DNA from: Malus domestica
Taxonomy: Eukaryota > Streptophyta > Magnoliopsida > Rosales > Rosaceae
Direction: 5' to 3'
Assembly: GCF_042453785.1 (NCBI RefSeq)
Contig: NC_091673.1
Span: forward strand, 2,611,501 to 2,675,500
DNA: 64,000 nucleotides
Shown here: positions 1-64,000 of the stretch, one piece after another
How positions within the stretch are numbered: position 1 is the first letter of the stretch
Layout of the letters: each line of letters begins with the position of its first letter
Made by a program: the position numbers and the translations under genes
Notes under the pieces: model-generated
Told to the model about the DNA's origin: nothing
What the model saw: only the letters and a program-made list of their open reading frames with translations
Database searches by the model: none

Positions 1-1171
1 TTGAGCGAGCATACATAGCAAGCTTAGCTGGTGGAATACGGCCTTGAAAATTGGGATTCATACGATTGGAGCAGTCAATCGCTTGATGACCAGTGTCTTC
101 ACAGATTTGACAAGGAACATTCCTGGAATTATTGTTAAAGAACCGAGCACCATTACGAAATCCTTCACCATTACGATTTCCTTCACGATTAGAAGCATTC
201 TTGTTGATGTGGTTACGAGTGTATCGATTGCGATTATTATAATTCCTTTGAGAATTATTGCGCTGAAAATTGCCTCTGTTGAAATTAGAGGAATGAGGAG
301 GCTGAGCAATATACGCCTGAGGTGTAGGAAGGAGTGGAGGTGAAGACGCTGGAATAGACTGAAAAGCTTGATAGGGTGCAGAATTTGTTCCTTGAGTGGA
401 ATGCTTGCGAGCAAGAGCCATTTCTTTACTTAACAAAAATCCGTGAAGATCATCAACAGTAGTATCAGCAAGTCGAAACTGAACAGAATCCACAAAAGAA
501 TCATACTCATCAGGTAAGCCATTGAGAATGATGAGAAGTAGATCATGATCATCCACAGGAGCACCAGCGGCGGCAAGAGCATCAGTAGCCTCCTTGATGC
601 GTTGGAGATACTCCGAAATAGAAGATGAACCTTTCTTGGCAGATTGCAAGGTTGAACGGAGTTGATGAATGTGAGAACGAGATACACCGCCAAACCGCCG
701 TTCAAGATTTTGCCAGAGTTCTCGCGCAGATTGAACGCCAACAGTGAAAGGAATCAGATCTTCCGAAAGTGTGGAATTGATCCAGATAATGATGTTCTGA
801 TCCTTCTCATACCACAATTCATAGTCTGGATTAGGAACGGAGGTGAATCGACCAGAATCATCAGCAAGAAATTGAGGCGGTGGAGGTTCAGATCCGTCAA
901 CAATACCGGTAAGTTTGTAGCGACGAAAGATCGGCTCGAAGAGAGATCGCCACACAAGATAGTTATGGCGCTTGAGCTTAGTCTGAATCATGTTGCCGAT
1001 ATTGTGTATCGTAATCGAGTTGATCGAGGCCTGAATTGAAGAATTAGGGTTTGTGGGCAACTGAACCGAAGGATGAGGATTTGGAGAAGAAGAAGGAGGA
1101 TCAGCAAGCACAGGAGGAGAAGGATGGTGCGCGATCACTGGGGAAGAAGAAGTCGAAGAATTGGCCGCCAT
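1..1171 (-). CDS. Copia-type gag polyprotein, N-terminal part, runs off the window edge
   Basis: Reading from ATG at 1171 down to base 1 gives 390 codons with no stop, so the ORF continues outside the window. The N-terminus is Ser/Pro-rich (first ~45 residues). It is followed by a Copia gag (UBN2-like) region containing TKLKRHNYLVWR, ELWQNLERRFGG and a run ending LNGLPDEYDSFVDS. Near residues 355-370 is a CCHC zinc knuckle (CQICEDTGHQAIDC) preceded by an Asn/Arg-rich linker. Gag packages element RNA in virus-like particles. The reading frame is intact over the visible part, which suggests a fairly recent insertion. Protease, integrase and RT would lie to the left of the window. The start fits: it is the first ATG downstream of the LTR and primer site at 1271-1287. 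The assignment to Copia rests on motif memory and is strong. Confidence 0.88.
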   Translation of the reverse strand, partial: MAANSSTSSSPVIAHHPSPPVLADPPSSSPNPHPSVQLPTNPNSSIQASINSITIHNIGNMIQTKLKRHNYLVWRSLFEPIFRRYKLTGIVDGSEPPPPQFLADDSGRFTSVPNPDYELWYEKDQNIIIWINSTLSEDLIPFTVGVQSARELWQNLERRFGGVSRSHIHQLRSTLQSAKKGSSSISEYLQRIKEATDALAAAGAPVDDHDLLLIILNGLPDEYDSFVDSVQFRLADTTVDDLHGFLLSKEMALARKHSTQGTNSAPYQAFQSIPASSPPLLPTPQAYIAQPPHSSNFNRGNFQRNNSQRNYNNRNRYTRNHINKNASNREGNRNGEGFRNGARFFNNNSRNVPCQICEDTGHQAIDCSNRMNPNFQGRIPPAKLAMYARS

Positions 1172-1287
1172 AGATTGTTGATTGCAGAGAGAAAATGACA
1201 GGAATGAGACCTGTTTGGTTACTAAGAAAATGAGAGGAAGCGTACGAAGGATCTTAGTCGGGAGACTTTAGGCGAGTGATACCATAT

Positions 1288-1460
1288 TGAGAAATGATTT
1301 TCATTTCCTCAAAGGATAAGTTACAAGAGTATTTATATGGAAGCTAAATACAACAGACTAACAGAGTAAAGGAAAGTTACAAGTGTGGTAATTTTCCTAA
1401 CTAACTTTTAACTGTTTGTTATTACTATTATGTTGAGTTACTTGAGTAACTTTCTCTTCA
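1288..1460 (-). mobile_element. 5' LTR of the Copia element, with primer-binding site beside it
   Basis: On the minus strand the 173 bp block begins TGAAGAGAAA at 1460 and ends ATTTCTCA at 1288, so it has TG...CA ends with a short inverted repeat. It holds a TATA-like CATATAAATA. Immediately inside, about 1276-1287, is ATGGTATCACTC on the minus strand. This matches the initiator-Met tRNA primer site (TGGTATCA) used by most plant Copia elements, and the gag ATG follows about 100 bases later. The outer edge abuts RDR coding sequence at 1461. The matching LTR and the second copy of the 5-bp target duplication (expected GCTAG) are outside the window. Confidence 0.8.
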
Positions 1461-1718
1461 GCTAGGGCGTGGTTCAATGAGAAGGGAACTGGTTTAGATT
1501 CCGGAGCTGATGATGTTTATGCCAAAGCTTCAGCTTGGTACCATGTCACATATCATCCTGATTATTTTGGTACATACAACGAGGGGATGAATCGTGACCA
1601 TTTCATCAGCTTTCCATGGTGCGTTTATGACAAGCTCGTCCTCATCAAAAAGGATAAAGCAAGTATACACATGTCATCTCTAGGACGCCAATTCTGGGAT
1701 GGGTTGCATTTGAGTTGA
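1461..1718 (+). pseudogene. RNA-dependent RNA polymerase (RDR1-like), C-terminal fragment cut off by the Copia insertion
   Basis: From 1461 the plus strand reads in frame for 85 residues to TGA at 1716-1718: ARAWFNEKGTGLDSG, then KASAWYHVTYHP, then NRDHFISFPWCVYDKLV. This is the conserved C-terminal end of plant RDRs, which copy single-stranded RNA into dsRNA for siRNA production. It looks most like the RDR1/2/6 class, probably RDR1. The catalytic domain is not in the window. Coding sequence starts exactly at the outer LTR edge, in the middle of the usual KEARAWF stretch, so the retrotransposon split the gene. Transcription across it would enter the element antisense. About 200 bases of 3'-UTR-like AT-rich sequence follow. 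Whether upstream exons survive left of the element cannot be seen. Confidence 0.82.
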
Positions 1719-2429
1719 GAAAGTTGGAAGTTTTGTATGTTTGTTTCTTGATGATGGTGTAAGCTCGTAAATTGCTTATGCTGATGGTAAAAAATTGAGT
1801 GCATTTTGCTTATTGTATAATAGAATAATGGGTCGATCTTCGGTTTCTTGTTTCTGACACTCGAAAGTTGGTTTGAAAGGTCGTCGTACTTTTCTGGATA
1901 GAACGTTTATTGAGATGCAAGTATGCAATAGCATAAGATATCATATGTAAGGATAAATGCTTGTAATTATTTGAGTTTCAAGTTTCTTGCAATGTATGAA
2001 TTGCTTTGTAAATTGATATTTTATGAAAAGTCTCTTGCAATTTATGAAATGCTTTGTAAATGGATGTTTTATGAAGTAATTTATAAAATATCCCTTCCTA
2101 AAGCATTTCAACGGCAAAATCATAAATTTTTTATGGGCCGTCTACCTAAAACAGTCGCACATTTCTCATACAACATTAGAAATAAGTATTAAATGTTATT
2201 TCAACCTTTTTACTCATCGAATTTCTATAGAGGAGTCTTAAAGGATGATATGAAAAATTGCATTATGTCTAAATGTATATCAATCAAATTATGGGAAAAC
2301 TTTTACACAATAGTATATTGCAGAAGACATGCAATTTTTCACTACCCTTGCTACTTTATTTAGAGAAATTTTTAGTTGTGACGGGAAATATTGGAGGAAA
2401 CGCACGGGTAATGAATTTCCCAGTTTCCA

Positions 2430-2460
<31 letters not shown>

Positions 2461-2889
2461 TTTTGAAGGAAACTAAACATATTAAACTCTCAATATTAGC
2501 TCGCAGAAAAAATGGTTCTGCATTTGGGTTCCATGATTAAACTCATCCAAATGAATGTTCAGGAAGTGATCTTGATGGAGATATAGACTTTGTCTGTTGG
2601 ACCAAGAATTGATTCCTCAGAGACAAATCCAACGTATGGATTAAACCCCAGCACCAACTATAGAATTAGATCACGATGTCACAATGGATCTTGTGGCTAT
2701 GCTCAATTTTATTTTTTATTTTCCTACAAAGTTGATTTGAATTTTAGTGACGATTAAAAAATAGAAAATTCTATAATGCTGGTTAGTTTGAAATTCTTGG
2801 ATTATTGGATTATCATGTTGTTGTACAGAATTTAGTGGAATAAGATTTGTTGTTGTAATGATGGTTTCTATAGACCGAAAAAAGCAAAA
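1719..2889. other. AT-rich spacer between the RDR fragment and the SABATH pseudogene
   Basis: No coding signal is seen. It contains the presumed RDR 3' UTR, an internal near-repeat around 1980-2080 (variants of TTGCAATTTATGAAATGCTTTG) and an (AT)n run near 2437-2461 after a short A tract. Confidence 0.6.
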
Positions 2890-4010
2890 TAAATAAATAA
2901 AAGTATCTAGAAGTTTATCGGTCACTCTTCCGAACATTTCATCGATGACCTCACTTCCAAAGTGTCTGGCAAACATCCCCTCCATTGCAGCCCTTACATG
3001 TTTCACACCAAAGTTGGTATGTCAACTGGACGACCTTTCAGCCATGCTGCTGGGTTTGACGACTCCATTCTCCCTTTCTTAAGGCACCCGTCTTTCTCTA
3101 CTATCTCCTCCATCTCCTCTAACGAGGCTGCATAATATGGCAAGTTGAAGGAATCCGCTTCACTTTCTTCAATTATTCCCTGTGGAAGAAAAAGGAAATG
3201 CAACATATTCCAACATGAATTTATGCAGTTGTTCTTTTCCAGTCATCTCTGTTTTAACTGTATATAATTATGTTATTCTTTTTAATTATTATGTTTGTGG
3301 GTCAACAATTATTTTGTTTTCTAAAACACCTCTTTGAGGAAAAAAATTTAGAGAACGAAAATCTATGGTTGTGCTTCAAATATTAAAAAAAAAAAATTAT
3401 TAGAGAACACTAAATAAACAATAAACGAACATTTCAGTTAATGAATTTTTTCTTTACTTAAAGATTTGTAAAAAGTTATATTTTCCAGTAAAAACACTTA
3501 TTGGCTCCTCTACACTTTTTAGAGCCCCAGCATGTGCAATTCTACTTTCGTGTTTTTGTCTATTTGTGATATCCTTTAACGCACACCAAAGTTATTTTAA
3601 TATTTTCAATGTAAATTATAGCAGCTTAACGAAAAGATTTCAGTACTGTTTACTTTAAAGAAAAATCACATTTTAAAGCTAAAAAGTCAATCATGGTACT
3701 ATTCATTTTACTATTTATTTTGTTCTTATCATTAAAACTCAAAATTTTCAAGACATTTTCATTAATTTTCCTTATAAATAATGAGTTATCGATTTACCTC
3801 TTTTGCCATGTCCATGAGGCTAGACGATATACAATTGTACAACATACCCGCTGGGATTTCAGAATGAGGCATCCCTTTGGGGATTCCAGACAAGATCATT
3901 ACCATCATTCCTCCAGGCACAAGCTCTTTGGCCCTAACATTCAAAAAGTTCTTCAAGCCCTCGGCAAACTGCAACGCATAAGCATCAAGGAGCTTGTGAC
4001 ATGATGTGTA
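2890..4010 (-). pseudogene. SABATH carboxyl methyltransferase pseudogene (SAMT/JMT-type)
   Basis: Two exons on the minus strand retain SABATH (Methyltransf_7) sequence. The first, about 3994 down to 3798, reads AYALQFAEGLKNFLNVRAKE, then LVPGGMMVMILSGIPKGMP, then SSLMDMAKE with a good donor (GAG/GTAAAT at 3797). The second starts at 3179 after a CAG acceptor and reads GIIEESEADSFNLPYYAAS. The frame then breaks at about 3003-3008 (TGA, then TAA). The lost frame continues as VKHVRAAMEGMFARHFGS, VIDEMFGRVTDKLLDTF. The N-terminal SAM-binding exon is not found upstream. These enzymes methylate salicylate, jasmonate or related acids; the substrate cannot be told here. The intron between the exons holds a dispersed repeat (3628-3776). 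Broken frame and missing 5' exon make it non-functional. Confidence 0.85.
3628..3776. repeat. Dispersed repeat family R, copy 1 (inside the SABATH intron)
   Basis: The block runs from AACGAAAAGATTTCAGTACTG to CATTAATTTTCCTTATAA. Close relatives lie at 21150-21306 (same orientation) and 28783-28925 (inverted). Shared landmarks are CACTTTAATGAAAAACCA-like, ACTAAAAAGTCAA, and TTATCATTAAAACTCAAA. About 150 bp, non-coding, MITE-like in size. Confidence 0.65.
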
Positions 4011-4357
4011 ATGAGTATTTCTTACGGCACTTCTTGAGTTCAATTCTCAATACTAAAGAATTATACGATGGCGAACAGAAAATGTTAAAATACTTTTGTG
4101 AGTGTTCTTGACCCCAAGAGAGTGAAATACATCTTTAAAAATGGCATTTAAGAAATTTGAGTACAGAAACACATCATGAAGTTTGAGGATTAATTGTAGA
4201 TAAAATTAGTTCACGCCGTAATTGCACAAAACTTTAAAACTCTAGGGGCATTTGTGCAATTTTACCAATAAAAAGAAGGAAGAAGATGCTGAATAAGCTT
4301 ATCCTATCCGTTACTGCCACACGCTGCTGGTCTGCTAGCTCCCGCTCTGTGTCATCC

Positions 4358-6138
4358 ATGGCAACCTCCCTGCTCTTTCTTCCTCCAGCTCCACCTCTCA
4401 GCTTTCCTTCTTCCTCCTTCAAGGCATTCTCTTTCTCTCAAGCTTTCTCTGTCTAATATTTGATATGATTTGCTAAATAGCTGCTAATAGTTTCAATTTT
4501 TACAGGGAAATGCGAGAAACTTGGGGCAAAAACTGTGTAGAGTTCCCTCCGTCAAGGTGATCGGAGCTACAGAAAGAAGACCACTGGTGATTTTGAATAA
4601 GGCGGCGGCGTCCACCGTCGGGGCTCCGGTCGGCAATGTGCGGTTCAGGCTGGACAATTTGGGCCCGCAACCCGGGTCCAGAAAGAAGGGCAAGAGAAAG
4701 GGAAGAGGTATAGCAGCCGGGCAAGGGAACAGCTGCGGGTTCGGTATGCGGGGACAGAAGTCTCGGTCCGGACCCGGCGTCCGCCCTGGATTTGAAGGCG
4801 GTCAGATGCCGCTTTACCGTCGACTTCCCAAACTTAAGGGAATTGCTGGAGGTAGTTACATTATCTCGTCTTTTATTTCTTGATTGCGAATGCACGCCAT
4901 GTGTTCGTGAAAATGCTTCAGTGACATTTGTTCGTGCATTGCTCAAAGCTTGTTTTGTTTTCTTGACAAGGTATGAGTGCGGGGCTACCGAAGTATGTCC
5001 CTGTTAACTTGAAAGACATAGAAGCCGCAGGGTTTCAAGAAGGCGAAGAAGTGTCATTGCAAACTTTGAAGAACAAGGGTCTGATCAACCCATCCGGAAG
5101 AGAACGGAAACTCCCTTTGAAGGTATATACTTTAAATTGTCTGCTCTACACAATGTAAAATGTTCGAATGCTCATATATAATATGCTGCTTTAAACTTTA
5201 AAGTATGGATGGATAAATCAAACCTTGAGTCTTACACCTAGCGTTAGTATTTAGTCATCTTTTCCGTTTGTTAACTTACTAATGTCGCCTGTTTCTCATG
5301 CCTAAACCCTGTAAATCTGGCCTCTATACCTCTGTTGGGCCGCTGCGCCATGCTAAATGCGACAATGAGCCTTGGGAAATGCAAAACAGTGATAATCTCT
5401 AGCTGAAAATTCCTCCTTCAGATTGTTGTTTCTTTTGTTTTTAATGATAGTGTAACTGGCAGAGAATCATAGTGTAGAACTTTCAGCCTGGATGATTTTC
5501 TAATTACTAGATTTCGTGTTTTGGTTAAAGCATCCCAACTGCGATGCATTCTGGCCAAAACTTGGCAAATCCACATGTGTGATCCAGCACTTATGCAATT
5601 GATAGTATATTAGGTTTTCTTTGTAATTTTGTAAAAATGCAGTATAAGTAGGCTTATTTACCTTATTCAGCAGCTGTAATGCGTCCTTTACGATTAAAGT
5701 ATCCGGATGATACATTGAGATTTTAATGGAAAAACTATAGAATAATAGAAATGTGGTACAAGCATTAGGGCCACTGCAAGCTTCATGTGGCCCGATAATT
5801 CCTAAGCTTCACAGGAACGTTACAAAACTTAGGTATTTATCACTGTGCACTGCTCGTTAAGCATCTTGGTATGGTAAAAGAATAAAGTTGCCTGCTCTCT
5901 ATTTTTCTAGATTCTTGGTGATGGGGAGCTAAGTGTGAAGCTGGATATAAAGGCACGTGCCTTCTCAGCAGCAGCAAAGGAGAAACTAGAGGCTGCTGGG
6001 TGCAACCTCACTGTATTGCCGGGTAGGAAGAAGTGGGTAAAGCCATCGGTTGCCAAGAACCTTGCACGCGCTGATGAATACTTTGCCAAGAAACGAGCTG
6101 CTGCTGCTGCTGCTGCAACTGATTCTGTGTCTGCGTAG
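4358..6138 (+). CDS. RPL15: Plastid 50S ribosomal protein L15 (uL15c), nuclear-encoded
   Basis: Exons 4358-4423, 4506-4851, 4971-5122 and 5911-6138 join in frame to 263 residues. uL15c sits in the large subunit of the chloroplast ribosome. The first ~60 residues are Ser/Ala-rich and look like a plastid transit peptide. The L15 core follows: [80 protein letters not shown], then [20 protein letters not shown] and an Ala-rich tail. Length and order match plastid L15 of other dicots. Introns 2-4 are GT-AG. The first junction that best matches relatives (SSFK/GNAR) needs a GC donor at 4424. A GT at 4451 would add nine residues in frame. Expected to be highly expressed in green tissue. Confidence 0.93.
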
Positions 6139-9100
6139 ACGACTTCATGATCAGCCTGTACGAGACTGTAGGTGAAGTCGTACGCGGTAACAATTTTTTT
6201 AGGCATGTTAATCTTCTTTCCTGTTATTATCATTTTACCTGGCAATTGTTTCATATAACGTGAGAAGTAATATTTATCAACCCTTGAATTGGCCGTGACG
6301 TAGTGGTCTATAGGTCTTCATTTTTTCCTCAAAAAGGCAGGCTTTTAGGCTGTTGCCCAGTGATTAAGTAACCACTCTGTCGCAGCCGTATCTGGAAATG
6401 GAAGATAAGAAAGAGACCGCCAAACCCTAAACCCTAAACTATAAAAGTCAAGTTTGGTGAGCCTCGCATCAAAAATCGTACAATTCTCTACCTATATTTT
6501 TTTCGTTGGCGAGTTTGTTTGAAGTAATTTCATAAAAACACGTTGAAATTTTCGTTACAAAACAGGTGCTATTTTTGAGAGATACAGCGAGCGCTTTTCA
6601 ATTAAGTACTTTCTCATGAAGCAATTTTAATTTTTTTTCTTCAGATGGCACGAGGACAATAAAGTGGTGGAGATGGAAATCCATCACGATCAAAATCCAA
6701 GGAAATTGATAGCGGGTCCAAATGCTATTACATAACATGATTAGGTAGTTGTCAAATTGCTCCGCCTCCCAGACTCTCACAATTCTAACTTTCTCAGAAA
6801 GTAACGTTAAAGGCAATGCCCCTAACTACTAAATTATCGATCTGTGCTCATGTTTCGCGTTAGAAACGTGCCCAAACGCGTCATTTCAGTCACAAAAACT
6901 GTACATGGCTGCAAATATTTTTGAGTTTTGGTTTAATTTGGGTAAAAGTTGGTGATGACCTAACCCTACATATCATGCAACTACTTATGTGGACTGGTAA
7001 AGTAGAAAGGTAAAAGCCCAATCAAAAGCTATAACTGCCTCCAACCTAAAATAAAAGAAAGTCACATGTAAGCCTGACAATTTTTTACACAATCAGTTAA
7101 TGAATCAAATCGTTACTAAATCATTTATTAAGAATTCAATAAGATATCATTTGTCATGTCAAGACATTAGACGTGGCAATTTTTTGCATGACTCGTTCAC
7201 CCGACACGAAACGATACAACCCATAACGAATCAAGTCACCTGTTAAAAACACATTAAGATAACAAGTTTGACACGACACTACCCGTTAAAATAATTAGTA
7301 TGGCACGAAAACGTCACAAAAACGATAAACACGACTCGTTTGCCAGATCTAGCCAGGAGTCAAACAAATTTTTGGATGCATATGACAAAAAATGACATAG
7401 TTGTTGGATTATCGGCACAAAACACTCCATCTTCTTGTATTTTAGTCTCTTTCATCTTTTAATCGGACCTCTTTTACCTGGTGCTCTACACAGACATACG
7501 AACACAAGAATCTCTTCATTTGTAGCCTAGAAACATAAGCTTCACTTCTCTTCACATCCACCATTACTTGGTTTGTCCTACTAAATACTTTTCATGTCCA
7601 TTCATTATGGGGCACGTACAATTAAATTTAGTTGCGCAATTGTCGACATGGTGTTCGTGTCTTGTAGCATCGAAAGGAAACACATCACATGCTTACCACG
7701 AATCATAGCTACAAGCATAGGACGACACCTCCTACTTGCTAGGTTTTGGTTCCACCAGCAAGTCCAAACATGCAAAAACCAATTTCCAAACGCACATCGT
7801 GGATCATGATCCGTGACAACATCAGAATAATATGCCACAATTCAAGCTGCAACAGTCTCCTTGGTATTTCGTCAACGCGCTCAAAATATTGTTATGTTTG
7901 TTTGAGTGGCATCTGTCTCGCTTTAGGCCGTTTTATTTTGTTTCGACACGCCGGTGAATATACCAACTGTGTAGGGGATATTTAGGGCGGGAATGATGCT
8001 GGATATGCGGCTATTTTGCCGCCCATTTGTAATGTCAAAGAGAAAAGGTGGCCAAATCGTGGCCGTCACCACTTTGTCTTAAACAAGACTTTTTTGGTCC
8101 AAAGTCTTAAACAAGATTGGGAATGAGAAACGTCACCTTATCATGTTCGTTAGAAAAAAGGACTCGTGTTTTTATTGGTAAGCACTTCAAAATTCTCGTT
8201 TGCGTATTTTGTTTTCTAAATATTAAAAGGTAGGAAACAAAAAAATGTAAAATCGTATCGGTTTATGTTTTTCGTATTTTTAATCGTATGATTATTAATT
8301 TATGACGTGATGGATGTAGGCATGTTTGTAGCAATGTAAAAGTCACACACTTTAATTATTAAATCCCAATCATGCGATTTGTTGCCATTTCTACATACGA
8401 AACATAAATTAAAGAAAAGTCGAAGCCATATAACTAATTTTAGTCTATGAGATGCAGGTGTGGCTTTCAAGTCAAGCAAAAAGTGAGTCCTCTATTTACC
8501 ATATCACCAATTTAACTAAGCATTAAGTAGTCAAACAACTAAAAAACAAATGTTTAAAATTGAACTTTCATGAACCATACTTGTATTCTATCAATGGAAT
8601 TAATTTGGCTATTCGATAATCGAGGAAAAGTTCCTCCTCGACAAACTTTGTTATAATTTCACAAAATTTTGTATTTATGATCAAAATTATTCATATTATA
8701 AATTAATTTATGTAAAAAATAATAAAATATAAGATAATTTAGTCATAAAATCGTATAAAAATAAATAATTAAATACATTAAACGTACTTGGACCTATCTA
8801 TTAGTTACGATTGATTCTGTAACCGATACTTCGAGGAGAAATTTCTCTTTTAGCTTTCCACTTTGTCGAGGGGCGAAAGAGAATATAATTTTGCGATTGA
8901 AGCATCAAAATATACAAAAATAAACTTAGATGCTGGTGCACGTGACACGTGGGGGGTTGCAGGTACAGTCAAGTTAAAAAAAAAACCGGCAACGGTTAGG
9001 TCTTCCAATGGGCTTGGGTGGCGAAATCGATGTGAGTTCTCGCGGGAGGCACCGCCTGCGTGAAACAAATAAAATATTATTCCACCATTCCCTAACAACT

Positions 9101-9300
9101 TGACAACCCAAAGAAACATATTTTAATTTTTATTAAAATATTAAATTAGCAAAATATCAGTATTTAATCAGAGAGGAAAGATAAGGGAGAGCCGCCGTCG
9201 TGCTTCTCTCTCTCCTCCTCTTTCTTTCTCTCTCTAGCTTTGTCATCTGTTGCCCAATACCTAAACCTAATTTCCATCCCCTCTCCGATTTAATTCGAAT
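6139..9300. other. Gene-free stretch after uL15c
   Basis: No supported gene. Features seen: a double telomere-type motif AAACCCTAAACCCTAAAC at 6422-6439 followed by ATAAAAG; a degenerate repeat around 7150-7345 rich in GACACGA/CGTGTCG-type words, probably transposon-derived; and very AT-rich sequence at 8640-8800. The short ORFs at 7594-7985 and 8850-9119 show no family features. Confidence 0.5.
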
Positions 9301-9323
9301 TTAATATTATTATTTTTTTTCTC

Positions 9324-9329
9324 TATAAA
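9324..9329 (+). promoter_or_regulatory. TATA box of the first tandem paralogue
   Basis: CTATAAATCGGATGG sits after a CT-rich tract. The second paralogue has the same arrangement at 14677 (CTATAAATTCGATGG), so the core promoter was duplicated with the gene. A 5'-UTR intron follows (donor at 9494, acceptor ending at 9717). Confidence 0.6.
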
Positions 9330-9749
9330 TCGGATGGACGCTCCCTTCTATTAACCTTGTTTCCTTCCCCGTCCGTCTTCTACCTCTCGCCTAATTTTTG
9401 CTTCCTTTTCCCTCTCTATTGTGATGTCCTTGTAGCAATTAGGGTTTCCTTACACAGGCAAGCCAAGCAGCTCAACTCTTCACCCAACTTCAGGTATTTA
9501 CATCTATTTTTTGCTGATTTTTATTGTTTTGTTTCAATTTTGTTCGTCGATCTGGTGCTTCTGATTGTAGAGAAATGATTTGATATCAGTTTATGAATTT
9601 TGATCTCTGTCTGCTCAATTGACTGGAAAATTTCAGATTAGATCAGATCTGTTGAGTTCGCATCTAATTAAGCTTGTTTTAGATCGATTAATTTTGATTA
9701 AGGATTTGTTTGATTAGGTTGTACGACGTCGTTTGCAAGCAAGGAAGAA

Positions 9750-10529
9750 ATGAATCACTGTGCGATTCAGCAAGGAAACGCCCTCTCAGCTTGCGACGAC
9801 ATGAGGACTTGTTCCAGAGACTCGGTAGTTTGTCCCAAACCTCGCCGATTTGGTCTCCTTAACGTTAACCAGAACGATCCCGTCAGATCTCTCCGATGGC
9901 ATCTCGGGTAATTTCCCAATTTTTCATTTTTTATTTCCCCCAAAAGATACTATTCGTCTAGGGTTTCAGATTATGCAATCCTTTCTATTGTTTTAAATAT
10001 CGGTTTTAATTCTTTGTTTGAATGAATTTCAGCCACCAAGCGGAGCTCTATGATTCGAAAGCAGGGTCTGAAATTTTGGACAACATTCTCTCAAAGGTAT
10101 GTAAAATATTTCCGGATCTGCAGTTTTTATTACAAAAAAATTAAGAATTAAGCTCATAATTTAGAAATGATTAGCATCTGGTTCATAATTATTTTGTTCA
10201 TGTTGGATTTTCTGCAGGGATCTTTTGGTGTTGAACAATTATCGTGTACAGAAATAGCCTCGCCGCACCCATTTTTCAGCGGGTCACCGCCGAGCAGAGT
10301 AGCTAACCCATTAATTCAGGATGCTAGATTTGGGGATGAGAAACTCACCCCATTGTCACCACTGTCGCCAACCGCTCCCCCATTGGGCCTTTCATCGTCT
10401 CCTTCATCATCTGCTAGGAAAGGAGGCTATGCTCGGGCCAGTTTCGGGAGCAAACCAGCAGTGAGGATCGAGGGGTTTGATTGCCTGGACAGGGATCGAC
10501 GTAATTGCAGTATCCCTACCCTGGCATGA
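9750..10529 (+). CDS. Uncharacterised plant-specific protein, tandem copy A (177 aa)
   Basis: Exons 9750-9907, 10033-10096 and 10218-10529 join in frame, all GT-AG. The protein begins MNHCAIQQGNALSACDDM, then VCPKPRRFGLLN, DPVRSLRWHLGHQAELYDSK, and ends with PPSRVANPLIQDARFGDEKL, a Ser/Pro-rich stretch, RKGGYARASFGSKPAVRIEG and DCLDRDRRNCSIPTLA. I recognise this as a conserved small plant family without known function; no catalytic motif, signal peptide or membrane segment is visible. The Ser/Pro runs and basic patches suggest a soluble, possibly phosphorylated protein, but that is a guess. The start is supported by the identical MNHC start in copy B at 15186. Intron positions are the same in both copies, as is a 5'-UTR intron. 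Confidence 0.88.
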
Positions 10530-13185
10530 GATCCCAATTCAATCGATGAAGGTACATAGGAAAAGACTGAGCTTAAAGTTTGATATAGCCAACCACATTA
10601 CTTTGATAGCACTGTGAGGAAATTTTGAAATTTTCAGCACGAGAAGAGAACTACGACGATCCTTCTACCTTGTGTATATATGTACGAGGGATTTGTGTAA
10701 ATGAAATGTGTCAGTGTCGTGTAAGTAAATGAGATGTTAACCAAATAATAAACGGGTTCATCGATCGTGTCTAGGAGTGTTTACGACCCTCTTGTATTGT
10801 AAAAAGTAAAAGAGTACTGTGGGAAAATTTTCGTTGTGTTTCCATTTAGGTGTTTCGGAGTTTCATAGAGCGGCTTGCGAAGCGAATCTGTATAAATTGA
10901 AGCCGCTGTTGAGTCGATCTAAACAGTCGTTTAGTGTGTAAATAAAGCATTTGTGTTTTAGTCCGTCTTCTGTTGTGTATGACATACATTTAATTGCTTT
11001 GCATTTCCCTTTCTTGATCTGGTTATAGTTTTGTGTTCTGTAACCCGCGTCGCTTGAGCATGTGGTAAAAAAATTAGGATTTAAGCTCCTGTGCTAAAGT
11101 CTGTTAGGATTTATTAGCACTTGAGCTAGCCCCACATATTAACAATTAAAGGAGAGGTCCGTTTTAACCTAATGTGTACGAAGAGTTTTGTTTTAGCCTA
11201 ATATGTGCGGTTCATGTGCTAATAATTAACAGAAAATTAAAGGAATTTTCAATTTTGGGCATAAATCCTAACAAAATTTTACCATAGGAGCTTAAATCCT
11301 AGTTTTTTCATCACAGAGGTTATCTTCAAACTACCATATCACCACGGAGACTGTTAATCCAATTAAGCCTTTGTTTTATGGTAATGTAATCTTTTCGTTA
11401 ATTCACCTTAGATTTATCTAATTACTATTAAAACAAAATTAAGTTTTTAAAGAGACTAATGGTATGTTCTACTCTGGAATAGATAAGCTTCATGCTAATT
11501 GTGTTATAAAACTGGGATTTGGATTCCATCCATATTCAAATTGTGGGGATATTAAAGATCCTCACATCTTAATCATTTATCGTGCATCGTGCGGTCATAA
11601 ATCATTTGATTTTTTTATTTAAAATTAAACACAAATACTACCTGACGAAAATTGGCCGTACAATGTACAATAAACGATTATGATGTAAGGATCTCTAGAA
11701 TATCCACAAAGTAGATCCGAAGACGATCCTCTTCCATACTGTTGATCTTTGTTCTATGTACATCTAGCAACCACTGACAAACGCGGTGAAGGACTAATGA
11801 AGGAACGAATTTGGATCTTCTTTGCGAGGATCCCGAAGATCCGTGAATCGTGTCTATTTCTTGTACATCGTGCTGTTAGTTTTCGTTAGATACTGTTTGT
11901 GTTCAATTTTAAATAATAAAATTTAAAATAATTTCTGACCGCACGATGTACGATAACGGACACAATACATGGATCCCCATAATCCTCACAAAGATAATCC
12001 TTATTATGAAGGCACATGGCACTTCTTTTAAACAATGAAAATGTTATTCCTAACAATATATATTTAAAGGAAATCTTTAAGAAAGATTTTCATTTCTTTA
12101 TAAAAATGAGGATTAGTTCGGGTCCATAACTTTAACAATCCGAACCGTCTAATTTTCAAGTTGCCCTTCATAGATTATCTTTACAAAATATTAGTCAAAT
12201 CGGAAATATTTGAGGTATTTAATTGAGTTCAAAGAAATTGACGAACACTTTGTTCTCTAAAAAACATTGAAATTTTATCGTGATAATTAAATAGGCAAAT
12301 GGTTTCATATTGAATTGAATGTTTGTAAGGATGGTCTGTGAATCAAAACTTACAAAAGAGACGATTCAAATCGTTGAAGTTCGATGTAAATTGAGTTCCA
12401 CAACTAATCCCTATTTTTAATAAAAAAAAATGGAGATCCTTTCTCTTGAAGGGCATGTATATTTATATGGCCATTCATTCATGTGTTTTGGCTAGTCTAC
12501 TGGATAATCCAATACTTTTCTGGTAAATATTTTGTTATAATGTACATTTTGGGATTTTTCTCTAAAAAAATACTTGCATCCACCTATATAACACATTGTC
12601 TATCATTTGCGACTAATGTATTTTTTACAAAAGTTTCATAATCGAATGTGTAGATTTTCTTAATTCTCATTTAATCACTATTTTTAGAAAATATCAATCT
12701 AATTCAAGACAGTTAGTAATACGTATGCATCATACAAATATACGGTCTTAGTATTAAATGACATATTGATGATCAATTGTCCACTTGTTTTGCATATTTT
12801 TTTATAAAAAAATTAACAATTAAGAAAATGAATAGTTTTGCTAACGAATTTGTACAATTAAAGTACATTAATCGAAAATAGTAGATGAGATGATGTCCCT
12901 CATGGGGTATCCAAGCAAGTATTGTCTTTTGTAACTACTTGTATAATTTTTGTAGTTTTAAGTAATTCTATCATTTTTATGTTCAAAAGAAAAAATACTT
13001 CTATGATTTTCTTTCGGGTTATGCTAGGGAGATTAACACTCAAGTAATAATCTAATCATCAATATCCATATCATTTGATTTACAAAATTTGGTTTAAAAA
13101 TTTAGTCTATCCAACATTACTCTTTTTCTAATCCAAACTTTTGGTACACTCCAAACTTTTAAGCCTTCTCGAGTCGAGGACTTAT
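10530..13185. other. 3' flank of copy A and AT-rich spacer with dispersed repeats
   Basis: The presumed 3' UTR reaches about 10970 (possible poly(A) signal AAATAAAG near 10941). A block at 10847-10942 is conserved downstream of copy B. Beyond it is AT-rich sequence with two copies of a foldback repeat (11555-11720 and 11825-11990). No gene was found. Confidence 0.55.
11555..11990. repeat. Two copies of foldback repeat family D
   Basis: Copies at about 11555-11720 and 11825-11990 carry arms built on ATCGTGCGGTCA and its complement TGACCGCACGAT, with GATC-rich flanks. Relatives lie at about 17155-17325 and 47375-47560. They are short AT-rich MITE-like elements with no coding sequence. Boundaries are approximate. 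Confidence 0.55.
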
Positions 13186-14205
13186 GCTATCTCCAACCGA
13201 ATGAAGGCCAAATGGCTCCCTTTAGCTCTATAGTCCTGCAGGAAATTATATTTTAATGAACAGTGCTAGGCCATATTTTATACAATCTCCAACCGAGTGG
13301 GCCAAAAAGTCATAGACCAAACATAACCTTTTGACAAAAAACCATCTCCAACCGAAGGGGCCAAAGGGTCATAGGCCAAACATAATTTATTATTTTAATT
13401 AAATTAATATGGTTAATTAAATAAAACCACCATATTAAAATAAGGTTTTCAGACATATTTTGAGTGTCACTTGTTGCCAAATGAATGAGTCTCTGAATTT
13501 CTTATCTTTATATAATCTCAATAATTTTTTGGATAAGATTTCGAGTGACACGTGTCGTCAACGTGAGTAACTCTCCAGATTTCTTATCTTTATGTAATCT
13601 CAATAATTTTTCAGGTAGAATTTTGAGTGACAAGTGTCGTTAAAGTGAGTAACTCTCCATATTTCTTATCTTTATCTAATCTTAATAATTTTTTTGATAA
13701 GATTTCGAGTGTCACGTGTCAAAATGTAATTGGTTGTGCAAATTTTAGATATGATTCTTATCTACGTGACATTTCTTATCTTCAGTTTTCAATGTTGTAG
13801 GAACGATGTAGGTATTTATAGGAAAAAAAATATTTTTTTAATTTTATAAATTTGTCTAAAAAAAAATTTCAAATTCAAACGGTAACCTGACGTTAGCTAG
13901 CCATTGCTAGCTGGCGTCATGATGATGCCCGGTAGCCATTGACATTCAAATGGGTTGAGCTGGAAGGCTGACGGAATGTTAAGCTTGACATTCTGGAGCT
14001 GGATGGTTGGCAAAATGTCAAACTTGACATTATGGCGCTGGAGGGTTGGCTGGTTGGAAATAGCCAACCCACTGGCCTGATTAAGGGTTTTGGGCCCGGT
14101 GGGACCCACAAGCCTATTGGTCTAGCCCTCGGCTGGAAATGGTTTTCGTGTCGTTCCGAGTTATTTTTAACCCTATGACCCTTTGGCCGGGTCGGTTGAA
14201 AATGA
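13186..14205. mobile_element. Non-autonomous TIR element, ATCTCCAACCGA family, copy 1
   Basis: It begins CTATCTCCAACCGAATG and ends near GGTCGGTTGAAAATGACC, with internal repeats of the same start motif at about 13284 and 13347. Related to the element at 17344-18101. The interior has 3 or 4 degenerate copies of a unit with TTTATATAATCTCAATAATT around 13500-13690. No transposase was seen. Confidence 0.5.
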
Positions 14206-14309
14206 CCTTACATGTCAAGAGATACACAATCATTGTACAGTAAATTTGACTATGTAAATCTCAATAACATTGAACCTGAACGAAATTTTAAGCCGTAGAA
14301 ATAATATTA

Positions 14310-14455
14310 GGGGTGTGATATCCACACATCCCATTTTACTTCTCACACATTTTTAATTTTCAACCGTCGAATCAGATGAATTGAATAAGATCAACGAACA
14401 TAAATTATCAAAGAGTATATAAGAAGTAAAATAAAATATGTAAATATCACGATTT
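14310..14455. mobile_element. Mutator-like MITE (GGGTGTGATATCC family), copy 1, with 9-bp target duplication
   Basis: It starts GGGGTGTGATATCCACACA and is flanked by exact ATAATATTA repeats at 14301-14309 and 14456-14464. The right end is eroded. The internal CCGTCGAATCAGATGAATTG and GATCAACGAACA match the copy at 61150-61296. Confidence 0.72.
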
Positions 14456-14676
14456 ATAATATTATTAACACAAAATGCCACATCTATTGTATCCGCACCA
14501 GATAAGTTACATACTCTCAACTCTCAAGTTCCCACACATATCACGTTCCTCACTTTACTTCTCTCTCTCTCCCCCCGTTGCCCTCGCCCATTCCCAAAAT
14601 CTCTCTCCCCTCAATTTTTTATTAATTAATCACACGATTCTTTGTTCGCTCTCTTTTTCTGTTGAGCCATTGGCCC

Positions 14677-14682
14677 TATAAA
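14677..14682 (+). promoter_or_regulatory. TATA box of the second tandem paralogue
   Basis: CTATAAATTCGATGG follows a CT-rich stretch, matching the arrangement at 9324. A 5'-UTR intron runs 14833-15153 and contains an (AT)n run at 15066-15096. Confidence 0.6.
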
Positions 14683-15064
14683 TTCGATGGAGACTCTGCG
14701 TTGTCAACCTTCCTTCCTTTCCCATTTCCTTCCTCTCCAACCAAACCCCTTCCCTTTCCCCCCCTAATTTTCCATTCCATTTTTCCCACCTGCAACTAAG
14801 CAGCTGCTAACTTCTTCACTCAAACTCTAAAGGTAAACTGACATGTCTTTTTTTTTTTTAATTATGATTTTTCTTGTTTCCATCAAAATCTTCGGTAATT
14901 CCAATCTTTGTCTTCGGATCTGGCGTTTTTGAAAACAATCCGACTTCTCCAGATCTCCTTCCTCAATTTTTACGCTCAAGTTAATATCCATTTTCTGTTA
15001 CAATTTATCCAGATCAGATCTGTTAACCTGTCATTTACTATGCTCCATTTTTTGGATTTATTGC

Positions 15065-15100
<36 letters not shown>

Positions 15101-15185
15101 TATAGCTCCTTCCCTCGAGTTTTTAATTTCGTTTAATTGATTTGCTTGACCAGGTTTTACGTCGTCGTTTTAAACCGAGCGGAAA

Positions 15186-15944
15186 ATGAATCACTGTGGG
15201 ATACAGCAAGGCAATGCGCTCTCAGCTTGCGAAGACATGAGGTCTTGCTCCAGGGACTCCGTCGTCTGCCCCAAACCTCGCCGCCTCGGCCTCCTCAACG
15301 ATCCCGTCAGATCTTTCCGATGGCATTTCGGGTAATTCGAATTTTTGAATTTCTTTCTGTTTTGGAATATTTTTATTTGTGCTATCCTTAGGGTTTCAGA
15401 ATTCAAATTGTGAAATTTCGTTAGTTTGGTTTTGATTTTTAATTATTTGAATTTCAGCCACCAGGCGGAGTTCTGTGATTCAAAAGCCGGGTCTGATATT
15501 TTAGACAATATTCTCACTAAGGTACTTCTCGATCTGCAATTAACTGAATGCTGATTAGGCAATTATGGTAATCAAGTCAGTAATTCAATGTGTGTGATGT
15601 TTAATTTATTTCTTGATGTTTGATTTGTGTAGGGATCCTTTGGTGTTGAACAATTTTCGTGTACAGAAATGGCCTCGCAGCACCCATTTTATTGCGGATC
15701 GCCACCGAGCAGAGTAGCTAACCCATTAATTCAGGACGCTCGATTTGGGGATGAGGAGCTCCTCTCGTCCCCATCACTGTCGCCAATACCTGCCCCGTCA
15801 GGTCAATCATCGTCTCCTTCCTCGTCCACGAGGAAAGGAGGCTGTGCTAGGACCAATTTTGGGAGCAAACCGGCAGTGAGGGTCGAGGGGTTTGATTGCC
15901 TGGACAGGGATCGAAGGAACTGCAGCATCCCTACCCTGGCATAA
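15186..15944 (+). CDS. Uncharacterised plant-specific protein, tandem copy B (173 aa)
   Basis: Exons 15186-15331, 15458-15521 and 15633-15944 join in frame. It starts MNHCGIQQGNALSACEDM. It differs from copy A mainly by a four-residue deletion after GLLN and by scattered substitutions in the Ser/Pro region. The tail GFDCLDRDRRNCSIPTLA is identical. Exon 2 (64 nt) and exon 3 (312 nt) have the same lengths in both genes. A and B lie head-to-tail 5.4 kb apart. Both frames are open and most conserved blocks are kept, so both copies are probably under selection. Function unknown; no motif for an enzyme or DNA-binding domain is visible. Confidence 0.88.
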
Positions 15945-17343
15945 AGAGCCCGATTTTTTATCAACTAAGGTACATAGGAGAACATGAAGCTAAAGTTTTC
16001 TACACTTGATAGCATTGAGAGGAAATTTTGAAATTCTCGGAGAGTGAAGGAAGTCGATCCTTGTGGCTAGTGTAATTATGTTCAAGGGATTTGTGTAAAT
16101 AAAATGCGTCGTGTAAGTAAGTTTGATTGTTAACCAAATAATGAGCGCGTTCGTTCTTCTTGTTTAGGAGAAAGCTCTGAGGGGGTGCGGCATTTAGTAG
16201 AGAACAGATTGATTGTGTTTTCTACCGCACCACCCTTTCACTGTGTTTCTATTTAGGTGTTTCGGAGTTCGGCTTATGAAGCAAATCTGTACAAATTGAA
16301 GCTGTTGTTGAGTCGATCTGAACAGTCATTTACAGTATATATACCATTTGTGTTTTCGTTATCTTCTGCTGTCCACTGCTTGCTTCGTGCTTTTACTTTC
16401 CGATTGAGTTTATGTGATTCTCTCCGAATCGAGCTTTGCCAAATCCTTGTGCTTTTTATCCCTGATCATAATTCAACAGCTATGTGATGGTTTTTTGTGT
16501 TCATTCGTACAACTCCGTTTGAATCATCCGATGATCAGATCTGTTTGAATCATCGGAAATCGATCATCGATGCTATTTTTAAAGAAAGAAGAAAAACAGC
16601 TTCGAAGAATCGTTCAGCTTATTATCCACACAACTTTATTCGGAGGGATGAGCATCTATATCTTGATGCGAACCTCTTTGTGTGGTTGAAGCTTGCAGAG
16701 TGGACATGTTTTGCGTAGTTGAAGCCAGTTGGGGTCTTTGATTGAAGAGATTCTCTCGTTACAATTAAGACGTAGTCTCGGTATGTTCCTTTCCTTCGTC
16801 CAATAGATGATTATCATATATTCAAATGATTTCTCCTTTCTTGTTGCATAAGAAACTTTGAGTTTAAAATCGTTTAGTGGTGAGATAATGATATTCATTT
16901 TATTAATTTAACCCTGTTTAAATCCTCCATTAAGACATTGATCATGATAATTTGACACAAAAATTGAACTAGTCTCATCAAAACAAAATCAACAAAAAGA
17001 TCTTATTAAACGAGTAGAAAGACTTGGCGCCTGCTTGAATTCGTTACAAGAAGGGGACCCACTTCTAGAGACAGGATTTTATTCCAAATATTATATTAAA
17101 ATTAAAAATTAAAATACTCCCATCTGTAAGTCACAAGGGTAGGTTAGATGGAATCCGGATTCTCTTCGTGAATCGTATCCGTTAATCGTGTAGTCATAAA
17201 TTATTTTAAATTATTTTATTTAAAATTAAATACAAATATTATTTAACAAAAATTAACCGCATGATGTACGATGAACGAACAAAATTTACGAATTCGCAGG
17301 ATCCTCACCAAAAGGATCCAGAGAAGATCCTGTTGGGGTTAGG
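15945..17343. other. 3' flank of copy B and spacer
   Basis: The presumed 3' UTR includes the block at 16253-16340 that is conserved behind copy A. Short ORFs at 16257-16487, 16497-16718 and 16656-16898 lack family features. A family D repeat sits at about 17155-17325. No gene was found. Confidence 0.5.
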
Positions 17344-18101
17344 CCATCTCCAACCGAAGGCTGGCCAGAGGGCTCGTTTGAGCCCTCTAGCCCTCCAAGA
17401 TTCCCCAAGATATTAATATTTTAATGAACAGTACAGGGCCATATTTGCCTCCGTCTCCAACCGAGGGCCAGAGGGCCAAAGGGCTCGTTTTAGCCCTGTC
17501 ACAAAAAACCATCTCCAACCGAGGGTCAAAGGGCCATAGGGCCAAACATAATTTATTATTTAAAAACTACAATTTAATGTTGTATAAATGGCCTAGGAAG
17601 TTATACGAAAAAAATAGAATTGAAAAAAAATATGAAACAAATTTTGTGAAATAAAAGTTATAGGAAAAAAAATATGAAACAAAATTTGATTCATATGAAA
17701 AGGAAAAAAAAAGGGGAAAAAAAGAAGTTTACATTCATTAAAAAAAATAAAAACAAAGAAGTTTAAATTCATTAAAAAAAAAAAGAAAAAAAAAGAGGCC
17801 TAATAATACAACGGCTACTAGCCGTTATATTAAAAAAACATTTCAAACTATTAGTGTCGGTTATAACCGACACTAATAGTAGAACTATTAAAAAAAAAGA
17901 ATATCTTTAATGCTGTCGGCTATAACCGACAGCAATAGGAAATCATTAAAAAAAAAATAGCCAGCCCTCCAGCCCTCCAGCCCTCTCCGATCCCGTGGGG
18001 CCCTCCCAGATTCCAGAGCCCTCTGGCCTAGCCCCCGGTTTGAGACGGTTTTAGGGCTATTTTCGGCCCTCTGGCCCTCTGGATCCTTCGGTTGGAGATG
18101 G
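17344..18101. mobile_element. Non-autonomous TIR element, ATCTCCAACCGA family, copy 2
   Basis: The terminal inverted repeat is perfect over 17 bp: CCATCTCCAACCGAAGG at 17344-17360 and its complement at 18085-18101. Subterminal GGGCCAGAGGGC-type repeats occur at both ends. The interior is A-rich and holds a 34-bp perfect palindrome (17847-17880) and a 24-bp near-palindrome (17911-17934). No transposase; target duplication not clear. Confidence 0.72.
17847..17934. repeat. Paired palindromes inside the TIR element
   Basis: 17847-17880 is a perfect palindrome centred on CGGTTATAACCG, with arms ACTATTAGTGT. 17911-17934 has the same core idea, TGCTGTCGGCTATAACCGAC, with one mismatched pair. The two share GTCGG(T/C)TATAACCGAC but differ outside it. 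Confidence 0.85.
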
Positions 18102-18971
18102 TGCATGGACCTGACACTGGGAGCGGGGTCCCAACGAGTTCCGTGATATCAAGTTATTATTAAGCAGATTATCGATTATACTATTTATTCTTAAATCCAT
18201 TACCATGTTAAATTATCAAATAGACAAGTCAAAAACAACTTATGACAAAATCGATATTGTTTTCAATTTATTACTTACCACTTGCACAAATTGGAAACGA
18301 TATCAATTTTGTTGTAAGTTACCTTTGACCTGTCTCATTTAGCACTTAACATATATTTTAACACTTAACTCTTGATGCAAGTGGCTAGGTAAAAAGACCT
18401 GACTGGCTGGTTCATAGTTATTCATCTTTAATCTTTAATCTTTAATATTAGAAAGTCAGAATGAGAGTTTGGTGTCTCAAGGCTTCACCAAAACGTTTTG
18501 GACAAAAAAAACCCCCAAACAAAAAAAAATCAAAACTGACTGAAAATAATAGAAACAAATTCGCAAGGGTAATTTTGTCATAAAAATATAAAAAACTGAA
18601 TTTATAAATAAAAAAATTGGATTAAAGCCACGTGGGTTAAGCTGTAAAGAGAAGAAGTTTTGCGGAAAAGAGATATAACTGCTGAATGTGCGATTCAAAA
18701 TAAAAAAATTAACCTTCCACGATCTACAAATTTTTCCATCAATTGGGGTTCTTTTCCAACTCAATTTATCAGAAGCGAATGATACCCTTAACTGCCTTTC
18801 CCAATCATGGAACACACAGCAATCCAAGAACAGGATAGAGGAATAAAGAACACATGCATGAAGTGCTGGCATTGTTTAATTTCATTTTGGGTTTTTCTTT
18901 TATAATTTTTTTAAAATTTTTGTTCGCTGCAGAAACGTAAAGCAAGTAAAGGCAGAAGAATAGGTTTGTTT

Positions 18972-20055
18972 AAGGCTGGGTTCAGTTCAAAACAGTTCGG
19001 TTTTTTGCCAAAATCGAAACCGAACCAAAATTTCGGTTCGGTTCAATTCATTTTTTTTTTAGTTTCGGTTTTTTCAGTTTTTTTTTTAAATGATGTAAAT
19101 GGAAGGAACCTACCTATCAACCTCCCAGTTCTCATATATCACAGAAACATAATGTACATTGCCATGATTCATAATTATAAAACTTTAAAATTTACAAAAT
19201 CATGAAATAATTCAACAAATTAATTGATCGATGCAGATCGAAACAAAAAAAAAGAAAATGGGTTCGTCTAAATGCCATAATCGGACTCCAATATCGCATG
19301 CCCAGTGCCCACATTCAAATTCATAGTCAAGTCCACAATAGATCTAGAAAATTCCAGAACATATTCAGAGAAAAATACTAACTTTTTCACCTTAAATTAC
19401 ATAAATTTCAAATGGCTAACCATAAAATTAAAAACCAATGAACTGACAAATAAATAAAACCCACAATCTTTGCTGCAACGATATCACCATAATCGTCACA
19501 AGCTCTTACAATTCCTCTTTTCGTCAGGTCTCGTCGGGTCTCCAAAGGGGTGAGGGAAAATCATGGTTTGGAAGAAGGAATCCACGAGGAGGACATGAGA
19601 AGACTGGAAAGAGAGTGATTTGGAGAGAGAGAGAGAATGAGGAAGCAAAGGCAGAGAGGAAGCAGCGGACAGAACCGAGATAAATGTTTGAGATCTGAAA
19701 TGAAATAAGAGTGAAACGACTAGGGTTTGTAAAGTTAAGAAATTTTATAAAGCATTAAACATAAGAAACCTATAAATAATTTACTGGTACAATTATAATA
19801 ATATAAAGCCTATAGTCAAGTTGGCTTGCAGCCACTAACCCCAACCTGTAGGAAAGGGGTTCAAACCCTGATGCCATCATGTTTTTTTAGTATTATATGA
19901 TTTTTTTTTCGGTTCGGTTAGGTCTGATTCGGTTTTCAGACCTCAAAAACCGAAACCGAACCAGCCAAATTCAATTCGGTTCGGTTTGACAATTTTGATT
20001 CGATTTTTTTCAGCCTCGGTTTGGTATGATTTTCGGTTTTTTTAACCCACCCTTT
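18972..20055. mobile_element. Non-autonomous hAT-like element, AACCG-rich family, copy 1
   Basis: It begins AAGGCTGGGTTCAGTTC and ends AACCCACCCTTT. GGTTTGTTT flanks both sides (18963-18971 and 20056-20064). Both ends are packed with CGGTTCGG/AACCGAAC words, which look like subterminal binding repeats. The interior (~1 kb) has no transposase but holds a tRNA B-box-like GGTTCAAACCC at 19858-19868. It is inverted relative to the copy at 26644. Confidence 0.75.
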
Positions 20056-21149
20056 GGTTTGTTTACAGGATTTTTATGGGCTTTTTGAAACTGCAGTTAG
20101 CAGTTGCAATTGGTTTATTTTTATTTTTATTTTTATTCCTTTCCCGCAAAAACTAAATCGTCTTCATTCTCAGATATGTTACTTTGATAGTTTGATGTTT
20201 GATTTATTTTTAATTTCCTTTTTTATCATTAATGACACTCTCCGACCTAGATCGAGGCATGCTGGCCGTCACGTGAAGGTGACGTAGCCATATGCACAGT
20301 GCAGAAGCAATAAAGATATAAGGAAATGTGAATAAATAACTAGAGCACTAGATAAGGTAAGATGCAAGTGCGACATTAAGTGTGAGTTCACAATCAGAGT
20401 ATAAGTAGCCTAAGTGCAGTCCAACATGACGAATAGTAATTATACAACAACAAAGATAATCCTACATTGGTAATAATATGTCAGAGCTGCCGTGAATTCC
20501 TCGTAAGCCACCTACAAGCACTCCTAACTAAAACCTAGAGGGGCGCAAAACAAAAAGTGTGAGTGGGCAAAAACAAAGCTTTTCAAAACCATTTCATTTA
20601 TCAAAAGCTCTAACCCTCGCCGTAAAACCAGTATAGTTTCCCATAAAATAGAATGCATATATATATATATATACATATCTCAATACCATGCTCAGAAAAC
20701 GATATTAATAAATATGCCATGCCAAATATCTCAAAATAACAGAATAAGTAACTCATGTGAGATAACATATCAGCCGAATCCACCTAAAGTGGCCTGTACA
20801 GCTAAATCTATAGCTAAATCTATAGCGCCTATAATGCAAAAAAACCTCTCGCACACACGTTAGTGTGTGCAAAGAGGCTAGTAATTAAATAATTTGTGTA
20901 TGTCTTGCAACTTATTTAGTTGATGCATATCTTTATCGAACTATAGTAACAACTACTCTCACAAATTCTATCAAATAAATTAAGAGTTTATTATAAATAT
21001 GTTACTTTTAGCGCATGCGGATGCCCATATACATTGACATGATTCAGCAAACAGTATGCTAATTTTATACTAAATATATTTTTATATCGAACGTGTATCT
21101 TTCACACAATGCATCTAATACTAATAACCAAATAAATGATATAATAAAG

Positions 21150-21306
21150 GGAGTTTTAACGAAAATCTCACGATACTGTTCACTTTAATGAAAAACCATA
21201 TTTTTACACTAAAAAGTCAAACCTGATACTATTCACTTTACCCTTTATTTTGTCCTTATCATTAAAATTCAAAGTTTTCAAACTCTTTTCATTAGTTTTC
21301 CTTATA
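21150..21306. repeat. Dispersed repeat family R, copy 2
   Basis: Runs from GGGAGTTTTAACGAAAATC to TTCATTAGTTTTCCTTATAA. It matches 3628-3776 in the same orientation and 28783-28925 inverted. It is the best-preserved of the three. Confidence 0.7.
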
Positions 21307-21338
21307 ATTAATCCTGAAATCTTATTGACATGTGGACA

Positions 21339-21438
21339 GTGGGCATTGGGACGACGCCTGTCCTTTACATGTACCGGCAAAGCCATATGTGGGCATTGGG
21401 ACGACACCTGTCCTTTACATGTACCGGCAAAGCCATAC
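21339..21438. repeat. 50-bp direct tandem duplication
   Basis: The unit starting GTGGGCATTGGGACGAC and ending CGGCAAAGCCATA occurs twice with a 50-base period and nearly no differences, so the duplication is recent. It is not linked to a recognised gene. Confidence 0.9.
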
Positions 21439-22048
21439 TCTGAAAAGATTCCATTTCTTCTAATCCATCAAGTTTGGAGATATGAATTATTGAAATTTAA
21501 TCAAACAGCTACAAACATGGGTACATTTTAAAAGTTATAATAACTTTAGCCGTTGAATCAAATTTTAGTGATCTGGATCCCTGAACTTGGTGGATTAAGA
21601 GGAAGGGATCCAGAGAGGATCCTTTTCCCATACCATAACACATAATATGAATAATATTTGAGTATTCAAAGAATAAATAAAATTTTACACTCAAAACGAT
21701 TCGTTGTCAATTTATAGAACTCTTTTATGATTAGAACCGTTCACTTATGTAAAAAAATTAATTAAAAATAAGGTTTTTTTATTCATTGTTCCTAATGAAA
21801 ACAGATGAACAAAATTGATATAAGCATTACAAAGAGTTTATGTATTTGTTAAAATAGATTGACTAAACGATCATAATTTTTAATTTATTTTTTGGATAGA
21901 TGATCTTACAAAGTAATACATTATATGAATGGTTCTAATCATATATACAAAACTTTATAATTCAAACCCCAAGAATTTTGAATAGAAATTCTTACACTTT
22001 TTTAAATAGCAATATCTCCCCCATACATATACAGCATGGATGTTTTTT

Positions 22049-22240
22049 GGATGCAGATTCTCTGCCCTCTCACTTCCCGTGCCCTCCTGTTTGTGTGGTC
22101 ACGGTTAAACCACGTCAACATTTTATATTACTATTCCTTTTTATCTTATTATCTATATAAAAAATAATATAAAATGTTGACGTGGCTTAACCGTGATCAT
22201 AAAAAATATGAGAAGATGAGAAGGGCAGACAATCCATCTC
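22049..22240. mobile_element. Foldback MITE, GGACAAGGATTGTC family, copy 1
   Basis: The arms read CTCTGCCCTCTCACTTCCCG ... GAAGGGCAGACAATCC, with an inner stem GGTTAAACCACGTCAACATT / TGTTGACGTGGCTTAACC around an AT-rich loop. Ends are more eroded than in the copies at 25773 and 55716; boundaries are approximate. Confidence 0.7.
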
Positions 22241-22609
22241 TCTTTCAAATATCAGCTGCACTCTCCAACAAAAAGTAGGTTGTTCCATAAAAATATCTAC
22301 CAATCTTAGATTACGTGCAACGGTGTCAAATAAAGCTTAAAAATTTAAGCTAAAAAAATCATTTGGCTAAAAGAAGAAAGATGGATCCAACTATCCAAGG
22401 TCAAACCGTTCTCAACCCCTCCATCCTCTCCAACTTGGTAAGCATAAGTCGACGCCGGTGGCAGCAGGGATGTGATATGTAATGCAAGCCACTACGACGA
22501 GGAGATGGTTTTTACTGTCACGACACCACGTGGAACACTTTGTTCCTGCCCTCCCCTTTTTTTTTATGCCAACAACTAACACTATCACAAGCCACACTTT
22601 TTATTCCAG

Positions 22610-22821
22610 TGGCGAGGATTGTATGCCCTTCGCATCTTTTTTGTGCTCTCTTGTTTTGTGTGGTCACGATTAAGCCATGTTAATATTTTATATTTTTTTT
22701 ATTGATATAATAAAATAAAAAATAAATAGTAATATAAAAATATTGACGTGGTTTAACCGTGACCACATAAACAGGAGGACACCGAAAGAACACCGAAAGT
22801 GGAGGGCAGACAATCTTGTCC
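22610..22821. mobile_element. Foldback MITE, GGACAAGGATTGTC family, copy 2
   Basis: Left end GAGGATTGTATGCCC, right end GGAGGGCAGACAATCTTGTCC, inner stem GTGGTCACGATTAAGCC / GGTTTAACCGTGACCAC. Same layout as the copy 400 bases to the left. No clear target duplication. Confidence 0.7.
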
Positions 22822-23294
22822 ATCCATCTTAACCTAATTTTTTGAACTGTCAAATATGACAGCGCATCGTGCCTTTGCCCTAACTTAAAGATATTTTGAA
22901 ATCCGTCTTCTTTTCCACAAGCGAAATACATTTGTAGATTTATCTGATCACGTCATTTGCAATATAATTTTCTTAAGTGTGGGCAAACAGGTCGATACTA
23001 GTCAATCACAAACTAATTAGTCTTACACACTTGACGATAATTTTGTTCGTTACGGGAACTGCTTTAATTGGACAATCGTAAACAAGAATCTCCTCCCCAA
23101 ACTTTTAGTCGGCAGCTCGTATTTCACCGAAATATACTAGTTTTTTAATTGGATTTGTATTCTTGTGTCAATCAACTTGTCCAGTTGCCCTTTGGGGAGT
23201 CCAGAAGTAGAAAAATAAAAAAAGTACAATCACAACTTGCCCTTTTGGGTGCTCGGGGGGGGAGGGCAACTCTTCCAAAAAGACAAGGTAAAAT

Positions 23295-23390
23295 CACGTG
23301 AACACATAAATTCACAGCTGCAGGGCCTGCAGCCATGAAACTACTACGAGCACTCCAAGTTCCAAACCAACTATCTCTGCCTATATAAAC
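23295..23390 (+). promoter_or_regulatory. G-box and TATA box upstream of the 131-aa gene
   Basis: CACGTG at 23295-23300 and CTATATAAAC at 23381-23390 lie about 235 and 145 bases before the ATG at 23532. A G-box would fit light or ABA control. The spacing is what a transcribed gene would show. Confidence 0.5.
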
Positions 23391-23531
23391 ACAACCCACC
23401 ATCAACATCTTTTTCAAGTCTCATTCACGAACTCCTGGCTTTTCCTTTTTTATTGGGGTTTAGATCGCTGCTTTACTATGTAACAAACCCAGTGTTCTGT
23501 TTTTTTGGAGAGATCAAATTAACCGGGAGAA

Positions 23532-23927
23532 ATGAAGAGGCGGAGACGTAGTGGCGGAGGCGGCGCCGGTGTTGATCAAGCTCCGAGTTTTGAAGTTACA
23601 ACGACAAAAACAGTGGCGGCTGCGAGCAAGAAGGGTAAGAAAACTGTCGACAAGAGCGTGAAAGAAGAGGCGAGGATCGACGGCGGCAATGATCAGCAAT
23701 TGGGTTTGGTAGCGGCTGATCAGAATCTTATGGCTGGGGATGAGAATTACTGGGGGAATTTGGGTGGTGGTGTTGCGGTGGATGAGCAAATGTCGTGGGG
23801 TTCCGTTTGGTTGCCACTTTGGGATGTTGAGTTTATGGAAGAGTCGCATTACCGATTGTTTAGTGATGTGATTTGGGACGATGACATTTGGGGATTAAGA
23901 ACCACAAAAGAGATCCCAAATCCGTGA
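23532..23927 (+). CDS. Small uncharacterised Trp/Asp-rich-tailed protein (131 aa)
   Basis: A single open frame runs from ATG at 23532 to TGA at 23925-23927. The N-terminus is basic (MKRRRRSGGGGAG), then a Lys/Val linker (residues ~20-48). The C-terminal third is striking: SWGSVWLPLWDVEFMEESHY followed by RLFSDVIWDDDIWGLR, with seven Trp in the last 60 residues. The basic head could be nuclear-targeting and the W/D tail an interaction motif, but I do not recognise the family. A well-placed TATA box, a G-box and GC-rich coding sequence against AT-rich flanks argue that it is real. It is small and intronless, so a retro-copied or lineage-specific gene is possible. Confidence 0.65.
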   Translation: MKRRRRSGGGGAGVDQAPSFEVTTTKTVAAASKKGKKTVDKSVKEEARIDGGNDQQLGLVAADQNLMAGDENYWGNLGGGVAVDEQMSWGSVWLPLWDVEFMEESHYRLFSDVIWDDDIWGLRTTKEIPNP

Positions 23928-24325
23928 AAAAAGACGGAGAGAAGATTTGTCTTTACATTGTTCAGTTTATGTATAAGATTCTGTAGCAACAACAAAATAG
24001 TCATTTTCTGCAATTGTTTTTTCCGCTATATTTGCCGTTGTAAAGATGCGCGAAAATCACTTCCCATATGGAATTTCAGAAGTTAATTAACATGCATATG
24101 CCAAGTTGACGAACACAAACTCTGTTTAGATATAGAATTCAAATATCACAGAATAAACGGAGAATTACAAGGGGAGATATTACAGAAAAAATAAAAAATT
24201 TGGAGCTACAAAACGAATGGTATAAACAGAAACTACCAACATGTCAATTTGAAATTCAAATTGTCGAAGGGAAGTAACATAGCCGGTTGGCCGCCGTTTG
24301 CCGCGGCGTAACTTTTTTTAATAAC

Positions 24326-25350
24326 TTAGAAGCCTGGGGGCTTGTAAGCGATGAAACTGACGCACTGTGTTTGGCGGATGTTGTCGAATCCGATGATCCG
24401 GATGAAGGATTCGGGGTAGGTGGTCTTGGCCTCCTCGAGCTCCTTGAGAACTTGGGAAGAATCAGTGCATCCGAAGAGGGGAAGCTTCCACATCGTCCAG
24501 TAGCGTCCGTCATAGCGTCCAGTAGCGTCCACATGTCAGCTTAATGTTGAGACAAGAAGTATCCCTCGATAAAAAAATAATCGAGTTTAGTGGTGAAATG
24601 ATACATGTTTACTTACCCCTAAACCTTTTTATGGCTTGCTTACTACGAAATTCCCATATTTTACCTACCCCTAAACCTTTTTTTGGCTTGCTTACTACGA
24701 AATTCCCATATTTTATAAAAATATTAAATAAGATTAGATTTTAATTATGGGTTTTTGGGATCACTATTGGTAATCGAGAAAAACTTTGTTTTAAGTAAAG
24801 AATAACGATTTTCACACCCTCCATTTTTATCATATGAATTTTAAATTGAATATTTTATAATTTTTTTTGTTGCATTTACACGAGCTAAAGAGTGATTTGT
24901 GAATGTTAATTACCTCCAACTCGAATTCCAAGGTGGGAACCCAGTTGTTGCGGAGAAGGTAGTCTACTTCCTTTGCCAATGACTCGGCAGACAAGGGAGG
25001 AAGGTAAGAGAGAGTCTCAAACTTCTTCAGTCCAATTGTTGGCCACACCTGCATTTTTTACATCAAAGGCGCATGCAGATTAATTTACTTTCTTTCTAAG
25101 GTGGTAACTTTTACTAAAATTTAGAAATTAAAATAACCCTAAAGTAACATAGACAAGTAAATTAATTCGCTAGGGTTACCTGCATGCACTGGACTCTTCC
25201 CACCGTTGCTTGCAATGGAGGTAATATCGTTGGCCTTGCGGGTCACAGGGAAGGCTGAGGAGGACTTAAGCCCGTTGAAGGGGCCTGAGCCGGGGAGCTG
25301 GTGCGGTGGACGGAGCTAACAGCGGCGGACGAAACCATAGAGGAAGCCAT
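24326..25350 (-). pseudogene. rbcS: Rubisco small subunit (RbcS) pseudogene
   Basis: The usual three-exon RbcS layout is kept on the minus strand: 25350-25180 (171 nt), 25048-24914 (135 nt) and 24514-24326. Exon 2 encodes [20 protein letters not shown] to [10 protein letters not shown]. Exon 3 gives [16 protein letters not shown], then [25 protein letters not shown] and a stop. Two things break it. Exon 1 (transit peptide, [13 protein letters not shown]) has a one-base loss near GCCCCTTC and a compensating gain near GGTGGGAAG, and the wrong frame between them hits TGA. The start of exon 3 (the HGFVYREHHRSPGY region, with residues that contact the large subunit) is missing, replaced by a duplicated GGACGCTACTGGACG. 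The protein would have joined the Rubisco L8S8 complex in the chloroplast. Confidence 0.9.
24614..24717. repeat. 52-bp tandem duplication in the RbcS second intron
   Basis: TACCCCTAAACC starts at 24614 and again at 24666. The unit, through GCTTACTACGAAATTCCC, is repeated almost exactly. Confidence 0.85.
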
Positions 25351-25439
25351 AGTTCCTCTCTTTCTTCGTTAAAGTATCACAACTAAGTACATGTGATCAG
25401 CTTAAGGGGACTTGACAGTGTCGCTTCGTCCTTCATGTA

Positions 25440-25590
25440 TATATATAGAAAATAACGTCGCTGCTAAATTTAGCCTGTGTTACCATAACCTAAAAATCTA
25501 GCGGTGTAAAACAGATATTTCTGAAAAAACTTTGCCTTATCGTTATGCACTCAATGGTTGTGACAGGTGGCGAACAGCAATATCTTATCG
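25440..25590 (-). promoter_or_regulatory. Remnant light-responsive promoter of the RbcS pseudogene
   Basis: On the minus strand there is a TATATATA box near 25450-25440. Farther upstream are two I-box cores (GATAAG) at about 25541-25535 and 25589-25584. I-boxes near the TATA are typical of RbcS promoters, so the promoter may still be recognisable although the coding region is broken. Confidence 0.55.
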
Positions 25591-25772
25591 GAATCACCAC
25601 TTGAATTATTTGTATGATGATGTGTAACTTTATTTCTTAGCCCTTTATTTTTTTCCTCCTGTCGTATGTGTGAGCCTTAGATTTTTATAAAAAAAGTGAC
25701 TCCTAATCTTTCGCGTCTTTCAAAACCTGGACTGACAGAAATGACTGTAACTCCTTCCTGCAATTTAATTTT

Positions 25773-25995
25773 GGACAAGGATGGTCTGCCTTTCCATTTT
25801 CGATGTCCTTCTGTGCCTTTCTGTTTATGTAGTCACAGTTAAGTCACGTTAATATTTTATATTATTATTTATTTTTGTCTTATTATCTCTATAAAAAAAT
25901 AATATAAAATGTTAATGTGGCTTAACAATGACCACACAAAACAAAAAGGCATGGGAGAGCACCAGAAGCGGAAGGAGCGCAGACAATCCTTGTCC
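25773..25995. mobile_element. Foldback MITE, GGACAAGGATTGTC family, copy 3, with 9-bp target duplication
   Basis: It begins GGACAAGGATGGTCTGCC and ends GCAGACAATCCTTGTCC. TTTAATTTT flanks it exactly at 25764-25772 and 25996-26004. A 9-bp duplication points to the Mutator superfamily. It lies just upstream of the RbcS pseudogene. Confidence 0.85.
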
Positions 25996-26643
25996 TTTAA
26001 TTTTATGCCATATTTACAACCTAATTCATTTGTCTGTTAAGCATCGTTTGACAGCTGACTATTTTAGTCGGATATGATAAATAGTCGTCGGATAGTACTG
26101 ACTAAATTAGTCGGACGTTTGGCAATGGAATCGGATTAATTTCTACATCGAATAATACGTCGGATTATAATAATTTTTTAAAAGTATTTCACATAATAAT
26201 TGTTGTTAAAATGAAAAAAAATGAGAAAAACAAAGAAAAACAGAGAAAAAATGAATTAAACACCATTACATAAAAAATTAAAAAAAAAAGGGATTAAACA
26301 TCACCATCTTCCCCACTGAGGAATATGTTCTTTGAAACCCAGGCAATCAATACTCCAACAACAACAAAAAAACCAGCCATTACACCAACAGAAAAAAAAA
26401 ACCCAACCAGCTTTTGATCTCATTGCCACCTTCAATTTCTTTCAAATTCAGAAACCAATTAAAACCTCCAAATTTGCAAAAGCAACCTCCAACAGAATCA
26501 ATGGTCACTCGCGCACCCAACAAACTGCAATTTCGTGCTTTACAGGGAAATTGGTGCTGCTCTCTCTCTCACAACTTCTAATCCATTGAAACTAAAAACC
26601 TAGATGAGATTTCTCCCATTCTGGTGTGATCTGCCACTATAGG

Positions 26644-27713
26644 TAGGGGTGGGTTCAAATAACCGAAAACCGAAAAAAATCGAAAACCAAACCGAACCGA
26701 GGGCGAAAAAAACCGAACCGAAACAAAACCGAACCGAAACTGTCAAACCGAACCGAACCGAATCTGGCTGGTTCGGTTTCGGTTTTTAAGGTTCGGAAAC
26801 CGAACCAAACCGAACCGAACAGATATATATATATTTATATTTTTTTTCAATATTATAAATAATTTAGTGATACAATCATAACAAGACATAACTTGTTACC
26901 AAGTTGGTTTGCTTGAAACTTTTCAAGCCTTTGCCTTTTCAAGCCTTTGCCCATGGGTTCGAATCCTCATGCCTCCAGGGTTTCAGAAAATTTTTTTAGT
27001 TTTTTTGAGCAATCAACAAACCTTTTAACTTAAAATTAAATATAAATACTTAAAACCTGCTGTTGTGAGGAATCGAACCCCTTCCAGGGGGGATAATTCC
27101 TTCAAGCCAACTTGACTGTAGGCTTGTTGTTGCTATATCTGTACCAGTATATGATTTATAGGTATTCTAATCGCTAATGCTTTATAAAATTTGTTAAGTT
27201 TACAAACCCTAGGTCGCCTATGCGTTGAGCTTGAGCTTGAAGACTTGGAAGATTTTATTTGTGCAAGACATGAAGTGATGAAACCTTGAAGGTTTATTTG
27301 ACTTGTGTGATGTTTAAATTTGCACTTTTTGAAGACTTAAACTTTGATGTTTAATTTGGACTTTTTGAAGACTTAAACTTGATTGATGATTGATTCTATT
27401 TCTAGTTGGACTTTAAATGTTTATTTTCATTTTTTGAAGACTTTTAGTTTTATGAGACTTTATGTTTTTAGATTAATTAGTAAGTTTTATGAGACTTTAT
27501 ACGTAGAGATGGAAACATGCCATATTTTCTATTTCTATCTTATGTTGTGGTTGTTTTGCATTTTTTGGAGGAAAAAAAAACCGAAAAAAAACCGAAACCG
27601 AACTGAAAAAACCGAACCGAAAAAAACCGAAAAAAATTTGGGCCGAACCGAAATTTCGGTTTGGTTTTGGTTTTGGCAAAAAACCGAACCAAAAAGAACC
27701 GAACCCAGCCCTA
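26644..27713. mobile_element. Non-autonomous hAT-like element, AACCG-rich family, copy 2, with 8-bp target duplication
   Basis: Ends are TAGGGGTGGGTTC and GAACCCAGCCCTA, flanked by exact ACTATAGG at 26636-26643 and 27714-27721. TAGGG...CCCTA ends plus an 8-bp duplication are the hAT signature. Both ends are full of AACCGAAC repeats. The interior has tRNA-like B-box motifs (GGTTCGAATCC at 26956-26966 and, inverted, near 27070). There is no transposase. Confidence 0.85.
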
Positions 27714-28415
27714 ACTATAGGTGTATGAACAAGAATGCCGTGACATGGTTTCGATTCGGCACCTCTGGTTTTGTGTTTGTATCTACTTAATGTTGATTGG
27801 TAGTGATGAGGGAGAAAGAGAGAGCAATAATTCCTTGATTGAGGAGTTTACGATGCGCATGAGCGAGCGTTGGCATGAACCCAACTAATAATGCAAAGGA
27901 TTTGGGGAGGATAAGTAGCTGTGTGTAGGGTGTATTAAATTAGCAGAGGCAGACTAATTATCCGGTGGCTATTTAACCCAAACACACACCAAACACCATA
28001 CTCTGTATTATTAGTACTATCCGGTACCTTACACAGTGTGTCAAACAGGGCCTTAGATCACGTTGGACCACTTCAGACATTCAACTATTGGGGTGCTTTG
28101 GGTCATTTGGATTGGTAATGGGCTAATATTATGTGGGATTTAATGCAAACAGTCAACAATCTATGGGAAAAGATTTCCATGTGTTACACAACTCTATCCG
28201 TTTAGGCTACTTGCCATGTAAAAAGCAGGACTGATGAGCGGGGAACAAGGTATAAAATATCGATATATAAATTTATGAAAATATCGACATACAAATCTAT
28301 AGAAATATCAATGGATGTAATGATATCGATTGCCTTGAATGGAAATTATGATTTTTTACACTAGAGTGAGTATATCAACTCATTTAGATTTTAGTCGAAA
28401 TTAAAGAAAGATTTA

Positions 28416-29181
28416 TGGCCTGTTTGGTATCCTATTTGAAATTTTTTATCATTTCTCAAAACATTTCTTAAAATCAAATTTATTTAAGATTCAAAAACTT
28501 GATTGGTTTGTGATTTAAATTTTTTAAATATTACGACTTAAACTAGACAAATAGATCTAAAAAGAGGGGTCGCAGAAGAGAGAGAAAGATGAGATAAGAG
28601 AAAAGAAAGTAATAGATGATTGAAGGATAAAGAAAGATGAGAGAGGAAGAAATAAAGTAAGAGATGATTGAAAGAAAGAGAAAGAATCGGACTAGATAGA
28701 GAGGAAAAAGAGTGAGAGAAATAATCGAGAGAACGAAGATAGCGGATTGGAGGAGAAATAAAAAAGGTAAAAAAAAAAAAAAAAAAGCTAATGAAAATGA
28801 CATGAAAACTTTGAGTTTTAATGATAAGGACAAAGTAAATAGTAAAATAAATAATACAAATTTGACTTTTTAGTGTAAAAATGTGGTTTTTCATTAAAAA
28901 GAACAATTTTGTAAAAACTCCCAAAAAAAAGGAGGAGAGAGAAGAAAAGAGAGAGATTTGGACTGAGAGGGAAGTAGGGAGAGAAAAGAAATGAGTGAGT
29001 TTAAATTTAAAAACTCTAAATACTCATTTTTTATATTTTTTGAGAATATATTATATTTTTGAGTTAGTCTTTGAATTTAGTTTTTGAAAATAATTCTACC
29101 AAACAAGTTTTTAAAGCCTAAAACTTAAAAATTATTTTTGAGTTTAAAAAGTTGAATTCAAGTAGAGTACCAAACATGCCC
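28416..29181. mobile_element. PIF/Harbinger-like non-autonomous element with a nested repeat
   Basis: Ends TGGCCTGTTTGGTA and TACCAAACATGCCC lie between TTA trinucleotides (28413-28415 and 29182-29184). The TIR type and 3-bp target site fit Harbinger. The interior is a purine-rich GAGAGA tract. Repeat family R copy 3 (28783-28925, inverted) is nested inside, so R transposed later. Confidence 0.6.
28783..28925. repeat. Dispersed repeat family R, copy 3 (inverted)
   Basis: Runs from GCTAATGAAAATGACATG to TTTTGTAAAAACTCCC. It is the reverse complement of the copies at 3628 and 21150. Confidence 0.7.
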
Positions 29182-29612
29182 TTAGATTTTAGATAAAATT
29201 GGAGCATTGGTAGAATTTTCTAGAGAAACAGATTCCCGATAAATAAAAGTGGGAACGCTCCCTCCTCTCCTCAAAAGCATCTCGAAGCTCTTTAAACAAG
29301 AACCCGCGTCCTCGTATTCCATGATAATCGCATCACCTGCGACTCTCTCCCACCGTGAAAAACACTTCCCCCCAGAGGCCATACAGCCAACGATAGTTTG
29401 ACTCTTTGACTGGGAGGTGTCTCTGACGCTCTTAGATGATCGCGTGGGTCTATGAGGAGTTTCTTTTAGTGAAAAGTGAAAACGGCTTCCATTGCTTTGC
29501 AATTCGCAGTGCGTCCAAAGAAAGTTGTCACTTTTTGTTCAGTCTCACTCTTTTTTGTACTCAACTTTCCTACAGAGAGAGAGAGAGAGGGAGACGGGAG
29601 AGGAAGGAAGCC

Positions 29613-32600
29613 ATGGGAGAAGGAAAGGGTTCGACTTTGGTGCACCTGCTCGTGGTGGTGCTGAGCTTAGTAGCCTTCGGGTTCGCCATTGCTGCCGAGA
29701 GACAAAGAAGTGTGGTGAGCCGTCTTTACTTTTCCTTTCGCGTTTGTGTTCTTTCTAATTTTACAGTTCGAGATGTAATTAAATTTTTTTTTTGAATGTG
29801 TTATTTTCCACAAGTCTTTGTTTGTATCTTGATCTGTTTTTTGTGTTTAATTTTCATGATTCTGTGTTCTGTACTGTTTGTGCTCTGTAGAAGACAAGGG
29901 TTTTTAAGGATGTCGTGGAATTGGTAATCGGTGCATTGGAAAAGTGGGTTTGTTCACATTTTTTGGGTTAGATTTGTTGATGGTGAGACTCTGTTTTTTC
30001 GGTATCGGGTTTTTTCTAGGATATTCCACAAATGAGGATTCTGAGGGTGGCATTTTCCATATGCGATTGAGTTCATTTACTTTATGATTTAATTTTCATA
30101 ATCTTTCGCGGAATCGCTACCACAAGAATGAGCATTGTTGCTTTGTAGTGCCTGTGGTTGGAGTCGATTCCTCTCCATTTCGTGGTTAAGTTGTTGCCAT
30201 TGCCAATCTTTGATCTTGGCAAAAAGAGATTATCTTGTGAAACTTTTACAGTAAGAATGAGCATCTCCCAGCTCATATCTATATTTGAAATAGTGTAAAA
30301 GTTGCTGGAAGTAAATGGGTATTTAGTTGCATGATCCTTACAGTAGTAAACTTACAAATGAATAGGTGATCTATCATCCTGAATCGCACAATAACGGGAT
30401 TCAGGGTTGCCCACGGAAAATTTGATCTTCTCACTGCTGTTAGAATAGTACTTATCCTTTGAACATTCTCTTTTGTGAAGTTAATGTACCATGCTTTCTT
30501 GGTCTTTGGATTTTGTTTCTCCTATTGTACCAATCACTGCGTTCTTTATTTTAAGGGGATGAAATTGTTTATGAAGAATTATGCATTGTCATGTGGGCGT
30601 ATAAGAAGAGGCAATTCATGCGTCAATTGGGTTAGAGTTTATTAGTCTGTATATTCGTGTGTCATGATGAATTTTCAAACATTTAAAAAGTGCGAAATAG
30701 AGAAAATTTAAAAGTTTGTAACCCTTGGCATTGCAACGTTGGATTTTTGTTTAAGTAGGGATTGTTGGAAGTTTTGAGACTCTTGTCCCACATTGGGGAA
30801 AACAAGATTCTTAAGGGCCTTTATATAGATTTAGTGCTTTAGTCTAGTAATTAGAATATGGGTCATTTGGAAATGGATTGAAGGCTTAGGCCTTATGGTT
30901 GTGTGGATTAGGCATGTATAATATAGCCTAAATACAATTAATATTAATTAATCAAGACAAGGGGGAAAAGGCTTTGTTGTTGTTGTTGGATTAAGTTTTT
31001 AATTAATTTATTATTAATTAAAAACGTTTTGATTAAAAGACACAGCTCTTAGAAAAGAGTTGTGAACCTTCAAATACACTGAACTGGTATTTGAAAGGGT
31101 GTGAAACAGCCTATATATCTGCAATCCATGGTATCCAAATGAATCATCTTTTCTTCTTCCTTTTCTTCCATACAAACTTTTCAGAGAGAGTAAACACACA
31201 AAGCAATTCGTTAGAATTCTATAATCCAGTGCGGGTTATAGGATTAGGTAGTTGTATCCTGGTCGAGCAGACGTTATAGAACCACAAGCACAAGAGTGGG
31301 ACGGAATTACTGTTCGAAGGACATAGCTTTTACGCTAGCCTCTACCTTCTGTAATCAAGTTAGTACCGTTGACATTCTTATATTAATTTATGTATTTATT
31401 GTATACTTTTCATTCTGTATAGCAAATACCTTTTGTGAAATAAAAATTGTGAATTTCAAGTTCTGTTTATTTCTGTTATTCTGTTTATTTCTGAATTGTT
31501 CTCCAACAATGTACACCAATTGCATAAGGCTTCATTCGTTTAATGTAATATATCTTCATCTTATAGCAATGTTAGAAGCCTTACAAATTTAAAAGCACGT
31601 GTGGATCCGGGCTACAGTTTCCTTGGTCCACTTGGTTAGTCAGTTCTCATCTCTGATTGGTGATGTTTCATAGTTCGGTTGATCAAACCATTCTGATTAC
31701 TTCAACAGAGAAAGATCTTTACTCACCTAAAAAATTGCTCTAAACTGAGCATTATTGTCAACTGGTTGATTTTTAGCTTTTTGGCCTTTTCTCGTGTAAA
31801 ACGTATTTCTGATGGGATTGGTGATGAGGTTTTAGACTGAAGGGGTTTATAACGATTAGTTAGGTAATGGATGTCAATTACAAAAATAGAAATGAAGATG
31901 GTTTGACTCCATTTCATCATTAAAATATCAATATAGGTATGTGTTATTGGTAGCATGATATTTCCATTTCTATCCTTTGAATGCTTGCTTACTTTCGGAG
32001 TTACCGATTGGCTTGTTGGAATCTTGGGTTGATTTTTGTGCATATGGTCCATATTTTGTAACAGCAATTTATAAAGAAACTTCATTTCCTGGCAGGGCGA
32101 AATACGTACAGATGTTGGAACGAATGAAACGTACTGTGTGTATAATTCAGATGTTGCAACTGGTTATGGAGTAGGCGGTTTCTTATTTCTTCTCTCAGGC
32201 GAATCACTCCTCATGGGTGTCACGAAATGCATGTGTTTTGGCAGACCCTTGGCCCCTGGTGGAAATCGAGCTTGGTCCATTATATATTTTATTTCATCAT
32301 GGTGAGCAGTCCTATGTTTCTTAAGGAACTCCATCTTGAACAAGGCAACATTATAACATCGACCCCCCGATTGCTTTAACCTGCCCATCATATTTTGCTC
32401 CCTTTTCTTTTGTTTTCTTTAAAAAGTTTGCCAAACACTTCCGTATTGCCAACCTGTTGCAAATCCTAGTATGCCTGCACCTGGTATAAACGATTTATCA
32501 TATGAAATCATAGCATGTGATAGGGTATCCGCTTAGCCTCTTTCATTTGGTCTTAGGACGAATTGATTGAACATATTATTCTTCATTCAACTCATGTAAT

Positions 32601-32912
32601 TCAAATTCCACCGTTATAATTTGCTGCATTTTTTGTATCTCCAGGACAACTTTCCTGGTTGCGGAAGCTTGTCTCATTGCCGGTGCTACAAAAAATGCGT
32701 ATCACACCAAGTACCGGGAAATGATATATGCTCAGAACTTCTCCTGTGAAGCATTGCGAAAAGGCGTTTTCATTTCTGGAGCAGTATTTGTGGTTGCGAC
32801 TATGATTCTCAACGTGTATTACTACATGTACTTCACCAAGGCAACTGCTGCTCAGGCAGCTCACAAAGCAAATCGTTCGAGCTCCACTGTCGGGATGACT
32901 GGGTATGCATAG
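29613..32912 (+). CDS. DUF1218 family four-TM membrane protein (191 aa)
   Basis: Exons 29613-29714, 32096-32301 and 32645-32912 join in frame with GT-AG junctions. The protein has an N-terminal membrane segment (~8-28) and three more (~58-76, 95-117, 143-163). Its motifs are ETYCVYNSDVATGYGVGGFL, CMCFGRPLAPGGNRAWSIIY and ISSWTTFLVAEACLIAGATK. Cysteines at 48, 79, 81, 112 and 137 fit the conserved DUF1218 pattern. The family includes MWL/DESIGUAL-type proteins of the ER/plasma membrane linked to lignin and leaf symmetry; the role of this subgroup is unknown. A GA-rich 5' UTR precedes the ATG. Intron 1 is 2.38 kb and carries an LTR-like insertion at 30763-31508. The start is the first ATG after the GA tract and gives an uninterrupted hydrophobic segment. 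Confidence 0.9.
30763..31508 (+). mobile_element. Probable solo LTR in intron 1 of the DUF1218 gene
   Basis: The block starts TGTTGGAAGTTTTGAGAC and ends TTGTTCTCCAACA, so it has TG...CA ends with TGTTGGA/TCCAACA inverted repeats. It contains CCCACATTGGGG and CTTTATATAG, common in plant Copia LTRs. There is no internal region or primer site beside it. No 5-bp target duplication was found, so the boundaries are uncertain. It lies in the same orientation as the gene and does not touch its splice sites. Confidence 0.5.
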
Positions 32913-33095
32913 AATCAATTCGTAGTGCTAGTTAGCTTTCAAGTTTGCATATTGATGTTATGGTATGGGATGCCTCTGTGATAGCATACTTTTCAGTGTA
33001 TCAATTACATTGGTTTTATCTAGTGAATATAAGTGCCTGTATGAATGCTTGCAAATGCAAGTTGCAGAAAATAGTTTGGTGGTTGATGACTCAGT

Positions 33096-33303
33096 ACTGG
33101 TTTGGTACTGAGGTTCTTTTATAAAAAGTGGGTATAAAAAAAAACTGAGCTCAAAAAGATATTTCGTAAACACTTAAAAATAGCTTATTTTCAGAGTTTT
33201 TTGTGAAAAAAAGCTGAAAATGTAAAGTAGTAAATATGAGTTTTTTCTCACTGTACAGCAAAAAACAGTTTTTTTTAATAGCACAACAATACCAAACCAG
33301 TCC
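33096..33303. mobile_element. Small TIR MITE (ACTGGTTTGGTA type)
   Basis: ACTGGTTTGGTACTG at the left and CAATACCAAACCAGT at the right form an inverted repeat around an A/T-rich centre. About 200 bp. It sits in or just past the DUF1218 3' UTR. Confidence 0.6.
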
Positions 33304-34155
33304 TTACTTTTCAAATTAATTTTAAATCTGCTATACTCTTAATTTTAGAACATACTATTTTAGGGGAAATTCCCTTCTACAATTTTCGCCCAAAAAATAA
33401 AAGATTTGAACTAGTGAACTAGATCGACATGAACCGGTTGCAAATTGTTCAGCTCTTGGCTTTGCCACTTGTATCCCTTCTTTTTCTCTTCGCTCTCCAT
33501 TCACAACTCTCTTTTCTTCTTTCCCTTTTTCCTCTCTCGGTATGTTTTTTCGACAAAACCAACTGCGCCTAACTTGAATCATTGTCGGGTGGTGCTAGCG
33601 ACATTTTTTTTTTACTTTCTACATACTGTTACTTTATCTTATTTGATTCAACGGTCAAAATTGAAAAATATATGTGAAAGTAAAAACAGGTTTGTAGATA
33701 GCACGCCCTTTGTATTGTTTGGTTTGGTTTGTGTTTTCGAGGGTGAAGCGAACCGAACAGAATCTGCCCACCCGTATTGAGAGGCAAAGAAAATCGGGTG
33801 GAATTTGAATGTTTGTGTTAGAGAGAGAGGAAATAGGGGAAATAAATAGTAGTAGGTGGTTGCGGGTTGAGGCCAAGAAGAAAATGGCAAATACAATAAA
33901 AGAGGGGATAAGAAAACGGCAAAAATGAATAGCAGAGGATTGGCAAAAGTCCAAACCACACGCTCAAACTTGTCAACTTTATTGCATGCAGATGAAAGGG
34001 TGGCGAGGTGGGGGTGGGGGTGGCCCGGTGGGGGACGGGGACAGGGAGAGGGACGATGAGATCAGATCAGATAGGCTTTTCCTTTCATAAGACTACGAGT
34101 TACCTCCTTGTCTCTCCTTTCAGCCACAAAACAAAACAGTTTTCCACCTCCAGAA

Positions 34156-34380
34156 TTTAGGGTTTGTTCCGAATTGTTTTTAAAATGATTGAAAATATTT
34201 TTGATGTAATTGATTATGGATTTCAAAAATACTTTAAGTGTTTTTCGATGCTTATTGCAAGAATCACTTAAAGTGTTTTTCCATAATCCATTTGAATTTT
34301 TACTAAAAATTGATTTCAAAAAATATTTTTTACAAAAACACTTTTAATCATTTTAAAAACACTTCCAAACAAATTCTAAA
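34156..34380. mobile_element. Foldback MITE of 225 bp
   Basis: The left arm contains TTTAGGGTTTGTTCCGAA, then TGTTTTTAAAATGATT. The right arm is its complement, AATCATTTTAAAAACA, then TTCCAAACAAATTCTAAA. Inner arms also pair (CACTTAAAGTGTTTTTCC near 34265 with AAATACTTTAAGTGTTTTT near 34226). No coding sequence. Confidence 0.7.
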
Positions 34381-36877
34381 CTTTCCACGATAAAAGCGTG
34401 TTTCTCTCGTGCACTTCAACTTTGGACTACAGTGCAGAATTTTTTTTATCATGTTTCAGTGTTTGTCCTGCATCGAAAGATAGAGGGTCAAACGTTCGGT
34501 TTTAACCGTACTGTGTGATTGAATTCACCTAAAGTAATAATAATTCAGTTTTAAGTTTTAACCGTACCAAGTCCCATCCAAACGTTTAAATGCCATCGCT
34601 ACCTCCTCAAGAGTCAAGTCTTTCTAACATGCATGGAAGTGACCATTCCTGAATGCCAGTCGTACCTTTCCCATCGATACACCTAGAACATTGATTTCCA
34701 CATTTTATCTTTCTTTTCTCCGCTTTATTAGTATACTTCTTATAAATATATTTTTCTTTATAATTATAAAAAGTTTGGAATGCCAAATGAGATTTTTGAA
34801 GTGTTAATAACAATTCCCTTTTTATTTCTAGGTAAAAAGAACACGATGGATTTGTATACCAAGAGCTGGAATTTTCTTTTGAGAAAATCCGATATGATAA
34901 TCACAAATTCTTTTAATTTTGTTCCTTGTTTTCATTTTTCTTGAATGCCAGACTTTTTGCATGCTTTATCATCGCTAATTGATGAGTTCATAATGTCGTA
35001 ATCTAATACGAGTTACATTCTCCTAGATCTTATTCTCAAATAAAACTGTGTTCTCTCATCATTCGATCTTAATGCAACGATTGAAGAGAAAGTGCAACAA
35101 TAAAAGTTAAATGATCACATACTATTGAATTAAGACCAAACAGTGTATGACCATAATTTTCTTAAAATCATAGAATCCAAGATAACGGATCTAATATTGT
35201 GGTCGGCATGCATCATAAAATTGCTATTGTTTAGAAATGATTAATGACATGCAAGCTGGCCATTTATTTGAGTAGGTTTCAGGTCCACTTCTTTACTTGA
35301 TTAACATAATTATGACAACTTTCACACAAATGAAAGTTGGAAAATCACATACATATATGAGAATGTCTTAATCAACAACGTGGTTCGAAATACCGGTGGT
35401 CAAACAAGTCTTGGACCCGTGGGGCGGGGCGGGTATGAACTGTTTTCACCGTCCAAATGATTTGATATTCAATTTATATCCTTGATTTTATCTCAACGTC
35501 TCTCTCTCTCACTCACTCAATCTCTCCCCTTCGACTTGTCTCTCTCTCATTCAGCCTCTCCCACTTGGACCAAATTGCATAGACATTATTGTTCTTGGTC
35601 ACTGCGGTAAAGCGTTATCCGTCAACTAATGACAACTTTGAATCGTGACAACATAAATATAAAACATCGTACCCAAAAATCTGCCCAAATACAGCAACGA
35701 AAAAAATAGTAAATTACCCATCCCAAATACAGATATAAGATAATGCCACACAACTAAAACATTGTCACATTATCAACCACATGTCCCAAGTGATTTATGA
35801 GGACAATTGTGTCTTCAAGGAGCACACAAGATTGCATCAAAGCTGACACCTAATTCTATTAATTAATGGAAGAGGATTCTCTTCCCTCCTAATATCTCTC
35901 CCCTTCACTTCCCTCATATTTGAATGGTTACGTTTTAACCACGTCAACATCTTATATTGATTTGTTTATAAAGACAATAAGACAAAAAACAATATGTGAG
36001 ATGAGGGGACATAAGATGATGAAAATATGAGAAGACAGAATCATACTCCATTTAGAATAGTAATTAACAATTAATTAGGTCGAAAGTACGAGAGATAACT
36101 ATTACTTTTACATACACGTTTCCATGTTTACGTACGACTCTTGACTCTTAAGACTTTTAACCTACTACACCCAAATATTGGTCGCCAACACCGCCGCGGG
36201 ATTCCCGGCCGTTCTCCTCCTCCTCCTCCGCAATCACATGCATTTCTTTCTTTTATAAATCGAAACTCCATCTCTTTACTATTTACCATTTACAGTACGC
36301 GTAATTGGAGAGTGTAATTCACCGTTCACCTCCCCGCGTGGTTAAATAACTTGAATTCTCAAAATTTGCCTCTGGCTCCCATGCTCGAGTGTGGTTCTTG
36401 GCCAGCCATCCCACCATAAGATTTGTTTGTATAATAACAGCGACCCTCTTCAAAGCGCGTGCGGCCTTTGTTTCCACTTTTAATTTTCTCTTACTGCGTC
36501 ACCGACATGCTGATTTCTAACGTAATGCATCGGTAATCGTAGTTGCACCGATATTTGCAGCAACTGCAGGAGCAGTGTAACAGTGATTCCCAACAACGAT
36601 TGCCAAATTAGTGAGAAAAAAAAACCCATCGTTCCATGACTTTAACTTAGAGGGAGTAATAGTATTTTAATTAAAAATTTGTAATTATTGATCTCTTAGC
36701 TCATCAAAACATGCAGTTATGATCCTTTACGTCAACTACTTTAAAACTTCAGTCCAAATCAATCACGTGCCACGCACGTGAGGCTGAATCAAGAGCTAAA
36801 TATGAAATACCAAATGAGAAAAATTGTAACAATTGTTCCTCAACTTTAATCCAATTATAGCAATGGTCATTCCAACA

Positions 36878-37008
36878 TGACTCATTTTGACGAAGTTGAT
36901 GAAAATGACCATAGTTGCACGTTTTAATGAGTTAAGAAAACACGACTCATTTTGACGAAGTTGATGAAAATGATTATAGTTGCATGTTTTGATGAGTTAA
37001 GAAACCAA
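36878..37008. repeat. 65-bp tandem duplication
   Basis: GACTCATTTTGACGAAG begins at 36879 and again at 36944. The two units differ at a handful of bases. Confidence 0.85.
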
Positions 37009-37744
37009 TGATAATGAATTTTTGTTGTCGAATAATATTGTATTGTGAGAATTTTTCATCAAAACTTGGCAAAATAAAATACAATATATATCTAGTAATT
37101 TTACTACTAATAGAATGAAACGTTTAATAGAATCTCACATCTATTGGACTTAATCCCCATGTCACTAAATTGAGAACAATGTGTGTGCTGATTAGTAGTT
37201 AATCACTAGATAGTTCAAAAGGAGAACCCAACAAACTAAAATACTACATTCGTATAACATTTTGTAACGAAAGTGTACACATGTTAATGGTGTAAGTAAT
37301 TAAGTTAAAGAAATATGATACTGATATTGATTAATAGTGGACCGTTGAAATCTATTTTATTTTAAAAGAAGAAAAGAAAAACCAGAGTTAAAAAATAAAA
37401 TACAGAGAGCAGAGACATCGACTGCTGTTATTTTCTCTTCACGTCGACCATTGTGGGGGAATACTAGGCTCCATTATATGAGAGATTTTTCAGTTTGATC
37501 GGTACACAGAATAGTAAATCACGCGTCACTAAATAAATAGTGGGATATGTGCGCTAAAAAATTAATAATTTAAAAAATAATTTTTTTTATCATTTCTATT
37601 AAAACATGTAGTGTATCACTTGTATTCCCGTTACAACTAAAAATTTATCCCATTATACATATAATAGCCGTCAATCCGATGCTCATAAGTCATAGCCTCG
37701 AGAGACAGGCAGACATACAGTGAGAGAGAGAGACAGACAGACAT

Positions 37745-37749
<5 letters not shown>

Positions 37750-37803
<54 letters not shown>

Positions 37804-37866
37804 GGAGAGGAAGAGAGGGCTTTGGTGATTTATGTAGCTGGATATATATACACACACACACACATA
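37750..37866 (+). repeat. GA microsatellite and CA run in the CLE gene leader
   Basis: About 50 bases of (GA)n start at 37750, preceded by two copies of ACAGACAGACATACAGTGAG-like sequence. A (CA)n run follows just before the CLE ATG at 37875. It probably lies in the 5' UTR or core promoter. Confidence 0.8.
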
Positions 37867-37874
37867 TTCCGGCA

Positions 37875-38231
37875 ATGTCGTTCGCCGGCGGCTGGAGGCT
37901 TCTGCATTCTTCCCTTGTGGTGATTCTGGTCGTTTCGGCGTTACAGATTTGGGTCTGCTACGACTGCAAGGCAGGGGCAATACGGGTATTCCCGGGAAAT
38001 ACAGATAATTTAATATCAAAGGTGCAGGTGGAAGAAGCAGAGAGGAACATGGTGCAGGTGGAAGAAGCAGAGAGGAACATGATGCAGAAGAAGAGCAAGA
38101 CAAGCACAGAAGCCCTATTCCATAAGTACATCGGCGGAAGCACTTCCAGTTCCAACTTCAACAAAACAGAAAAAGGGTATGAAGAATCCAAAAGAAGAGT
38201 GCCCAGTTGCCCAGATCAACTCCACAACTAG
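37875..38231 (+). CDS. CLE27-like secreted peptide hormone precursor (118 aa)
   Basis: The single exon runs from ATG at 37875 to TAG at 38229-38231. A hydrophobic signal peptide (RLLHSSLVVILVVSALQIWV, residues ~8-27) is followed by GAIRVFP, a motif I associate with CLE27-type precursors. A variable region comes next, and the C-terminus is KRRVPSCPDQLHN. The last 12 residues (107-118) are the CLE peptide, processed and sensed outside the cell by leucine-rich-repeat receptor kinases. Arabidopsis CLE27 ends RIVPSCPDPLHN by memory, so Cys at position 6 is normal for this subgroup. Gln at position 9 in place of the usual, often hydroxylated, Pro is unusual. A 30-base direct duplication (38022-38081) doubles VQVEEAERNM in the variable region. 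The start is the first ATG after the microsatellite. Confidence 0.88.
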   Translation: MSFAGGWRLLHSSLVVILVVSALQIWVCYDCKAGAIRVFPGNTDNLISKVQVEEAERNMVQVEEAERNMMQKKSKTSTEALFHKYIGGSTSSSNFNKTEKGYEESKRRVPSCPDQLHN

Positions 38232-40335
38232 TAAAACTGTTCAAATTTCCTTCTTTTTTTCTTGGGAAATATTTCTGGAATTAAAACCAAAACACCCACG
38301 TTTTTCTCATATCGTTTGGCAAGTTTTAATCTTTTCTTTTTGTAATTCACCAAGTGAGAAAACCGGGGGTATTTTGGTTGATTAATCTGTTTTAATTAAT
38401 TTCTTAAGATTAATGGATCACAAATCATGATGTGTACAGAGAAAAGTTTAGGAATTTGTACTAGTATTTCTTTGCTAGCTACCAGCAGAGTCTCCGTACG
38501 TATGTACTAGTTTTCCAAGATCCCATACATCTTTTGATCTTTTAGCTTTTCTTTTTGAGATATTCAGAATATCGAATATATATCATCATCAGAGATAGAG
38601 TGTTGGCAGCAGAAAAATATTTTTGCAAAATTACTAACACAGAGATTCTTTGCTTTCTAACAGCAACAATACAAAAGCATTTTCTACTTTCTTTTTTTTA
38701 AAAAAAATTAGATCTTGGTTATACTAATTTTGATCAATAATCTAACGGCTTCCTAGCAAATTCCTGAAATCAAGTGAATGGTCTATTCTGGTGAGAGCTA
38801 AAAGATCTCGATCGATCAAATATTATTATTCTGGGATTATTAAATGAGTCTGTGATTTTGTTTGCCTTTTCCGATGAAAAATCATAAATAAATGTTATAG
38901 TCTCTGGGATTGGCGTATCCGGTAGGGTTTTCCTCTGCTTACCTGTATAGGGTTTGGTTCCTGTCTTATTTCTTAACTTGGTAAAGAAAAAAGTTTGAAT
39001 CTTCCATCTTCCAAAAGAGAAATTTTTATTTGTGATGAGAACACGACTGGTATATTACGTGTTTTTATGTAAATGGTGGAAAATTTTAATTTTTAAGTTA
39101 TTAATCTTTTAACACACACATTTCACCATTTATATATACACACATGATATACCATCTCGTATGACGATCATAATGAAAAAATCTCTCATTTCAGAAAGCT
39201 TAACGCTGCTTAACCAGCAATAAATTTTAAATTTTACAACACCACCCCATATATGGACAATTGTTGTGTTCATCGCGTAGTTGCACCTACTTGTCCATAT
39301 GTTTTTATTAAGGTATTTAATTGTAGATACAATAATTGGAATCATTTTATTTCATCAATCGTGAAATATCTATCTCTGCAAATATAGTGATTAAACTGAA
39401 ATCATCGATTTGTATAACATACGTACCTATACGACTACTATATAATCTTTAATTTGATTGAATTCTTACAAATAATTTTTAAATAATGGATAAGAAAATG
39501 AACGGTTATGATTGTTATATGATGATACTATGTTAAGTACAATTCTATGTATCCGTGTAGAATAAACGCAAGTATTGTCCTCTCAAACTGGATATAATAT
39601 ATGATTTGAAGCCCTTTCAAGTCATCTCGTGTAAGTTGTAACATTGGTAGCAATTTCTAATCATGGAGTCTGAATAGTTGCTGTACCTGGCTACATATTT
39701 TAAGGTCATGAGGGCCTGAGCCGTTGACTCTCTTGTAGTAGTCTTTTAACAATTAAACAGTTCAAACTTCAGGATTAATTTAGACTACAAACCCCAACAA
39801 GCCTGGCTTTTCTACATCACATTTCGCCATCGCTTTTTAGCTTTTTCAGAAAGCGGTTTTCCGGAGTTGAAAGCCATGCAAGGAGAAGTGCTTTTGATCA
39901 AAGAAATACTTAATGTAATATTAAGATTAATAAATTAGGGTTTGAGTGGGATTTGCAAACGTGGGATTCATCCATGAGAAGAACACTAAAGAGGAGAGAT
40001 GGATGTATATTCAAATGATCATTGAACTGTGGAAAAAGGGTAGTAATGTTGGATGAACTTTAGCGTTTGTAAAGTAGCGTAACACAGAAAGTTTGTGATA
40101 TTCAACTTTTTGATTTTCTTGAAAAGTACTTTTGTCTGGTTGCAGAAGAAGTGCATGGAGACAAAGATTTCGCAGACTAATAATTTTTATGATATTAATT
40201 CTTCGATTTTATAGTGCATGTTGTTTGGACATGGATATGGTCAAGTTAACAAGCAAAACAAAAGGGTTCTCGTTTTCTGGTATTTTGGGTGTTTTAGGGG
40301 ATGGGGAGGAGGGTGGAGGAGGAGAAGACCGAAAC

Positions 40336-40381
<46 letters not shown>

Positions 40382-42420
40382 CAGCAGAGAAACCGATGCG
40401 AGAAACGCCACGTCTTCTGCGGCGAAGGATGGTAAAACTTCAGACTCGTTTGTCTGCAAGCTTTTGGATGTGGAATACAACTAATTGATAATACATTTTG
40501 ACCCTCCAATCCACCATCGATGCCATATTCACTGCCACTCCTATATATATTTTACTCTACCTTTGTCATTTGTTTGGTTTTTGTTTAATTGGGACCAAAA
40601 TCAAAATCATGAATGGGTCAAACTCAACTATTATGCGGTTTGAAGAACAATTTATATGAAATGTGTTTTATCGTCGCGTGATGTTTCAATTTAGTGGTGC
40701 AGTACATTGTCGAGAAAAATTCTACAATATTATATTGTTCAATTGGAACGATATGATGACAATAACTTTAGGTTAAATTGCTAATTATTAAGGGGAAAGG
40801 GAATCGAACCCGCATCAGTGTGCATAAACATTATTGTATTTTGCCATTGCAATAAAATGTTATTTGCACCTCATAGTCAAATCACAGACACTATGTATCA
40901 AGAAATTATTGATTTATGAAAAATTATAAGCAAACTCTCTTAAAGTAAGATTCTCCATGAACTCTCACTCACCTTGTGTTTTTAGCATAATCCATGTGTC
41001 AATATTATAAAACATTGTGCCAAAAGCATAAGTTGACGAAAAGTTTAAAGAGAGTCATGCTTTTAAGATAGTCTCTTTTATCGTTTAATCCAAAAACTTG
41101 ATGCAGCAATCCAACCAAAGATGGAAAGTAATCAGTCACACATTAATGTAATTAATGAAATTAGTTAAAATGGGGTGGGTCATCAGGATTTGCAAAACTC
41201 CTGGCCCAAAATAATGGGCCACTCACAATGTCCAATCCAGGAATTAAACCAAGGCAATCCGTACATCAAACTTGTTTTCGGACTCCTGCCGATCTGGAGT
41301 GTTCGACTGTGAGGCCGTCCAGAGCTCGTGCGTGTCACGTGCCAGGTAATCATTTGCCCTTCTTCCTTGTCCTAATTTCATCGGCTGTCTTCTTCTTTGC
41401 TTTCACACATTCTGCCCCTGTATTGGATCTAAAATTACATTTCTGCGTATAAATGGGAATACAATTTTATGGAGTTTCCATTAGAAAATAGAATGATGCT
41501 CAATAGTAAAGCATAATTAGAAAGGGACCAAAATTTGCTAATAAACTTTAACAATATATTCAAAATGTACACAAGATACAAATCTTAATATAACTGTAGA
41601 AGTATTAAGTAAATACAGTAAACACTAAAGCGGACAAAATCTGCACAAATAACAAAAGAAACCAACCAAAATCACAATTTTTAATATAACGGAAAAATAA
41701 TTAATGTAAATGTAGCTAAACTAAAACAGACATAATCCACACAAATAACAAAAAAGAAACCCATCGAAATCTAGCATAATCCATGTGCAGCCTAAAACAA
41801 CCAAAATTCTAAATGGTAGCACACAAGACTACATTATCTACAAATTCACAAGGTGGTACACCATATGTCATAATAAAAGTGGAGAGACATTGAAAACTAT
41901 ATTCAAAAGTGGAACATACCAACACTCTCATCCGCTTATGCTGTACCATGTGGTGTACCAGCTTTTATTCTAGGTACACAAAACACAACCTATGTCTTTG
42001 TAATTTATAGTTTATCCTTCTTCTTTTTTTTAGAATTAGTCATTAAGTCTAATATTTTGACTTAATTTGCTATTGAAAGTGTTAGTCACCTAAAAATATG
42101 GGCCATGCCTTTATCACATCATCATGTAACCATCATGTAACGATAAATTTAAAATTAGATAAAAATTTGAAGGTAAAAAATGTAATTTACCCCACATATA
42201 AAATTAGATTAGTTTTATATTCTATTACCACGGTCGGTTGGTAATATAAGATTGCATGCAGGGTTAGAGTAAAAGGGGAAAGCACAAAAACAGTCTGCTA
42301 ATTTTCCACTTTTCCCTGAATGCCATTTAAACTAACCCGGAAAGTGGCAACACAAAACTGCTGATTTTCAACTTCGAATTTTCTAAAACTCGAGTTTGAT
42401 TTTTTCTAGCTATTTTCAAG
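38232..42420. other. Gene-poor stretch after the CLE gene
   Basis: No supported gene. It contains a (GA)n microsatellite at 40338-40379, which creates the low-complexity ORFs around 40132-40509, and a tRNA T-arm-like motif at 40798-40812 (minus strand GCGGGTTCGATTCCC). The rest is AT-rich. The 74-aa ORF at 41228-41452 is unsupported. Confidence 0.5.
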
Positions 42421-42907
42421 TCGGTATTATACGAGGCTTGTGGACGAATCGTGAACCCAACGTACGGCTCGGTAGGCATGATGTGGTCCGGGAGCTGGGA
42501 CCAATGCCAGGCAGCCGTTGATGCAGTTCTTGAAGGACCGCCCATCACAGGAATTGATGCGGATGCGCTGCAGCAGAACACGAACCCGAACCTGGATCCT
42601 CCTCACATATCCGGGGACATACGCTATGTGTCTACGGACACAAACTCGGGCTGTTCGTCTCGTAACAAGGCAAGAACCCTGGAACAAGTTGAAAAGGTCC
42701 ATAAACCGGCCCAAAGTCCAACCAGATTTTGCAACCGGGTCAAACATCAATAATTTGGCACCAATCTGCAATGTTCCCGACCCGGATGACTTGTACCCGA
42801 GTCCGCAAGGAAACGGGTCTAGCAGAAATCAGCAAGCTGCTGATGATCGAGATGGAGCGGCCGGAGCTAGCTCTTGGTCTTGTGTTACCTCTTCCAACCA
42901 ATGTTAA
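42421..42907 (+). pseudogene. LOB-domain (LBD class II) gene fragment, second exon
   Basis: After a polypyrimidine tract and AG, the frame reads [20 protein letters not shown], then [20 protein letters not shown]. This is the end of a class II LOB domain (LBD37-42 group). That group has an intron at exactly this place, so this is exon 2. The first exon, with the CX2CX6CX3C zinc motif, is not found in the ~4 kb upstream. The frame continues to TAA at 42751-42753. Beyond that a different frame stays open from about 42730 to TAA at 42905-42907, which suggests a frameshift near the end. Class II LBDs repress anthocyanin and nitrogen-response genes. Without exon 1 this copy cannot bind DNA. A very long first intron is a less likely alternative. 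Confidence 0.72.
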
Positions 42908-42909
42908 TT

Positions 42910-43975
42910 AATTTATTTATTATCTATTAATTTATTATTAAGATGTGGATGCTTGTGGGAGTGACAAGTGGATTAGCAAATGTTTTTTCCTTTTTAATTT
43001 GATTAGAAATGTTATAATTGGTTAGTGTATTTTAAATTGGTATGGAAATGTCTTATTAAAGAGTTTATGGTGAATTGTCAATTTAGCATTTGAATTATCA
43101 CCTAAGTCAAAATTAGTACCTAAACTATTTTTTTCAAAAAAATCAGTCATTGAATTATAAAAATCTACCAATTACATTCCCAATATTAGATTCAAAGCTA
43201 CTATATTCAATTTTTCGTCAATTTAAGTCACATTACTTGCATGTGATACACATTAGAGGGTATATTGATAATTTTTTCATAAAGAAATAGTGTATGGAGT
43301 TAACTTTTGAGGGTAAATTAGATGTTAGATTTGCAATCTATATATGAAATGGTAAGGGCTTATAGGCGAGGAAATAGCGGTATTACGCTCTAAAGTGTGT
43401 GAAGTGACTTAAGTTGACAAAAAATTTGATAAAATAGCTTTGAATATAATAGTAGAGACGAAATTAGCAATTTTTAATGAATTTAGAGACTTATTTTACC
43501 AAAAAAATTAATTTAGAGACCTAATGTCATTGAGATGAAAGTTTAGGTATTAAATCGGCACTTCACCCAAGAGTTTAAAATTGTCTTAATCAGTTTGGGA
43601 TTAAAACTTTAAATGAATCTTGATACTTAGCACTCATAGATGAATTGGAATTGTGTGTCAATTTCTACACTGATTTATATAGAAGAAGCAGAGTGATTGT
43701 TTCAATATAAATAGTGATCAATGCTCTCACAAAAAAAAAAAAAGAAGTTCATTATTGGATTTAGACCTTGTAAGTCAGCATATTATTTCTGTTAGAGATC
43801 AAGAGAAGCTTAGTATTGAAGTCGAGTATGAGTTCATAATTTTCGTTTATTGAAAGTCAGATTAATTCTTACAAATTAGGCAAGTTGAAGTGCTAAACTA
43901 CCTTCAAAACTTATGCATAACCAGTTATATCAAAGTCTAGCTACCTTTCCCTCAGTTTCAAGAATTGGAGAGAGC
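42910..43975. other. AT-rich spacer
   Basis: No gene was seen. The words ATTTAGAGACTTATTTTACC and AATTTAGAGACCTAATG around 43480-43520 suggest decayed transposon sequence. A short A run lies at 43730-43742. Confidence 0.45.
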
Positions 43976-43979
43976 CAAC

Positions 43980-44518
43980 CTGACACGCCCCGATCCTACT
44001 ATTATCCAAATATCAGGATAAGCACGTGTTGGCCAACACCCGAAGGTGACGAAATCCATTTATTGAATACATGAGGATTAAAATAAGAATAAGATAAGAG
44101 AAATTTAAATAGAATTAATATTAAGATTATGCATGACATGTCCAGAGCATACGTCTAATACAAAGTACAAGCGGAAATTAAGATAGAGAGTGATATTACA
44201 ACAGATGCCGAAGCAGAGAGAATATAGCATGATATCAATGGTAGGGGAATGCCTCGTAGATGAGATCGTATTCATCTACCAGTGATATCGTGCTATATTC
44301 TCCCTGCTTTAGCATCTGTTGTAATAGCACTCTCTATCTTAATTTTCGTTGTACTCTGTATTAGACGTATGCTCTGAATATGTCATGCATAGTCTTAATA
44401 TTAAGTATATTTAAATTTCTCTTATCTTATTCATATTTTAGTCCTCATGTATTTAATAAATGACGGCAGCACATGCCTATCTTGGTATTAGGGAAACATC
44501 GGGATCAGGGTGTCTCAC
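43980..44518. repeat. Long imperfect inverted repeat (foldback, arms ~250-270 bp)
   Basis: The left arm (43980-~44250) and right arm (~44275-44518) are reverse complements over most of their length. Landmarks are GCATACGTCTAATACAAAG with its partner, ACAACAGATGCCGAAGCAG with CTGCTTTAGCATCTGTTGT, and outer ends GACACGCCCCGATCC / GGGATCAGGGTGTCTCAC. Only ~25 bases separate the arms near 44250-44275. It looks like two head-to-head copies of a retrotransposon end, or a foldback element. A transcript would form long dsRNA. Confidence 0.8.
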
Positions 44519-44783
44519 AACCCCCAATATAATACCCCCTCTCCTTCGTAGACCCAACTTAAATAGCCAAAATAGAAGAAACATGCATTGCAATCATCAA
44601 AATATAAAATCCCTATAGGGTATAGGGCTACCACGGAGTGAATTCGCATCCAAACTATCGGATGCAAATAATTGCCTTTTTATAACAGAAAATTGGGTAT
44701 GAAAATTGTTACAGTTACTAACAACGAAACAAGATGAGCCTACATCCGTAAAATTTTGACCCATGAGCTATATATATACATAC

Positions 44784-44817
<34 letters not shown>

Positions 44818-44821
44818 ATAT

Positions 44822-44940
44822 AGGGAATTGATATTGACACTCAAAAAATCTCATTTTACATTCTAAACTTTCTATATTTGAAAAGAAAAATATATTTGTG
44901 AGGGATGTAGAATGAGATTTTTGAAGTGCTAATAACATTT

Positions 44941-44943
<3 letters not shown>
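44822..44943. mobile_element. Small MITE flanked by AT microsatellites
   Basis: The left end GGGAATTGATATTGACACTC then AAAAAATCTCATTTTACATT, and the right end GTAGAATGAGATTTTTGAAG then TGCTAATAACATTTCC, are inverted repeats. (AT)n runs lie on both sides (to 44821 and from 44945), as if it inserted into a TA-rich target. A lone right-end relative is near 34787-34815. Confidence 0.7.
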
Positions 44944-44980
<37 letters not shown>

Positions 44981-45091
44981 TCAAAAATGTTTATTTGAAT
45001 AATAATTGATGTACCTGCTTGTGCATGTATACACAAACTCAAGTTTACTATGAGGTAAACTATGGACTCAACCACCGGGCGGGAGGGACGT

Positions 45092-45601
45092 TCATCTGGC
45101 AGGCACGGGAAAAGCAGATCCTGCAAAGGATGCTTTCTTGACAAACCTCCCTTTCATTCTTGGTCTCTTCTCGGCATTCAGCTTTCGAACTTCGTACCTT
45201 ATTTTCTTCGAGAACAGCCTTGTCCTCCTCTTTTCTCTATATCTCGACACCCTCGCCTCCCTCCCTCCGTCCGCCATTGCCGGGTGAATTCCAAGCCCGT
45301 TCATATCCCCATAAGGGTAATGAAGTTCAGCTCCACATGCACTCTGAGAAGGTCACAAACATATTTGTTAATTACTAAGAACTAATTATAATTTGGCACT
45401 AACTCTATCTGCTTACGAGTTAATTAAACAGATATCAATTGTTCTATTTATTGTATCCCTCCACAAATATAATCAATTATATTAATTGATTTATTTATCA
45501 ATTATTGAATTTTATTTTATTTTTTTGAACAAAAGGTCAATTATCGAATTTGAACATAAAATTTCTTTCACTTATATATGAGATTTGAACTGAAATTGAA
45601 C

Positions 45602-45650
<49 letters not shown>

Positions 45651-46824
45651 ATATGACTTGTACTTTACACGAAAGGAAAAGTATTGAAGATTTAGGGCAG
45701 TAAGTACAAACCATGTAGTCAGGCAAGCATTCGGAGTCGAAATCCGGGCGGTCACCGGAGGTCCACGGGGAGCCATCCCAGGCTGTAATTACCGCCTCGT
45801 AATCCAGCCTCAAAATCATCTTCCTCTTCTTGCTGTTATCTGTTGCATCGTCGTCAGCCTCCTCACGTTCATGATCTTCTGTACTACAATTACTATAGAT
45901 TCCCACTCTCAGTTTGTCATCCTGCTCACCGCACGATGCTGGCGAGTCATCGTAATCTTCAATATTCAATGCAAACGGCTCCCTCATCATGTCAATCTCA
46001 CTCTCCCCTAATTGGCACCCCATAAAATCAACGTTGTCTGTTCCCTCTTGATCATCATCCTCCTCAAGCTTCACTCTACCATTCGATTCCTTTTTTTTAC
46101 AATCCATCAACCCTAACCTTTCCATCCCAAAACACTCGTCATCATCAAGGCCTCTCCCCAGCAAACTATCCACGTCAGCCGCGAACTCCGCAAGATCCAT
46201 GTCGCTCGGAGGCAGAAACGCATCGTGGCCGTTAAAATTCGGCAAAGACGAAACTGCTTTTGATTCGCTTCCGACATGATCAGAAACAGTAATAAGATTG
46301 GTAGCTTCATAATTAGGAACTGCATCTTCCTTAGAATTATCAGAGTTATTGCAAAGCTCCGCAACAAACGGATCGAATATCGGAACCCTATAAAGCAGCT
46401 GCTGGTCCTCTGTATTTTCTTCATCGTACGAGTTATTATCATCTCCCCCAACTTCCGGAACCTGCGGAAACAGGTTCCGGACGCCATCCTGGGATTTTCC
46501 ATGATGTGTCATGGACTTCCCGCCTCTCGGTGTCCGTGCCTTCCGCGTGAACCCGCGGTGCCAAGACGGTGCCGCTGAGGTCTCCGAAACAGCGCTCGCT
46601 CGATCATCTTTGTTGCTAGGTTTGAGCGACGACGCCGTCTTCAAGAGAACTCTTTTGTGCCGATGGGCCAACTGGTTGGCTGAGTGCACGGCGGAGTCGC
46701 AGGCTTGGCATAAGAAAGCGTCGTCGGCAGCGCAGTACCAACGAGCTCTCTTTTTTATGCAGCTGTCACACGCTCGGGCAGTTTTACCGCCGACGGCGTT
46801 TGCCACTTTCTTGCTAGAATTCAT
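45092..46824 (-). CDS. CONSTANS-like protein with one B-box and a CCT domain (COL6/COL16 type)
   Basis: Exon 1 is 46824-45712 and exon 2 is 45343-45092, joined in phase 0 (CLPDYM/SACGAEL) to 454 residues. Near residues 14-61 is one B-box zinc finger: [20 protein letters not shown], then [20 protein letters not shown] and HRHKRVLL. The middle is acidic. At 399-441 is the CCT domain: [20 protein letters not shown], then [20 protein letters not shown]. One B-box plus CCT places it with BBX14-17 (COL6/7/8/16), nuclear regulators of light, flowering and pigment responses. The CCT domain contacts DNA with NF-YB/YC. The start [14 protein letters not shown] aligns with relatives; an in-frame ATG 36 codons upstream lies next to the TATA box and is probably not used. 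The intron contains an (AT)n run of ~44 bases at 45605-45648. Confidence 0.93.
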
Positions 46825-46932
46825 CAAAGAAAACAAAATTCGACACAAAATTTGAAATCCCAAAAGCTTTTTCTGAGAGAGTACAGTTAAATAGTGCGAA
46901 TTCGAGAGTAGCAACTGTCTGCTAAAATGCAC

Positions 46933-46942
46933 TTTTATATAA
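46933..46942 (-). promoter_or_regulatory. TATA box of the CONSTANS-like gene
   Basis: The minus strand reads ACTTATATAAAAGTGC here, about 110 bases upstream of the chosen ATG at 46824. This argues against using the in-frame ATG at 46932. Confidence 0.6.
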
Positions 46943-48162
46943 GTGAAAAGCGCAAGAAATAATTAGGGTGGGAGTGCATGCCCCACAACCGGTGCTTTTA
47001 CAGAGCATAAAACAGCGAAGGCAGCTCTTGGATCTGCACTTTTGGGGAGGAGAGAGAGAGAGGACCGTACTTTCGGGCCCTCAGAGAGGCTTATCTGTTT
47101 CCCAATTGGTCGAGTTTACAAATTCGATCCGAATCCCCGGCTTCCCATTAGCTATTTCTCCCTACAGATTTCTTGTTTCGTAGTGATACGGGTCCCATCT
47201 CTCACTTTCTTCTTATCCGAATTGTAAAAAGACCGTTTTGTTAGTTTTTCATCCCTGCCATGGTCCATCGGTACTAGTTTAAATTTCGGAGTTTTGCATT
47301 TCCTCCAGCATTGTGGTCCTCCCATGATCCACGTGTCCTCTAAAAAGAGCTTGGCTTCTATCCATCGTAAAGAACGAAGATCCTCAGAATTTTTAAAACA
47401 TGTCGGTTCATCGTATATCGTACGGTCAGATTTCGTCGGGTACTATTTATATTTAATTTTAAATAAAAGTATTTAAAATAATTTTTGACAACACAATATA
47501 CGATAAACGATAAATTATCATAATTTAAGAACTTCTAAGATCTTCACAAAAAGGATTCGGATATGATACTGATTCCATCGTAGATCCTCGTTGGAGTGTG
47601 ATAGGACCAATCATCTAATAATATCAGTCCTCGTGCATAAAGATCATTTTTTTCACCCTAGAAAGGTAGTACTCATTAAAACAAAAAAAACAGGATAATG
47701 TTTGAGAGCATGAATTTGTAGATAAAATTTGCAAATCAAAAGGTGTTCATAAATAAGAATGAGCACGTTTTTCGATGCTTAAAGTCATAATTCAATTACC
47801 AACTTTCATGTCATTTAGTTTACAAAACTTTGTCTGTAAATTTAGTTTCTCTAGTATTTCCTAAAACATGGATCTAACTCTAACAGTGAATTGTGGTCTT
47901 GCTGCGTATATAACTCTCAAATTCTACGCCGCTTTTATCATTTAGATTACAAGTTAACTTTGTGTAGGAAGTGATTTATCGAACTTTTATTTTCTTTTTC
48001 AAGTTGATGGATAAAAAGTCACTCCTGACTAGTAGTAGAAATAGATGGGTTGGATTAAGAATATGAACACAGCCAATTGAGGCACGACCTTGACGTACAA
48101 AAAATGTTTGAAAAGAGGTCGTTGATGATTAGTGGTTTGAATTCACACATCTCGTTGTCAGG

Positions 48163-48868
48163 AACGAAGCTAGAGATTTGTATGAGCGCGGACATCCTCA
48201 AACAACAAAGTCACAATTAAATATCTCAAAAATTTATAAACAAAACACTAATATATTAATCCATAAAGTTTTTCATAAAACATATTACATTATTCCTCGA
48301 ATCGTTTTCATGTTTTGAAAGCATTGTATAACAATATCATTACCAATACCATTAATTATCTCTTTATATAAAAATAATCATGTTATCATTCATCCATTGA
48401 TTTCTAAATTAGAAAGCTAAATTCTAAATTGAAATGCCAAAAACAAATTAATGAAGTAGAGTTGTATAAAATACCTTATGGAGTAAAATTCTTGTGTTGA
48501 ATTTTGATAATTATTACTTGAACTCAAACTGTCTATAACACTCCAAATTCAATTGAGTTTTGAAAGGGGAGGAAAAATCTGGAGAAGTTGAGGACTGGAA
48601 TTGTTTTGCCGTGGTGGGATGAGTTTTGTGTGGATTAACGATCTAGGGTTAGAAAAACGGGGAGGCACAATTAAATTAATTGTTAATCAAATTGTCATCA
48701 GGTAGGGCATTTGGGATCCAAAATGGTAGACTAGTTTAGTTGCCTACCAATTTTTTTAATTGTAGTTTAATTAGGGCTGGTTATTGAGAATTGGAACACA
48801 AGCATACAATTTTTTTTTAAATGAGTGGGGGCAGCCGCCCCCCTTAGGCATACACTAGCTCCGTCCTT
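48163..48868. mobile_element. Possible non-autonomous TIR element
   Basis: GGAACGAAGCTAGAGATTTG at the left resembles the complement of ACACTAGCTCCGTCC at the right (10 of 12 terminal bases). A similar GGACGGAGCC end appears at 61971. No target duplication or transposase was found. Confidence 0.35.
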
Positions 48869-49944
48869 GCTCTTATCTAGTTAATTAGATAAAAGGATAA
48901 GTAATAATTGTGTATGAATAAAAGGTGACGTGGAGATCATATAAATTGCAGAAGATTACCGCAACGGCCAAAAGGTCGTTGAGAATTGAGACTTTTCTCC
49001 GAGAAAAATATGTCGACATGGTATTATTATTCCTTGTTTTGGTTACGTTGAAAGGGACTTGTGTGTAGCTATCTCTGTGTGTAGGACCTAAACAGTAATA
49101 GCCCATCCCTCTCCATCTCTGTCTAAAATAATTTTAGAATCTCACTCACTTGTGTATGTTTGTCTACAACTGTACAACATGTCAACATGTACGTATGGGA
49201 TAAGGTTTTGGTAACATGTTTTGTAATATTGGTATCGGTATGCGTATGGGAGAAAATGATGAATGAAGGATTAAGGGAGGAGTAGGAGAAACAGAGGATA
49301 ATACGTCAGAACAAAATCTGTAAGTGAAAACAACTTAAAATTATTATTGGTGTTTAGTTTTTAAATTTTATATTGTGTGTTATTGCACTTACATTTCTTT
49401 CTCTTCCTTCCCTTACGTACTTCATTTCTCCTCTCTACCACATAACGAAAAACAATGACAAATGTATTGACTTCTATTGGATTTTCCATAAAATATTTCC
49501 CACCACATGAATTTAAGAAGGGATATTGCTAACCCATTTGTACATTCTACACACTTGTTAATTTTTTAACATTGATCATTTTCTTCAATCAAACAGTCGA
49601 AATTTGAGGGTGTGTGGATAACACTTCCCTTTAAGAAGTAATATAGGACTCATCAACTAGTGAGTTAGAGAACTTCAATTACGAAAGAAATGAAAAACCA
49701 AACGATGTACATAACTAATCAAATAGATAATATTGAACCTGTCACACTGAGAGAGGAGAATTTGGGTTGTCAGGCAATGAACCCGTCACAATAGATTATA
49801 TTGAACTCGTCATTCACGATATTCAAACTTAAGACACTGATAGGTGAAAAAGAATACTACTAGATTACAGTACTAAGTGCATAATTTAAAATATAATGTT
49901 GGGCTATTGTTGAAGTCTACCTTTACGTCAATCACCGGGCCTAA

Positions 49945-49990
49945 GGCCCATATTGATTTGTAACATTTTAAGTTCGGCCAAGAAGGCCCA
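49945..49990 (+). promoter_or_regulatory. Paired GGCCCA (site II-like) elements before the FLX-like gene
   Basis: GGCCCA occurs at 49945-49950 and 49985-49990, 40 bases apart. Such motifs (TGGGCC on the other strand) are common in promoters of broadly expressed plant genes. The likely 5'-UTR exon ends at 50178 with a strong GTAAGT donor. Confidence 0.45.
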
Positions 49991-51346
49991 TTAACCATAG
50001 AAACCTGAGAATGTTAAGCTTTGAACTTTGGGCAACAATGGCAATTTCGTCATTGAGAAATCCAATCGCCTCGTTGCCTTGGGTGTAGGGTTGGTTGGTA
50101 ATTTGCCGAGCTGCTGAGGCAAACCAGTGTTCCCGTCCAAGATCAGAGGCTCGCGTTCGGTCTAAAGGCTCAACCTTTGTAAGTGTTTGCTTGAAACGGT
50201 GTCGTTATTTGTCAATTTACAGCAAGCTCTGCAACTTTCTTCGCACTCTGTAATTTTGCTCACCTGCATATATGGATAGATGTTATCTTCGCCATTAATT
50301 TTTTTCGCATGAAATTATGGATACAGCCTTAATTTTACTTAATCAAACTTTAACATCGGAATTTGTATTGATTCTAAATTTTCCTTCATTAATTATATCT
50401 GATTATGGAACTCCCAAGTGCAATTATGCAAAAGCATGTTTCCAGCTTTAAGAATTATACTTCTAAGTGAAAGTTTTGGACGTTTTAGAGATTGGAATGC
50501 AGAGTTGTAGTTGATGTAATCGAAAACACCGAAACCATTGATGCAGTTCAAAGAGGAATTCGATGGTAGTAAGTTATTATGCAGAGTGAATCATGCACTT
50601 GGAGGATGACAAAGACCTTCCGTTACAGTTTTTGAACGAAAGAGGGAATTCGGGTGCACATTTTGTCACCGAAGATGGTTCCATAGGTTTGCCGATAAAG
50701 AGGAATTCGAGGATATATAGTCCTTTTTTCTATTAGGATGGGATTCTATATATATGTATTAGTTAGTTCGTTGCAAGTAGTGAACTGATCGCAGTTAAGA
50801 TGGACGTTTATGATTTACTATTTTGTAGGTGTTGTCTGCGATTCGCAAGATCAATTCAGAGTATTGATTATGCTCCTAAGTTAGAAAAAATAAGGATGAT
50901 TAAGCAATATTCTCTACATCGATGCGTATTTAAGTGCTTAGTGTTGAATTACTTTGAGGAGCTAATTTGACACCGATATATGAGGTTTTTATTTCTTTTT
51001 GAAAGAACGAGATAGGAGTTCATCATTTGAGGTTATTTAATTGTCATGTTTAGCCGACGTGTTTGAGACTTGTTACCTTTTAAAGTATGATCTGTGATCT
51101 GATGGAAATGGAATCCATTGTAGTACTCCATAGATCTTAAATGGCATCATTAAAACAATCGGGGAAGCATGGAATCAATGAAGAGCAAGGATTTTACGTA
51201 TATTTCCATTCAATTCTTTTGTTTCGGTAGCTCTGTTCCTTGAACAGCTGGACCAAGGATGATGTTTCATCTTCTGTCCTAATTTATGTCTCCCTTGATC
51301 ATACTGAACTAGTGTGATGATGGCATCATTACTGCAGGATCTCCCG

Positions 51347-52438
51347 ATGTCAGGGAGAAACCGTGTGTCTCGCCATTCTAACGGTTATCGAGGTTATCAT
51401 GATGATCCACGACCTGTTATGAACAGAGGGCCGGGATCCTTGTCTATTCACCTTGCAGCTTTGGAAGAACAACTTGCTGTGCAGCATAGAGAAATGCAGC
51501 GAATTATTGCTGAGAACCGGCTTGTAATTGATGATAATACCCTTCTTCAAAGGCAATTGGCAGATGCGAAAGATGAAATTCATAGACTGGGGCAGGCTAT
51601 ACCTAAAATCCGGGCTGAGAAAGAGGCGCAGTCTCGGGAGTTGATTGAGAGAGGATTGAAGCTAGAAGCTGATCTCCATGCTACAGAGCCTTTAAAGGCA
51701 GAAGTTGTGCAGTTAAGAGCTGAAGTTCATAAATTAAATAATTTACGGCAGGAACTGTCTTCCCAAGTCCAAGGTCTGACACAAGACGTTACTCGGTTGC
51801 AAGTGGAGAATCGGCAACTAATTGCCATGGGGGCTGATATTGATGGGATGCGAAACGAGCTTGTCGAGACCAGGTTTTAACAATGCATTTTTAATTAGGT
51901 TAATAGCCAAAATAGTATCTTGCTCTTCTTTTCCTTTTTAGGAGATGGGTGCACACATTAGGAAAACGCTTAATGCGTTTTCAACCACGTTAGCTGCTGC
52001 TCTTTTGTCTGCATATTTGGATTGATTTTGCAACTTTTTTAGGAGAGCTTATGAATTTGAGAGGAAAGCCAATGAAGAACAAGTTGAACAAAAGCAAGCA
52101 ATGGAAAAGAACCTCGTTTCCATGGCTCGTGAAATAGAGAAGCTAAGAGCAGAGCAGCTGAATGCAGACAGGAGGGCACGAGGACTAGGTGAATCTCCAT
52201 CTCTCTCTCGCTCTTTCTCACCCATGCGCGCATACACACAAACACAGAGAACTCTAGCGCTCATGGGCCTCTTACTCCGGCAGGCAAGTTGTTTTGACTG
52301 CTCTCATGTTTATGTATAGGTGGTGGGGGTTACGGAATGATGAATGGAAGTCCCGAGATGAGATATTCAGGTCGTCCGTATCGCAACGGCTATAGCACTG
52401 GTTGGGGACCCTATGATAAGCGTGGATCACGGCATTAA
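51347..52438 (+). CDS. FLX-like (FLC EXPRESSOR-like) coiled-coil protein (263 aa)
   Basis: Exons 51347-51873, 52043-52188 and 52320-52438 join in frame. The protein begins [20 protein letters not shown], then a long coiled coil (residues ~35-225) with [40 protein letters not shown] and [20 protein letters not shown]. It ends in a Gly/Tyr/Arg-rich tail ([10 protein letters not shown] ... YDKRGSRH). FLX and FLX-like proteins act with FRIGIDA as nuclear scaffolds promoting FLC expression; other members have different or unknown roles. I cannot assign the exact clade. I take the ATG at 51347, not the in-frame ATGs at 51314-51320. ACTGCAG just before it is a good acceptor for a 5'-UTR intron starting at 50179, and relatives begin MSGRNR or MAGRN. 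Confidence 0.92.
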
Positions 52439-54346
52439 GTTGTCCTAAGAATATCGAATGCTCGGGAATTGGTAAAAGAATAGAGATCTTGGCCATGTAT
52501 TTTTTTTTCTTTACTTACGACAAGATGAGATGTTGGAAGTGAGTAGTAGGCAAGACAAACGTATGAAAGGGGAAGCGGGGTTGTGTCATAGGTTCCGTTT
52601 TGGAAGTAAATATGGACAAATTAATATCATTTTAAGGGGGTTTTTAGATTGCTTCTGGAATGATTACTGATTTATGACAATCAAAAACCCTTTAAACTAG
52701 TTGTATAGTAGAATTTGTAGGTGTTGGCTCAGAGAAGCACTTCAGGAAGAAGCACATTGTCACATGTCTTCTTAAGGAAAAACTTCTAGATACTTTGTCA
52801 AGAATCCTTGGATTTTCAATAGAAATTCCAATGTGCACATCTTCCAGGGACACTGAATTTTTTTTTCTTTCTAAATGTGGATGGTAGCTTATCACGGGTA
52901 CATCGTTACCGTGAAATCTTTTGCCTATGCCTTGTAAAAGTCGCTTACACATATTGGATTATTGACATAAGGCATCACAAAAACCACATATTCGTACTAT
53001 ATAACTCATTATCCTAAAGGATAATATATAAAATAAAATATATAAAAAAAAGATATATATAAAGATGAATATCACAAATGTTTTAAGTATAAAAAAATGA
53101 AATAAAAAGCTTTTTATTTAAGCTGTTGGGTTTTGACTATGTAGCATTTAAGACGGGGCGGGCCGATAGGCCCAACATACCATTGGTCTAGGGATAGAAC
53201 TTCTTTGCTGAAAAGATCAGCAGCTGCTGATCATGAATCACGGTTGGATACGTGTTCAAGTTTAATTAAAAAAATCAAATACTTGGTCCAACTGTAATTA
53301 CTAATCAGCTGCTGATATTTCAGGTGCCATGTCCCAATATGTGCAGTGGAAATTTGGAAGTAATTATTTGCCACCGGCCCAGTAGGGCCGGCAACATTGC
53401 AGCTGGATCCATATGTCTGCCCATGAATCCATAAGTCTCCATCGTGGACGGTACTAACATGCTCTGTTTTAAATTAAAAGAAAACAGATAAGGAAAATAA
53501 AAATATCAATAAATTCTAGGCCAGAAGTTATTTTTCTGACCATTTATGTTAGAGAAAAGAAGAAAGTAAAAGTTGAAAGGGAAATGTTTGTTATCTCACT
53601 AGCACCGTCTCTTTAAAAGAAAAACAAACTTTTCAAAATTCATTTTGTATCACCGCATTCTAAAACCGTTAAGTTTTCCATCTAAACAAATCATGCACAT
53701 CTCCATGGCCTCACCTTCCCCTCGCACCTACCCCCACCCTTCTATCTAGATCAGGAAGAATTTACTAGAATATGGAAATGGGTAGAGCGAGGTGATAAAA
53801 ATCAAGTCAGACATTTGGAATTGGTGACATACACAAACATTTCCTAACGTTAAATTTTTGGTTTAGAGTAGGGAGACACCTGTCGGGTTGGAGGTAATGT
53901 GGATGATATTTTTGCATGCAAGTATGCAAACACCCAAATTAGCTGTTTTACAGTTTACTAGCTAAGTCTTTCTTCTACGACAGTTAATTGGGGACGACAG
54001 TTCATGGCATGCATGCCACCATGGTTCCACAGTCTCGTCGTCTGCAATGGCCAGTGCTGGCTCGCCACTGTATAATTGTTGTAATATTAATGGCATGTGC
54101 AGCTCTGCGTATTTTATTTAATAACTTCTTCACCCTTGCATCCACAACCATGAAGTCATTCACCAGTATACATAGGCATACACTGCTCAGCGTTTCAATT
54201 GGTCAGATAATGAAATTAAAGAGAGACGACCAATGTGGCAGCAATGAAATCCCCACTATATGTATTATACATATAAAATTAGAAATTTGTAGCTGAAGCC
54301 TGAAACATTGGACAGATGAACACACACACACACACATATATATATA
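52439..54346. other. Spacer after the FLX-like gene
   Basis: The 3' UTR is followed by AT-rich sequence. A 102-aa ORF at 53988-54296 has no recognisable family, and the remaining short ORFs look random. No supported gene. Confidence 0.5.
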
Positions 54347-55589
54347 GGTTTTGTTTTTCATAAATGATCCTTGAAATTAAAAATCAATCAATGTAGTCCT
54401 TAAAAATAGTTGTGACAAATCAACATGGTCCTTCCGTCACAATTCTGTTAAAAATTTAGTTAAATGCTGATGTGACACATAAATGGGTCCTACAAGATTT
54501 ACTGGTTTTTATCACAAATGGTCCCTGAAATTGACTCACACCATCAAGATGGGTCCTGAAATTGAGCCACACTATCAAGATGGTCCCTGAAATTGAAAAT
54601 CGATCAATATAGTCCTTGAAAATAGATGTCGCAAATCAATATGATCATTCCGCCACAATTCTATAGATTTTTTTTGTTATGTGCTAATGTGGGTTAATAA
54701 TTAATTAAAATAGTTGTCTAAATACCTTTTTGCACAATGAATTTTTTTTCTTCTTCTTATATTAGGGCCTAATCCGAAGAGAGATCCATTCCATAAATTC
54801 TCAAAGGTAAGAGGGGGTGTGGAAATAATTTTCAACCAACAATAGACGCACATCGGGTATAACCTCATTATGTCAAGGTAGACCTTGATGTTCTTTGCAT
54901 CACCAGACCACCATAGAATTGCCGAACAAGCTCTCCAAGATTAAGGTTGAAGATGTTGATCGCCTAAATATTAACGGTGATGTCCCAAAAGTCATTGCCA
55001 ATCGGCCAAGCCGTCACCAAAGGTGATCTAGATCCAGGTTCAATTCGGTGAAAGGTGTTGAAGTGTGTAAAGATGGGTATATTGAGATTTTTTAGAGAAT
55101 AGAGAGCGAATAAGGTACAGAAATGTGGACTCGGATCAGAGGTGATTGCAGGATTGGGTTTTTGGGTTGACAACTTTTTTTTAACTACTAAATTATTAAG
55201 CATACTTGTATTTTTTTTAAAATTTAATTAGACTTGTATGACTCATTTATGTGTCACATTAACACATACAAATTCTTTTACAAAATTGTGACGGAATGAC
55301 TATATTGATTTGAGACACTTGCGGGACTACATTGATCAATTTTTAATTTCAGGGACCATTTTGATGTTCCGAGTCAATTTCAAGGACCATTTGTAAGAAA
55401 AAAATGATTTATGGGGCCCATTTATGTGTCACATTAGCACTTAACAAAATTTTTAACAGAATTGTGACGGAATGACCAAATTGATTTGCGACACCTATTT
55501 TCAGGGACTACATTGATTGATTTTCAACTTCAGGGACCATCTTGATGGTGAATATCAATTTCCAGGACCATTTGTGATAAAAAAAAACC
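54347..55589. mobile_element. Mutator-like non-autonomous element with long nested inverted repeats (1.24 kb)
   Basis: The left half contains two related blocks (AATGATCCTTGAAATTAA near 54363 and ATGGTCCCTGAAATTGAA near 54580). The right half carries their complements (TTCAGGGACCATTTTGATG near 55350 and TTCAGGGACCATCTTGATG near 55530). CGTCACAATTCTGTTAAAAA and its complement pair across ~1 kb. Flanks are ATATATATA and ATATATATT, an 8-of-9 match to a target duplication. The centre (~54760-55200) has no transposase-like ORF. Confidence 0.7.
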
Positions 55590-55715
55590 ATATATATATT
55601 AATACATATTTATATATGTCTTAATCGATCATCTGTCACCAGTCTGCTGGTCCCATGCATCGTCAATAATCAATCCAATATATATATATATAAGCAATAT
55701 TTATGTTTGCATAAA

Positions 55716-55926
55716 GGACAAGGATTGTCTGCCCTCCCACTTCCGATGCCCTCCTGTTTGTGTGGTCACGGTTGAGCCACATCAACCTTTTATATTACTA
55801 TTCATTTTTGTCTTATTATCTCTATAAAAAAAACAATATAAAATGTTGACGTGGGTTAACAGTGACCACACAAAACAGGAGGGCACGGGAGGGCACCGGA
55901 AGTGGGAGGGCAGACAATCCTTGTCC
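55716..55926. mobile_element. Foldback MITE, GGACAAGGATTGTC family, best-preserved copy, with 9-bp target duplication
   Basis: It begins GGACAAGGATTGTCTGCCCT and ends with the complement, AGGGCAGACAATCCTTGTCC. TTGCATAAA flanks it exactly at 55707-55715 and 55927-55935. Nearly the whole 211 bp folds back on itself around an AT loop near 55810-55830. Other copies: 22049, 22610, 25773. Confidence 0.92.
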
Positions 55927-55935
55927 TTGCATAAA

Positions 55936-58152
55936 TTAAGTAATTAACTGGGAACACACTGATAAAGTTATAATCCTTGATTTTCAGTGCTTCACATTCG
56001 GGAAGAACAGCCCTAATTTTCAATGATCCAGTTAATTACTGAAAATAATCATCTGTTGGCAATAAGTAAGGGCACAGTATATGTTAACTAAGTTTCTACA
56101 GCATTTCAAGAGTATTAAATACCAAATTTTTAGAAATTTACAGCTTTAATTGGACAAGAAAGATTAATTAACCATGCATCCACATTAACCTCGTTTGTAA
56201 ATGATGAAAATTTCGACGGCTAGCCGCTTCCATGGATCTGCTTATTAATCCAGTCACGAGATATGGATCTTTTTCTCCGTGTGTGTGTGTGTGTGCATGT
56301 ATATATACACTCACATATCTAACTTTAATTTATTAATGTGCATTTGTTTACCAGAAAGTTCTGGTTTCAAATGCATTCACGCACTTAGTTTACATGTAGC
56401 TAGGGTTAGCTAACCCAGAAATCAGCTTTTCCCTCCTATGAAAGATTTCCCTTCATATTTTGGACCTGTAGACCCGTAGAATACACGTATAACCCGCCAG
56501 GCACCACCAACTCTAGCTACTACGCATGCACGGGGCCAGAAGCTTCATAGCCTTAAATCCAGGACCTCTTATTTTACCTGCATTTTGGATGGCGTTGCAA
56601 CAAAATTTATGAGGCTATATCCTTTCCAATTTGGTGGTCCTCAAAGTCCTTGTTTATTACTTAATTGGCCGGCATATTAACTTGTGTAATAAACTGAACA
56701 AAAAGATACAGGAACATTTGTCTTGAGGACAATTTTGTGAGTTAACACTACGTGTTGAACAAAAATTGCATCTATCATCACATAAGCAGGTACACATATT
56801 TTCTGAAAATTAAGATTAACTATCGTCGAGTTTAACTCTTATATTTTGTATATGTTTGTTTCAGTTAATTAAAAGCTTCCCGTTACTGTTAGTATCACTA
56901 TCAGTACTATAATATCCATCAACAATCACATAAGGTGACATATCACTGATCAATCCCTAGTTCCTTTTTTTTTTTTTTTGTTTCCCTCCAAAATGTTAGG
57001 CGGGTAATATTAAATACGAATAGAAACATTTACGTCAGATGTCAAAGTAATAGACAACCTAGCATATCTAGCACACTTCAATTTAAACACGCTTATTCTC
57101 TACCTCTATATATACAAATGTGAATAGAAAAAAAAAAACTTTTCCATGAATGAAAGATATATAATTAACCTTATTCTCTATCATCATCGTCGTCATCGTG
57201 GTCATCTGCCTCAAGGTTCATTTATGGTCGGGACAAGTTTTCACTTCTAGGAGGATAAAAATGATTTCGACAGATGTAATGTTTATTCCAGTCAAACGGG
57301 ACCTTGAACAACTGTGTTAGTTTTGCACCAATATCAGCGGTGGAGTTGGTTGTCCTCCATTTATTTTCAGAAAACAACCAATGCGTGGTATCTGCAAATC
57401 CAGCCTAGCTAACTATCATCCTATCCCGTTTCTTGTTACGTCATATCTTTACAATTTAAAACCCAATCAAATGTCGCTTAATTTGGTTCGGTTTCTAGAC
57501 CGCTCTCGGGTACACACGGCAGACTCGTATTAGGTCATCGATGGCGCCAATTCATTAATGTATGATACCAAATTAAAATAAAATGGGAGCACGTACTGGT
57601 CGAGTGTGGCAATCACATATAGATGAAAGTTTGGAATGTTGAGTTAATGTTGTGTTTCGTCATCAGTCGATGGTGTAATGAGTTGATAGCTACAATATAG
57701 ATACATGCAAAGTACAGCTTAACAAAGACGAACCAAAATCAATGCATCACATGCTGGAAACCTAAATTTAAAGCCATGGCGATCAATCAAAACAATCCCG
57801 CTGTACTTACAGATCGATGAATCCTATATATTTAGAGTTCATATCTTCTACACCCATTTTGTGTGTGGCTTATCTGTGACCTATATTAGTGATTGACATG
57901 TGTTAATAAAATTAAGTTTTCTTAACTTTGTTGTCATAAACTTAACATGTCAATCAATGGTGAAGATTTGATCTCGTACATTTACGGAAGAAGAAAAAAT
58001 CATTAATAATTGAGGACACGATACCACTTCCTTTCTAACATTTCTTTCGGTGTACATATAATCAATCAAATCAAAACCATCTCATGTTAATTTTGTATAT
58101 AAAAGTTACCCTAAAATTTAGCGATCTTGACTGAGTTGAGATCTGTAATCTG
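55936..58152. other. AT-rich spacer
   Basis: No gene was seen. It contains a short (GT)n run at about 56279-56296, short A/T runs, and sequence without recognisable structure. Confidence 0.5.
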
Positions 58153-58645
58153 CACTGTTCTAAAAATCTTTGCCTAGCGTCGCCTAGGTCTCGTCTAGGC
58201 GCTAGGTGGCTGGCCACTGTTCTGATTAATGCCTAGGCGTTTGAAAATTAAGAAATGACGCCTAGACCTACTGAGGCGTCTGCCTAGACCGCCTAGGCAC
58301 CCGTCCAGACTTGCCTAGGTCGCCACTCACTTAGACAAAAAATAGATAACTTTCATTTTGCATTTTATTTTTTTCTATAAATTGTAAGAGACTTGTTGCA
58401 TACTAAATTAATGAACACACATTATATCCTTATTCCCCACGTTTTCATTATGTTCCAATACTTCATAATATATATGTCATTCTATTTTGTAGTTTATGAT
58501 AAAATTATATATATTTATAGTATAAACAAACACTTATTTATATGAAATATAATAGATTTACTTAAATCCGTTTAGTCCGCCTACCGCCTAGGCGCTAGGC
58601 CCTAGCCTGCCGCCCGACTAGTGCCTAGCGTCTTTTAGAACCTTG
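58153..58645. mobile_element. hAT-like MITE (CTAGGCG-rich) with 8-bp target duplication
   Basis: Ends CACTGTTCTAAAAAT and CTTTTAGAACCTTG are inverted repeats. GTAATCTG flanks it exactly at 58145-58152 and 58646-58653. Subterminal regions are dense in GCCTAGGCG/CGCCTAGG words in both orientations, around an AT-rich centre. No transposase. Confidence 0.88.
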
Positions 58646-59035
58646 GTAATCTGTTAAAAATCCAAAATTCCAGTAACAATAAGTTGTATTGTGTTTTCCT
58701 TACATGAGTTGAAAGACAGTATTACATCGATCAAAACCATACTCGAGCCAAGGTTACAAATTCATATAGAAAGAAGATATGCGAAAAAAGATAAAGAAAA
58801 AGAACATAGAGTTTTGCTATGACACATTGAAACGTATTTAAACGGCGTGAAATGATTTTTACACTTATAATTGAGGGAACAAAAGAAAATCGAAGCACAA
58901 AAACGAAGCGAAAATTGCAAAAAGAGAATGAGAGATGTTACAATAAACAGGTGTAAAACCATATTATATATATTTGAATTGAACAAATATTTAATTAGTT
59001 ATAGTTTTATAACTGGATCAAAGAAAGGGCACCAC

Positions 59036-59063
59036 CAAAAAAAAAAAAAAAAAAAAAAAAAAC
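59036..59063. repeat. Poly(A) run downstream of the KCS gene
   Basis: A run of about 25 A, followed by CGCAACCACC, lies 65-90 bases past the KCS stop codon (gene on minus strand, so it reads as T's in its 3' flank). Confidence 0.7.
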
Positions 59064-59126
59064 GCAACCACCAATCCCATTCACCATTTCATTATGAATT
59101 TTGTTTGTTTGTTGTTTGCTTTGACT

Positions 59127-60617
59127 TTAGAGCTTGACCACCTCAGGGATATGAACCGGGTAATTATCGATGCAATCAGCCCAGGGCCCATCTGACGTTG
59201 TTGTGATGGTCCGATTGCACTTCCAGACCGCGCTGTTGCACTTAAACCCGCTCCCGAATGCAATCTGCCAAACCCTATCACCTTTTTTCATCCTACCCTT
59301 CGCCTCGATGTACCCCAACTCGTACCACAGTGACGACGACGACGTATTGCCGAACCTGTGCAGTGTCATCCTCGACGCCTCGCAGTGCTCCGCCGACAGC
59401 TGTAAATTCTTCTGCAGCTCGTCGATCACCGCCCTTCCGCCCGCGTGGATGCAGAAGTGCTCGAACGCCTCTCGGAAATCAGGAATGTAGGGCTTCCATT
59501 TCGGGTTCAAGATTTTCCGGCCGATGAGCGTGAAGAGAAACAGCAACTGCTCCGACGCCGGCAGCACTAGCGGGCCGATCGTCGTGATGTTCGATTTCAG
59601 CGCTTCCCCCGCAATCGCCATCAGATCTTTAGAGAGTGAAATTCCAACGTTGCCTTCCTTGTCTTCTTCCTCGAACACGCACCTATACGCCTTGTCATCT
59701 GCTCCCTTGTGTGTCCTTACTACGTGGACCAATCGGTATTTTGCGCGGCGGTGCTCGGACCTCCTGTTTGATAAAAGCAAGGCGGCGCCGCCCATCCGGA
59801 AGAGGCAGTTAGGGAGGAGCATCGCCCTCTCGTTGCCTTGGTAATAGTTCGGGGTGATGATCTCGGTGCTGACGACCACCGCGTTGGAATTGGGATGCAC
59901 CTGGAGGAGGTCGCGCGCCAAATCGATTGAAATGAGGCCGGCGCTGCAGCCCATGCCGGAGAGGTTGAAGCTCTTGATGTTGCTTCGGAGCTTGTACTTG
60001 TTGATCACCATCGCCGAGAGCGACGGCGTCGGCGAGAAGAGGCTACAGTTAACAATGAGAATATCGATGTCTTTGGGCTTGAGCCCAGTCTTCTCGAACA
60101 GAGAGTCCATGGCGGAGAAGATGACGAGCTCCGCCTCGCCCCTAGCGGCCTCCATGGTGGGGTTGGGCGGAATATAGTGAATCGCCGGAGGGAGGCAGGT
60201 CTCCTCCCCGAGGCCCGAGCGCTCGAGGATCCTCATCTGGAACTCGACGCTCTTGGGGTTGTTGCTGAGGTTGAGGCGGGAGTGCTCCATGAAGGTGGAG
60301 AAGGGGACGCGGCAGGTGACTGGAGGCTTGAAACAGGCGTAGTCGACGAGGTAGATGGAGCGGGGTTTGGACATAAAGTAGACGGTGGCGATGAAGATGA
60401 TGAGGAATGAGGAGCAGAGGATTTGGACGAGATCGAAGTGAAGTGAGTCCCAGAGCTTGAGAAGCTCGTCGGGGCCGAGGCGGATGACCTCCAGTAGGAT
60501 TCCGGCCATGATGAGGATGAGAGTGAGGGTAAGAATGTGGTTGACGAGGTACTGGTAGCCGAGCTTGACATACTTGAGCTTGACGGAGTTGGAGAAGTCC
60601 TGCATGATTGGAGGCAT
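59127..60617 (-). CDS. 3-ketoacyl-CoA synthase (KCS4/9/17-like), 496 aa, intronless
   Basis: KCS condenses malonyl-CoA with a long acyl-CoA, the rate-limiting step of very-long-chain fatty acid elongation for waxes, cutin/suberin and sphingolipids, in the ER membrane. Two N-terminal membrane segments (~26-45 and ~62-81) precede the FAE1/CUT1-type condensing domain. The catalytic triad is visible: Cys224 in GMGCSAG, His391 in FCIHAGGRAV, Asn424 in RFGNTSSSS. Other conserved histidines are His303 (VRTHKGADD), His387 and His420. VKLKYVKLGYQYLVNH and LVHVVRTHKGADDKA resemble KCS4/9/17 more than KCS11, by memory. Full length and a single exon are normal for this clade. The start MPPIMQDFSNSV precedes the conserved VKLKYVKLGY by the expected distance. 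The long ORFs on the opposite strand are shadows of its GC-rich coding sequence. Confidence 0.95.
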   Translation of the reverse strand: MPPIMQDFSNSVKLKYVKLGYQYLVNHILTLTLILIMAGILLEVIRLGPDELLKLWDSLHFDLVQILCSSFLIIFIATVYFMSKPRSIYLVDYACFKPPVTCRVPFSTFMEHSRLNLSNNPKSVEFQMRILERSGLGEETCLPPAIHYIPPNPTMEAARGEAELVIFSAMDSLFEKTGLKPKDIDILIVNCSLFSPTPSLSAMVINKYKLRSNIKSFNLSGMGCSAGLISIDLARDLLQVHPNSNAVVVSTEIITPNYYQGNERAMLLPNCLFRMGGAALLLSNRRSEHRRAKYRLVHVVRTHKGADDKAYRCVFEEEDKEGNVGISLSKDLMAIAGEALKSNITTIGPLVLPASEQLLFLFTLIGRKILNPKWKPYIPDFREAFEHFCIHAGGRAVIDELQKNLQLSAEHCEASRMTLHRFGNTSSSSLWYELGYIEAKGRMKKGDRVWQIAFGSGFKCNSAVWKCNRTITTTSDGPWADCIDNYPVHIPEVVKL

Positions 60618-60724
60618 GGTTGGATGCTAGGTTTTCGGCAGAGAAGGAGAGAGTTGAGTAGAGATGAGAGTTGAGGGGGTGTGGTATTAGGTGGGAAAGG
60701 GGGGGGTGGGGATTTAAAGGCAAC

Positions 60725-62391
60725 GGGACCGGGGCAATGAAGGTGGCAGATGAGGGGATTAAATGGGGAACTTCACGTCACTCAACGCTCACTTATCCTT
60801 GGTATTAATTATATTTTTCGCATACATTTCTTTTCCACGTGTAACTAAATCCATGCCCTAACATACATAGCTATAGCTACATCCAGTTTTGGGCTTTAAA
60901 ACTTTACATGCATATCTTTATTTTTTGGTTCCACTAGTCATGATTCATGAGCTTCCCCTCCTGTAATTTGTCAAACATTAACAAGTCAGATAATGTTAGA
61001 GAGATGGATATATAATTGTATTTTGTGAATTCTCTTTTTAAGAGAAAAAAGAGCAGAGGTGTCCAACTATATTATTGTATGACTCGTTTCATAATAGCTT
61101 GAGACCCTTTGCGTTTTAGTTACAATCGGCCTCATGCTATTTTCACTTAGGGGTGTGATATCCACACACATTTTTTTACTTCTCTCACACCTTTTTGGTT
61201 TTTGGCCGTCGGATCGGAAGAATTAAAGAAGATCAACGAACAGAAATTAACAAGGGGTGTGTGAGAAGTAAAAAGGGGTGTGTGGATATCACACCCTTTT
61301 CACTTATTATGAGAATTGTTCTAAATGCGTTACCAAATATATTTTATTTGAAACTAAATAATTAGTTTCATATGTGCGATCTTTATAACCTAATTTATCA
61401 ATGCGATCATACAAAACAAAAAGAGAGAAATTTTTTGTTGTGTCATATTAAGGGGTGGTTTAGGTATACAAACTAAACAGAATTTAATTTGATGTGTATT
61501 CTCAACTACATGACGATGATGTTATGAATTTGACTTCAAACCATATGCCTAAAAGTATATATAAAATTCGGAAAAAAAATTGAAAATAAAGTCAACTTGA
61601 GTCAGCCATTATAGTTAGGGAAATTAATTTCCAGTTCCTAATTAATGGTTGTTAGTTGTTATTTACTTGAATTGAAAAACAATTTTAGAAGGAATAAAAG
61701 ACCTACAGGAAATGAGAAGGAGATTCACAAAAGTGAGATTTTTTATAGATTATCTATCACCTCATGTTTTTTACGGAATGTTTTATAATGTTGACAAAAA
61801 GTTCATGAATAGTCATACTTTGAGAGAGTTTACTTAATACTTCTCAAGTCTTATATTATAATTTTTTTTGTCAACCAATCGGATAAAAGTATATTTTATT
61901 TATTTCTCCTCCATTTTCCCTCTTTGGAAGGGTACATTAAACCTTTCTTGAAATTTGTCATGGTCATGGACGGAGCCAATGAAGGCTCAGTGGGGGCAGA
62001 TACCCCCACTTAAGTGATTCGTTTGTTTAGTTGCAAACTATAATTATATAATATACACGGATTATCTTTGAAGAAAATATATGTATCTAATATCTAACAT
62101 ACATTCATTCTACTTATACTCCATATCAAATATTATATGAGCAATAGTGCTCTTGTTCTGTCATTCAAACCGAAAAAACCCTCTCCCGCCTATCATGTAT
62201 TTATATTTTTCTCATTAATTTGCCACTTTCCACTACTATATTGAAATTTTTGTAACATTGGAATTGTGATATATCATCATTTGAAACCATCTTTAATATC
62301 ATTGTAGACATTGAAATTTCGGTAAATAAATGTTGAACGATAAATCAAAGTTTCAACGCTCATGTATTACATAAATTTTACACGTAACGTG
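60725..62391. other. KCS promoter side and spacer up to the retrotransposon
   Basis: No gene was seen. It includes the KCS upstream region, the MITE at 61150-61296, and at 61971-62020 a GGACGGAGCC-type repeat end followed by a GTGGGGGCAGATACCCCCAC hairpin. Confidence 0.5.
61150..61296. mobile_element. Mutator-like MITE (GGGTGTGATATCC family), copy 2, with 9-10 bp target duplication
   Basis: GGGGTGTGATATCCACACAC and GTGTGTGGATATCACACCC are near-perfect inverted repeats. TTTTCACTTA flanks it exactly at 61140-61149 and 61297-61306. 147 bp. A degenerate relative with its own duplication lies at 14310-14455. Confidence 0.9.
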
Positions 62392-63249
62392 TGTCTAAAC
62401 AAAAAATCGAAATAAGTTGGAAAAGTCATCAAACAGGACACGTGTCAACACCTGGCAGAAACGACTTATTTTATCTGGAATATTATATTCAAAATTAGGC
62501 CTTGAAAAATTCTATAAATAGAAGGCTAATTCATTCATTTAAGGGGGGAATTCATATTACACCTTGAAGCTCTGAAGCTCTGAAACTCCGAAGCTCTCAA
62601 GCAAATCCCGAAGGATCAAGAAAACCCCTTTTCGTTCTTCATCAAATCCTCCTTCAAGATCAAGCCCCGACGGCCCTTGAAGAAAGTGTTCTTCGTTCTT
62701 CGTTCTTCGTTCATCATTCTTCCAAGATCAAGCCCCGACGGCCCCTTGGACCAACAGTCATCCACCTTCAAGATCAAGCCCCGACGGCCCCTTGAAGAAC
62801 TTCCACCAAATTCAAGATCAAGCCCCGACGGCCCTTGAAGAAAGTGTTTTTCGTTCATCGTTCATCGTTTTTCTAAGATCAAGCCCCGACGACCCCTTAG
62901 ATCAACAACATCAACAAATCCACACGTCCAACCGTTCTTCAAGATCAAGCCCAAAAGCCCTTGGAGATCCATTCATCACTGTTCTTCAAAGATCAAGCCC
63001 AAAAGCCCCTTTGAAGATCCGCTCAAATCCACCTTCAAGATCAAGTCCACGGCCTTTGAAGAACGTTCATCCTTAGATCAAGCCCAACGGCCCTTTGGAT
63101 CAATCGCACATCCACAAATCAACATCTTACGGAGATTGAATCAGAGGATCAAATTTGAGAGAGATTGTAACCCAAAATCATCAAATACAAATATTTGTTT
63201 GTGCACGTTGTTCTTGTCTCTTTCGTTTCAGGAATTTTCTGTGTTCACA
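62392..63249 (+). mobile_element. 5' LTR of a retrotransposon (likely Ty3/gypsy) with hairpin array in the transcribed leader
   Basis: The right edge is good: ...TGTGTTCACA, then AATTGGCACGCCCAGTGGGA, a primer-site/leader motif I associate with plant gypsy elements. A TATA-like TTCTATAAATAGAAGG lies at about 62508-62523, so transcription should start near 62540. The left edge (TGTCTAAACA at 62392) is a guess, since the partner LTR is outside the window. Between TATA and primer site lie nine repeats of a ~30-base hairpin unit (62652-63110). Confidence 0.65.
62652..63110 (+). repeat. Array of nine hairpin units with varying, still-paired stems
   Basis: Units begin near 62652, 62721, 62766, 62811, 62872, 62938, 62984, 63032 and 63070. 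The constant part is ATCAAGCCCCGACGGCCC or the variant ATCAAGCCCAAAAGCCC. It is flanked by short arms that pair: CTTCAAG/CTTGAAG (units 1, 3), TCCAAG/CTTGGA (2), TTCAAG/CTTGAA (4), TCTAAG/CTTAGA (5), TTCAAG/CTTGGA with one G-U (6), CTTCAAAG/CTTTGAAG (7), CTTCAA/TTGAAG (8). Unit 9 pairs only as ATCC/GGAT with mismatches. Spacers include TTCGTTCTTCGTTCATC-type repeats. Confidence 0.85.
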
Positions 63250-63328
63250 AATTGGCACGCCCAGTGGGACTGTCTCTACCTCTCATCTCTTCCTCCGTTC
63301 AAGAAATATAAGCACACTTCCAAAATCA

Positions 63329-64000
63329 ATGACATCAAGGAAGGCTCAAGCTGTTCCCATAACCGGCGCAAAGAACAAAGGCGCCCTCGCCGCAAGTGGT
63401 GTCACTTTGGGCATCACGACTCGAAGCAAAGCAAAAGCTACTTCTGCCACCTCTTTCACCTCTGCATCAACTCTGCCAAGGGAACGAGAGTACCCAAGGC
63501 ACGAGCCTGTGATCACCTTAGCCTCACTAAGGGCACCAAGGGGGGAAAGACCAAGGGAATACTCCGAATCCATGCTCTCCGATGCCGATTCAAGGGGCAG
63601 TTCAGCCATGCAAGTCATGACCACTGGAGCAACTTCAATCGATGAACAGCTTGCTCAAATGAATGAAGCAATCACAAGGCTAACTCGAACTGTGGAAGAA
63701 AAAGACTTGCAAATCGCAGCATTAGTCAACCGACTGGAGGCGCAGGACAGCGAGAAACCCGACCCAGAAGATGATCCACTAAAGGGAGGAGCTGGCGGAG
63801 ACGAAGAACCTCCGGTGAAGAAAATCGATGGAAAGCCGAAACCAGACCAAGCAGCGGCGCTCATGGGATCTCTCTCTATCCAGCAGCTGCAGGAGATGAT
63901 CACCAACACCATCAAGGCACGGTACGAAGGGAGCTCTCATGCCTCCACGTTGTACTCAAAGCCTTACTCCAGGAAGATCGACGCCTTAAGGATGCCGAGG
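63329..64000 (+). CDS. Ty3/gypsy-type gag, N-terminal part, runs off the window edge
   Basis: An open frame from ATG at 63329 continues through 224 codons to the window end without a stop. It starts MTSRKAQAVPITGAKNKGAL, then ITTRSKAKATSATSFTSAST, a charged stretch with PREREYPRHEP, a coiled-coil-like SIDEQLAQMNEAITRLTRTV, an acidic linker (DPEDDPLKGGAGGDEEPP) and QQLQEMITNTIKARYEG leading to YSKPYSRKIDALRMPR. This is the usual N-terminal region of plant gypsy gag-pol polyproteins; the capsid domain would follow outside. The frame is undamaged, so the element may be young. The ATG is 80 bases past the presumed LTR edge, a normal leader length. The ORFs at 63136-63645 (other frame) and on the minus strand are shadows. 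Confidence 0.85.
   Translation, partial: MTSRKAQAVPITGAKNKGALAASGVTLGITTRSKAKATSATSFTSASTLPREREYPRHEPVITLASLRAPRGERPREYSESMLSDADSRGSSAMQVMTTGATSIDEQLAQMNEAITRLTRTVEEKDLQIAALVNRLEAQDSEKPDPEDDPLKGGAGGDEEPPVKKIDGKPKPDQAAALMGSLSIQQLQEMITNTIKARYEGSSHASTLYSKPYSRKIDALRMPR

Follow-up and report, generated by a model that had tools for sequence, protein, structure and literature searches.

Hairpin arrays in the nearly AUG-free leaders of apple Ty3/gypsy elements: arms matched beyond chance, base-by-base compensation not shown

Introduction

Two RNase H domains are the mark of the Tat clade (Retand, Ogre and kin). To our knowledge, little has been established about RNA signals that act in cis in the Ty3/gypsy elements of plants. 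The apple element studied here shares with the Tat clade its coding domains (PR, RT, RNase H plus RVT_3, and integrase) and a long stretch from pol to the 3' LTR that holds an antisense ORF and repeats; it differs in that its array is also located in the LTR leader. For Retand, PMC11963269 describes frequent tandem repeats of unknown function between pol and the 3' LTR.

Stem-loops in the 5' leader, upstream of gag, are also found in retroviral psi leaders and in the packaging and dimerisation signals of Ty1 and BARE, and in BARE such signals are retained in a partner that lacks its own Gag. The present array differs in that one small unit recurs 6-18 times. Nor did the scanned pieces of gag/pol show a CCHC zinc knuckle, and a reader of nucleocapsid type is therefore not evident. 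The ribosome-shunt leaders of pararetroviruses are likewise long leaders of plant retroelements; according to PMC5902531, they carry several upstream ORFs, whereas the array leader is AUG-free, which indicates plain scanning. Among the top matches in open-access papers, hairpin arrays in LTR leaders were not found; absence from print is not claimed.

A high-copy repeat of apple and pear, HODOR, is given as 9.2 kb in PMC6901071 and as 9,716 bp in PMC13334179. Most of the short relatives described below are of this size and, like HODOR, numerous. Likened by size class, the short relatives probably go by the name of HODOR (sequence record KX869746).

Results

The host element

The window, i.e. 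the whole 64,000-nt stretch of Malus domestica DNA that was analyzed, contains the 5' LTR and the beginning of the coding region of a Ty3/gypsy element with two RNase H domains (Table 1). The element has the features of an LTR retrotransposon: TG..CA ends, a 5-bp target duplication, a putative primer-binding site (PBS), and a purine tract, AGTGGGGGCATT, ahead of the 3' LTR. Its two LTRs have diverged by 2.0%; with the rate used in PMC6445120 (1.3e-8 per site and year), this corresponds to ~0.8 My. Transcription probably starts at ~62545, judging from the TATA box.

Table 1. Features of the element and its hairpin array, in window coordinates
Feature	Positions	Strand	Basis
Target-site duplication ATCAT	62298..62302	+	identical five bases after 3' LTR (locus L002)
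5' LTR, TGTAGA...TTCACA	62303..63249	+	pairwise match to own 3' LTR, 17 kb downstream
TATA box TATAAATA	62513..62520	+	sequence match
Inferred 5' leader, AUG-free	62545..63328	+	first ATG, 63329, opens gag-like frame
Degenerate unit 0: CGAAGG / ATCAAG... / CTTTTCG	62609..62634	+	sequence, folding
Unit 1: CTTCAAG / loop / CTTGAAG	62652..62682	+	sequence, folding
Unit 2: TCCAAG / loop / CTTGGA	62721..62750	+	sequence, folding
Unit 3: CTTCAAG / loop / CTTGAAG	62766..62797	+	sequence, folding
Unit 4: TTCAAG / loop / CTTGAA	62811..62839	+	sequence, folding
Unit 5: TCTAAG / loop / CTTAGA; 3' arm change post-insertion	62872..62901	+	sequence, own 3' LTR
Unit 6: TCTTCAAG / loop ATCAAGCCCAAAAGCC / CTTGGAGA, one G-U	62936..62967	+	sequence, folding
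Unit 7: CTTCAAAG / loop / CTTTGAAG	62984..63016	+	sequence, folding
Unit 8: CTTCAAG / short loop / CTTTGAAG, bulge	63033..63061	+	sequence, folding
Unit 9: ATCCTTAG / loop / CTTTGGAT, 4 + 2 bp around UU/UU loop	63069..63100	+	sequence, folding
Putative primer-binding site TGGCACGCCCAGTGGGAC	63253..63270	+	assigned from position
Gag-like frame, start	63329..64000	+	open reading frame from first ATG

In the interior pieces of the element, the domain order was protease, RT, RNase H, second RNase H, integrase (RVT_1, RT_RNaseH, RVT_3, rve for the last four). The protease match was weak and fell under the curated cut-off; the second RNase H was matched by RVT_3 with E 9.9e-19. With RT-RNase H before integrase and a second RNase H present, the element is Tat-like Ty3/gypsy as judged by its domains. 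The portion of the gag-like frame within the window had no Pfam match. An antisense ORF with a plant mobile domain (PMD; L092:3321-4499, minus strand) lies between pol and the 3' LTR. At this place, Retand elements have an antisense TRP28 ORF (PF04195); no TRP28 was seen in the ORFs scanned, and the stretch C13:2684501-2687199 was outside the scan. The rve ORF (L092) ends ~8.6 kb before the 3' LTR (L002), a distance that may include a nested insertion and is longer than the 2.9-6.6 kb given for the pol-to-3' LTR region of Retand in PMC11963269. Across the whole window, no Rfam match reached the gathering score and no tRNA genes were found; a plasmid collection gave no match.

The hairpin array

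The nine hairpin units described in an earlier note on this DNA are present at 62652-63100 with the arms that it quoted, and the array is located where it had been placed, in the LTR leader between the TATA box (62513) and the primer site (63253). Stems in the nine units are 5-9 bp and loops 14-18 nt. The loop had been called near-constant, which is correct for its beginning: ATCAAG opens all nine loops, but the exact sequence ATCAAGCCCCGACGGCC is limited to units 1-4. Unit 5 has this loop with one base changed, and units 6-9 have different second halves. Pairing had been said to be kept in eight of the nine units; it is continuous in seven, unit 8 being bulged and unit 9 interrupted. A degenerate tenth unit (unit 0) precedes the nine and has equivalents in other copies; in the window, it folds no better than shuffled sequences.

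Single-unit folding energies ranged from -3.5 to -10.2 kcal/mol. When the ten stretches were folded singly, units 1, 3, and 7 had z < -2.5, and the other seven had values from +0.1 to -1.8. Folding of the leader, which had been proposed as a check, did not bear out an exceptional structure: compared to shuffles, z was -0.87 for the whole leader and -1.42 for the whole array. Being no better than shuffles, whole-leader folding was rejected as evidence for structure.

Some smaller features of the array were recorded. A heptamer, GTTCTTC, is repeated between units 1 and 2 (window 62688-62722), and the paired LTR has 7 nt more between units 1 and 2 and 7 nt more between units 4 and 5. GACG tetraloops are a feature of gammaretroviral packaging loops; a likeness to them was considered and dropped, many loops elsewhere reading AACG or AAAAG.

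Copies in the genome

The genome searched comprised 651 Mb in 19 contigs. With up to 3 mismatches allowed, the loop pattern occurred 9,314 + 8,516 times (~17,830), and the reversed control pattern occurred 0 times. Elements of ~17 kb carry the motif, as do relatives of ~9 kb. In 32 insertions for which both LTRs were read, the number of units per LTR was 6-18 and the insertions spanned 6.6 to 28 kb; 18 of the 32 were below 11.5 kb, and 17 of these 18 measured 8.4-10.1 kb. A gag match was obtained in all three short elements examined (one just below the Pfam cut-off), and no pol domain was found in eight ORFs scanned from three short elements. Comparable units also occur ahead of LTRs, where they belong to the 3' part of elements (e.g. 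L032:24-480 and L093).

Two loci of the survey call for separate mention. In a ~8.4 kb element for which gag but no pol was detected, L094:1969-2859 (C1) gave a strong match to a papain-type cysteine protease and a match to an RNA polymerase Rpb3/Rpb11 domain; this stretch apparently consists of captured host gene pieces. L053 and L054 are LTR-like, 15.5 kb apart, and identical across 1,434 nt, which exceeds the usual LTR length and reflects either a duplication or an assembly effect. Because the match extends past the LTR, these two were left out of the insertion-status, triplet, constraint, arm-type, and upstream-unit comparisons; they were retained in the AUG density of 61 LTRs.

AUG triplets in the leader

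From ~62540 to gag at 63329, the leader in the window contains 0 AUG, with 6.2 expected in its LTR part alone. For 61 LTRs with a TATA match, AUG density in the leader was 1.6 per kb, with shuffles at 9.6 and U3 at 14.4. LTR pairs separate triplets present at transposition (shared) from those that arose later (unshared). Within the arrays of 31 insertions, AUG was found 0 times in both LTRs and 17 times in one LTR only; the corresponding counts for CAT, which is the AUG triplet of the opposite strand and served as the control, were 319 and 49. Thus array AUGs arise readily, chiefly from the loop ACGG, and 0 copies read had an array AUG at transposition.

The same pattern extends to the 29 inferred leaders, in which 9 AUGs were shared and 38 unshared, against 21,707 and 2,392 for all triplets; the ratio for AUG was the lowest of all. 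Four of the nine shared AUGs are probably in U3, three lie just past the inferred start of two elements, and two represent one U5 AUG of two elements. The shared ATGs of L005, L028, and L065, probably in U3 given a TATA match far upstream, were counted anyway, which weighs against the purge. Unit-bearing regions upstream of LTRs had 5.8 AUG per kb compared to 0.58 in LTR arrays. Loops with AUG numbered 15 of 180 in the former and 13 of 639 in the latter, and each of those 13 was present in one LTR only.

Leaders of transposed copies are all but AUG-free, as would be expected if ribosomes scan from the cap to gag. The firmest functional statement that the sequences support is, then, that the arrayed leader is probably scanned towards gag, in long and short elements alike.

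Matching of the arms

For the window, all 362,880 re-pairings of the nine 3' arms with the nine 5' arms were evaluated, and 240 of them equaled or bettered the observed total duplex energy. In 32 related insertions (one LTR each, 2,000 permutations each), the fit of own arms had p <= 0.05 in 30 and p <= 0.01 in 18; these insertions are kin, and their p values are not independent. Of 242 swaps of arms between neighbors, 192 cost energy, 12 were neutral, and 38 gained. The matching of arms between units beyond chance is real.

Each of the four commonest non-overlapping arm types pairs. When arms were permuted among types, 9, 3, 7, and 10 of 5,000 permutations were equally good in uncleaned sets, as were 28, 189, and 453 of 10,000 in cleaned sets of 8, 5, and 4 types, respectively. 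This permutation is supportive of arm matching, but not decisive.

Compensatory change

The earlier note had ascribed the covarying arms to selection on structure. The complementarity between units stood, as described above; compensation in place was not upheld. Against a tree null (894 distinct short units from 90 loci of one genome, a rough tree, and 100 simulations of independent columns), no stem pair covaried in excess (z from -1.1 to 1.3, the best being 1.3). The earlier note had listed such a result among those that would refute its claim. The 25 strongest column pairs all fell within a single arm or within the loop, which indicates blocks inherited together. Mean pairing over pairs 1-8 was 0.77, above all 100 tree simulations (maximum 0.67).

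Contrasts between like-flanked units with changes in both arms numbered 75 (those with >2 changes per arm or >3 per flank were left out), and only one was a mirrored, pair-keeping change. The final step of this contrast is the window's own post-insertion mutation. It concerns TCTAAG/CTTAGA, one of the examples put forward for compensation: the element's own 3' LTR and its nearest relative, L024, carry TCTAAG/CTTGGA, so CTTAGA arose by a G-to-A step after insertion. Among 47 arm differences within insertions, 6 affect both arms, and none of these is mirrored with the pair kept.

Broken forms were common at insertion; in distinct contexts, there were 21 G-U, 19 A-C, and 36 other mismatches. The G-U:A-C ratio was 54:36 at insertion compared to 8:6 afterwards (p = 1.0). 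On tree branches, changes from Watson-Crick to G-U and to A-C stood at 35.0:34.4 on internal and 30.0:41.0 on terminal branches. A preference for G-U over A-C, which had been considered as a sign of selection on sense-strand RNA, was rejected on account of this parity. Crude counts at pair 5 (T-G 90, C-A 11) are misleading because a few lineages are counted many times.

One double change is clean, from A-U to G-C: TTCGAG/CTCGAA in L075 and L076 shares its array with TTCAAG/CTTGAA units that have an equal 5' flank. It occurs 87 times genome-wide; by a count made by eye, ~76 of these form couples on one strand, spaced 6.7-17 kb as LTR pairs would be. Its G-U form occurs 59 times genome-wide, with some of the loops outside the hairpin family, and adjoins the double form in four insertions. 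The case for compensation rests on this change and on a few unit types with differing matched arms. Base-by-base compensatory selection on the stems is not shown; the arm matching resides in a few unit types that spread as blocks.

Sequence constraint

Constraint was gauged in 13 disjoint element pairs, outside CpG, by comparing fixed differences between elements with post-insertion LTR-LTR changes, the latter taken as neutral. The between/within ratio was 1.56 (p 0.09) and 1.22 (p 0.004) for the two loop halves and 1.46 (p 0.01) for U5. It was 2.52 for U3, 2.47 for the array spacers, and 3.65 and 2.77 for the arms. Within this modest sample, the ratios show apparent purifying selection on the loop (AUCAAGCCC..GGCC) and on U5, with arm sequence free. 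ACGG is one step from AUGG, so the loop constraint may in part be avoidance of AUG. Freedom of the arms would fit a stem with interchangeable bases; exchange of units would also inflate arm differences.

Discussion

The array is tentatively read as part of a leader that ribosomes scan and that carries redundant hairpins for RNA recognition, most likely by proteins of the element that recognize its genomic RNA. Ribosomes would pass through the hairpins while scanning the roughly 600-1,300 nt that separate the cap from gag, and every unit would form a weak hairpin whose conserved loop is offered to a partner, either protein or RNA. With 6-18 sites per array, loss of a single site would be tolerated. 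New arm types would be rare, and unequal exchange or template switching would account for their spread more than in-place repair. Our best guess is that genomic RNA would be selected or packaged by the element's own proteins via these hairpins. Recognition or packaging is favored because the array is common to pol-bearing and pol-less elements and because similar units occur in the 3' part, which is not scanned. In a more specific form, the hairpins would be a multivalent tag made up of 6-18 hairpins, nearly identical to one another, in a leader purged of AUG, together with the 3' units; packaging or selection would be shared with abundant pol-less partners, and selection would act on whole unit types. 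This form is conceivable and on the unlikely side.

Several observations are also what a tolerated tandem repeat would produce. An old inverted-repeat unit would have grown in number within R/U5 through unequal exchange and template switching, selection would act on the absence of AUG alone, and the hairpins would have no function. Arm conservation no higher than that of the spacers, broken pairs fixed between elements, a unit number ranging from 6 to 18, and block-like covariation confined within arms all agree with this, and Retand elements commonly hold tandem arrays without known function in their pol-to-3' LTR region (PMC11963269). Such a repeat would not be expected to have own arms that in 30 of 32 insertions beat those of neighbors at p <= 0.05, constrained loops, or pairing in each of the four commonest non-overlapping arm types, and this explanation is considered unlikely. 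It is improbable that the hairpins serve translation control, either by slowing or metering scanning or through Gag binding that switches the RNA from translation to packaging: they are weak, and comparable units stand upstream of the 3' LTR, where there is no scanning to gag. The AUG-free leader that runs directly up to gag, in long as well as short elements, would nevertheless suit that role, as would the Gag/5'-UTR switch reported for Idefix by the title of a work cited in PMC3735527. Quasi-palindrome correction, in which template switching within a hairpin at reverse transcription copies one arm to the other with no selection on structure, predicts matched blocks without G-U preference, as observed. 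It is the most improbable of these accounts: 0 of the 47 within-insertion arm differences are mirrored and pair-keeping (such corrections would precede insertion), and G-U forms persist in many insertions and adjoin GAG/CTC units in four.

The repeated leader hairpin is available in thousands of copies within a single genome, and LTR pairs date changes as pre- or post-insertion. The AUG purge constitutes strong sequence-only evidence for ribosome scanning of arrayed leaders, and the comparison of shared and unshared LTR positions can locate further functional leader elements. Should the hairpins prove to be a shared tag, the spread of the pol-less relatives would become easier to explain.

Elsewhere in the window, two ordinary plant genes were noted, both on the minus strand: a fatty-acid elongase-type gene (FAE1/CUT1) at 59127-60617 and a B-box zinc finger gene at 45568-46932.
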